38,177 nt of DNA from Thermoplasmata archaeon (GTDB taxonomy: Archaea; Thermoplasmatota; Thermoplasmata; Lutacidiplasmatales; UBA184), in NCBI GenBank assembly GCA_022750415.1, contig JAKIVT010000008.1:1-38177 (forward strand), read 5' to 3'. The notes beneath the pieces are model-generated. The model was not told the DNA's origin and ran no database searches. It saw nothing but the letters and a program-made list of their open reading frames with translations. The translations under genes were made by a program, and so were the position numbers. Positions 1 through 38,177 of this stretch are shown piece after piece (positions within the stretch are counted from its first letter, which is position 1; the number at the start of each line of letters is the position of its first letter).

Positions 1-1247
1 AGCACCCAGTAGCCGATTCGGTCCCACGTGGCCAGCAGTGCGGTGAACTCCGCGGGGAAGCTGATCAGCGCGGGGAGCCCAAGGGAGGCGAGCGACCCGA
101 CCATCAGCATGGTGGCGAGGATTGGCGCAACGGGGGTGATCCCGCCGAGCTTCGAGACGTCCCGGGTGCCGAAGGTGTGGTGGACGCTCCCGGCGGTCAT
201 GAACAGGAGCGCGCTCACGATCCCGTGGGCGAACATCAGCAGTACCGCGGCGATCAGGCCCAGCTGCGAGTAGACGGCGATGGCGAGCAGCACGATCCCC
301 ATGTGGTTGATCGAAGAGTACGCGATGACCCGCTTCAGGTCCCGTTGGGCGAGGGCGATCACCGAACCCCAGATGATGGACGCAAAGGCGACGACGTAGA
401 GGAGCGGGGTCAGGTGGCTCATCCCGGTCGGAAGGACCTCCACCGCCCAACGGATCAGTCCGTACGCTCCCAGTTTCAGGAGGAGACCGGCGAGGAGGAC
501 CGAACCGGCCGTCGGCGCCTCCACGTGGGCGTCCGGCAACCAGGTGTGGAAGGGAACGATCGGGAATTTCACACCGAATCCGAAGAACAAGGCGAGGAAC
601 AGGAATGTCTGGACGGCCGGGGAGAGGGTTCGCGCCGCCACGAAGATCGAGGAGAAATCGAACGAGGTGGCGCCCGAGTAGAACACGAGGGCCAACAGGC
701 CCACGAGCATCACGATCGACGCGACGTGGGTGTAGACGAAGAACTTCAGCGCGGCGTACCGGCGCCGGGGTCCGCCCCAGAACCCGATGAGGAAGAACAT
801 CGGGATCAGGACGGCTTCCCAGAACAGGAAGAAGAGGAGCACGTCAAGGGAAATGAACACCCCGTAGCAGCCGAGGCACGTGAGCAGCAGGAGCCCGAAG
901 AACGCCCCCGGTTCCTTCGTCTCCTCCCACGAATACACGACGGTCGCGATCTGGAGGAACGCCGTCAGCAGGATCATGACGAGCGAGATGCCGTCGACCC
1001 CGACGGTGTAGTTGATCGAAAGCCACGAGAGGTGGATCCAGGAGTGCGTTTCGACGTTCGCGTACCCCGGACTCCCGTTGACCGGACCCGGCCAGACCGT
1101 GTAGGAGCCGAGGAGCGCCGCGACCTCGAGCAGGAACACCACGGACGTGGCGAGGGCGATGTACCGGGCCCTCTCCCGGGCGACGAACGTCAGCAGCGTC
1201 CCCACGAGCAGCGTCGCGAGGGTCAGGGAGAGAAGGGGGAGCGTCAA
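1..1247 (-). CDS. nuoM: NADH-quinone oxidoreductase-like subunit M (partial, C-terminus off the left edge)
   Basis: Antiporter-like membrane subunit of complex I; it forms one proton channel of the membrane arm. The reading frame stays open to the window edge, so only about 415 N-terminal residues are visible. The signature PFHTWLPDAHVEAPTAGSVL is present, as are WEAVLIPMFFLIGFWG and the broken-helix region LKRVIAYSSINHMGIVLL, all typical of NuoM rather than NuoL or NuoN. The start is TTG at 1247-1245, one base after the nuoL stop. A GTG at 1252 would run into a stop after two codons, and no ATG lies near. It is the most distal visible gene of the operon; nuoN, if present, should lie beyond the left edge. 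The identification is secure. Confidence 0.95.
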   Translation of the reverse strand, partial: MTLPLLSLTLATLLVGTLLTFVARERARYIALATSVVFLLEVAALLGSYTVWPGPVNGSPGYANVETHSWIHLSWLSINYTVGVDGISLVMILLTAFLQIATVVYSWEETKEPGAFFGLLLLTCLGCYGVFISLDVLLFFLFWEAVLIPMFFLIGFWGGPRRRYAALKFFVYTHVASIVMLVGLLALVFYSGATSFDFSSIFVAARTLSPAVQTFLFLALFFGFGVKFPIVPFHTWLPDAHVEAPTAGSVLLAGLLLKLGAYGLIRWAVEVLPTGMSHLTPLLYVVAFASIIWGSVIALAQRDLKRVIAYSSINHMGIVLLAIAVYSQLGLIAAVLLMFAHGIVSALLFMTAGSVHHTFGTRDVSKLGGITPVAPILATMLMVGSLASLGLPALISFPAEFTALLATWDRIGYWV

Positions 1248-1248
1248 C

Positions 1249-3192
1249 TCACGACCCCCCGAGGGAGGCGATGACGAGCGGGGCGACGAAGAGGAGCAGG
1301 ACGAGAAGTCCGATCACGCCCGCCACGACGTAGCTCGCGTAATCCGAAACGAGGCCGGTCTGCCCCTTTCGGAGCCCGTCGGAGAGCTTGGTGCCCAGCC
1401 GCTCGAACCCGTGGATCGTGCCGTCGATGACGTACCGCTCGAAGAAGTCCGCCACGCGGCTTCCGCCGTACACCAGCTGGAGCCCGACCCAGTCGTAGCC
1501 GGCCTTGACGTAGTACCGCTGCAGGAGGATCGTTCGCATCGGCTGGAGCGAAGAGTCCGGTGCGAGAGTGAACACCCGGCCGTTGCCCCACAGGACGCGG
1601 GCGAGGAGGATCCCGCCGAGGCCGAGCCCGACCGAGACGACGGAGAGGAGGAGCTCGGTCGTCCCGTACGTTGGGGGCACCGGGCCCCCCGAGCCGATTG
1701 AGAACAGGGAGGCGAACGACGGAACGAACGGAAGGAGCCCCGCGACGACCGCGAGCGCGGAGAGGACGTACAGTGGCACCTGCATGACCCAAGGTCCCTC
1801 GTGGGCATGGGGCAAGGTCGGGTCGCGGGTCCGGTCCCCGGAGAACGCGAGGTACCAGGCCCGGAAGATGTAGTACGCCGTGAGGAACACCGTGGCGTAG
1901 GCGAGGATCAGGAACGGCCAGTACGCCGGTTGCGATTGCGCGGCGGTGTAGACGGACGCAAGCACATCGTCCTTCGAGAAGAAGCCGGCGAACGGCGGGA
2001 TTCCCGAGAGCGAGAGCGCCCCGATCGCAAACGCGATTGAAGTGACCCGCATGGGCTTGCGGAGCCCCCCCATCTTGAACAGGTCCTGCGTTCCGACGGC
2101 GTGGATGACCGAGCCCGCGGCGAGGAACAGGAGGGCCTTGAAGAACGCGTGCGTGAACAGGTGGTACATCCCCACCATCGCGAATCCGGCCCCGACGCCG
2201 AGCACCATGTAGCCGAGCTGGCTGATCGTCGAGTAGGCGATGACCCGCTTGATGTCGGGATGGACCACCGCCATCGTCGCCGCGAAGAACGTCGTGAACC
2301 CGCCAATGGCGACGATCGCGAATCGGTCGGCCGGCGTGAATCCGAGGAACAGCGAGGCGACGACGAGGAGGTACACCCCGGCGGCGACCATCGTCGCGGC
2401 GTGGATGAGGGCGCTCACCGTCGTCGGCCCCTCCATCGCGTCCGGGAGCCAGGCGTGGAGCGGGAACTGGGCGGACTTCCCCGCGGCCCCGGCGAGCATC
2501 ATCAGGCCTGCGACGGTCAGGAGCGGGGTGTTGCCCCCCATCGCACCGGCCAGGAACGGGGTTGACCCGGAGACGAACTTGAAGCCGCTCGCCGCCCAGC
2601 CCGCGCCCCCGCCCGCGGTCGCGTAGACGCTGAAATAGATGAAAATCCCGAGGAGGAACAGGACGTCCCCGATCCGGGTGACGAGGAACGCTTCCTTCGC
2701 CGCGGACGCCGCGCTCGGTTTCTCGTAGTAGAATCCGATCAGGAAGTAGGAACAGACGCCGACGAGCTCCCAGAACAGGAAGAATTCGAGCAGGTTGTCG
2801 GCGAGGACGAGGCCGGTCATCGACGCGAGGAACAGCGAGAGCTCCGCGTAGTACCGGGGGAGCCCCCGGTCGTGGTGCATGTACCCGATCGAGTACAACA
2901 TCACCAGGAAGCCGACGACGGTGACGACGAGAAGCATCAGCGCGGAGATCGGGTCGACGAGGACCCCGATGACCAGCGAGAATCCGTTCGGGAACGTGCC
3001 GGGAGCGCCCGGCAGGTGGAGCCAGGTGAAGCTCTGATCGGAGTAGTGCCCCGGATTGATCATCTCCGCGACGGCGACGAGTGTCCCGATGACCATCGCC
3101 GCCCCGGCGGCGGCGACCGCGACCCAGCCGCCGTACTCGAGCTTCTTGAGGCGGTCGCCGAGGAGCCCGACGATGGCGAACGACGCCACCAT
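1249..3192 (-). CDS. nuoL: NADH-quinone oxidoreductase-like subunit L
   Basis: Largest antiporter-like subunit of the complex I membrane arm; it carries the long lateral helix at the C-terminus. Visible signatures are LLEFFLFWELVGVCSYFLIG, FPLHAWLPDAMEGPTTVSAL with the following IHAATMVAAGVYLL, and VHPDIKRVIAYSTISQLGYM. The C-terminal part (FERYVIDGTIHGFERLG) and a last transmembrane segment match the NuoL tail. The start given is the first in-frame ATG (647 residues), but it cuts into the first transmembrane helix. The in-frame codons back to 3243 encode IGTLDFAFPLAWLVPTL, which restores a normal NuoL N-terminus. No ATG, GTG or TTG exists in frame there. A purine-rich GGGGAAGGAAG sits directly before an ATC at 3243-3241, so a rare ATC start, or a sequence error, is possible. 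Confidence 0.95.
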   Translation of the reverse strand: MVASFAIVGLLGDRLKKLEYGGWVAVAAAGAAMVIGTLVAVAEMINPGHYSDQSFTWLHLPGAPGTFPNGFSLVIGVLVDPISALMLLVVTVVGFLVMLYSIGYMHHDRGLPRYYAELSLFLASMTGLVLADNLLEFFLFWELVGVCSYFLIGFYYEKPSAASAAKEAFLVTRIGDVLFLLGIFIYFSVYATAGGGAGWAASGFKFVSGSTPFLAGAMGGNTPLLTVAGLMMLAGAAGKSAQFPLHAWLPDAMEGPTTVSALIHAATMVAAGVYLLVVASLFLGFTPADRFAIVAIGGFTTFFAATMAVVHPDIKRVIAYSTISQLGYMVLGVGAGFAMVGMYHLFTHAFFKALLFLAAGSVIHAVGTQDLFKMGGLRKPMRVTSIAFAIGALSLSGIPPFAGFFSKDDVLASVYTAAQSQPAYWPFLILAYATVFLTAYYIFRAWYLAFSGDRTRDPTLPHAHEGPWVMQVPLYVLSALAVVAGLLPFVPSFASLFSIGSGGPVPPTYGTTELLLSVVSVGLGLGGILLARVLWGNGRVFTLAPDSSLQPMRTILLQRYYVKAGYDWVGLQLVYGGSRVADFFERYVIDGTIHGFERLGTKLSDGLRKGQTGLVSDYASYVVAGVIGLLVLLLFVAPLVIASLGGS

Positions 3193-3254
3193 CAGGGTGG
3201 GGACGAGCCAGGCAAGCGGGAAGGCGAAGTCGAGCGTTCCGATCTTCCTTCCCC

Positions 3255-3572
3255 CTACAGCTTGAGCGTCGTGGCTTCGCCGACGTTGATCGACCCGCGC
3301 TGGCGGTTGAGGGCGAGGACGATGGCGAGTCCGACGGCGATCTCCGTCGCCGCCAGTCCGACGAGGACGACCGCGATGGCCTGTCCGGAGAGTCCGGAGG
3401 AAGTGCCAGCGAACGCCGCGAAGTAGACGAAGTTCAGGATGGCGGCGTTCATCGCGATCTCCACCGCGATCAGGAGGAGGATGAAGTTCCGACGCGTGAG
3501 GATCCCGAACAGGCCGATCGCGAGCAGCGTCCCCGATAGGAACAGGAGGCTGGCGACGGAGAGTTCGGTCAC
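3255..3572 (-). CDS. nuoK: NADH-quinone oxidoreductase-like subunit K
   Basis: Small three-helix membrane subunit of complex I (105 residues, the usual NuoK length). FGILTRRNFILLLIAVEIAM and the following LNFV are diagnostic and contain the conserved membrane glutamate of helix 2; a second glutamate is in AATEIAVGLAIVLAL. The start is a GTG at 3572-3570 overlapping the nuoJ stop as GTGA, with GGGAGG about 6 nt upstream as ribosome binding site. The 3' neighbour nuoL starts after a short gap. Translational coupling to nuoJ is likely from the overlap. Confidence 0.96.
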   Translation of the reverse strand: MTELSVASLLFLSGTLLAIGLFGILTRRNFILLLIAVEIAMNAAILNFVYFAAFAGTSSGLSGQAIAVVLVGLAATEIAVGLAIVLALNRQRGSINVGEATTLKL

Positions 3573-4057
3573 TCGCGGCCCTCCCGAACGAGGTAGATCG
3601 CCCCAGCGAGCGCGCTCAGCATCACGCAGCCGAGAAGGACGAGCCACGCGCCATCGACCTGGAACAGCTGGGCCGAGAGGAGGGTGACGTCGTACCCCCG
3701 CACCACGGTCACGGGCTGTGGCAGGGAGGCGGCGGCGAGGGCGAGAATGACCATCGCCACGACGGCGAGGGCAAAGGGGAACGGTCCGATCCCGGTCGCG
3801 ACCTCCTTCGAGAAGATTCGCTTCCGGGTGACCATCACGCCGAACAGGAGGAGGATCGTGACGGCGCCCGCGTAGACCCCGAGTTGGAGAACTCCCAAGA
3901 ACGGGGCGGACAGGAGGAAGTAGATCGCGGAGAGCGAGACGAAGAACACTGAGACCCAGAGGATCGTGTGGACGAGCTCACGCACCAGAAGGGAGAGGAG
4001 TGCCGTCCCCACCGCGACGGCCGCGAGGGCGAGGAACGCAAGTTCCTCGACGCTCAC
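3569..4057 (-). CDS. nuoJ: NADH-quinone oxidoreductase-like subunit J
   Basis: Membrane subunit of complex I, 162 residues with about five hydrophobic segments. The conserved stretch around residues 40-70 (SAIYFLLSAPFLGVLQLGVY followed by AGAVTILLLFGVMV) is the NuoJ signature that holds the pi-bulge helix involved in coupling. The start is GTG 4057-4055, overlapping the nuoI stop (GTGA), and the stop overlaps the nuoK start. It is slightly shorter than bacterial NuoJ, as is common in archaeal complexes. Confidence 0.94.
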   Translation of the reverse strand: MSVEELAFLALAAVAVGTALLSLLVRELVHTILWVSVFFVSLSAIYFLLSAPFLGVLQLGVYAGAVTILLLFGVMVTRKRIFSKEVATGIGPFPFALAVVAMVILALAAASLPQPVTVVRGYDVTLLSAQLFQVDGAWLVLLGCVMLSALAGAIYLVREGRE

Positions 4058-4836
4058 GAATGGGTCCCCCAGAACAGGCACTCTTTCGGACAGACGGAGA
4101 TGCAGGTGCCGCAGCGTACGCAGTCCGAGTCGTTGATGACCGGTTCCTTCCAGATCCGCTTCGCCGGTTTCTCCCCCGGCTTCGGCGCGACCTTGGGGAT
4201 GTCGAGCATCGTGATGCACTCCGTCGGGCAGTCCCGGGCGCACGCATTGCACCCGATGCAGAGCGGGACATCGAGGAGGATCGAGTCCTCGTTCGCCGGC
4301 CGCTCGAGCCGGATCGGGTTCATCGGCAGCTTGCGCTGGTAGATCTCGAACATCTTCTGCGGCGAGTAGACCATCTCGGCCCGCTTCGGCGTCGACAGCT
4401 CGTAGCGCGTGGTCATCGAGAGGCACCCCTCCGGGCACGCGTCCGAGCAGAAGCCGCAGTACGAGCACTTGCCGTAGTCGATCTGGGGACACTTCTTCGG
4501 ATGCTTGGGGTCGCCGCCCGGCACGGTCACCATGTCGATGCAGAGGTCCGGGCAAGAGAACGCGCAGAGATTGCACGAGATGCAGGTGTTGACGTTGAGC
4601 GCGTGGACCCCGCGGTAGTTGTCCCACACCTGCCCGACGCCGATCGGGCGACCGGAGCGGATCGCCACCTCCTCCCGGAACTTCGGGTCCTCCAGCCGCT
4701 CGAACGGGTAGACGATCGTGGAGGGCCGGATGAGGCTCTTCGCAAATTGCCGGGCGGCCGTCGCGAGCGGCTTCCCGATGATCAGGAACGGGTTTTCGGG
4801 CTTGGAGCGCCCCTTCTGTTCGACGTCCGCCGCCAT
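4054..4836 (-). CDS. nuoI: NADH-quinone oxidoreductase-like subunit I with an extra C-terminal 2[4Fe-4S] domain
   Basis: Iron-sulfur subunit of the complex I connecting module. The canonical part (residues about 75-170) has two CxxCxxCxxxCP motifs at C85-C88-C91-C95 and C124-C127-C130-C134, corresponding to clusters N6a and N6b, followed by the NuoI-typical ELSTPKRAEMVYSPQKMFE region. Unusually, a second ferredoxin domain follows with motifs at C193-C196-C199-C203 and C239-C242-C245-C249, so four [4Fe-4S] clusters are predicted in 260 residues. Known bacterial NuoI binds two. The start is ATG 4836, 7 nt after the nuoH stop; the stop overlaps nuoJ. As no NuoE, F or G is visible, the extra domain could take electrons from a ferredoxin or another unidentified donor; that is inference. 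Confidence 0.95.
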   Translation of the reverse strand: MAADVEQKGRSKPENPFLIIGKPLATAARQFAKSLIRPSTIVYPFERLEDPKFREEVAIRSGRPIGVGQVWDNYRGVHALNVNTCISCNLCAFSCPDLCIDMVTVPGGDPKHPKKCPQIDYGKCSYCGFCSDACPEGCLSMTTRYELSTPKRAEMVYSPQKMFEIYQRKLPMNPIRLERPANEDSILLDVPLCIGCNACARDCPTECITMLDIPKVAPKPGEKPAKRIWKEPVINDSDCVRCGTCISVCPKECLFWGTHS

Positions 4837-4843
4837 GGATTCG

Positions 4844-5974
4844 CTAGCCCCCCATCGACGGGACGCAGCCGAGCACGGGGACACACTTCACAAGCACGAA
4901 GGCCGCCGCGATCACCACGGAGGCGAGGGAGAGGGGGATCAACCGCATCCACCCGATTCGGAGGAGCTGGTCGGTCCGAACCCGTGGAAGGGCCGCCCGG
5001 ATCCAGACGAAGACGCCGAAGACGAGGTACGTCTTCAGCATGAGCCAGAAGATTCCGGCCAAGGGGAACGACGTCAGGGCTGCCGGGACGTACGAGGGCA
5101 GCGTCCACCCGCCGAGGAAGAGGAGGACGATGAGGATGCTCCCGGCCAAGGCCCGGACGTAGTCGGCGAGCATGAAGTACGCAAACAACATTCCGCCGTA
5201 CTCGGTGTTCCATCCCTCGACGAGCTCGGCCTCGGCTTCGGGAAGGTCGAACGGGATCCGCTCCATCTCGGCCAGCATGCCCGTCACGAACACGATCATC
5301 GCCAGCGTCAGGGGGAGAGTCCAGAACCAGAAGTTCCGCTGCTCGTTGACGATGGTGTTGAGGTCAAAGCTCCCGGAGACGACCACGACGGCGACGACGG
5401 CCAGGAGGATGGGGACCTCGTAGGCGATCATCTGAGCCGCGGAGCGCATCCCGCCGATCAGGGAGTACTTGTTGTTGCTCGACCAGGCCGAGATGAAGAT
5501 GAACAACGGTGCGAAGCTGAAGATCACCAGAGCGAGCAGCATCGAGAGGGGGAGCGAGCCGTCCGACCATCCGGTCGAGACGGGGAGGACGCCGAACATG
5601 AGGAGCGACGTCACCAGATAGGCGGTGGGCCCGGCGTAGAACCCGAGGCCGTCCGCATCCCGAGGTTTGAACGTGTTCTTCCGGAACAACTTCAGTCCGT
5701 CCGCGAAATTCTGGAGCAACCCCGCGTAGCCGACGTGCATCGCCCCGCGGCGGTCCATGAACCGCCCGAGCATCTTGCGCTCGAACCAGATCAGCATGAT
5801 CGTGTTGATCATGCTCGCCGCGAGGAGAATCGCGCCGAACACCAGCGCCGCGAGGCCCCAGATCAGGTCGACATTCCCCAGCGGGGCCGCGAGAGGGGGG
5901 ATGATCCGTCCGACGAGGCCGAGCAGCGCGGTCGCCATGAAGTAGGCGACGTCCCAAAGAGTGGTGATCGCCAT
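4844..5974 (-). CDS. nuoH: NADH-quinone oxidoreductase-like subunit H
   Basis: Membrane subunit that forms the quinone-chamber entrance with NuoB and NuoD. The 376-residue protein has about nine hydrophobic segments. It shows the conserved ERKMLGRFMDRRG loop after helix 1, KLFRKNTFKP, and the acidic quinone-site loop ERIPFDLPEAEAELVEGWNT. The length is slightly above bacterial NuoH because of an N-terminal segment. ATG 5974 is preceded by a clear GGAGG, formed partly by the nuoD stop region (TAG followed by GAGGG). It lies 9 nt after nuoD and 7 nt before nuoI in the operon. Confidence 0.96.
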   Translation of the reverse strand: MAITTLWDVAYFMATALLGLVGRIIPPLAAPLGNVDLIWGLAALVFGAILLAASMINTIMLIWFERKMLGRFMDRRGAMHVGYAGLLQNFADGLKLFRKNTFKPRDADGLGFYAGPTAYLVTSLLMFGVLPVSTGWSDGSLPLSMLLALVIFSFAPLFIFISAWSSNNKYSLIGGMRSAAQMIAYEVPILLAVVAVVVVSGSFDLNTIVNEQRNFWFWTLPLTLAMIVFVTGMLAEMERIPFDLPEAEAELVEGWNTEYGGMLFAYFMLADYVRALAGSILIVLLFLGGWTLPSYVPAALTSFPLAGIFWLMLKTYLVFGVFVWIRAALPRVRTDQLLRIGWMRLIPLSLASVVIAAAFVLVKCVPVLGCVPSMGG

Positions 5975-5983
5975 CGGTCCCTC

Positions 5984-7129
5984 CTAACGGTCGACCTCGC
6001 CGACGCAGACGTCGACGCTCCCCATGATGGGGGGGATGTCCGCGACCCGGTAGCCGACCAGGTAGTGGCTGCAGGCGCTCAGATTGGCAAAGACCGGCGA
6101 GCGGAACTTGACCCGATACGGATGCTCTCCACCTTCGTTGACGACGTAGGCGCAGGCCTCCCCGTGCGGCTCCTCGATCGCGGAGAGACCAACGCCCTTC
6201 GGATAATTGCGCTTCAGAAGGTACCCTTCCCGGCCCACGGGAGCGTACGGCGCCCCGAGCCATCGGGGCAAATGGTCGGCAATGACGGGGCCCGGATGAT
6301 GGTCGAGCCAATCGAGGGTCTGACGGATGATCCGGATTGACTGGCGCATCTCCTCCATCCGGACCAAGTAGCGACCGGTAACGTCGCCGGCGTCCGCCGT
6401 AGCGACGTCGAACTCCACCTGCGAGTACCGAGAGTATGGTCGGTCTTTCCGGATGTCCCGCTTCGAGCCCGCAGACCGGAGCATCGGGCCGGTGACCCCG
6501 AGCCGGACGCAGTCGCTCTCCTTCAACACCCCGAGACCGTCGCAACGGGACCGGAAAATGTCCGAGCCCATGCAGAGCCGGTCGTATTCGACCAGACGGG
6601 GCTCCAGCCAGTCTAGCACCTCGCGCGCCTGCTTCGGAAACCCCTCGGGGAGGTCGTTGCGGACCCCGCCCACGCGCATGTACTCGTACGTTAGGCGGCC
6701 GCCGGTGTAGGCCTGAAACAGGTCGAGGATGAGGTCCCGGTCCCGCATCCCGTACAGGAACGGGCTCATCAGCCCGAGGTCCTGGACGAACGCGGCGTAC
6801 CACATGATGTGGGAAGCGAGTCGCTGGAACTCCTCGGACATCATCCGGATCCACTCGGCCCGCTCCGGCGCGGTGATGCCGAGCGCCTTCTCGGCGGCTT
6901 GAATGTAGAGGTGTTCCCACGCCATTCCCGCGACGTAGCAGGTCCGGTCCATCAGCGTGATCACCTCGTTGTAGTGGCGGTCCTCGCTGATCTTCTCGAT
7001 CCCCCGGTGGAGGTACCCCATCTCGGGGTCGACGTCGAGGATCATCTCCCCGTCGATCCGCACGCGGAGGTTCCAGAGGCCATGGGTCATGGGGTGCTGG
7101 GGCCCCATGTTGATCCACATCTCAGACAT
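5984..7129 (-). CDS. nuoD: NADH-quinone oxidoreductase-like subunit D (49 kDa type)
   Basis: Hydrogenase-large-subunit-like protein of the complex I connecting module; it lines the quinone site. The 381 residues start with the typical MGPQHPMTHGLWNLRVRIDG and contain EMGYLHRGIEKISE, FQRLASHIMW and IEEPHGEACAYVV. It ends in IMGSVDVCVGEVDR, the family's C-terminal signature. As in all complex I NuoD proteins, the NiFe-binding CxxC pairs of hydrogenases are absent. The start ATG 7129 overlaps the nuoC end by 8 nt, so NuoC and NuoD are separate proteins here, not fused. Confidence 0.97.
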   Translation of the reverse strand: MSEMWINMGPQHPMTHGLWNLRVRIDGEMILDVDPEMGYLHRGIEKISEDRHYNEVITLMDRTCYVAGMAWEHLYIQAAEKALGITAPERAEWIRMMSEEFQRLASHIMWYAAFVQDLGLMSPFLYGMRDRDLILDLFQAYTGGRLTYEYMRVGGVRNDLPEGFPKQAREVLDWLEPRLVEYDRLCMGSDIFRSRCDGLGVLKESDCVRLGVTGPMLRSAGSKRDIRKDRPYSRYSQVEFDVATADAGDVTGRYLVRMEEMRQSIRIIRQTLDWLDHHPGPVIADHLPRWLGAPYAPVGREGYLLKRNYPKGVGLSAIEEPHGEACAYVVNEGGEHPYRVKFRSPVFANLSACSHYLVGYRVADIPPIMGSVDVCVGEVDR

Positions 7130-7604
7130 GTCGCACCTTCACCTCGAGCTCCTCGGGCTCGTGCAGCTTGAACGCCCGCTGGAGCGGGTGGAACTGGTAG
7201 CCGTCCGGCATCAGCAGGTGGCGCAGGTCCGGGTGGTGGTCGAAGTGGATTCCGACGAGCTCCCACGCTTCGCGCTCGTGCCAGTTGGCGGAAGGCCACG
7301 TGGGCGACGCCGTCTCGATGTGCGGGGTCTTCGCGTCGAGGTCGGCCGAGAGGATCACGTAGCGTTTGGTCGCGTCCGACCAGAGGAGATAGAACACTTC
7401 GTAGCGGGTGACCCAGTCGATCCCACCGACGGTGGAGAGGTGGGTGAAGCCGAGCGCGTCGCGGAAGACCTGGAACAGGGCAGCCGCCGATTCCGGCGCG
7501 AATTTCACCCGGGCGGCCGCCCCATCGAACGGCTCGACGGCGAGGACGCCGACCGCTCCGGCGGCCGTGAGTTGGGCCCGGATGTCCTCGGGGTTCGACT
7601 CCAT
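7122..7604 (-). CDS. nuoC: NADH-quinone oxidoreductase-like subunit C (30 kDa type)
   Basis: Connecting-module subunit with no cofactor. The 160 residues have the family core: HLSTVGGIDW (residues about 55-65), FYLLWSDATKRYVILSADLD, and the signature WHEREAWELVGIHFDHHPDL followed by RHLLMPDGYQFHPLQ. The tail FKLHEPEELEVKVRHV is short, as in unfused archaeal NuoC. It starts with ATG 7604, 33 nt after nuoB, the widest gap in the proximal half of the operon, and overlaps nuoD by 8 nt. Confidence 0.95.
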   Translation of the reverse strand: MESNPEDIRAQLTAAGAVGVLAVEPFDGAAARVKFAPESAAALFQVFRDALGFTHLSTVGGIDWVTRYEVFYLLWSDATKRYVILSADLDAKTPHIETASPTWPSANWHEREAWELVGIHFDHHPDLRHLLMPDGYQFHPLQRAFKLHEPEELEVKVRHV

Positions 7605-7637
7605 GCGTCTCGGCTCCTTCCGGCGCGCAGGGGCGCG

Positions 7638-8258
7638 CTACTCGCCGCGCTCCCGGATTAGCGCCTCCAGGCGGAGGATGCCATCCAGCAACGCTTCGGG
7701 ACGGGGGGGGCAGCCGGCGATGTACACATCGACCGGCACGAGCTTGTCGACACCAGGCACGACCGAATACGCGGTCCGGAACGGGCCGCCGCCGGTCGCG
7801 CAATTCCCCATCGCAATGACCCACTTCGGCTCGGGCATCTGCTCGTAGAGCGCGATCAGCTTGTGCGCCACCTTCCATGTGACCGTCCCATTGACGATCA
7901 GCAGGTCGCATTGGCGGGGGGAGGACCTTGGGACCACTCCGAACCGCTCGGCGTCCCAACGTGCGCCGAAGGCGGCGGCGAACTCGATAGCGCAGCAGGC
8001 GAGACCCCAGTGGAGGGGGAACAGCGAGTTTCGACCGGCCCAGTTGAACACCGGACGGATCAGCTTCGACTCGCCCTGCTCCTTCAGCATTGCACTGAGC
8101 GCTTCCTTGGCTGCCGGGAGGAATTCGCGGGAGCGAAGCGTCTCGATTTCGACGAAGGTCACGTCATTTGTCACCACGGGGAGCTCGCCGCCGGGACCAA
8201 CGACAGGGCCAGGCTTCGGGGCCGCGGGAAGTGGGGCGGCCGGAGCGACGGCGCTCAT
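7638..8258 (-). CDS. nuoB: NADH-quinone oxidoreductase-like subunit B (20 kDa type)
   Basis: Subunit carrying the terminal cluster N2, which donates electrons to the quinone. In the 206-residue protein the four ligands are visible: the tandem C88-C89 in [12 protein letters not shown]153 in [12 protein letters not shown] and C183 in [16 protein letters not shown]. The [15 protein letters not shown] stretch is strongly conserved. An N-terminal extension of about 65 residues, starting Ala/Pro-rich, precedes the core. The ATG at 8258 overlaps the nuoA stop as ATGA; starts further upstream would lie inside nuoA. Confidence 0.97.
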
Positions 8259-8620
8259 ACGACCCACCGCTTCTCGCCCGAGAGAGCGTAGTAAATTCCG
8301 GCCAGCGCCAGCGCAGTGAAGGCGAATACGATGAACACCGGCGTTACACCGCCGTTGGTGGTCCGGAACGTCAGCGCCCAGAGGGCGAGAACGAACCCGA
8401 TCACGTCGACCGCCACGAAGACGATGGCGAACGTGTAGTGCTGGGTCGGGAAGTCGATCTGGGCCTCGCCCTCCGCTTCCTCCCCGCACTCGTAGGTGGT
8501 GAGTTGGAGGTACGATTTGCGCGCCTTCGCGCCGAGCATTCGATTCGCGATGATCGACCCGATTCCGAACGCGGCAGCAATCCCGCAAAACACGAGGAAT
8601 GTATCGATTCCGGCCGCCAT
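8255..8620 (-). CDS. nuoA: NADH-quinone oxidoreductase-like subunit A
   Basis: First gene of the complex I operon, a three-helix membrane subunit of 121 residues. The loop with [20 protein letters not shown] and the second helix [19 protein letters not shown] are diagnostic. ATG 8620 has a strong GGAGGAAGGGAG upstream, so a short 5' leader with a Shine-Dalgarno site is likely, unlike the many leaderless-looking genes in this window. A TATA-like box lies at 8674-8683. Confidence 0.96.
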
Positions 8621-8673
8621 CGACTCCCTTCCTCCTTCGGCTCGCCTAAGTCGCGGGCCGACGACCTCGGGAC

Positions 8674-8683
8674 GTTATTTAAG
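8674..8683 (-). promoter_or_regulatory. TATA-like box of the complex I operon
   Basis: Read on the minus strand it is CTTAAATAAC, an AT-rich island in GC-rich surroundings, 54-63 nt before the nuoA ATG. With the usual archaeal spacing the transcript would start near 8650 and carry about 30 nt of leader containing the GGAGG site. Confidence 0.6.
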
Positions 8684-8763
8684 CGCTACCGGAACGACGG
8701 GTCTGCCGGCGCCCGGACCGAGGGCCGGGACACCGTTATTGGCCGGTACGACCCGGTCGGACG

Positions 8764-9396
8764 ATGCCCGACCGGTTCCGCCCGCCCGTGACACTGCACA
8801 GCACGCGGATTCGTCTCGAGCCCCTTGAGTTCGTTCACGCGGAGGCGCTGGCGCGAGTCGGCGCAATGCCCGAAGTCTGGCAGTTTCTCTCGTACGGACC
8901 ATTTCCGGACCAGGAGCGGATGCGAGAGCACATCCGGACATTGCTGGAGAGGCAGGGGCTCGGAACCGACCTCCCCTTTGCGATGGTTCGTCGTTCGGAC
9001 GGCATCCCAATTGGGATGACCCGGTTCCTCAACATCGAAAGGGAGAATGAGACCGCCGAGATCGGCGGCACCTGGTTCGACTCCCGGTTTTGGCGAGGTC
9101 CTTACAACACCGAATCGAAGCGGCTGATGCTCGGCCATGCGTTCGACTCGGAAGGCGCCCATCGGGTCTCCATTCGAACCGACTTGCGGAACGAGCGGAG
9201 TCAGCGGGCGATCGAGCGCATAGGTGGACGGCGGGAGGGCGTGCTGCGAGAGGAGCGAGTCGTCCGGGAAGGGTACCGCCGTTCCACGGTAGTTTACTCC
9301 ATCCTTGCAGACGAGTGGCCCGCGGTTCGCGACCGACTCGACGATTGGATCGCGCGACCTTGGACGGATCCGGCCGGCGGAACTTCGCCAACCTAG
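8764..9396 (+). CDS. GNAT family N-acetyltransferase (RimJ/RimL-like)
   Basis: Predicted acetyl-CoA-dependent N-acetyltransferase of 210 residues. The order of elements fits the RimJ/RimL/Acetyltransf_3 group: N-terminal TLHSTRIRLEPLEFVHAEAL, a central IGMTRFLNI and EIGGTWFDSRFW, and the acetyl-CoA region ending in NERSQRAIERIGGRREGVLR. The substrate cannot be told; relatives modify ribosomal protein N-termini, antibiotics or small amines. ATG 8764 follows a weak TATA-like CGTTATT about 25-30 nt upstream, suggesting a leaderless mRNA. It is divergent from the complex I operon and convergent with the FkbM-type gene. Confidence 0.88.
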   Translation: MPDRFRPPVTLHSTRIRLEPLEFVHAEALARVGAMPEVWQFLSYGPFPDQERMREHIRTLLERQGLGTDLPFAMVRRSDGIPIGMTRFLNIERENETAEIGGTWFDSRFWRGPYNTESKRLMLGHAFDSEGAHRVSIRTDLRNERSQRAIERIGGRREGVLREERVVREGYRRSTVVYSILADEWPAVRDRLDDWIARPWTDPAGGTSPT

Positions 9397-9424
9397 GGAT
9401 GCGGGAGCAACAGCCTGGAAGCGC

Positions 9425-9447
9425 AAACCTCCGTCGAGTGGGGGTTT
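9425..9447. terminator. Hairpin in the convergent gap (candidate bidirectional terminator)
   Basis: AAACCTCC at 9425-9432 can pair with GGGGGTTT at 9440-9447 (eight pairs including one G-U, 7-nt loop). It sits between the two stop codons of convergent genes and is followed on the plus strand by a T-rich stretch. Function is inferred only from position and structure. Confidence 0.35.
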
Positions 9448-9451
9448 CGTT

Positions 9452-10306
9452 TCAACCGATGGGATTCCTCTCTGCCAGCCAGTAGTCGGTGAATGCGAAC
9501 TGCGGAAACTTGGAGATCACGGTCAGTCCCGCTCCTCGGAGAAGAAGGGCAACGCGCTCGGAGGTTGGGTGGGAAGAGCGAGCATCGACCTCGATAATCA
9601 CGCGATTGGCACGAGCGAGGGTCAACTCGGCCCCACTGAGGACTTCCGCTTCGGAGCCCTCGGCATCGACCAGCAACCAATCAATGGTGGGCCACGCAAC
9701 CTCGTCCAACGTATCATCCAGCCGGACAATCTGGACTCTGAGCCGCCGGATGGGGGAGTTTGCCGGGGTGCGGGCTTCGTCGACCCACTCCGTACGGAAC
9801 GAGCCAAAACCGCTGGCGAGCAAGGGCACGCGGAGTTCCCCTACCGCCTCTCTCGACCCGGCCGCGGCGCAGACGACCCGAACGCCGTCGGCATGATTCA
9901 GGGCTAGATTCCGCCGCAGAGCTTCAACGGTCTCCGGATTCGCCTCAAACGCTGCGACCCGCGCCCCGAGTCGCGCCGCGATCAGGGTGTTGACTCCGAT
10001 GTGAGCCCCCACCTCCACGACATTCTGGCCCGGTTTCGGCCGAAACCAGCCCGCCATGGGAGTCGCCGTCCGCGGTAGGACATAATCGAGATCGTCGCTT
10101 TCCGGCCGGAGCTCGAACACGAAACCCCCCGCGGAAACTTGAATGGCTTTTCGAAGGAATTGGCCGGGTCCGATGTATCCGGCCCCGCGTGATACCCGCC
10201 ATAGGCCGGCCCTCACCAAGGCGGAGTACAGAGCCAGCCGATCCGAGACATCCTTCGGATGGATGGCGAGGTAGGAGGCCGCCTTGCTGGCAGGATGAGA
10301 ACTCAT
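9452..10306 (-). CDS. FkbM family SAM-dependent methyltransferase
   Basis: Predicted O-methyltransferase of the FkbM family, 284 residues. Visible elements are the SAM motif VVEVGAHIGVNTLIAARLG (about residues 110-130), the acidic residue after it in VAAFEANPETVEAL, LNHADGVRVVCAAAG, and the family's late signature IDWLLVDAEGSEAEVLSGAE. Members methylate hydroxyl groups of polyketides or surface sugars; the target here is unknown, although a surface glycan cluster lies 5 kb away. ATG 10306 was chosen because GGAGGAG lies just upstream and the preceding in-frame residues are low-complexity Arg/Pro/Ser. The 259 nt between this gene and the next one upstream show no convincing gene. Confidence 0.9.
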   Translation of the reverse strand: MSSHPASKAASYLAIHPKDVSDRLALYSALVRAGLWRVSRGAGYIGPGQFLRKAIQVSAGGFVFELRPESDDLDYVLPRTATPMAGWFRPKPGQNVVEVGAHIGVNTLIAARLGARVAAFEANPETVEALRRNLALNHADGVRVVCAAAGSREAVGELRVPLLASGFGSFRTEWVDEARTPANSPIRRLRVQIVRLDDTLDEVAWPTIDWLLVDAEGSEAEVLSGAELTLARANRVIIEVDARSSHPTSERVALLLRGAGLTVISKFPQFAFTDYWLAERNPIG

Positions 10307-10565
10307 GCTCCTCCAAGTAACCTGATCCTGGAATCCGGAAGCATGATCCAACGGCTCGACGGTAGGTCGCCGAGGGGAGACGGACGGAGAGGAAAACGGA
10401 GTGGGCCTCGCCGGTCGCACTCCGCGGCGCCCCGAGCGCATGACCGGTTCAGGAAGCGGGGAACCCGAGCGCAGCCCGGTTGACCAAGCCAGGCTGGAGA
10501 AGGTCCTTCGGTGGTACTGGGTTTGTTACCGCGCTGGGGGGGTACGTTTCCATCCGGAGATGGCG

Positions 10566-11360
10566 TTACAATGGCGGGGGAAACCTCGGACGCCGTTTGG
10601 CGTGAAACGCCTCGATTCCCTCCGAGAGTTCGCTCCGGTGGGCCGCGGCGACCGCGCCTTGTCGCTCAGCGGCCAACTGTGATTCGAGGGAGCCGGTGAA
10701 TGCCGAGCCCATGAGACGCTTCATCCATCCGTAGGCGAACGTCGGGCCCTCGGCCAACTCCCCGGCCCGTGTCCAGGCCCTATCGGAAAGCTGGCCCGGG
10801 GGAACGACCTCGTGGAGCAGTCCGAGCTCCCGCGCCCGCTCCGCAGGCACTCGTGCCGCGGTGAAGAGCAACTCCTGGCTGAGGCCGATGCCGAGGAAGT
10901 GGGGGAGGAAGTAGGTCAGGCCTCCGTCCGGCACGGCACCGAGAGACGGGAACGCGGGCACGAGAGTCGCCCCCTCCGCCGCGATGCGCCAATCGCAGGC
11001 CAGGGCGAGCGAAAGTCCACCTCCGGCCGCTACTCCGGGCAAGGCGGCCACGACGGGCTTCGCCATCCCCACGACCGCCCGGACTGCCCGCTCCTGCTCG
11101 CCCGTCAGGTCGTGAAAGAAGGCGGGAAGGGTGCCGGCTTTCCGGTTCTCCTCCATCGCTGCGACGTCCCCTCCGGCGCAGAAGGCTCGTCCAGCCCCGG
11201 TGAGGATTACGGCCCGGACCGACGCGTCGAGCGCCACCTCCTCGAGCGCACGCCGGAACCGTTGGAACGACGGGACGTCGAGAGCGTTCAATCGGTCCGG
11301 TCGATTCAGGCACAGTTCGACGACGGCCCCTTCTCGGCGCGTCGTGAGCGTCTCTGCCAT
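10566..11360 (-). CDS. Enoyl-CoA hydratase/isomerase family protein
   Basis: Crotonase-fold enzyme of 264 residues acting on acyl-CoA thioesters. The two oxyanion-hole segments are clear: AGRAFCAGGDVAAM (about residues 56-70) and PGVAAGGGLSLALACDWRIA (about 108-128). The following FPSLGAVPDGGLTYFLPHFL has Asp in the PDGG position, as in isomerase-like PaaG members, while the hydratase glutamate pair is not evident, so isomerase or another crotonase reaction is at least as likely as hydration. No other fatty-acid genes are nearby. ATG 11360 lies 24-34 nt downstream of a TATA-like box, consistent with a leaderless single-gene transcript. Confidence 0.9.
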   Translation of the reverse strand: MAETLTTRREGAVVELCLNRPDRLNALDVPSFQRFRRALEEVALDASVRAVILTGAGRAFCAGGDVAAMEENRKAGTLPAFFHDLTGEQERAVRAVVGMAKPVVAALPGVAAGGGLSLALACDWRIAAEGATLVPAFPSLGAVPDGGLTYFLPHFLGIGLSQELLFTAARVPAERARELGLLHEVVPPGQLSDRAWTRAGELAEGPTFAYGWMKRLMGSAFTGSLESQLAAERQGAVAAAHRSELSEGIEAFHAKRRPRFPPPL

Positions 11361-11383
11361 GATGGAGCCGGGAATCGGTCGGC

Positions 11384-11394
11384 GAGTTAAGCGC
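11384..11394 (-). promoter_or_regulatory. TATA-like box of the enoyl-CoA hydratase gene
   Basis: Minus-strand GCGCTTAACTC lies 24-34 nt before the ATG at 11360, the spacing expected for a leaderless archaeal transcript. Confidence 0.5.
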
Positions 11395-11402
11395 TCGCCG
11401 GC

Positions 11403-11630
11403 TCAGTTGCCGTGAGGGTACGACTCTGCGATCAGGCGGAGCGAGCCCGGGGCGGAGTACCCCGCGCGGGCGACGATCCGGTCGGCCGTTACAATCCGCT
11501 TGAAACCGACGAACGCCCGGGTGACGAAGAAGAGGTACGAGTATCGTTTCATCGTGAAGGCGACGATGGCCCCTTGGGGCTCGACCAGCACCTTGACAGT
11601 GTGATGTTCGGAAATCCAGCGGTCGGCCAT
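11403..11630 (-). CDS. Small hypothetical protein, 75 residues
   Basis: Not recognised. The protein starts MADRWISEHHTVKVLVEPQ and contains FTMKRYSYLFFVTRAFVGFK and ends RLIAESYPHGN. The mix of basic and aromatic residues looks like a compact alpha/beta protein; no zinc motif or transmembrane helix is evident. The start ATG 11630 is supported by a very good TATA box (CCTATATGC) 25-33 nt upstream. Its 5' part overlaps the apparent 3' end of the upstream phosphoesterase frame, whose last residues look non-coding. Confidence 0.6.
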   Translation of the reverse strand: MADRWISEHHTVKVLVEPQGAIVAFTMKRYSYLFFVTRAFVGFKRIVTADRIVARAGYSAPGSLRLIAESYPHGN

Positions 11631-12973
11631 CGGGCGACCGACGGTGGCACCGCGGCATATAGGCTTCCCGGATTCCCGAGCGTTGCGTGACCACCGACCG
11701 TCGTCGCTTGCCCATCCCCGGCCGATTGCCCTTTCGGGGTCTGCGCCCCCGCACCTAGGCTCACGTTTGTGGGCAAGAGCAAGGGCGGGTTTTCGGGGCC
11801 GCCAAAATTGAAGAACCCCGTGAGCGAGGGCGCTTGAGCGACCCTCTCGTTCAGCGTGGGCAACCCCCAATTGGTGTCGACGAAGCGCAGCAGGGCGGCG
11901 GGGTCAATCGGGGCGTCGAGGACTGTCCCGGCGGGGGTCCAAGGAGAGAGGACCAGCAGCGGGACGCGGAACCCGTCACCCGTGGGACCCGTCGACGGGG
12001 GATCCACCGGATCCCAGAACCCACCGGCTTCGTCAAAGAACACGAAGATGACCGACGACGCCGCAACCGGGCTCGCGAGGATTGTGTTCACAACCGTCGC
12101 TGTCCATTCGGCGCCGACAGTGACGTTCGCACTTGGGTGCTCGCTCACCATCGGGTCGTCCGACGGGTCGATGAACGTGACCGCGGGGGGGTGGAGGGAC
12201 GCCAGCTGAGAGGGGAGGGTCGTGACGTCTTCGACGCTCGCGACCTCGCACGGGTTTGCCGAGAACGATGGGATTTCGAGAGGGGCTAAGTTCGCTGACT
12301 GCCCCGCATAATCGTAGGCATACGAGATCCCGTGGGAACCCAGTTCGTCGAAAATCGTCGGGAAATCGAACACCCCGGGTGGGGGTGCCGAATTGAATGT
12401 CCAGTTTCCCGCGGTCCCGGCGAAGTCGAAGATCCGGTTAGGCAACGTCGGTCCGAGGACCCCGGAGAAGAATCGGTCGGCGAGAGCGTAGTGACCGGCG
12501 TACGCGTAGTACGCTGGGATGGCCGCGGCGCCGTAGTATCCGACCGCATCGACGGGGGCCGGGGCTCCGGACGCTTGGGCTTGGGCCACGAAGTCATCGA
12601 GTTTGCCCCCATCGATGTCTGCGAGCTCGGAGCCGTGGTCGTGCGGGAGGTCGGGCGTCGATGTGCCGGGGAGCAGGAAGGGGGAGGCCGACCGGTTCGA
12701 GCCGTACGCGAGGGGGAACGCACCGGCCGGAGGATAGCCAAGGACTCCTGGGCGATCGCCGAAGTAGTTCTCGAACGCGTGATTCTCTTTGATCAGGAAA
12801 AAGACGTGATGGACCGGAGTTCGCGCGAGCGCGTCTCCGGAGTCCAGGGGAGGACATGCCTTGGGGGAGGCAGGGGAGAGTTCCCCCAATGCCAATGCCG
12901 CGCTCGCGGTGACCGCCATCGCGAGCACCAAGGCCACCGCCGCGCGGTCCCTCGCCGGGGGTTCGGAGGTCAT
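11549..12973 (-). CDS. Secreted phosphoesterase (phospholipase C / acid phosphatase AcpA family)
   Basis: Predicted extracellular phosphoesterase of the PF04185 type, 474 residues as read. An N-terminal hydrophobic segment (about residues 10-32, VALVLAMAVTASAALALG) is a signal peptide or anchor. The family's opening motif HHVFFLIKENHAFENYFGD (about 55-73) and the late motif FFDEAGGFWDPVDPP are clear. Members hydrolyse phospholipids or phosphate monoesters outside the cell. The ATG at 12973 overlaps the stop of the upstream methyltransferase (ATGA), so it is the third gene of that operon. The last 69 or so residues after LLLPTNVS use codons unlike the rest and overlap the next gene and its promoter. 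A one-base shift would give a TAG at 11757-11755, so a frameshift or sequence error near 11760 is possible. Confidence 0.88.
   Translation of the reverse strand: MTSEPPARDRAAVALVLAMAVTASAALALGELSPASPKACPPLDSGDALARTPVHHVFFLIKENHAFENYFGDRPGVLGYPPAGAFPLAYGSNRSASPFLLPGTSTPDLPHDHGSELADIDGGKLDDFVAQAQASGAPAPVDAVGYYGAAAIPAYYAYAGHYALADRFFSGVLGPTLPNRIFDFAGTAGNWTFNSAPPPGVFDFPTIFDELGSHGISYAYDYAGQSANLAPLEIPSFSANPCEVASVEDVTTLPSQLASLHPPAVTFIDPSDDPMVSEHPSANVTVGAEWTATVVNTILASPVAASSVIFVFFDEAGGFWDPVDPPSTGPTGDGFRVPLLVLSPWTPAGTVLDAPIDPAALLRFVDTNWGLPTLNERVAQAPSLTGFFNFGGPENPPLLLPTNVSLGAGAQTPKGQSAGDGQATTVGGHATLGNPGSLYAAVPPSVARWPTAGFPNITLSRCWSSPKGPSSPSR
11655..11663 (-). promoter_or_regulatory. TATA box of the 75-residue gene
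   Basis: Minus-strand CCTATATGC is one of the best TATA matches in the window and lies 25-33 nt before ATG 11630. It falls inside the apparent C-terminal tail of the phosphoesterase frame, which argues that this tail is not truly coding. Confidence 0.6.
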
Positions 12974-14109
12974 TGGCCCTCGCTCCTTTGCAGCACCGCG
13001 AGAAATTGATCCCCCCAGCCCGCGAACGGCCCCCACCGCCCGAGGACCGCGTCCCAGCGTTCGAGCCGGTCCCACCTTGCCCCCCATCGGTCGAACCGTT
13101 CTGCGAGATTCGGCGGAGGCACCAGAATCCCGAGACCCTCCGTGTGCCGGAGCTCGAATAGCGTCGCGAAGGCGGTGCGAATCTCCCGGGGTGACCGGAA
13201 ATACACATCGACCGGGAATCGGTGCGTCCCGACGGGTGCCGGACGCCGCCACCGACCCCGGAGCCTTCCGGGATGTCCGGAGAGCGCAGTGGCGAGCGGC
13301 TCGAGGACGGCGTGGCGACCGTACGCCCCAGCGACAAACCGTCCTCCGTGTCGAATGAGCGCACCGAGGCCCCGGGCAACCGGACCGAGGTCGGGTTCCA
13401 GGCTCAATGCCCCGAAGGTGGAGAATCCACCGTCGAAGGAGGCCGGGCCGTACTCGGCGGATAGCGAGCCAAGGTCTCGGGCCCGCAGGCGTAGGGTGGT
13501 GAGGCCTTCAGCCTGCCCCGCGCGATGGGCGTTCTCGCCGAGCCGGGCGAGCATCCCTTCCGAAACGTCGACCGCGAGGACCTGGTGACCCGCTTCCAAC
13601 ATCGGAATCGTCTCCACGCCGGCGCCGCTCCCGATCTCGAGAAGTCGAGACGGCCGCGGGAACGTGCGGCGGAGGAGGGCGATCGAGCGCCGCCGGAATC
13701 CGCGCTCGACGGGGTTGCTCTCAATCCGCTCGGCATAATCGGGCGCCGCCCAATCGAACTCCTCGCGGAGCCAACCGTCGTACCGTTCGGCCGAGCCACT
13801 CGTATCCCCGGCGCAAATCGCAATCAGCCGTCCGGGGTGGGCGAACCACATCTCGGAGCCCCGTTGGCCGGCTTCGCTTCGAAATCGGGCGAGGAGCCGG
13901 TCTCGTGTCGCGGGGTCCGTAACCAAGGTCGCGGACCCCTCCCCTCGGTCGCTTCCCAGCCGGAACGACGCCCGCCCGGTCCGGAGAACCGAGGCCGGCC
14001 ACAGCGCCTGCGGGTCGGAGGCGACGACGTAGATCCGGGTCCCTTCGGCCACGTAGCGGAGTCGAACGATGTCGCCCCCCGCCGTGAGCTCGAGTGTGAG
14101 GTCAGCCAT
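12970..14109 (-). CDS. Fusion of split-barrel (deazaflavin nitroreductase-like) domain and SAM-dependent methyltransferase
   Basis: 379 residues in two parts. Residues 1 to about 105 (RIYVVASDPQALWPASVL, then a short strand-rich part ending in PGRLIAI) resemble the split beta-barrel of the F420-dependent nitroreductase/PPOX superfamily; this call rests on pattern similarity only. Residues about 150-300 are a class I methyltransferase with motif I LLEIGSGAG (156-164), the acidic D181 in VLAVDVSEGML, and SFDGGFSTFGALS. The C-terminal part holds a basic region and aromatic GWGDQFLAVLQ. The start ATG 14109 overlaps the upstream methyltransferase stop by 8 nt, and the stop overlaps the phosphoesterase start, so the three genes are probably translated together. 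The substrate is unknown. Confidence 0.8.
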   Translation of the reverse strand: MADLTLELTAGGDIVRLRYVAEGTRIYVVASDPQALWPASVLRTGRASFRLGSDRGEGSATLVTDPATRDRLLARFRSEAGQRGSEMWFAHPGRLIAICAGDTSGSAERYDGWLREEFDWAAPDYAERIESNPVERGFRRRSIALLRRTFPRPSRLLEIGSGAGVETIPMLEAGHQVLAVDVSEGMLARLGENAHRAGQAEGLTTLRLRARDLGSLSAEYGPASFDGGFSTFGALSLEPDLGPVARGLGALIRHGGRFVAGAYGRHAVLEPLATALSGHPGRLRGRWRRPAPVGTHRFPVDVYFRSPREIRTAFATLFELRHTEGLGILVPPPNLAERFDRWGARWDRLERWDAVLGRWGPFAGWGDQFLAVLQRSEGQ

Positions 14110-15157
14110 TCCGACCGGCTCGGACTTCCTCGATCGGGTCGTCGCTAGAGGTGGCGTCCCTCGTTCGGTTCCCGCCCGGAGCCCGGGCGGTGGGGGGACC
14201 GTTCGGGGGGGCAATGGTCCATTGCTCCGCCCCGGAGGGGAGAAAGGCGGCATCGAGTACCCCGTCCCGAAAGTCCATCGGCAGAGCGCATTTCTCGCAA
14301 GGGAACGCCCAGCTCCCATCGAGGGAGCGTTTTCCGGTCGGGGCGCGACATCGGGGGCATGCGAAGCTCCGGTCGAGGGATGGGAGCGGCGAGTCGCCGG
14401 TTCCGGTCCGCCGAGCCAGGAGAAACCGGGTCGGGAACAGGAACGACCCGGGGAAGGTTGAGGTCCCTCCCCGAAGGGACCGGATTGGCCACCACGGCGC
14501 GATTCGTTCCGGCCCTTCTCCCAATTCCCGGACGACCTCGAACCCGGCGGTGCGCACGTCGCGCCGGACCCTCGCGGACGTCGAAACGACGATTGGGAAG
14601 GGGTCGGGGCCGCATTCCCGAGAATCGCTTCGGTCCCAGGTCAGACCGGTGGGACGGGAATGCAAGAATCCGCGAACGTCCTGCTCGAGAGTTCCGATGG
14701 TGGGCTTGGGGGTGTAGCTGAGAAGCAAGAGCCCTCCGGGCGCCAAGACGCGCGCCAGCTCCCCGAGAAAACCCGCGGGGTCGCGGATATGGTGGTAGAC
14801 CCGGATCGAAACCACCGTCCGAAACGCCCCCGATACGAAGGGGAGGTGGAACAAGTTGGCCCTACCCAGCAACCGGAGTCCGCGGGCATCCTTAGCGCGC
14901 AGTCGGTCCCGAATCTCCCGGAGACCGCTCGGGTCGAGGTCGACCCCGACGTACTCCTCGGCGAGACCGGCGAGGAGCGGCGACATTCGGCCGAACCCCG
15001 TCCCCGCTTCCAGCAATCGGTCGGATTGCGCACCCGCGAGGGCCGTCTTAACCAGCCCCGACTCGAGCTCGGTGACCGCCTCGCGGCCGGCCCACATCCG
15101 CCGGAAGTCGTACCCCTCGTAGGACGAGACCGATTCCGGACCCGGGTGGCTCGCCAT
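14102..15157 (-). CDS. SAM-dependent methyltransferase with C-terminal Trm112-like zinc ribbon
   Basis: First gene of a three-gene operon, 351 residues. The methyltransferase core is residues about 45-160: motif I LLEAGTGFGRMS, acidic D73 in YVGVDLDPSGL, and VYHHIRDPAGFLGELARVLA as in Methyltransf_11 proteins. After a variable stretch, residues 265-305 form a treble-clef-like zinc ribbon with C267-C270 and C287-C290, followed by LPMDFRDGVLDAAF, which resembles the YPI-x-DGIP-xLL ending of Trm112/UPF0434 proteins. In other archaea Trm112 is a separate activator of several methyltransferases; here it appears fused. The C-terminal 40 residues are disordered-looking. ATG 15157 has a TATA-like box 30-37 nt upstream and is divergent from the glycan cluster. 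Confidence 0.82.
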   Translation of the reverse strand: MASHPGPESVSSYEGYDFRRMWAGREAVTELESGLVKTALAGAQSDRLLEAGTGFGRMSPLLAGLAEEYVGVDLDPSGLREIRDRLRAKDARGLRLLGRANLFHLPFVSGAFRTVVSIRVYHHIRDPAGFLGELARVLAPGGLLLLSYTPKPTIGTLEQDVRGFLHSRPTGLTWDRSDSRECGPDPFPIVVSTSARVRRDVRTAGFEVVRELGEGPERIAPWWPIRSLRGGTSTFPGSFLFPTRFLLARRTGTGDSPLPSLDRSFACPRCRAPTGKRSLDGSWAFPCEKCALPMDFRDGVLDAAFLPSGAEQWTIAPPNGPPTARAPGGNRTRDATSSDDPIEEVRAGRNG

Positions 15158-15186
15158 CTTCCCTGACCGCTCGGACGGGGCCCGGC

Positions 15187-15194
15187 GTATTAAC
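15187..15194 (-). promoter_or_regulatory. TATA-like box of the methyltransferase-phosphoesterase operon
   Basis: Minus-strand GTTAATAC, flanked by GC-rich sequence, 30-37 nt before ATG 15157. It fits a nearly leaderless transcript of the three-gene operon. Confidence 0.5.
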
Positions 15195-15242
15195 CCCCGG
15201 AACGACTCCCGACCCTCCCGAATCCCTCGGGCCGACTCACGC

Positions 15243-16172
15243 ATGCCGACGCCAGTCCCGCTCGAGCAGCTCAGCGTGCTCATCGTGACCCACGACCGCG
15301 CCGAGCTCCTCGGGAAGCTTCTCGCAAGTCTCGAACGGATGGGTGGCGACCACTTGGCCTCGGTCGTCGTCGTCGACGATTCCGTCGAGCCGCTCCGAAC
15401 GGCCGGCAAATTCGGAGGAATTCCGCTCCACCACCGGATCCTCCCGGAGCGGGTCTACATTTCCCGCGCGAAGAACCTCGGTCTGAGGGAGATTGACTCC
15501 CCGTTCGTCCTGATCATCGACGACGACAACACCCTCTCCGAATCGACCCTCGCCCGCCCATTGCGGGCCCTTGCCGACGACCCTCGCCGGGGGGCCGTCA
15601 TGCCGGCCGTCCTTTACCGGGACGCTCCCGACCTCGTCTGGGTCTATGCGACCCCGTTCCGCCCCGACCGGTGGGGGTTCGACCTCGTCGGGCGGAACCG
15701 CCCACGCGCCCCAGCCTTGGAGGGGAGGTGGCTCCCGACCGACGCGCTCCCGAACGCCGCATTCTTCCGGACCGAGGCCCTGCGCTCGGTGCAGGGGTAC
15801 GACGAACAGTACCGGTCGAACAGTTCCGCCGACCTTTGCCAACGGCTCAAGCGGAACGGCTGGATCGTCGAGGCGGACACCGGCTCGTTCGTTCTCCACG
15901 ACGTCGAACCCCCAGGCCGGCCCGGGTACTGGGCTGCCCACACGGTAACGGACCCGAACCGGACCTACCATGAGGCCCGGGATTGGTTTCGTTTCGAGTT
16001 TGCCGTCCACCGGGGCGAATCCCGACTCGGCGTCCGGGCGCTATACCGTTCGGTGGGGTGGATTCTTCCGCTGCTCCTGGCGCTCGGAATCCGCCGCGGA
16101 GCCAACCGGGTCGCCACGGTGACATCGCTCGCACGCGGGATCCGCGACGCGCTCCGCGAACCGCGGGACTGA
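15243..16172 (+). CDS. Glycosyltransferase family 2 protein
   Basis: GT-A fold glycosyltransferase of 309 residues, first gene of the plus-strand glycan cluster. It begins LSVLIVTHDRAELLGKLLAS and has the early VVVVDDSVEPL and the donor/metal-binding acidic motif FVLIIDDDNTLSES (D93-D95). The later VQGYDEQYRSNSSADLCQRL fits the acceptor-side region of GT2 enzymes. A single hydrophobic stretch near residues 270-285 (WILPLLLALGI) may touch the membrane. The donor sugar is unknown. ATG 15243 is close to the divergent methyltransferase operon start; no strong TATA box is seen on this strand. Confidence 0.9.
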   Translation: MPTPVPLEQLSVLIVTHDRAELLGKLLASLERMGGDHLASVVVVDDSVEPLRTAGKFGGIPLHHRILPERVYISRAKNLGLREIDSPFVLIIDDDNTLSESTLARPLRALADDPRRGAVMPAVLYRDAPDLVWVYATPFRPDRWGFDLVGRNRPRAPALEGRWLPTDALPNAAFFRTEALRSVQGYDEQYRSNSSADLCQRLKRNGWIVEADTGSFVLHDVEPPGRPGYWAAHTVTDPNRTYHEARDWFRFEFAVHRGESRLGVRALYRSVGWILPLLLALGIRRGANRVATVTSLARGIRDALREPRD

Positions 16173-16285
16173 TCTCCGCCCGATTAGCCCGGGTCGCTAG
16201 CACGACCGTGCGGTCCGACGCCGGACGGCCCCCGACGGACCCCCGACCAAGGCGATTTTCTCAGATTCAGGAACGGCGACGTGGG

Positions 16286-16293
16286 GGATATAC
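16286..16293 (+). promoter_or_regulatory. TATA-like box before the nucleotidyltransferase gene
   Basis: GGATATAC lies 35-42 nt before ATG 16328 and touches the alternative ATG at 16295. If it works as a TATA box, the downstream ATG must be the start. Confidence 0.5.
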
Positions 16294-16327
16294 GATGGGC
16301 CGGCTCACGAGGGGGGGACGTCTTGGC

Positions 16328-17275
16328 ATGGCAAGCGGGTGGAGCGGTCGCGAGGCGGCCCTGGTAGAACGGCGGTTTGACAGCGTCCTCGCCGCGGCCC
16401 GTCAGAATCGGACCTCCGTCGGCCTCGAAAGTATCTCGGAACTGATGCCCCACGAAGGCCCCGAGGGTCCCGCGGAAGTCTCGGAGTGGCTGGCCGCCCA
16501 CCCTTCGGTCGGCAAGCTGGTCGGTGACCGGGTCGTCGCCGGGCCACTCCCCCCCCAGGGGGAGAGCCGCGAGCGCCAGGAGAGGGGCCGCCGGTATCTG
16601 GCGGAAGCGGAACGCGTGGTCGCCGGCCCAATCTCCCCCGTAGCTCGGCTCGTCCGTTGCGTGGCCGTGACGGGTTCCGCGGCGTACGGCGAGCCGTCCC
16701 CGCAAGACGACCTCGACTTCCTGGTCATCACCCGCCCCGGTTCGGTCTGGCCCTTCCTCCTCTTCAGCTATCTTGCCGCTCGTCGTCACCGGACAGCTCC
16801 CCATCCCGACGTCCCCTCCCATTGGTGCTTCAACTACGTACTCGACGAGCGGGCGGCACGGGGGGAGTTCGGCGCCCCGAGGGGATTCCTGTTCGCCCGA
16901 GAAGCTTTGATGGCCCGTCCCGTGGCCGGGGAAGCGTACTACCGGGGCCTGATCCAGTCGGCCGGCTGGCTAGAGGAGGAGGTCCCACGGCTGTACCTTC
17001 GTTGGGCCCGGGACGGTCTACCGCCGTTGCCCTCGGAGGATCCGGCCCCCATCGGTATCCGGGCCCTGAACGCGGTCCTCTTCCCGATCATGGCGGCGTA
17101 CCTCACGTTGGTCACGCTGGTGCGCAACCGCCGGCTGAGCCGGGGCGGTTCGCCTGAGAAGCGGTTTCGGGTAGAGGCTCGGCTCGACCGCCTGACGTAC
17201 GAGACCGGTCGCTTTGACGATCTCCGTTCGCTGTACGCGACGTCGAACGTTCACGCCGCCACCGAGGGCGCGTGA
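16328..17275 (+). CDS. Nucleotidyltransferase-fold protein of the glycan cluster
   Basis: 315 residues. The pol-beta-type nucleotidyltransferase motif is visible as VAVTGSAAYGEPSPQDDLDF: G116-S117 followed by D128-x-D130, the metal-binding pair. About 110 residues precede it, helical and charged. The C-terminal third has SHWCFNYVL, a hydrophobic stretch IMAAYLTLVTLV near residue 260 and a basic tail, so membrane contact is possible. Which nucleotide and acceptor are used is unknown; it sits between two GT2 genes and its stop overlaps the next start (GTGA). This suggests a role in preparing or decorating the surface glycan. ATG 16328 was preferred over ATG 16295 because the latter abuts a TATA-like box. 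Confidence 0.72.
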   Translation: MASGWSGREAALVERRFDSVLAAARQNRTSVGLESISELMPHEGPEGPAEVSEWLAAHPSVGKLVGDRVVAGPLPPQGESRERQERGRRYLAEAERVVAGPISPVARLVRCVAVTGSAAYGEPSPQDDLDFLVITRPGSVWPFLLFSYLAARRHRTAPHPDVPSHWCFNYVLDERAARGEFGAPRGFLFAREALMARPVAGEAYYRGLIQSAGWLEEEVPRLYLRWARDGLPPLPSEDPAPIGIRALNAVLFPIMAAYLTLVTLVRNRRLSRGGSPEKRFRVEARLDRLTYETGRFDDLRSLYATSNVHAATEGA

Positions 17276-18258
17276 CGCCTCCCGCGCCGACGATCGGACT
17301 GTGCGGCGGAGTGGTCGCTTACAACGAACGGCGCCGGATCGCCGGGGCGATCCGCTCGCTACTCGGCCAGAAGCTCCCTGACGGAGCGACGTGGCTCCAT
17401 CTGACGGTCGTGGTCAGCGGAAGCACGGACGGGACCGCCGACGTCGTGCGGGAGCTCGCCCGCGGCGAGCCGCGAATTCGCCTCGTAGTCCAGCCCAAGC
17501 GCGAGGGAAAATCTTCGGCCCTCGCCGAGCTGTTCCGGCGCTCCCAGGGGGACTACCTCGTCCTCCTGAATGGAGACGCCCGGGCCAATCCCGGCTCGGT
17601 CGCCGCGCTGCTCGCCGCCGCCGATTCCCCCGCGAAACGGTTCGCGGTAATGGGTCGCCCGGTCCCTCCCACCGGGGTTCCGGGGACGTTCTCCTCCGCC
17701 ATCGCGCTCCTCTGGTCGATCCATCACGCCCTGCACGCCGCCGTATTGGCGGACGGCCGGGGTAACCATCTCTCCGACGAGCTCCTCTTACTGCCGGTTC
17801 GGGAGCTTCCCCCGATCGGGGCCGGGATTATCAACGACGGGTCGTTCGTCGGGGGGTGGCTCGTCCAGAATCACGGGGAGCTCCGGTACGCCCCAGCCGC
17901 GGTTGCGACGATCACCTCTCCGAGAACGTTTCGTGAACACGTCCGCCAGCGTCGGAGGATTGTCTTCGGGCATCGACAGATCGTCGACCGCCTTGCTGTC
18001 GAGCCGCTCACGATCGCTCGGTTCGCTCGACGGAACCCTCGGCAGGCCCTTCGGATCCTCGCCGGGGAGACCCGCCGTCCGGGAGGGGTGTTTGCCTTCT
18101 CCACCCTGATTGTGGGCGAGGTCGTGGCCGTGACCCTCGCATTGGTGGACGCCAGGTCCAGTCGGCAGGACCACGTGCGATGGAACCCGATTCGGGGCCT
18201 TTCCCCGGAGGGGGCTCCCGACACCGACATCGGCGGCGTTTCGGCCGAGGCGGCGTAG
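17272..18258 (+). CDS. Glycosyltransferase family 2 protein
   Basis: 328 residues with a GT2 catalytic domain: GVVAYNERRRIAGAIRSLL at the N-terminus, VVSGSTDGTADVVRELA (49-65), PKREGKSSALAELFRRSQGD and the acidic LLNGDARANPGS (DxD-like, near 102). A late RQRRRIVFGHRQ stands where processive enzymes have QxxRW. One hydrophobic segment (STLIVGEVVAVTLALVDA) lies near residue 280-300. The start is GTG 17272, overlapping the nucleotidyltransferase stop as GTGA, so both are probably translated together. It likely adds sugars to a lipid- or protein-linked surface glycan; the donor is unknown. Confidence 0.9.
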   Translation: MTPPAPTIGLCGGVVAYNERRRIAGAIRSLLGQKLPDGATWLHLTVVVSGSTDGTADVVRELARGEPRIRLVVQPKREGKSSALAELFRRSQGDYLVLLNGDARANPGSVAALLAAADSPAKRFAVMGRPVPPTGVPGTFSSAIALLWSIHHALHAAVLADGRGNHLSDELLLLPVRELPPIGAGIINDGSFVGGWLVQNHGELRYAPAAVATITSPRTFREHVRQRRRIVFGHRQIVDRLAVEPLTIARFARRNPRQALRILAGETRRPGGVFAFSTLIVGEVVAVTLALVDARSSRQDHVRWNPIRGLSPEGAPDTDIGGVSAEAA

Positions 18259-18343
18259 TCCTCCGTGGGAGGGCGGGACGACTCGCTTTGGCGTCCGCCC
18301 GGGTCCGCGGGCGACGCAAGGTTAAGCCCCGCTCCGGATTCGT

Positions 18344-18424
18344 ATGACGGCGATTCCGGTGAGCGCCCCGGGTCCCCCGGCCGCTCCGTGCCGGGCACGG
18401 GGCGAAGTGGGGAGCGGGGCGTGA
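18344..18424 (+). CDS. Possible 26-residue leader ORF before the GT-C gene
   Basis: ATG 18344 opens a frame of 26 codons (MTAIPVSAPGPPAAPC and so on) whose TGA overlaps the GTG start of the next gene as GTGA. A TATA-like AGGTTAAG lies about 18-25 nt before the ATG. The peptide is Pro/Ala/Gly-rich with no recognisable family. It may serve translational coupling of the GT-C gene, or may not be translated at all. Confidence 0.25.
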   Translation: MTAIPVSAPGPPAAPCRARGEVGSGA

Positions 18425-19800
18425 CCAGAGCGAGACGAAGGTTCGGTCTCCGGCCCTGGCCGGTCACGGCGACGCTTCTCCTAGTGGGTCTCGCGATCCG
18501 GGAGGCGTTCTCGTTCTGGACGGGCCACCCGTATGACCTCGAGGTCTGGGTCCGGACGGGGTACGTCGTCGCCCATGGAGGCAACCCGTACCTCGGCGCC
18601 TGGCCCGCCGTCCCGGGGGCTAGCTTCGGATACCAGACGGAGTGGCTGACGTCCGCCGCCTACCTTCCGTTCTGGCCGGACATCTTCGGCGGAACCTTCT
18701 GGTTCTGGGAGCGCGTCGGAGGGGGGAACCGGTTTGTGCTCTACTTCCTCCTGAAGCAGGGTCCGATCGTCGGCGACCTCCTCGTCGCCGCACTTCTCTA
18801 TCGGTACGTTCTCCGCGAAACCGGCGACCGCCGGATGGCCACGGCCGCGCTGTCGTTCTGGATGTTCTTTCCGTACGACATTCTGATCAGTGCGATCTGG
18901 GGACAACTCGATTCGGTCACTACCGCGCTCGTCCTCGCCGCCCTGCTGGCCTCCGAAGCGCAGGCGGCGGAGCGGAGCATCCTCTGGGGGTTCGGGATTT
19001 TCGCGAAATGGGTCACCGTCATCTTCCTCCCCCTCGAGTTCTTCCGAAATCGCGGTCTCCGACGTCTCTGGCCGTTCGTCGGGCTCGCCCTGGTCGGGGC
19101 GTTGACCGCCGCGTTCTTCCTCGCCGCGCACTGGGACCTCTCGTCGGTGACCGGCGGCGCGACGTCGTCGACCGGCGGCGGCGGGGGGGGGATGAACTGG
19201 GTCCAGTTGCTGAACCTCCCAATTCTCGCCGGCCTCCTGAACGCCCACCCGTGGGTCTCCACGATTTTGGTCCGTCTGTGGATCCCAGCCTGCATCGTTG
19301 CCGGTTGGTACGCGGCCCGATGGCTCCGCACGCCCAAAGCCGGCCAGGTTCTCCGGGCCTTTCTCCTGGTGATGACGGCGCTACTGCTGTTCCGTGGCGG
19401 CGTGAACGAGCAGTACATGCTCTACCCGTTCGCCCTGCTCGCCGCCGATGTCTACACGCTCCATCCGAATCGGCGCGCGTTCTTCTACTTCTTCGTCGTG
19501 ATCGCCCTGGGTTTCCTGCTCACCAACGACGTCCTCGGGATATGGTTCGCCTCGCCGGCGTTTCCGCAAACGTTCACGGTCGCCCAGAACATCGATGATT
19601 CGAGCTTCTGGGGCACGATGCGATTCGACCTCCTCTACGTCTGGGCCGTCCTCGTAACGGTCACGCTCGCCCAGCTTCTCGTGATCCTCGTCCGGGACGA
19701 TCCCAGCCCGCGGCCCTGGCCGTTCCTCCTCAGGCCGAACAGGCGAACGGATGCCCAACTCACGACCGCCGTCTTGCCGGACCCTTCGCCCGGGCCGTGA
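18421..19800 (+). CDS. GT-C fold membrane glycosyltransferase (GT87/mannosyltransferase-like)
   Basis: 459-residue polytopic membrane protein with about ten hydrophobic segments. The first outer loop has HPYDLEVWVRTGYVVAHGGN followed by PYLG, a hallmark of GT87 and related GT-C enzymes, with an acidic residue as catalytic candidate. Other family-like segments are FFPYDILISAIWGQLDSVTT and FGIFAKWVTVIFLPLEF, and RGGVNEQYMLYPFALL near the end. Such enzymes use lipid-linked sugars (polyprenyl-phosphate mannose or similar) on the outer face of the membrane. A Gly-rich loop (TGGGGGG) is near residue 255. The start is GTG 18421 with GGGGAG upstream; the preceding in-frame sequence is low-complexity and contains a possible leader ORF. 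Confidence 0.85.
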   Translation: MTRARRRFGLRPWPVTATLLLVGLAIREAFSFWTGHPYDLEVWVRTGYVVAHGGNPYLGAWPAVPGASFGYQTEWLTSAAYLPFWPDIFGGTFWFWERVGGGNRFVLYFLLKQGPIVGDLLVAALLYRYVLRETGDRRMATAALSFWMFFPYDILISAIWGQLDSVTTALVLAALLASEAQAAERSILWGFGIFAKWVTVIFLPLEFFRNRGLRRLWPFVGLALVGALTAAFFLAAHWDLSSVTGGATSSTGGGGGGMNWVQLLNLPILAGLLNAHPWVSTILVRLWIPACIVAGWYAARWLRTPKAGQVLRAFLLVMTALLLFRGGVNEQYMLYPFALLAADVYTLHPNRRAFFYFFVVIALGFLLTNDVLGIWFASPAFPQTFTVAQNIDDSSFWGTMRFDLLYVWAVLVTVTLAQLLVILVRDDPSPRPWPFLLRPNRRTDAQLTTAVLPDPSPGP

Positions 19801-19803
19801 CGG

Positions 19804-20940
19804 ATGCGCGTTCTCGAGGTCACTCATCGTTACCCGCCTGCCCTCGGCGGGGTCGAACGCGAAGCAGAGTCGATTGCGCGCGGACTCGTCGCCCGCGGGC
19901 ACTCCGTCGAGGTCGTCACGACGGATCTTTCCCGGGACCGGCCGATTGCCCGCCTCTCGCTTGGCCCGTGGGTCGACGACCTTCCGGTCCGACGACACCG
20001 CGCGTTCCGGACGGTCCCGGCACCGCATGGGCTCGGCCTTGTCGCGCCGGGAATGGCCCTCGATCTTCTGCAGGCGCAAGCCGACGTCGTTCACGCTCAC
20101 GGGTTCGGAAGGGCCCCGACCTGGATGGCGGCGGGGGTCCGGCGATTCCGACGGACACCGCTCGTGGTGGAGACGCACTTCGATGCGGGACGGGGGACCC
20201 CCGGATGGAGAACGTACGCGCGGGCGGTCGTCCGGCTCACGCTCACCGGGGCGGACCGGGTCGTCGCTCACACGCAAATCGAGGAGGACCTGTTGGCGTC
20301 CCTCGGCCTTCCGAGGGACCGAATAGCCCGCATCCCCGCGGGAATCGACCTGACGGAGTTCGACGGCTGGCCCGAACCGACGCGGAAGAAATTGGGATCC
20401 ACAGCGCTCTTCGTCGGGCGGATGAGCCCGGAGCAGAAGGGGCTCGGGCCGCTCGTTCGGGCCGTCGCCCGCGTCCCTCGCGAACTCGGCCTGCGGCTTC
20501 GGCTCGTCGGAGAGGACTGGGGGGGCCGAGCGCTCGTCGAACGACTGGCCCACGAGCTGGGCATTGAGCAGTCGGTCACCGTGGTCGGCCCGGTCCCTCG
20601 GCCCGAGCTGCTCCGGGAGTATGCGAACGCGGACCTCTTCGTCCTGCCGTCTCTTTTCGAGTGCACGCCGGCGGTTCTGATGGAGGCGATGGCGGCGGGT
20701 CTGCCGATCGTCGCTACGCGCGTCGGGGGGGTTCCCGAGGTCGTCACCGAGGGAGAGAACGCGCTTCTATGCCCGCCCAACGATCCGGCATCCCTCGCCG
20801 CGGCCCTGAGTCGGCTCGGCGGGGATGTCCCGCTCCAGAACCGATTTCGACGTTCCGGCCGAGAACGCGCGGCGGACTTTTCTTGGGACCGGGTCATCCC
20901 GTTGTGGGTCGACCTGTTCGAGGGCCTCGCCCGCCGGTGA
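19804..20940 (+). CDS. Glycosyltransferase family 4 protein
   Basis: GT-B fold glycosyltransferase of 378 residues. The N-terminal acceptor domain begins MRVLEVTHRYPPALGGVERE with the Gly-rich loop and has ADVVHAHGFGRAP. The C-terminal donor domain begins near residue 200 with ALFVGRMSPEQKGLGPLVRA and ends with the GT4 signature LFECTPAVLMEAMAAGLPIV followed by ATRVGGVPEVV, including the two glutamates of the EX7E motif. It starts 3 nt after the GT-C gene and is the last gene of the cluster. It probably acts at the cytoplasmic face on a lipid-linked glycan. Confidence 0.94.
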   Translation: MRVLEVTHRYPPALGGVEREAESIARGLVARGHSVEVVTTDLSRDRPIARLSLGPWVDDLPVRRHRAFRTVPAPHGLGLVAPGMALDLLQAQADVVHAHGFGRAPTWMAAGVRRFRRTPLVVETHFDAGRGTPGWRTYARAVVRLTLTGADRVVAHTQIEEDLLASLGLPRDRIARIPAGIDLTEFDGWPEPTRKKLGSTALFVGRMSPEQKGLGPLVRAVARVPRELGLRLRLVGEDWGGRALVERLAHELGIEQSVTVVGPVPRPELLREYANADLFVLPSLFECTPAVLMEAMAAGLPIVATRVGGVPEVVTEGENALLCPPNDPASLAAALSRLGGDVPLQNRFRRSGRERAADFSWDRVIPLWVDLFEGLARR

Positions 20941-20972
20941 ACTGCCGCGGGACCTCGGCCCTCCCGCCGGGG

Positions 20973-20991
20973 GAATCGGGGTAGCCGATTC
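20973..20991. terminator. Hairpin in the convergent gap (candidate terminator)
   Basis: GAATCGG at 20973-20979 and CCGATTC at 20985-20991 form a perfect 7-bp stem with a 5-nt loop. It fills the end of the gap between the GT4 gene and the convergent SPFH gene and reaches into the latter's stop codon. Confidence 0.4.
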
Positions 20992-22235
20992 TACGGCGGC
21001 GGTGGCGGGGTCTTCTTCTTCGCGTCCGGGCCGCCGAAGACGGGGGACGGGGACGTCGGATCGGCAGCGTGTTTTGCCGAGCCGATGTCCATTCCCTCCG
21101 GAGGTCCCAGTCGCGCGGTGATGGGGGCCGTGCCGGCCCTCGCGACGTCCTCGATCGAGCCGCCGACCATCGCGGTCGACTCGTCGGTCTCCGCCTTGAT
21201 CTCGTCCTCGATGCTCTTGATCTCGGTCAGCAACTCCTCTTGCCGGGGGATCGGCCCGAGGATGTCGTCGATCTTTCCGATCTGGGCTTCGAGGTCGCTC
21301 ATGCTGTTCAGGCCCCGGTCCGGGACCGTCCGGGAGGTGCCGAGGTACTCGCTCGCGCCCTCCATCAGACGGGAGAACTCGAACGGGAACAGGATCTTCG
21401 TGGCTTGTCCGTCGCCGAGGTTGGAGACAGTGTCGAGGGTGAGGACCGTGAGCGCCTTCGCGTCGAGAGTGCCGGCACCCAGCGAGAGGATCCGCAGTCG
21501 CTGCGATTCTCCCTGCGCCTCCAGGATCGTCGCCATCCGGCCCCCCTCGGCCTCGAGGATCTTCGACTGCCGAAGTCCCTCGGCTTGCAGGATGCGGGAC
21601 CGCTTCTGTCCTTCGGCCACCAGGATGGCGGAACGTTTCTCTCCGTCAGCGCGGAGCACCGCCGCCCGCCGTTGACGCTCGGCGGAGGTCTGCTCCTCCA
21701 TCGCGGCCTTGACGGGTCCGACCGGGTCGACCTCCTTGATCTCGACCGCCTCGACGCGGACCCCCCATCGGTCGGTGGCCTCGTCGAGGATGTCCCGGAG
21801 CCGGGTGTTGATCCGGTCGCGGTTGTAGAGGACCTCATCCAGTTCCATGTCGCCGACGATCGACCGAAGGGTCGTCTGCGCGAGGGCGACGGTCGCGACG
21901 TGGTAGTCCTGGACTTGGAAGATGGCCTTCGAGGCGTCGACGACCTTGATGTAGATGATCGCGTCGACGTTCGTCGGGGAGTTGTCCTTAGTGATGACCT
22001 CCTGCCGGGGCACTTCGAGCACCTGCGTCCGCAGGTCGATGCGGACCACCTTGGAGAGCGGGCTGATGATGTTCAATCCGGGATTGATGAGCCCCCGATA
22101 GGAGCCGAACCGGGTGACGACGCCCTGCTGGTACGGTTGAACCGACCAAGCGGCCCGGAGCAGGAGCACGATGAAGATGAACACGACGACGACGGCGAGG
22201 AACGAGATTCCGGCCAGGGTTCCAGGGTCTACCAT
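20991..22235 (-). CDS. SPFH/stomatin-like membrane scaffold protein
   Basis: 414 residues. A single N-terminal transmembrane helix (about 8-28) is followed by the SPFH domain (about 30-190) with QPYQQGVVTRFGSYRGLINPG, SPLSKVVRIDLRTQVLEVPRQ and WGVRVEAVEIKEVD, typical of stomatin/paraslipin. Residues about 195-250 consist of five 11-residue repeats of the type AEGxKRSxIL, a long helical coiled coil used for ring assembly. The C-terminal 100 residues include a second helix and a Pro/Lys tail ending KKKTPPPPP. Stomatins act with NfeD proteins in membrane quality control; the NfeD gene is 93 nt upstream. It belongs to a locus with a second, short SPFH gene. Confidence 0.94.
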   Translation of the reverse strand: MVDPGTLAGISFLAVVVVFIFIVLLLRAAWSVQPYQQGVVTRFGSYRGLINPGLNIISPLSKVVRIDLRTQVLEVPRQEVITKDNSPTNVDAIIYIKVVDASKAIFQVQDYHVATVALAQTTLRSIVGDMELDEVLYNRDRINTRLRDILDEATDRWGVRVEAVEIKEVDPVGPVKAAMEEQTSAERQRRAAVLRADGEKRSAILVAEGQKRSRILQAEGLRQSKILEAEGGRMATILEAQGESQRLRILSLGAGTLDAKALTVLTLDTVSNLGDGQATKILFPFEFSRLMEGASEYLGTSRTVPDRGLNSMSDLEAQIGKIDDILGPIPRQEELLTEIKSIEDEIKAETDESTAMVGGSIEDVARAGTAPITARLGPPEGMDIGSAKHAADPTSPSPVFGGPDAKKKTPPPPP

Positions 22236-22328
22236 TGTTTGCGTTCTCCCGTGATTGGTTGTGAGGTTCCCGTTCGGATCGTCATCGAAGGTCCAACGGC
22301 TGAGGGCTGATCTCGTCCCATGGTCGCC

Positions 22329-22799
22329 CTACGGCGTCCCGTGATTCTCGAGGGGAGCGACGCGAACGCTCACGCCCTCGCCGCCCAGGATTCGGACCTT
22401 GGTTCCTTCGGGGATGCGCCGGTCGGAACGGGCGGACCAGATCTCCGAGCGAACCCGGACTTTCCCCTTCATGTTGTCCGGTTCGACGGCGGTCGTGACA
22501 ACGCCCGTCTCGCCTTCGAGCGACATGGGGATGGTGGTCAGTGGTCGATGGACCGGGGCAATGTGTCGGTAGTACGGTACGGTAGCGAGGGTTGCGAGGA
22601 ACGCCACGCCGACCACGATGGCCGGTCCGAAGATGGTGTCGGTCAGGAGCGACGGGACAACCAGGTAGAGGATGCCGGCGGCCAGGATGACGGATCCGGG
22701 GATTAGCAGGAACGCCCCGGGGTGAATGACCTCGATGATGAACAGCGCCGCCCCGATGAGAAGGAGAGGCACGCCAACAATCAGACCGGCATCGACCAT
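22329..22799 (-). CDS. NfeD-like membrane protein, partner of the stomatin-like protein
   Basis: 156 residues. The N-terminal half has three or four membrane segments (GVPLLLIGAALFIIEVIHPG, then VILAAGILYLVVP, then IVVGVAFLATLATV). The C-terminal half is a small OB-fold domain: EGETGVVTTAVEPDNMKGKV and GTKVRILGGEGVSVRVAPL are typical NfeD core strands. No ClpP-like protease domain is present, so it is the short NfeD type. NfeD and stomatin genes are usually neighbours, as here. ATG 22799 has a CCTTATCC box 32-39 nt upstream, identical in sequence and distance to that of the next SPFH gene. Confidence 0.92.
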   Translation of the reverse strand: MVDAGLIVGVPLLLIGAALFIIEVIHPGAFLLIPGSVILAAGILYLVVPSLLTDTIFGPAIVVGVAFLATLATVPYYRHIAPVHRPLTTIPMSLEGETGVVTTAVEPDNMKGKVRVRSEIWSARSDRRIPEGTKVRILGGEGVSVRVAPLENHGTP

Positions 22800-22830
22800 T
22801 GGACCGACGGCCCGCGTACTCGTACGCGAC

Positions 22831-22838
22831 GGATAAGG
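22831..22838 (-). promoter_or_regulatory. Promoter-like CCTTATCC box before the NfeD gene
   Basis: Minus-strand CCTTATCC lies 32-39 nt before ATG 22799. The same eight bases occur at exactly the same distance from the short SPFH gene start, which suggests a shared promoter element, possibly a weak TATA box. Confidence 0.45.
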
Positions 22839-22910
22839 ATTCGGCCTTCGCTGACCGGAGAATCATCGAAGGTACCACGACGCGTCGGCGCACGCGAAGG
22901 TGCGATTCCC

Positions 22911-23492
22911 TCAACCCGACCGTAGGTTCGAGATAGACAACGGCCCGGCGCCGCCGCCCGGTGTCCCGACTTCGCCGGCTGACCCGACTCGCTTGATGTC
23001 CACCGAAAGCACCTGCACGCCCCAACCCGCGGCGGTCGGTGACATCGCGTCGCGGACCGCTGCTCCAAGCTCCGCCGCGTTGAATTGAACGGCGGAATAG
23101 GGGCGCTGCGCGACGGTTTGGCAGAGCACTCGCTCGGCCAGCGCGGGCGCCGCCTTGGCATAGTCGTCGACCTGAAAGATGGCCTTTGCTGCGTCGACGA
23201 CCTTGAACTCCAGCGCCGCTTCGATCCGAGCAACCACGCCGTCGCTCGTCAGTTGCTCCTGGGGGGCAAGAGGCATGGTCCGGCTGCGGAGGTCCACGAG
23301 GCGGACGACTGCCAGCGGAGAAACGAAGTTGAGGCCCGGATTGATCAAACGCCGGTACGATCCGAAGAGCATCAAGACGCCCTGCTGGTACGGTTGGACA
23401 TGCTTCGCGGAGCGAACTAGGAGAACTATGAAGGTGAACCCGACAATCACGATGGCCCCGGTGGCCGTCACGAGGACTGCCGAATCGACCAT
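22911..23492 (-). CDS. Short SPFH-domain paralogue without coiled coil
   Basis: 193 residues, clearly paralogous to the stomatin-like protein downstream: both share the N-terminal helix, VQPYQQGV, FGSYRRLINPGLNFVSPLA, FKVVDAAKAIFQVDDYAKAA and WGVQVLSVDIKRV. It stops where the partner's 11-residue repeat helix begins, ending in a Gly-rich tail GTPGGGAGPLSISNLRSG. Several positions differ in the region around residues 75-85, so it may not be fully equivalent. A domain without the oligomerising helix could cap or limit assembly of the larger protein; alternatively it is decaying. ATG 23492 is preceded by GAGG and by a CCTTATCC box. No stop or frameshift indicating recent truncation was seen. Confidence 0.88.
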   Translation of the reverse strand: MVDSAVLVTATGAIVIVGFTFIVLLVRSAKHVQPYQQGVLMLFGSYRRLINPGLNFVSPLAVVRLVDLRSRTMPLAPQEQLTSDGVVARIEAALEFKVVDAAKAIFQVDDYAKAAPALAERVLCQTVAQRPYSAVQFNAAELGAAVRDAMSPTAAGWGVQVLSVDIKRVGSAGEVGTPGGGAGPLSISNLRSG

Positions 23493-23523
23493 CGTATTCC
23501 TCGGCGACGCACCCCCGACGCGG

Positions 23524-23531
23524 GGATAAGG
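23524..23531 (-). promoter_or_regulatory. Promoter-like CCTTATCC box before the short SPFH gene
   Basis: Minus-strand CCTTATCC, 32-39 nt before ATG 23492; identical to the box before the NfeD gene. Confidence 0.45.
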
Positions 23532-23555
23532 GCTCGGCGGCCGGTCGCGGAAGAC

Positions 23556-24134
23556 CTAGCGAATGTACGACGACGTACTCTCGCGATCGAACCCACGAAC
23601 CACGCGGACCGAGCGCCCGTCCCCGCCCGGGGCTTCTTGGAGGAACGGGTAGAGCCTCCAGAGGTCGCCCTCGGCCAGCGAGGTCGCGAGGTGCTCCGCG
23701 CCGAACGCGGTCCGGGTCACCCAGGCCGTTGCGCGACGGACCTCGGGCTCCCCGAGGTAGCCGAGGGAATGGAGGTACTCGTGGGCCAAGACCACGTAGA
23801 CGAAGGCGTTGAACTCGAGCGTCGACTTGGCGTGGGACCGCATCGCCGTTACGAGGCCCTCGTTCAGAACGATCAGGTTCCCGGTGACCGGCCAATAGGC
23901 TCCGACCGTCGGCGGCAGGCTCGAAAGTCCGAGGCCGAGCCCCGGCCGGTCCAAGTGGAGCGTGCGACGGACCGCTTCGCGCACGATGGCGAACACGCCA
24001 TCGTAGTCGAGCGTGCGGGCGAGACGCTCCCCGAGGTCGGTCGCGGGGGCGGCGGAGGCCGGTGGCGCTCCCTCCGGACCCTGAGGGACCGCGGACGAGG
24101 GGGGCCGTGGTGAGAGTCGCGTGAATCCGCTCAT
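23556..24134 (-). CDS. Uncharacterised HExxH zinc metalloprotein
   Basis: 192 residues, family not recognised. It contains FNAFVYVVLAHEYLHSLGYL with H118-E119-x-x-H122, the zincin zinc-binding helix; a third ligand could be E129, E131, H148 or E155. Upstream of it the TGNLIVLNEGLVTAM stretch looks like the edge strand of a minigluzincin. The first 35 residues are Pro/Ala/Ser-rich and probably flexible. No signal peptide or membrane segment is seen, so it is likely cytoplasmic. ATG 24134 is strongly supported by a TATA box 24-33 nt upstream. It is divergent from RIO1 and may be co-located with the SPFH-NfeD quality-control locus by chance. Confidence 0.75.
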   Translation of the reverse strand: MSGFTRLSPRPPSSAVPQGPEGAPPASAAPATDLGERLARTLDYDGVFAIVREAVRRTLHLDRPGLGLGLSSLPPTVGAYWPVTGNLIVLNEGLVTAMRSHAKSTLEFNAFVYVVLAHEYLHSLGYLGEPEVRRATAWVTRTAFGAEHLATSLAEGDLWRLYPFLQEAPGGDGRSVRVVRGFDRESTSSYIR

Positions 24135-24157
24135 ACGAGAATCTACCGCGTGGGTAC

Positions 24158-24167
24158 GGATATACCC
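24158..24167 (-). promoter_or_regulatory. TATA box of the metalloprotein gene
   Basis: Minus-strand GGGTATATCC, 24-33 nt before ATG 24134; a near-ideal archaeal TATA box for a leaderless transcript. Confidence 0.65.
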
Positions 24168-24264
24168 GAGGTTACGACGACGCCAGTAGGGGAGCAGCAC
24201 TCTCGCCCGTGCGGCACCGGCCCTCGACCCTATCTTGCCGGGCGGCTAGCCACCTCGAATCCGA

Positions 24265-25047
24265 ATGGCGGACGTGGAGGAGCAGCTCTTTCCGAAGCGG
24301 AAGGAGCGGTTCGAAGATCGGCGGAAGGAGTCGCAGCAGCGCAAGCTCCTCGACGAATTCTTCGACCACGCCACCCTCGTCGCCATCTCCCGGCTCGTCA
24401 CCCAGGGGCAGTTCGACCAACTCGACTATCCAATCTCCACCGGCAAGGAGGGCGGAGTCTTCCGGGCGACCTCGGGCGAAGTGTTCCGGGCGGTGAAGGT
24501 CTACCGGATCGGCAACGCGGTGTTCAAACGACTCCCCGCCTACGCCCTCGAAATGCTCAAGCGAGAGGCGAGCACGTCGAATTACGGCCGTCTCGTGACG
24601 GGGTGGACGCGCCGCGAGCACAGCGTTCTTCACCGACTGTATGACGCCGGCGTTCGGTGTCCCCGCCCGTTCGGATACCTACGCAACGTGCTCGTGATGG
24701 ATTTCGTGGGCGACGAGGGCCTCCCGGCTCCACGTCTCCAGACGATCGCGCTCGACGACCCGCAGGCGGTCCACGACGACATGGTCGTCCAAGTGCGACT
24801 GATGGTCCAGAAGGCGCGCCTCGTCCACGCCGACCTCTCGCCGTACAACGTCCTCTTCCACGGCGGCAAACCGGTCGTGATCGACGTCGCCCAGTCGATC
24901 GAGGCGGAGCATCCCCAGGCGAAGGCGCTGCTCGAGCGCGATGTCGCGAACTTTGCGAAGTACTTCCGGCGGCTGGGAGTTCCCACCTCCCCCGAGACGT
25001 TCATGCAGGCGGTCGGCCCCCTCGAACTCGGCCCGAAAGGGGGCTAG
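24265..25047 (+). CDS. rio1: RIO1-type serine protein kinase
   Basis: Atypical protein kinase/ATPase of small ribosomal subunit maturation, 260 residues. It has the RIO1 P-loop PISTGKEGGVFRATSGE, the ATP-binding lysine in FRAVKVYRI, the catalytic HADLSPYNVLFHGGKP and the metal-binding VIDVAQSIEAEHPQA, all in the right order. The flexible loop after the lysine (RLPAYALEMLKREAS) is shorter than in eukaryotes, as in archaeal RIO1. It is followed after 3 nt by the double-KH gene, a classic archaeal pairing. A weak TATA-like TATCTT lies 29-34 nt before the ATG. Confidence 0.95.
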   Translation: MADVEEQLFPKRKERFEDRRKESQQRKLLDEFFDHATLVAISRLVTQGQFDQLDYPISTGKEGGVFRATSGEVFRAVKVYRIGNAVFKRLPAYALEMLKREASTSNYGRLVTGWTRREHSVLHRLYDAGVRCPRPFGYLRNVLVMDFVGDEGLPAPRLQTIALDDPQAVHDDMVVQVRLMVQKARLVHADLSPYNVLFHGGKPVVIDVAQSIEAEHPQAKALLERDVANFAKYFRRLGVPTSPETFMQAVGPLELGPKGG

Positions 25048-25050
25048 GCC

Positions 25051-25623
25051 GTGGCGGTGCTGTACGTCCGGATCCCGGACGATCGAATCGGGGTGCTGAT
25101 TGGCGCGGGCGGGTCGACGAAGCGACGGATCGAGCAGCGGACCGGCACGTCGATCTCGGTGGACCGGGACGACGGAACGGTCGAAGTGACGGCGCCGGAC
25201 ACGGGCGACCCCATCGGACTGCTGAAGGCCCGGGACGTCGCGCTCGCGATCGGACGAGGATTTTCCCCGCCGCGGGCAGAGCGACTCCTCCGGGACGACA
25301 CCTACCTCGGGGTGATCGACATCAAGCAGGTCACGGGAAAGCACGACAAGGCGTCGCTGTGGCGGATCCGGTCCCGCTTGATCGGCGTCGAGGGACGCGC
25401 CCGCGCTCGCATCGAGTCTCTGTCCGGCTGTTCGATGAGCGTCTATGGTTCGACCGTCGCGCTGATCGGACAGGAGCGGCAGCTGGAAGGCGCCACGCGG
25501 GCCCTCGAGCTCCTCCTCCACGGAAGCGAGCACTCCTCCGTCTTCCACCTCCTCGCCCGGCTGAGGCGGGAAGATGCCCTCGACGACGCGACCGCGACGA
25601 TCGAGGTCCCGGACGGCGAGTAG
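25051..25623 (+). CDS. Double KH-domain RNA-binding protein (Dim2/Pno1-like)
   Basis: 190 residues with two KH domains. KH1 (about 3-70) has VLIGAGGSTKRRIEQRTG with the GxxG loop GAGG; KH2 (about 95-165) has RLIGVEGRARARIESLSG with GVEG. Archaeal homologues of eukaryotic Pno1/Dim2 bind the 3' end of pre-16S rRNA and act with RIO1 in ribosome assembly, which fits the immediate neighbour. The start is GTG 25051, 3 nt after the RIO1 stop. It is followed after 2 nt by the primase gene. Confidence 0.93.
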   Translation: MAVLYVRIPDDRIGVLIGAGGSTKRRIEQRTGTSISVDRDDGTVEVTAPDTGDPIGLLKARDVALAIGRGFSPPRAERLLRDDTYLGVIDIKQVTGKHDKASLWRIRSRLIGVEGRARARIESLSGCSMSVYGSTVALIGQERQLEGATRALELLLHGSEHSSVFHLLARLRREDALDDATATIEVPDGE

Positions 25624-25625
25624 GC

Positions 25626-26873
25626 ATGGGGGTCACCGTCCGCTTAGAAGGTCGGGACCTCGCCTGGGCCAAGGAGCGGTTCTCGCGGTACTACTCGGCG
25701 ACCGATGTGCCGCCCCCGCTGCGGTTCGCGCGGCGCGAGTTCGCTGCGTTTCCCTTCACGACCGAGACGATGATGCGACGCCACGCCGCGTTCCGGACCG
25801 TCGAGGAGTTTCAGGGGTTCCTCCGGCGGGAAGCCCCCCGGCACGTGTACTACTCGTCGGCGTACTACCACCTGCCCGACCACCCCACGATGCCGGGGAA
25901 GGAGTGGCTCGGTGCCGATGTGGTGTTCGACCTCGACGCCGACCACCTGCGCGGAGCGGAGTCACTAGATTACGCGGGTCAGCTCGGCCTCGTCCGCCAA
26001 CGTGTCCAGGACCTCCTTCGCGACTTTCTCTTCGGCGATTTCGGGATTGACCCGGCGAAAACCTTCCTGGTCTTCTCCGGCGGCCGTGGCTACCACGTCC
26101 ACATCCAGGACGAGGTCTTCTGGACCCTAACCAGCCCCGAACGACGGGAGCTCGTCGACTACGTGACCGGATCCGGGTTCGATGCCCGTCGCGTGATTTC
26201 CAGCGACCGGGGAACGGCGTCGTCCATGGCGGACGATGACGGCGACGGCCAGTCCGTCCGGCCCGGGAAAGCGTTCGCGCGACTTCCCGCGACCGATGCG
26301 CCTGGTTGGTCGGGCCGAACGAGCCGGGCCGTCGTTGCGATGCTCGACCGGTGGGCCGCCGCGGGACCCTCGGCGGCCGAAGCCGAGCTCGTCGCGGCCG
26401 GCCTCTCCAAATCGAAGGCTCGAAGCCTTGCGAAAACCCTCGTCAAGGACGGCGTCGGTCGGAAGATCAGCGGGTCGCTCAGCCTCGACGTCCGGGACAA
26501 GGACCTGCCCCCGGAATTCCTCGAGGTCGTCGTGGCCCGGGCCGCGGTCGAGGTCCAGGGCGAAACGGATGCCCCCGTCACTACCGACATTCACCGACTG
26601 ATCCGACTCCCCGGTTCCCTCCACGGAGGGACCGGATTCCGCGTGGTTCCGCTGACGTTGGACCACCTCTCCTCGTTCGACCCTTTCGGGGAAGCCTTAC
26701 CCGACTCCCCGAGGACGGACCGGTCGTCCGTGGTCCTCACGAAGGATGTGCGGTACCCGTTCCCTCAGTCGCCCCTCGACGCCCCGGCCGGGGCAGTGCT
26801 CGACCTCCCGAGCCCGGTCGCGCTGTTCCTGATGCTCAGGGGGGAGGCGGTACTTCCGCCCGGACCGGGATAA
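25626..26873 (+). CDS. priS: DNA primase small subunit PriS
   Basis: Catalytic subunit of the archaeal/eukaryotic-type primase, 415 residues. The metal-binding acidic motif is ADVVFDLDADHL (D102, D104) and the nucleotide-binding motif is VFSGGRGYHVHI (S151-H157). The late RLPGSLHGGTGFRV is also conserved. Oddly, the protein has no cysteine at all, so the zinc knuckle known from Pyrococcus, Sulfolobus and human small subunits is missing; the segment after DADHL is short. ATG 25626 is 2 nt after the KH gene. The 3' end overlaps the convergent FAH-family gene by 38 nt. The large subunit PriL is not in this window. Confidence 0.95.
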   Translation: MGVTVRLEGRDLAWAKERFSRYYSATDVPPPLRFARREFAAFPFTTETMMRRHAAFRTVEEFQGFLRREAPRHVYYSSAYYHLPDHPTMPGKEWLGADVVFDLDADHLRGAESLDYAGQLGLVRQRVQDLLRDFLFGDFGIDPAKTFLVFSGGRGYHVHIQDEVFWTLTSPERRELVDYVTGSGFDARRVISSDRGTASSMADDDGDGQSVRPGKAFARLPATDAPGWSGRTSRAVVAMLDRWAAAGPSAAEAELVAAGLSKSKARSLAKTLVKDGVGRKISGSLSLDVRDKDLPPEFLEVVVARAAVEVQGETDAPVTTDIHRLIRLPGSLHGGTGFRVVPLTLDHLSSFDPFGEALPDSPRTDRSSVVLTKDVRYPFPQSPLDAPAGAVLDLPSPVALFLMLRGEAVLPPGPG

Positions 26874-27813
26874 CCAACCGGCCGATCTTTTCGATCGACG
26901 CTTCGACCTGGTCCCCGCTCTTCAGCCGTCGGCTCTCGTTGCCGAACTCGAAGCCGGGCGTGCCGCCGAGCGTACCGAGCGAGATCAAGTCCCCCGGTTC
27001 CAGTGTCACGCCGCGCGAAAGGTGCTCGAGGATCTGAGGAAGTCGGAACACGTAGTCGTCGGTGGTTCCGGACTGCCGGACGGTCCCCCCGACCTTGAGC
27101 TCCATCTTCAGGGGGTACACCTCGCCGACCTCCTCTTTCGGAACGACCCAGGGGCCGACGGCCATCGTGCTGTCGAATCCCTTGCCCATGACCCAGTCGA
27201 CCGGTCCCTCGGCGGGATACTGCAGGTCGCGGTAGCCCATGTCGAGGGCGATCGTGTAGCCGGCGACGTGCTCGATCGCTTGCGAAGCGGGAATGTGCTT
27301 CCCCTTCTTTCCGACGACCGCCGCAAGCTCGACTTCGACGTCGGGGAACGTCCCCGCCTGGTGGAGGATGAGCGGCTCGCTCGGTCCCACGAGACTGTTG
27401 AAAAATCGGGTGAACAGGTACGGCTGTTTCGGTATGGCGCGCTTCTGCTCGGCGAGATGGCTTCGGGAGTTCGCGGCCAGGCAGTAGATCTTCGCGCCGT
27501 TGGCGACGGGAGCCAACAGGCGGACCCCCTCTTCGGCCTTGAACAAGAGGCGGGCCCCCGTCGCGGCCCGGGGCGTCCAGCCGGCCCGGCGCCGCCGTTC
27601 GATGTACTCCAAGATCTTCTTGGTGATGTCCACCGATTCGGCGCCGCCGGCGAAGAACGCCCGCATGTCCCGGAACCGGCTCGGGTCGGCCCCTTTGATC
27701 GGGTTGACGCCGAAGTAGTCGCGGCACGCCGTGTCGAGGTCGATGTACTCGTTCTGGTCGGTGACCATCCCGAAGTGGAACTGGTCGGAGAGGACGAAGT
27801 GCACGAGCTTCAC
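26836..27813 (-). CDS. Fumarylacetoacetate hydrolase family protein
   Basis: 325 residues. The FAH-fold core in the C-terminal two thirds has the metal-binding acidic set: PDVEVELAAVVGKKGKHI, then GYTIALDMGYRDLQ and GKGFDSTMAVGPWVV. LEPGDLISLGTLGG is the family's late motif. An N-terminal domain of about 90 residues is present, as in acylpyruvase- and 2-keto-pentenoate hydratase-like members. The exact reaction (C-C hydrolysis, decarboxylation or hydration) cannot be told. Its ATG 27813 overlaps the stop of the reductase gene (ATGA), so it is the last gene of the FEN1 operon. The 3' end overlaps primase coding sequence, with a small hairpin (GGCGG-TACTT-CCGCC, 26846-26860) in the overlap. Confidence 0.92.
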   Translation of the reverse strand: MKLVHFVLSDQFHFGMVTDQNEYIDLDTACRDYFGVNPIKGADPSRFRDMRAFFAGGAESVDITKKILEYIERRRRAGWTPRAATGARLLFKAEEGVRLLAPVANGAKIYCLAANSRSHLAEQKRAIPKQPYLFTRFFNSLVGPSEPLILHQAGTFPDVEVELAAVVGKKGKHIPASQAIEHVAGYTIALDMGYRDLQYPAEGPVDWVMGKGFDSTMAVGPWVVPKEEVGEVYPLKMELKVGGTVRQSGTTDDYVFRLPQILEHLSRGVTLEPGDLISLGTLGGTPGFEFGNESRRLKSGDQVEASIEKIGRLVIPVRAEVPPPP

Positions 27814-28535
27814 GGTTCGGCCCTCGAGCCGTCGGGATGGGTCGGCCCAGATAACGGTCGCGCCGGAGCGTTCGGGCTCCCGGCCGGAACGTAAGTGAGG
27901 ACCACCCCGTCGTCGAGCGGCTCGGAGGTGACGAGGACAAGCGGGGCCGATGGCCGGGATTCCGGGAGGTCGGGGCCGCGGACCATCGATGGGGCGGTGG
28001 ACCCGCCGATCACGGTCGGCGCCACGAAGACGGTCATCCGGTCGAAGAGCCCTCCGGCCAACACCGAGGCGAGGATCTCACCGCCTCCTTCCACGAGCAA
28101 TTTCCGCATGCCGCGATGCTTGAGCTCCGCGAAGAGTTGCGCGAGTTCGACTCGGTCCGAGCCGGCCCGGATCACCTCGACCTGCGGTGGAAATGTGCGT
28201 GTGCACCGGTCCGTGACCGCGACGACCGTCGGCGTCGAGCCGTCGAGGACCCGCGCTCCCGGAGGTGTTCGCCCGACGGAATCGACGATGACCCGCGTCG
28301 GCGAGCGTCCCTTCGGTCGGTCGATCCGCTCCCAGTGCACGCGCAGGGACGGGTCATCGGCCACCACCGTCCCGACGCCCACGAGGATCCCGTCGACATC
28401 GGCCCGCAGCCACTGGACCCGGGCCAGGTCGTTTGGTCCGGAGAGTTTTGCTTGGCGGCCGCCGGCGTACGCGAGGCGTCCGTCCGCCGAGACGGCGCAG
28501 TTCACGAGGACTTCGGGGCGGTCGGTGGTCGTCAT
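27810..28535 (-). CDS. 2,5-diamino-6-(ribosylamino)pyrimidinone phosphate reductase (RIB7/ArfC type, RibD C-terminal fold)
   Basis: 241 residues of the RibD_C/dihydrofolate-reductase-like fold. VNCAVSADGRLAYAGG (12-27), GILVGVGTVVADDPSLRVHW and KLLVEGGGEILASVLAGGLF, with VAPTVIGG, are the NADPH- and substrate-binding signatures. In archaea this enzyme reduces the ribose of the riboflavin precursor before deamination, so it serves flavin and F420 synthesis. No other riboflavin genes are nearby. It starts 6 nt after FTCD and overlaps the FAH gene by 4 nt. The last 30 residues are Pro/Gly-rich and not conserved. Confidence 0.9.
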   Translation of the reverse strand: MTTTDRPEVLVNCAVSADGRLAYAGGRQAKLSGPNDLARVQWLRADVDGILVGVGTVVADDPSLRVHWERIDRPKGRSPTRVIVDSVGRTPPGARVLDGSTPTVVAVTDRCTRTFPPQVEVIRAGSDRVELAQLFAELKHRGMRKLLVEGGGEILASVLAGGLFDRMTVFVAPTVIGGSTAPSMVRGPDLPESRPSAPLVLVTSEPLDDGVVLTYVPAGSPNAPARPLSGPTHPDGSRAEP

Positions 28536-28541
28536 CGGTCG

Positions 28542-30023
28542 CTACAACATCCCAAGCGATCGGGCTTCGGCGCGGATCGGACCGACGTCGACCCCTGCGC
28601 CTTCAAGATCCGGAATGTTGATCGCGACGTTGGCGAGGGCCCCGATCCGCCCCGCCTCGAGCAGCGCGATCGCGGTCGTGAGGTCGCTCGCAATCGATGC
28701 GCGAACCTTCGGACGGAGCGCCGCGAGGCGCTCGGAAGATCCGTGGGAGAGGCGAGCGGTCGCAAGAGGGACTTCGGTCGCCCGTCGGACTGCGTCTCGG
28801 TGGGCGTTGAGAGCGGAGGGCTCCGAGGGAGCGACCTTGAGGGCTTTCCGAGCAGACCGAAGAGCCTCGAACGCCTCGGTGTCTTCGTCGACCCCCGCCA
28901 GCAGGCGGTCGCGGGCGGTGGCCATCTCCGCGATGGCAGCATCGAGGATTGGGTCATTCGCGTCCTTCGGCTGGGAGAAGCGAAGGACCATTTCCCCGAG
29001 GGCGACGCCCATCGCCGCCGCGGCCGCCGATGCGCTCCCCCCGCCGGGGGTCGGTGTCCGCTCCGACAGTCGACGGGCGAACTCGGTGAGCGTTGCGGAC
29101 GCGAGCGATCGACCGGGCGCCTCCGGAGCGTCCGCGAAGCGCCGCTCGAGGATCTGGCGGCGGTCAAAGTGCGTGAGCTGGAGGTACGACTCCGCGGCGT
29201 CGAGGAGCGCATCGTCCGGAACGAGGCCGACGATCTCGGATTCGACGGTGCGAATCCCGGCCTTCGCGGCCTCGGCCCGGACCGCTTCGACGACGCGGGG
29301 GATCGGGGTCGTGTGGAAGTCGGTGAGGTTCATCGACACCTGGGCTTGGTTGCGCTCCTTGATCTCGAACCCAAGCGCCTTGACCTCGGGGAGGCCGCCG
29401 TCTCGGGCCCGAACGGCCTTCGCGATCCGCTTCGCAATCGCCACGTCGGGGGTCGCGAGGTAGATGTTGTAGGCGATGAGGACCGGGCGGGCCCCGATCG
29501 CGACCACCCCAGCGCTCGGGTGGACCTGCGGCGCGCCGAAGTCCGGCCTCTTGGCCGGGTCGGTGCCGATCGTGTCGCGGATCCCCTCGAATTGTCCGCG
29601 TCGGACGACGGCGAGGTCCGCGCGTTCCGGGACGCGAGCGCTCTGGGCGTACAGATAGACCGGGACGTGGAGTTCGCGGGCCACGCGTTCTCCGAGCTGT
29701 TCGGAGAGCCGGATCGCACCTTCGATCGTAGCGTCCCCGATCGGGATGAACGGGACGACATCGACCGCGCCCATTCGCGGGTGCTCCCCCACGTGGGTCC
29801 GCAGGTCGATCGAAGTCACGGCGACCCGCATCATCCGGAAGAGCGCTTCGAGGAGGGGCTCCCCTTCCCCGACGAGCGAGATCACCGACCGGTTGTGATC
29901 CGCGTTGCTCTCGACGTCCAGGACCCGCACTCCCGGGACCGTCCGAGCGGCGTCGGCGATCGCCGCGACCTTCGTTGCGTCCCGGCCCTCGGAAAAGTTC
30001 GGGACCGACTCGTACTGCGTCAC
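28542..30023 (-). CDS. ftcd: Bifunctional glutamate formimidoyltransferase / formimidoyl-tetrahydrofolate cyclodeaminase
   Basis: 493 residues. Residues 1-295 are the formiminotransferase: VPNFSEGRDATKVAAIADA, DHNRSVISLVGEG, HPRMGAVDVVPFIPI and MNLTDFHTTPIPRV. Residues about 315-493 are the cyclodeaminase, with LSERTPTPGGGSASAAAAAM and an all-helical remainder. The pair transfers the formimino group from formiminoglutamate to a folate and releases ammonia, the last steps of histidine breakdown; it is also a source of one-carbon units. No hut genes are in the window. The start is GTG 30023, overlapping the FEN1 stop as GTGA. Fused forms are known from animals and some prokaryotes. Confidence 0.94.
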   Translation of the reverse strand: MTQYESVPNFSEGRDATKVAAIADAARTVPGVRVLDVESNADHNRSVISLVGEGEPLLEALFRMMRVAVTSIDLRTHVGEHPRMGAVDVVPFIPIGDATIEGAIRLSEQLGERVARELHVPVYLYAQSARVPERADLAVVRRGQFEGIRDTIGTDPAKRPDFGAPQVHPSAGVVAIGARPVLIAYNIYLATPDVAIAKRIAKAVRARDGGLPEVKALGFEIKERNQAQVSMNLTDFHTTPIPRVVEAVRAEAAKAGIRTVESEIVGLVPDDALLDAAESYLQLTHFDRRQILERRFADAPEAPGRSLASATLTEFARRLSERTPTPGGGSASAAAAAMGVALGEMVLRFSQPKDANDPILDAAIAEMATARDRLLAGVDEDTEAFEALRSARKALKVAPSEPSALNAHRDAVRRATEVPLATARLSHGSSERLAALRPKVRASIASDLTTAIALLEAGRIGALANVAINIPDLEGAGVDVGPIRAEARSLGML

Positions 30024-31054
30024 GACCCTTCCCCCCCGAACGCATCGAGCATCGTCTGCCGACCGTGGTCCAGGACCGTGGGCGCGAGTGGGGAGCCGTG
30101 CCGTTTCGCCCTCTGCAACGCTCCGTCCACGCGGTCCGCGGAGAAACCGTGCCGGTCCACCAGGATCCGGTGCACCGCGTCGCGGTCCAGCGGGCGGAGC
30201 ACCACCGGCTCGACCTCGATGGTCTGCGGATTCCGGAACAGCTCGGCCACCGGTTCCGCCTCGGCGGGGTCGAGACCGGCCTTCCGGAGCGTCCCTTCCC
30301 AGCCCAGGTGTTCGCGCGCGAGCTTCAACGCCTTTTTCGGCCCGTACCCCCGAACGCCGTCCGAGAAGTCGGTCCCGACGAGCAGCCCGATGAGGAGGAG
30401 TTCCTCGTCCGAGATGCCGAGCTGTTCGAGCAATTTCTCCCGGTCGATGATCTGGGCGGCGGGCGCTTTCCCCTGCCGGAGCCGCGCCGCCAGGCCCCGG
30501 ACCAGACGCGGCGCGTGGAAGAGGAGGCTATCGTAGTCTTCGGAAGCGGCGGCCCAGACCGTCCCGCGTTGCGCCATCGCGGCGGCCTGCGCCTCCCCCT
30601 CGGACGGAGCTTGGATGGCCGGAACGCCGAGCGCGCGGAGGAGCTCCATGGTCTCTTCGGCCATCGAGCGCGAGAACCGGCTCGTTTGCGCGGCCTTTTT
30701 CCGGGCGGTCTCGAGGTCGCCGGCCTCGAGCGCCTCCTTCCACGCGGTCTCGGCCCGCTCCTTCGCGACGAACCGTTCGCGGAGGGTCCCGGCCTTCAGG
30801 TCCGGTGGCTTTCCATCGAACACCCAGGCGGGGGTGACGCCCTGTCCCAGGAGGGAGGTCGTCCGGTAGAGAACCCCGATCAGGTGGCTGGTGATGCGAC
30901 CCTCCGGGTCGCTGAACGGCTGACCGTCCCGCTGGCGGATCGTCGCGAGGAATTGGTAGACGGCGTTGTAGGCGTCGACGGCGACGGACCGGCCCGCGAG
31001 AGCCTCCCAGGGAAGCTCCTCCGGGCTCACCAAGTCGCGGAACGGAAGCCCCAC
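30020..31054 (-). CDS. fen: Flap endonuclease 1
   Basis: Structure-specific 5' nuclease that removes flaps during Okazaki fragment processing, 344 residues. The N-region has SVAVDAYNAVYQFLATIRQR with D27 and AWVFDGKPPDLK with D80, and the I-region has APSEGEAQAAAMAQRG, ASEDYDSLLF and GTDFSDGVRGYGPKKAL (helix-hairpin-helix). The C-terminal QTMLDAFG is a PCNA-interacting motif ending in FG rather than the common FF or WF. The start is GTG 31054 because FEN1 proteins start Met-Gly at exactly this point; nothing upstream is family-like. The stop overlaps FTCD. A weak TATA-like AAGTACTC lies about 20-30 nt upstream. Confidence 0.96.
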   Translation of the reverse strand: MGLPFRDLVSPEELPWEALAGRSVAVDAYNAVYQFLATIRQRDGQPFSDPEGRITSHLIGVLYRTTSLLGQGVTPAWVFDGKPPDLKAGTLRERFVAKERAETAWKEALEAGDLETARKKAAQTSRFSRSMAEETMELLRALGVPAIQAPSEGEAQAAAMAQRGTVWAAASEDYDSLLFHAPRLVRGLAARLRQGKAPAAQIIDREKLLEQLGISDEELLLIGLLVGTDFSDGVRGYGPKKALKLAREHLGWEGTLRKAGLDPAEAEPVAELFRNPQTIEVEPVVLRPLDRDAVHRILVDRHGFSADRVDGALQRAKRHGSPLAPTVLDHGRQTMLDAFGGEGS

Positions 31055-31154
31055 GTACCTCGTCGAGCGGCGCGGAGTACTTGTCCCTTGGGGACGGAAT
31101 TCCGGGTGGACGAATCTACATGTACAGCAGGGTGGTGCCAGCGGCCGAGACCCC

Positions 31155-31946
31155 ATGTCGCTCGAATGGCGGGATACCGCCTCCACCGCTTCTCCTCTGG
31201 CGCCCGGAGGGATCGTACTTTCGAGCTTTCCGTCCGCCGGGCTCGCCGCGACCGTTGCCGGTCATTACATCGTCAAATCTCTCAAGCTGCCCCGGATCGG
31301 CGTCTTCGACGGCTCCGACTCGCAACCCATCGCGGTGGTCCAGGACGGCCAGGTCCACCCCCCCATCCGGGTCTACGGCCGATCCGACCTCGCTGTCGTA
31401 CTCTCGGAGCTTCCCGTCCCGCCCGACCTCGCCTTCGTTGCGGCGCAGGCGATCCTCCGCGGCGCGGAGCAGCGGAAGGCGCGCTGGGTGATCGGTCTGG
31501 AAGGCGTCATGCCCCACCCGGTCGAGGCGGAGTCGTCGACGCCGGGGGCCACCCCAGCGGCCGACGAGACCGTCTGGGTCGCCACGTCCCAAGAGAACGC
31601 GTCGTTCGCTGCCGAACTGAAGAAGGCGAACGCGCGGCGCCTTGAGGATGGGGTCATCGGCGGACTCTCCGGAGCGCTGCTGATCGAGGGGATCGCGCGT
31701 GCGACGCCCGTCGCGGTTCTCCTGGTCAGCGCCGTGACGGCTGCCGAGGGGTTCCCGGACCACCGGGCTGGCGCGGCGCTGATCGAGACCCTCGACCGCC
31801 TCCTTCCGGAACTCAAGATCGACACAGGGCCGCTTCGCACCCAGGCCGAGTCGATCGAGAAGGCGCTGCGCGCAGCGATGCGGGCCCGAAAGCACGCGGT
31901 CCCCGAGCTTTCGACGGAGCCCGCGCAGCCGACGATCTACGGATAG
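31155..31946 (+). CDS. PAC2 family proteasome assembly chaperone (PbaB-like)
   Basis: 263 residues of the PAC2 fold. Core features are SSFPSAGLAATVAGHYIVKS near the N-terminus, VVLSELPVPPD, WVIGLEGVMPHP and the central GGLSGALLIEGIARATPVAV with a following LLVSAVTAAEGFPDHRAGAA. The protein ends PTIYG, a hydrophobic-Tyr-X (HbYX) motif, which in PbaB and proteasome activators docks into the alpha-ring pockets. It may therefore bind the 20S proteasome, as chaperone or as regulator. It stands alone, divergent from FEN1; no proteasome subunit gene is in the window. Confidence 0.9.
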   Translation: MSLEWRDTASTASPLAPGGIVLSSFPSAGLAATVAGHYIVKSLKLPRIGVFDGSDSQPIAVVQDGQVHPPIRVYGRSDLAVVLSELPVPPDLAFVAAQAILRGAEQRKARWVIGLEGVMPHPVEAESSTPGATPAADETVWVATSQENASFAAELKKANARRLEDGVIGGLSGALLIEGIARATPVAVLLVSAVTAAEGFPDHRAGAALIETLDRLLPELKIDTGPLRTQAESIEKALRAAMRARKHAVPELSTEPAQPTIYG

Positions 31947-31965
31947 GATCGCGGAGACCGGAAGT

Positions 31966-32148
31966 TCACGAGGACGTCGCCATGCCGAACGAATCGGAGT
32001 ACGTCAGGAGCCAGAGGGCCCCGCCGATGACGACCATGACCAGCACGAGGATCGCGATGGGGTTCGACGCGAACTGCCAGATCGTGACCCCGATCAACAC
32101 CGCCGGGAGGAGGAAGGTCACGAGGATCGTGAGGAGTCGGCCGTCCAT
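31966..32148 (-). CDS. Small membrane protein, 60 residues
   Basis: Not recognised. Two transmembrane helices (LLTILVTFLLPAVLIGVTIW and IAILVLVMVVIGGALWLLTY) connected by a short loop QFASNP, with the tail SDSFGMATSS. Charge distribution (MDGR at the start) is not decisive for topology. ATG 32148 is supported by a TATA-like GTTATCTC 26-33 nt upstream. It converges with the PAC2 gene over 19 nt and diverges from the Nudix-like gene. Confidence 0.7.
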   Translation of the reverse strand: MDGRLLTILVTFLLPAVLIGVTIWQFASNPIAILVLVMVVIGGALWLLTYSDSFGMATSS

Positions 32149-32173
32149 GGAACGACGCTCCGAGCGCCCTCGG

Positions 32174-32181
32174 GAGATAAC
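32174..32181 (-). promoter_or_regulatory. TATA-like box of the small membrane protein gene
   Basis: Minus-strand GTTATCTC, 26-33 nt before ATG 32148; expected spacing for a leaderless transcript. Confidence 0.45.
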
Positions 32182-32247
32182 GGTTCCGGCGTTCGAAGTT
32201 TCCATGCCCCGCCCCCCGGGCGGTCCCGGCTCGCCGAAGTGCGGGGG

Positions 32248-32802
32248 ATGAGCATGGACGAGCCCCGCCCCCGGACGTTCGCCCGCTGGCGCCGCGAGGC
32301 GAACGCAGGACCCGGATACTCCCAGATCCCGGCGGACGGCGCCTGCCTTTCCGCGTTCTTGCTGATCCGAGACCCCGCCGACCCGGGCCGCGTGGCGCTC
32401 GGCTCCCCGTCGCCCGAGGTCGACTGGGAAAAGATCGGAAGTCTCGGACCGGCGCGGGTGGCCCGAATCGGCGATCAGCTGATGCTCCCGTCGTGCCACC
32501 TCGTCGAGTACGAGGCGCCGGAGGCCGCGGCGGCCCGGATCGCCGTGGAGCAGCTCGAGCGATCCGACCTCGAAATCACAGGACCGCTGGTCGTTTCCGA
32601 GGCGTACGGACGACCGGGAGCGGCCGAGCAACATTGGGACCTCCATTTCCTGTTCGGCACCACTTGGCCAGCCGGGGTCCCGCTCGCCGCCCGACCCTGG
32701 AAACAGATCGGATTCCTCGACCCACGGACGGTCCCCCGGGACCGGTATGCCCGGTCCCACGACGATATCGTTCGGCTGGCCTACTTCGAGACGCCGACCT
32801 AG
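32248..32802 (+). CDS. Nudix-like hypothetical protein with degenerate Nudix box
   Basis: 184 residues. The layout, with an early SAFLLIRDP strand, a helix APEAAAARIAVEQLERSDLE and the late HWDLHFLFGTTWPAG and WKQIGFLDP, resembles Nudix hydrolases. However, the catalytic Gly and the EExGU acidic pair are not conserved (RIAVEQL stands in place of REUxEE). It may bind a nucleotide or be an inactive relative. Three in-frame starts are close together (GTG 32239, ATG 32248, ATG 32254); the middle one is used. It is divergent from the small membrane protein and convergent with the FtsZ-like gene. Confidence 0.6.
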   Translation: MSMDEPRPRTFARWRREANAGPGYSQIPADGACLSAFLLIRDPADPGRVALGSPSPEVDWEKIGSLGPARVARIGDQLMLPSCHLVEYEAPEAAAARIAVEQLERSDLEITGPLVVSEAYGRPGAAEQHWDLHFLFGTTWPAGVPLAARPWKQIGFLDPRTVPRDRYARSHDDIVRLAYFETPT

Positions 32803-32825
32803 GGCCGGTCGGATCCGTACCGGCC
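32803..32825. terminator. Perfect inverted repeat in the convergent gap (candidate terminator)
   Basis: GGCCGGT at 32803-32809 pairs with ACCGGCC at 32819-32825 (7 bp, 9-nt loop that itself contains CGGATCCG). It fills the gap between the convergent Nudix-like and FtsZ-like genes. Confidence 0.4.
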
Positions 32826-32830
32826 GTCGC

Positions 32831-33754
32831 TCAGAGCGCCTCGGGGCCCCGCGGGCCCGAGGCGATGACCTCGAAGGTGAGCTCGACGTCGGGGGAGGCC
32901 GTCGGGCCGCCCGGCGACATCTGGGGGTACATCGGGGGAAACTCTTGGGGGGGCTCGGGCCCGATCGAGCTGGGGATCGTCGGTGGGATCCTCGGGAAGC
33001 TCTCCTCGACGGCCAGTTGGGAGATCCTCTGGGAGTCGAGGAGGGCCTCGACCGGGGTCAACATCGATTCCTCGATGTGGCCGGCGATGCGGTCCGCCCA
33101 GACGACGGGGACCTGACGGAGCGGCATCCGCCGGTTGCGGCGGAGCAGCTCGTCGTTGTCGAGGACCATGAGGGTGGCTTGGCGGCGCTGGCGCTTCTCG
33201 ACGAAGGCGTCGAGGAAGTGGAGTCCCGCGATCGCCCGCTCGGCGACCGCGCGACGCTCCGCTTCGACGGCGAACGGCTTGACGACGAAGACGCTGAGCA
33301 CCTCGGCGGACCGGCTGGCGGCCTCGAGGACGACCGGCAGGATGCCGGTCCCGCTCGCGCCTCCCAGGGACGCGACGACCGTGACGAACGTGGCCCCGTC
33401 GAAGACCCGCTCCAAGGCGGGTTCCGCGGCCCGGGCGAGTTGCCCGGCGGCCCCGGCACTGACAGGAACACCTAGCGAAGAGCCGTTGTCGGCCCCGAGG
33501 CAGATCCGGCGGTCGAAGTCCTCGGCATCGGCGACCCGAGGGTCGCAATTGATGGCGACGGTCTCGACGAAGCGGAGGTGGCGGCGCGCGATTTCGCGAC
33601 CGACCCGGATCCCTCCGCCGCCGACGGCGACTAGGAGGAAGCGGACGTCATGTCCCAGTCGAACGGAGGGCTCCCAGAGCCCCGCGTCGACCTCATCCGT
33701 CCGCAGGTTCGTTCCGTCTCGGTCGTTCTCTCTTCTTCCGTTGGCCTCGCGCAT
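32831..33754 (-). CDS. Divergent FtsZ-like GTPase lacking the T7 loop
   Basis: 307 residues with the GTP-binding half of an FtsZ/tubulin fold. T1 is LLVAVGGGGIRVGREIARRH (about 41-59), strand 2 is VAINCDPRVADAEDF, and the tubulin/FtsZ signature T4 is SLGGASGTGILPVV (G131-G137, with Ala-Ser where FtsZ has Gly-Gly-Thr). VFVVKPFAVEAERRAVAERA and VLDNDELLRRNRRMPL match the FtsZ segments VTKPF and NDrLL. After the helix VVWADRIAGHIEESML the expected T7 motif NxDFxD and the C-terminal domain are missing; a Pro-rich tail follows. The GTPase-activating residues needed in polymer contacts are thus absent. ATG 33754 lies 41 nt after the ribbon-helix-helix gene, so the two form an operon. It is not a canonical FtsZ1/FtsZ2. 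Confidence 0.85.
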   Translation of the reverse strand: MREANGRRENDRDGTNLRTDEVDAGLWEPSVRLGHDVRFLLVAVGGGGIRVGREIARRHLRFVETVAINCDPRVADAEDFDRRICLGADNGSSLGVPVSAGAAGQLARAAEPALERVFDGATFVTVVASLGGASGTGILPVVLEAASRSAEVLSVFVVKPFAVEAERRAVAERAIAGLHFLDAFVEKRQRRQATLMVLDNDELLRRNRRMPLRQVPVVWADRIAGHIEESMLTPVEALLDSQRISQLAVEESFPRIPPTIPSSIGPEPPQEFPPMYPQMSPGGPTASPDVELTFEVIASGPRGPEAL

Positions 33755-33795
33755 CGCCACCACCCCCGCCGTGAATCGTCCGAATCCCCCCTGGG

Positions 33796-34299
33796 CTACC
33801 GGCCCAGGACCCCCTTGCGTTCGAGCTCTTGCGACGAATCGCTCAGCTCGCGCAGCCGCTCCCGGTTGGCGCTCGCGCTGCGGACGGCCGACCGGGACCG
33901 ATCGACGAGCTCGGCGACCTTCGCCTCGAGCTCGCCGCGTCGGACCAGCTCGGCGAGGACGTCCGCGAGGTCGCGGCCGTTCCCGTTCAGCTCTCCGTAG
34001 GCGCGCAGCGTCTCCACTTCGTCCGACCGAAGCCGGACCGGCACCTCGACCAGGCCCCGGACCGAACGGGTGGCGACGCTCTCGACGGCCGTGAGGGCCC
34101 GCGCCCGAAGGAAATCGCGCAGCGCCTCGCGCATCAGTTCCGACCGGCTGCGGAACTCCCCACTGGCGACGAACGAGTCGACCAGTTGGAGCTCTCGCCG
34201 GTGGCACCGGAGCGCGATTCGCTCGTCCTCGGGACCGATCCGCGAGTCGTTCGGAGCCGAAAGCTCCTCGGATTCGCGGCGCGGGGGTTTGTCGAACAC
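33796..34299 (-). CDS. Long ribbon-helix-helix (CdrS-like) regulator with coiled coil
   Basis: 167 residues. Residues 27-66 (ERIALRCHRRELQLVDSFVA, EFRSRSELMREALRDFLRA) are a ribbon-helix-helix DNA-binding domain like that of archaeal CdrS. Residues 84-122 (VEVPVRLRSDEVETLRAYGE, then a helix LADVLAELVRRG) have the same strand-helix-helix order and may be a second, degenerate copy. Residues 123-162 form a charged coiled coil. In haloarchaea a short CdrS is cotranscribed with ftsZ2 and controls division genes; here the partner downstream is an FtsZ-like gene. The start is GTG 34299 with a TATA box 29-36 nt upstream. Its operator may be the inverted repeats at 34360-34396 and 34442-34461. Confidence 0.82.
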   Translation of the reverse strand: MFDKPPRRESEELSAPNDSRIGPEDERIALRCHRRELQLVDSFVASGEFRSRSELMREALRDFLRARALTAVESVATRSVRGLVEVPVRLRSDEVETLRAYGELNGNGRDLADVLAELVRRGELEAKVAELVDRSRSAVRSASANRERLRELSDSSQELERKGVLGR

Positions 34300-34327
34300 G
34301 GCTGGGGCGACCTATGCAAAATCATGC

Positions 34328-34335
34328 TACTTAAA
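34328..34335 (-). promoter_or_regulatory. TATA box of the RHH/FtsZ-like operon
   Basis: Minus-strand TTTAAGTA, 29-36 nt before GTG 34299, in an AT-rich pocket. One of the clearest TATA boxes of the window. Confidence 0.65.
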
Positions 34336-34359
34336 CTGTCGGCCCCCGTCGTGGGGAAA

Positions 34360-34396
34360 AACGTCGGTAGGGGTCCGGTCCGGCCCGGCCGACGTT
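34360..34396. repeat. Perfect 8-bp inverted repeat upstream of the RHH/FtsZ-like operon
   Basis: AACGTCGG (34360-34367) and CCGACGTT (34389-34396) are perfect inverted copies with a 21-nt spacer that contains tandem GGTCC units. Arms are about two helical turns apart (29 bp start to start). The repeat lies just upstream of the TATA box at 34328-34335 and is a candidate operator. Confidence 0.45.
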
Positions 34397-34441
34397 GTCG
34401 AACAAATCCGGAGCCGCGAAATTGCGGGGCGCCGCGGAAAT

Positions 34442-34461
34442 CCGGGCGTATAACCGCCCGG
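34442..34461. repeat. Inverted repeat enclosing a TATA-like sequence, flanked by GGAAATC direct repeats
   Basis: CCGGGCG (34442-34448), loop TATAAC, CCGGGCG inverted as CGCCCGG (34455-34461). GGAAATC occurs directly at 34436-34442 and 34460-34466. This lies in a 445-nt region without genes between the RHH gene start (34299) and the pilin-like gene start (34745); apart from this, the other repeat and two TATA boxes, I see nothing coding in it. A role as operator or as a promoter for an undetected RNA is conjecture. Confidence 0.4.
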
Positions 34462-34690
34462 AAATCGCACCCCACAACGGTCCCGGGCCGTTCGCAGCCG
34501 TACGCGTTGCGGCGGCCGCCCGGGACGGCCGAATCCCATGCAACAGCGGGCCCAGCCGGGCCGTCAGATCTCGTCCCCGTCGTCTCCCGTTCCATTCCGA
34601 GGGTCCGCACCACCCACTCCTGGGGCGGAATCCGCATGGATGCGCCTCACGGCGCGACGCGGGCTCCTTCGCCGAGTCTCGTCGCTAACG

Positions 34691-34698
34691 TTCAAATA
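34691..34698 (+). promoter_or_regulatory. TATA-like box of the pilin-like gene
   Basis: TTCAAATA, 47-54 nt before GTG 34745, so the mRNA would carry about 25 nt of leader including GAGG just before the start. Confidence 0.5.
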
Positions 34699-34744
34699 CG
34701 TGACCTCGCCAGTATTAGCCGGGGAGTCCACCCCGTAGAGGTCC

Positions 34745-36991
34745 GTGACCGCAATTGTTTCGCGTGGCCGCCGCTTCCGAACGTCCAGTTGGCGCCGGGC
34801 CTCGGCGCGACGCAACCACCGGGGAGTCAGCGATGTCGTCGCGACGATCCTGCTCCTGGCCCTGACGGTGACCCTCTTCGCCTCGGTCTTCTTCTTCATC
34901 AACACGTTTCCCCGCCCCCCACCGCAACCGGCGAATCAGTTCTCGGCGACGCTCACCTACGGGAAGGCCGTGGCGGGAGTCGTCCCGATCCTCTACGTGA
35001 ACGTCCAACACCTGGCCGGCCCGACGGTGGCCGGCGTTTCCACCCAGCAGGTCGCGGTCTACCTCCAGTCCCAGGCGCATCCGGCCGCGTTCGCCGCTCC
35101 GTTCACGCTCGCGTCGGGTCTGAATGGTTCGACGACGTGGGCGCTGGGCCAGACCTGGCGCGAAAACATCACGAGCTACGGGTTGACGGCGGCCCCGTCC
35201 CCGGACAACATCACGATCTCGATCATCGCTCAGTCCCAGCTCTTGTTCCGCATCACGCTCCCGGGCTCGAGCCCCTTCCTGCCGCCGATCTTCACCCAGG
35301 CGGGCACGAACCCGGCTTCTCCCAACGTCAACTCGCCGTTCACGGTCTACGTCGGGATTAGCGACTCCAACCTGCGCCCGGGCTCGGTCTTCGTGAACGA
35401 CTCGGAGATCCCGGGCGTGGCCGGAAGTGGCCTCAACGCGATGTCGTTCCTCTCCACGTCGGGTCTGTGGGTCTTCACCGTCGCCGGAGGGTCGTCGTCG
35501 TCCGGAACGTTCTACGTCTTCGTGAACGCCACCGACGGTTCCGGGTTGCAGAATTCGATCGCCATCCCCGTCACGATCACCAATACCGGCGGGAGCGCGA
35601 CCGTCCTGCAGATCCAGGTGACGGCGGACAACACGGCCCCGGTCCTCGGAGTGCCCATCCAGTTGGAGGCCAGCGTCACGAACAACGGTGGGTCCCCCGG
35701 AACGGTCCTTGTCCAGTTCTACGTCGGTGGGAACACGGTCGGCGGCACGACCTCCCAAGGGATCAACGCGGGCGGTACCGCCGTCTACACGCAGTCTTGG
35801 ACCCCGGCGTCCCTCGGCGCAACCCCCGTGCAGGCGCTCGCCACCATGACCGGCGCTTCGGCGGAGGGAGGGTTCTCGATCACCGTCTTCCCGAAGATCC
35901 TGTTCATCGCCCACGCGTACCCGGCCGGCTCCTTCCCCGTCTCCAACACCTCGGCGGACCTCGCCCAGAAGCTGACCGCCGACGGATTCCCCTTCACGTC
36001 GATGTCGGTCGCCTGCGGGGTCGCGCTGCCGGCAACGGCGACGTTGAAGCTCTACGGGGTCGTCATCATCGATTTCGGGAGCGCCACGGGGCTCGTGTGC
36101 GCCCAGCTCCCGCCCGGGGCGAGCGAGCAGACGAAGATCACGGGAGCCGCGACCACGACGAACTTCTGGCTCGTCGGGTCGAACGGCTTCACCGCAACGA
36201 CCTGCGCCAGCTACTCCGCCGCCTTCCAGACCCAGTTCGGCCTGGGGACGAGCGGCACCTGCACCGCCTCCCATGCCGCGGCCTCGGCGGTCACCTACAC
36301 GTCGTCGGCCACGGCCCCAGCGCTCCGGGCGGACGGTCTCGGCGGGCTCACCCTCTCCATCAACAAGACGTTCGCGGCCTCGAACGCGTTCCAGCCGTAC
36401 TACTCGTTCACGACCCAGGGCATCGGCAAGACCTGGCTCGCGGACTCCGGCGCCCTTGTCGTCGGCGCGTACACGAACACGACGACGAACCACCAGCAAC
36501 TGATCCTCGGTACGGACCCCGCCCTGATCACCTCGCTCATCCCCGGCGGAAACGCATGGGGGACGGCGTCGGGTGCCTCGTCCGCCGTCGTGTACAACGC
36601 GGTGAACTTCCTCTGCGGATTCTCCACGACGACCAACCCCGGGCGGGGGCTGTCCGACTTCGGGATCGCCGGCAGCACCCAATACCCGCTCAAGCACGGC
36701 CTGCCGTCGGAGTTCTTCGTCGCGGTCCGGGCCAACGGCCCGGTCGGGGGCGCCGTCTTCGCTACGCTCTACATCGGAGGCAGCCCGGCGTACTTCGGCG
36801 GCTCGCTCGTGACGGGAGCGGTCACCCTCTCGGGGAACGGAGGCTGGTCGTGGATCGTCCTTAACTGGACCGCGCCGGCCGCCGGGAACTACGTGCTCAG
36901 CCTCGGTCTCACCAGCGAGAACACCGACATGTGGCTCACCAACAACTTGCTCCCGCTGTCGTACTACAACAGCGCGACCGTGTTCACGTGA
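34745..36991 (+). CDS. Large pilin-like surface protein with class III signal peptide
   Basis: 748 residues. The N-terminus has basic residues up to RRNHRGVSDVVATILLLALT, the archaeal type IV pilin/archaellin pattern: a prepilin-peptidase site before GVSDVV followed by a hydrophobic helix of about 20 residues. Pilins usually have 120-250 residues, so this is very long. Residues about 170-275 and 280-380 look like beta-sandwich domains, the second (LQIQVTADNTAPVLGVPIQL, then SVTNNGGSPGTVLVQFYVG) like CARDB. Residues about 380-620 begin ILFIAHAYPAGSFP with a VVIIDFGSATG strand, resembling a Rossmann-like glutamine amidotransferase fold of unknown activity. The C-terminal 100 residues are another beta domain (YVLSLGLTSENTDMWLTNN). 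Ser/Thr/Asn-rich, so probably glycosylated. GTG 34745 has GAGG upstream. Confidence 0.85.
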   Translation: MTAIVSRGRRFRTSSWRRASARRNHRGVSDVVATILLLALTVTLFASVFFFINTFPRPPPQPANQFSATLTYGKAVAGVVPILYVNVQHLAGPTVAGVSTQQVAVYLQSQAHPAAFAAPFTLASGLNGSTTWALGQTWRENITSYGLTAAPSPDNITISIIAQSQLLFRITLPGSSPFLPPIFTQAGTNPASPNVNSPFTVYVGISDSNLRPGSVFVNDSEIPGVAGSGLNAMSFLSTSGLWVFTVAGGSSSSGTFYVFVNATDGSGLQNSIAIPVTITNTGGSATVLQIQVTADNTAPVLGVPIQLEASVTNNGGSPGTVLVQFYVGGNTVGGTTSQGINAGGTAVYTQSWTPASLGATPVQALATMTGASAEGGFSITVFPKILFIAHAYPAGSFPVSNTSADLAQKLTADGFPFTSMSVACGVALPATATLKLYGVVIIDFGSATGLVCAQLPPGASEQTKITGAATTTNFWLVGSNGFTATTCASYSAAFQTQFGLGTSGTCTASHAAASAVTYTSSATAPALRADGLGGLTLSINKTFAASNAFQPYYSFTTQGIGKTWLADSGALVVGAYTNTTTNHQQLILGTDPALITSLIPGGNAWGTASGASSAVVYNAVNFLCGFSTTTNPGRGLSDFGIAGSTQYPLKHGLPSEFFVAVRANGPVGGAVFATLYIGGSPAYFGGSLVTGAVTLSGNGGWSWIVLNWTAPAAGNYVLSLGLTSENTDMWLTNNLLPLSYYNSATVFT

Positions 36992-37023
36992 GCCCGGACG
37001 GGCCCCAACTCCCTTAGCGGGAG
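36992..37023. terminator. Two small hairpins in the convergent gap (candidate terminators)
   Basis: GCCCG-GA-CGGGC starts right after the pilin-like stop (36992-37003), and CTCCC-TTAGC-GGGAG (37009-37023) spans the stop of the convergent gene. Short stems in GC-rich DNA can arise by chance. Confidence 0.25.
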
Positions 37024-38108
37024 CCGCTCGATAGGGGCGCGTTCGCCGTGGGAGAGAGCGCCGCGCCGCACTTCCAGCAGTTCGTCTCCTTCGGGTAGAC
37101 GACGGCGCCGCACTTCGGGCACGCGGTCTCCGTCCGCCCGGCGGTTCCTCCGGATCCGGGAGAAGCGCCCGTTGGGCTGCCCTCGGGGAGCGACGCCGGC
37201 GGGTGTCCCGACGTGGGCGGGATCGTTCCGGAGCCTGCTCCTGCGCGCGCGGCCTTCCGCCGCGCCTCGCGGTTCTTCAGGAACACGTAGACGAGGAGAC
37301 CGAGGTAGAACACGATCCCGGGGTAGAACAAGACGTCCAGGATGGTCTGGGGGAGGAGGAGCTCGTAGGTCGAGAGCCACGTCCCCGTCACGGGCCCCTG
37401 GACGGCCCCGTACGCGTTCGGGACGGCGAGGAAGATCCACTGGTAGCTCGTGTTGTTCGTGCTCGTCCCGGGGAGGACCTTCACGGTCTTCGCGAGCAGC
37501 CCCATCTGCCACCACCAGATGTTGGGCCCGGGAAGGGCCAGGTGGAAGTCGAGATGGGCGGGCGAACCGGTCGCGTTCACGACCGACTGGTTGACGGCGT
37601 AGAACGGGTAGCCGTTGCCGCAGAACGGCGAGGAGTTCCCCGTCGCCCCCGGGCACGTGCTGACGAAGACCTCCAGGGAGTACGGCGTTGTATTCGCCGG
37701 CAATCGCTGGGGATAGAGGTCGACCGCGAAGTCGAACACGTGGCCCCCGGGCGCATTGTACGGCGACGCGGTAGCGTTCGTGAGCACCGGTTGGCCGTTC
37801 GATGTGTTGAGGGCATCCGACGCGGAGTTGGCGGGGCCGCTCGGCACCATCGCCTGGGCGGTCAGGCCCCAGTTGATGAACGGCCCGCTGGCCAGGATCA
37901 CGACGATCCCCATCACCGCGAGCTGGCGGGGGTTCTTCCAACCGAAGTAGATCGGAACGCCGAGACCGAACAGGAGGAGGGTGGGAATGGCGAAGTACGG
38001 ACCGAGATAGTAGAACGACAGCGCGAGGGTCGCCAGGGCGAGGAGACCGAGGGCCAGCTTGCCGTATCGCGTGCCTACGAAGGCCCGTATGCCCGCCCAG
38101 CGCTGCAC
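37014..38108 (-). CDS. Membrane protein with large outer loop and C-terminal zinc ribbon
   Basis: 364 residues, family not recognised. Three N-terminal hydrophobic segments (LALGLLALATLALSFYYLG, FAIPTLLLFGLGVPIYFG and AVMGIVVILASGPFINWG) are followed by a loop of about 150 residues, rich in Asn-x-Ser/Thr sites (SNGQPVLTNATASPYN) and probably outside the cell. A fourth segment (TILDVLFYPGIVFYLGLLVY) leads to a cytoplasmic KNREARRKAARAG and a Pro/Gly linker. The end has a zinc ribbon ACPKCGAVVYPKETNCWKCG (two CxxC knuckles, DZR type). Such proteins may bind a partner through the ribbon. GTG 38108 has a TATA box 26-34 nt upstream; it converges with the pilin-like gene. Confidence 0.8.
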   Translation of the reverse strand: MQRWAGIRAFVGTRYGKLALGLLALATLALSFYYLGPYFAIPTLLLFGLGVPIYFGWKNPRQLAVMGIVVILASGPFINWGLTAQAMVPSGPANSASDALNTSNGQPVLTNATASPYNAPGGHVFDFAVDLYPQRLPANTTPYSLEVFVSTCPGATGNSSPFCGNGYPFYAVNQSVVNATGSPAHLDFHLALPGPNIWWWQMGLLAKTVKVLPGTSTNNTSYQWIFLAVPNAYGAVQGPVTGTWLSTYELLLPQTILDVLFYPGIVFYLGLLVYVFLKNREARRKAARAGAGSGTIPPTSGHPPASLPEGSPTGASPGSGGTAGRTETACPKCGAVVYPKETNCWKCGAALSPTANAPLSSGSR

Positions 38109-38133
38109 GATTCGGCGGTCGAGCGGGGCGCTC

Positions 38134-38142
38134 CATATAAGG
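38134..38142 (-). promoter_or_regulatory. TATA box of the zinc-ribbon membrane protein gene
   Basis: Minus-strand CTTATATG, within the stretch CCTTATATGG, lies 26-34 nt before GTG 38108: strong match and ideal distance for a leaderless transcript. Confidence 0.65.
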
Positions 38143-38177
38143 AAACCCCGGGTCCGCCGGCGAAATGGAGGCCACCC

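Follow-up and report, generated by a model that had tools for sequence, protein, structure and literature searches.

A conserved operon of Thermoplasmata that joins a tandem ribbon-helix-helix protein to a half-FtsZ, with predicted operators at its own promoter

The window analysed here is a stretch of 38,177 nucleotides, contig C198 of a 2.0 Mb genome (90% complete) of a soil archaeon of the order Lutacidiplasmatales, class Thermoplasmata, whose closest named relative among the genomes compared is Candidatus Lutacidiplasma silvani (L076). It contains a gene for a ribbon-helix-helix (RHH) protein directly upstream of a gene for an FtsZ-like protein reduced to a GTPase domain and helix H7, which we call half-FtsZ. 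The genes and their surroundings are as follows.

33796 to 34299, minus strand: RHH gene, GTG start, 167 aa; canonical RHH unit, degenerate second unit and long helix
33760 to 33767, minus strand: Shine-Dalgarno-like GGGGGTGG ahead of the half-FtsZ start, read from the sequence
32831 to 33754, minus strand: half-FtsZ gene, ATG start, 307 aa; GTPase domain and H7 only
31155 to 31946 and 30020 to 31186: a gene of the PAC2 family and a gene for a FEN1-like nuclease, both conserved beside the pair

A gap of 41 nt separates the RHH stop codon from the half-FtsZ start, and this spacing, together with its conservation, leads us to infer that the two genes are probably cotranscribed. Both evolve under purifying selection, with dN/dS between close relatives of 0.13–0.30 for half-FtsZ and 0.26–0.27 for the RHH gene. 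These values, and the identical end point of half-FtsZ in dozens of genomes, exclude a pseudogene or a truncation introduced by metagenomic assembly. The neighbours of the pair are fixed in Lutacidiplasmatales (PAC2 in 30 loci, the FEN1-like gene in 26). Divergent from the RHH promoter lies a gene for a large secreted protein with an archaeal type IV pilin-like N-terminus (34745–36991 of the window); such a protein was found next to the pair in 20 loci.

The half-FtsZ protein matches a single Pfam family, Tubulin/FtsZ GTPase (PF00091), over residues 40–204 (E 1.6e-14). The same Pfam search gave no match to FtsZ_C (PF12327), which all three other FtsZs of the genome match, and the NCBIfam ftsZ model TIGR00065 scores 68 bits, under its cut-off of 295. 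Using a 34-row family alignment, AlphaFold2 predicts the GTPase fold at residues 33–210, for the most part at a pLDDT of about 95, and disorder beyond H7. A Foldseek search against the PDB aligned about 200 columns, and the best 50 matches listed were all FtsZ. Four elements of the protein are referred to below.

33602 to 33625, minus strand: T1 loop VGGGGIRV, residues 44–51, with Arg50 in place of the canonical Asn
33335 to 33367, minus strand: T4 loop LGGASGTGILP, residues 130–140, from the family alignment
32999 to 33121, minus strand: helix H7, residues 212–252, the last folded part in the AlphaFold2 model
32867 to 32887, minus strand: conserved C-terminal peptide VELTFEV, residues 290–296, behind a Pro-rich disordered linker

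The T7 loop (NxDxxD) and the C-terminal domain, reported as missing in a first-pass annotation made from the sequence, are absent from the predicted structure, tail included, and from every aligned member of the family. All members stop soon after H7 and continue through a Pro-rich linker to a peptide around VELTFEV, in which E295 is invariant and E291 is kept in at least 90% of the sequences. A complete FtsZ with a divergent tail is excluded by the alignment and the prediction taken together. With T7 and the activation domain lost, half-FtsZ is not expected to hydrolyse GTP by the FtsZ mechanism or to join a protofilament as a subunit. In the functional sense it lies outside FtsZ, and we file it with systems of the CdrS-FtsZ kind.

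The nucleotide pocket is retained in a modified form. The T1–T6 domain is present, as the PF00091 match and the FtsZ folds of the PDB indicate, which upholds the earlier proposal that the binding motifs T1 and T4 persist; the base contacts are altered. Residues G45, G46, N69, D71, G131, G132, G135, P160, F161, E164 and N200 are invariant in the window's family. The positions in contact with phosphate, Mg and ribose, as assigned from established FtsZ structures, are invariant in half-FtsZ. The T1 Asn position is Arg in 34/34 members of the window's family (Asn in 22/23 complete or RHH-linked long FtsZ), and the H7 Asp position is Ala or Gly in 33/34. These two replacements of base-contacting residues argue for a changed base recognition, so the ligand may not be GTP itself. 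Half-FtsZs elsewhere in the class mostly keep the T1 Asn and an Asn, Asp or Glu in H7. The altered T4 (GGASGTG) pointed out in the first-pass annotation is real but confined to close relatives: the third Gly position is G in 26 of the 34 family members, E in 5, A in 2 and S in 1.

FtsZl1 (Tubulin_2) belongs to the FtsZ superfamily, has no recognisable T7 or FtsZ C-terminal domain and coexists with canonical FtsZ; it also has no identifiable T6–H7, carries a C-terminal domain of its own and is encoded in operons with VWA, kinase and GTPase genes (PMC2875224). Half-FtsZ resembles it in lacking T7 and the FtsZ C-terminal domain and in standing beside canonical FtsZ in the window genome. Unlike FtsZl1, it has T6, H7 and an RHH partner. 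An assignment to Tubulin_2 was rejected, since PF13809 remained unmatched at E values up to 1.

The RHH protein appears to be a tandem, and three of its parts matter here.

34096 to 34230, minus strand: RHH unit 1, residues 24–68, a standard RHH
33925 to 34056, minus strand: degenerate RHH unit 2, residues 82–125, detected by hhalign
33799 to 33825, minus strand: conserved C-terminus LERKGVLGR, residues 159–167, family pattern LERKGVxGR

Unit 1 is ordinary (RHH_1 is matched by 29/34 family members). The second, degenerate unit suspected from the sequence gains support from class-wide profiles: the unit 2 of the window's family scores 19.6 in hhalign against the class-wide second units, better than any of 30 column shuffles (maximum 12.7), and the class-wide second unit is plainly an RHH in its own right (probability 97.6 against unit 1). 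The class-wide profiles were needed for this, as comparing the two units by hhalign inside the window's family alone gave nothing. A long helix is predicted at residues 111–161, and at the C-terminus G166 is invariant and R161 is kept in at least 90% of the sequences. The best Foldseek matches, all weak, are ParD-type RHH antitoxins. The haloarchaeal CdrS model NF058555 gives 27.3 bits (E 2.7e-6), under its cut-off of 100.

Of the 103 genomes searched of the window's GTDB-type family, roughly 70 contain strong members of the half-FtsZ family (E <1e-45), which are found in 34 of the 37 family genomes that are at least 90% complete. A profile search for FtsZ-like proteins in 390 genomes of the phylum revealed short ones in other families of Thermoplasmata as well. 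Conservation of the gene pair in relatives, on which the first-pass annotation had made its reading depend, was found in the window's family and across the class. The RHH gene lies directly upstream of half-FtsZ in 37/38 loci of the window's family, the exception (L041) being a contig end, and just upstream of the short T7-less FtsZ-like gene in 27/28 of the loci examined across the class. Complete FtsZs linked to RHH genes form a second set (L003, L187–L190, L204, L207 and L208). Matches in G002 and G003, considered as complete relatives of the family, proved to be ordinary canonical FtsZ.

In the tree of the GTPase domains, the window's family groups with the class-wide half-FtsZs, beside the complete FtsZs of other members of the phylum. 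The base of this group is weak (UFBoot 65) and L181 and L183 are placed elsewhere, which means that the truncation may have occurred more than once; a single origin common to all half-FtsZs is weakly supported. L181 and L183 (family f20) are RHH-linked and T7-less but stand apart from the main group of half-FtsZs, perhaps through an independent truncation.

Besides half-FtsZ, the window genome has three PF00091 proteins, each carrying FtsZ_C: the divergent complete L003 and two canonical FtsZs (L001 and L002), which answers the earlier question of whether a canonical ftsZ lies elsewhere in the genome. SepF is also present. The two canonical FtsZs and the complete RHH-linked one would provide targets for a modulator of filaments, in which the nucleotide face of half-FtsZ binds the T7 of a complete FtsZ (or makes some other contact) and caps or tunes the Z-ring while the RHH protein only sets the dose. 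Loss of T7 with retention of the nucleotide face is indeed what a one-sided cap is expected to look like, but in the window's family the T3 region of that face has diverged. Genomes of one methanogen family (MCR-alpha present), which we take to be probably Methanomethylophilaceae, are harder still to square with this idea. Six of its 18 genomes (G178, G208, G120, G288, G300 and G413; 94–99% complete) have a single PF00091 protein, of 240–278 aa, and most of the remaining ones have only a weak extra PF00091 match. In G178 and G208, both closed, and in G120 and G288, the sole PF00091 protein is T7-less and RHH-linked (L191, L175, L193 and L192, respectively), and SepF is missing from these same four, which are the ones of the six that were tested for it. 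Half-FtsZ is thus kept where no FtsZ ring can form, and we regard a role on filaments as rather unlikely. A search for ESCRT-III (PF03357) returned nothing over the cut-off, and the model likewise stayed below it in the Sulfolobus control, which makes the result uninformative. The anatomy of half-FtsZ and its persistence in genomes devoid of other FtsZ and of SepF give good support to the earlier suggestion that the protein does not form filaments.

The same genomes weigh against a type II toxin-antitoxin system, with the RHH protein as antitoxin and a half-FtsZ that poisons division. The small RHH gene placed first, a predicted palindromic autoregulatory operator (see below) and the weak structural likeness to ParD would fit such a system. 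Half-FtsZ nevertheless persists where no FtsZ target remains, and the near-universal presence of the pair in well-completed family genomes, its fixed neighbourhood, the purifying selection and the deep vertical conservation differ from the patchy, mobile distribution typical of these systems. We consider this the least probable of the explanations, and hardly credible.

The gene order itself is known from haloarchaea. In CdrS-FtsZ2 an RHH gene immediately precedes an FtsZ gene and shares its transcript, and CdrS is a transcription factor whose binding motif is symmetric and which has 18 sites, including ftsZ1 and dacZ (PMC7439475, PMC8406309). The locus was reported to be conserved across archaea (PMC7439475), and CdrS acts at ftsZ1 (PMC8406309). 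The window pair has the RHH gene in the same place, immediately ahead of a gene of the FtsZ family. It differs in its parts: CdrS is short and FtsZ2 has full GTPase and C-terminal domains, whereas here the RHH protein is a tandem and the FtsZ a half. The window genome contains another RHH-FtsZ operon (L003, contig C171). It also has a tandem RHH upstream of FtsZ, and its FtsZ is complete, with a T7 (NVDLAS) and FtsZ_C, where that of the window is a half. Both RHH proteins of the genome match the CdrS model weakly (27 bits, cut-off 100). Between the TATA-like element and the start, the L003 operon carries perfect TGTCNGACA dyads 22 bp apart, in place of the TGTTCGACA used in the window. The likeness to CdrS-FtsZ2 drawn in the first-pass annotation is therefore apt, given this second operon with a complete FtsZ, the weak matches to the CdrS model and the related operators. 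That CdrS-FtsZ2 exists and is widely conserved in archaea was known; half-FtsZ with an RHH protein is a variant that we did not find described. The open-access literature, covered in part, yielded no description of half-FtsZ, of its pairing with RHH or of a TGTCNGACA operator, at smc or elsewhere, and the paper describing the order Lutacidiplasmatales mentions neither FtsZ nor cell division.

The dyad TGTYNGACA is paired at the promoters of RHH-FtsZ operons far above chance. In the window we predict the following elements.

34396 to 34404, minus strand: operator copy 2, TGTTCGACA, 106 bp upstream of copy 1
34328 to 34335, minus strand: TATA-like element TTTAAGTA, between the operator copies
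34290 to 34298, minus strand: operator copy 1, TGTTCGACA, on the RHH start codon (GTG TTC GAC AAA = MFDK), conserved in the family

Counts were set against first-order Markov (dinucleotide) shuffles. The 38 loci of the window's family contain 73 sites with at most one mismatch (2.1 expected), and 38 loci of the class contain 12 perfect sites (0.10 expected). The two copies are 105 or 106 bp apart in 20 family loci, against at most one locus per spacing in the shuffles; a sub-clade of the family has them 24 bp apart, in the leader. Most loci of the family keep the TATA-like element, as TTTAAGTA, TTTATGTA or TATAAGTA. All 27 genes starting with MFD retain the operator 9-mer, and the copy on the start codon accounts for the conserved MFDK/N N-terminus. 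Part of this conservation is expected anyway from the preferred codons of these genes (TTC 412/438, GAC 486/599), and the second copy at a fixed spacing is stronger evidence for a putative operator than the one on the start codon. Other families have TGTCNGACA as the dyad, in many cases as a pair 22 bp apart. A scan of 25 genomes for such double sites led, at 0–1 mismatch, to RHH genes, FtsZ genes or both, namely the L003 operon and its counterparts in other genomes, one half-FtsZ operon (G232) and one RHH gene without FtsZ (G274). The latter (L274:1958–2377, on G274:C2) encodes a tandem RHH, carries a perfect double operator, has no adjoining ftsZ and lies near the gene of a TATA-binding protein.

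Autoregulation of the operon through these predicted operators is strongly indicated. Transcriptional control alone would explain both operators and pairing, and the RHH protein might then be a plain regulator of the operon, with half-FtsZ in a separate job (e.g., as a membrane, surface or metabolic GTP-binding protein) free of contact with, or feedback on, its neighbour. The Pro-rich linker and VELTFEV tail, which resemble a partner-binding tail such as those of FtsZ for SepF, would suit this view. The locus has nonetheless moved: it lies near leuS in several genomes of the class and near PAC2/FEN1 in the window's family. Pairing has outlived this relocation, suggesting that the products act together, and we find a separate job unlikely.

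Related sites occur upstream of the condensin gene smc. These regions (L280–L307, including that of the window genome, G000:C159) were reached via weaker double sites. In other families, 22 of them hold 11 perfect TGTCNGACA dyads (0.03 expected). In the window's family, all six smc genes tested have a dyad at most 65 nt from the start, perfect in five, and in the methanogen family four genomes tested had none. Set against CdrS, the predicted dyads lie at the window's own operon, and that of the sister operon at smc. This suggests a putative CdrS-like regulon uniting ftsZ and condensin. There is a hint that the tie to segregation belongs to the RHH protein of the complete-FtsZ operon more than to that of the window operon, whose variant is TGTTCGACA.

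The smc sites bring segregation modules to mind. In the plasmid partition system TubZRC and in SegAB, an NTPase works with a DNA-binding adaptor and repeated sites near their own promoter. The layout at the window is of this type, with an RHH protein that could be centromere-binding on repeated sites and an FtsZ-like protein as motor or switch. In contrast to these systems (SegAB is treated in PMC12284271), the locus has no filament-forming NTPase, as the loss of T7 leaves no motor filament, and the search of the window gave two predicted sites, both in the promoter region, and no iteron array. A module of this kind is very improbable.

From what was computed, i.e. the anatomy of half-FtsZ, its pairing, distribution and independence from canonical FtsZ, and the paired operators, we infer the remainder of a mechanism. 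The locus would be a two-gene switch that arose by duplication of a CdrS-FtsZ-type operon. Its tandem RHH protein would bind the two predicted dyads (TGTTCGACA at this locus, TGTCNGACA at the sister operon), which lie on both sides of the promoter and over the protein's own start codon, and would thereby limit transcription of both genes, repression being the presumed direction. Half-FtsZ would bind nucleotide and not assemble. Most likely monomeric and nucleotide-bound, it may modulate the RHH protein via its conserved tail, which is the weakest step; the direct partnership and its dependence on nucleotide are presumptive, and with them the nucleotide-responsive regulator proposed in the first-pass annotation. 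We give a probability of roughly 0.45 to the core of this reading, a vertically inherited, autoregulated, duplicated CdrS-FtsZ-type operon whose FtsZ is now a non-polymerising nucleotide-binding partner of the RHH regulator. More tentative, though possible, is that a tubulin-superfamily GTPase domain that no longer polymerises now serves an RHH transcription factor as nucleotide sensor or co-regulator, making it the signalling subunit of a cell-cycle gene circuit; its base specificity may even have changed in the window's family.

In a survey of the superfamily from 2010, every characterised FtsZ/tubulin protein was filament-forming (PMC2875224). If our reading is true, a conserved half-FtsZ that outlasts canonical FtsZ and SepF would mean that the fold can be retained for another job. 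The predicted operator, a dyad common to RHH-FtsZ operons and smc, would also offer a handle on the control of cell-cycle genes in a large archaeal class. A genome scan for lone TGTTCGACA sites was drowned by coding Leu/Val-Phe-Asp codons. In two genomes, a conserved intergenic lone TGTTCGACA accompanied by a TATA-like sequence lies upstream of a gene for a predicted secreted protein (L279:2389, i.e. G000:C143:30888, and G063:C24:4579).
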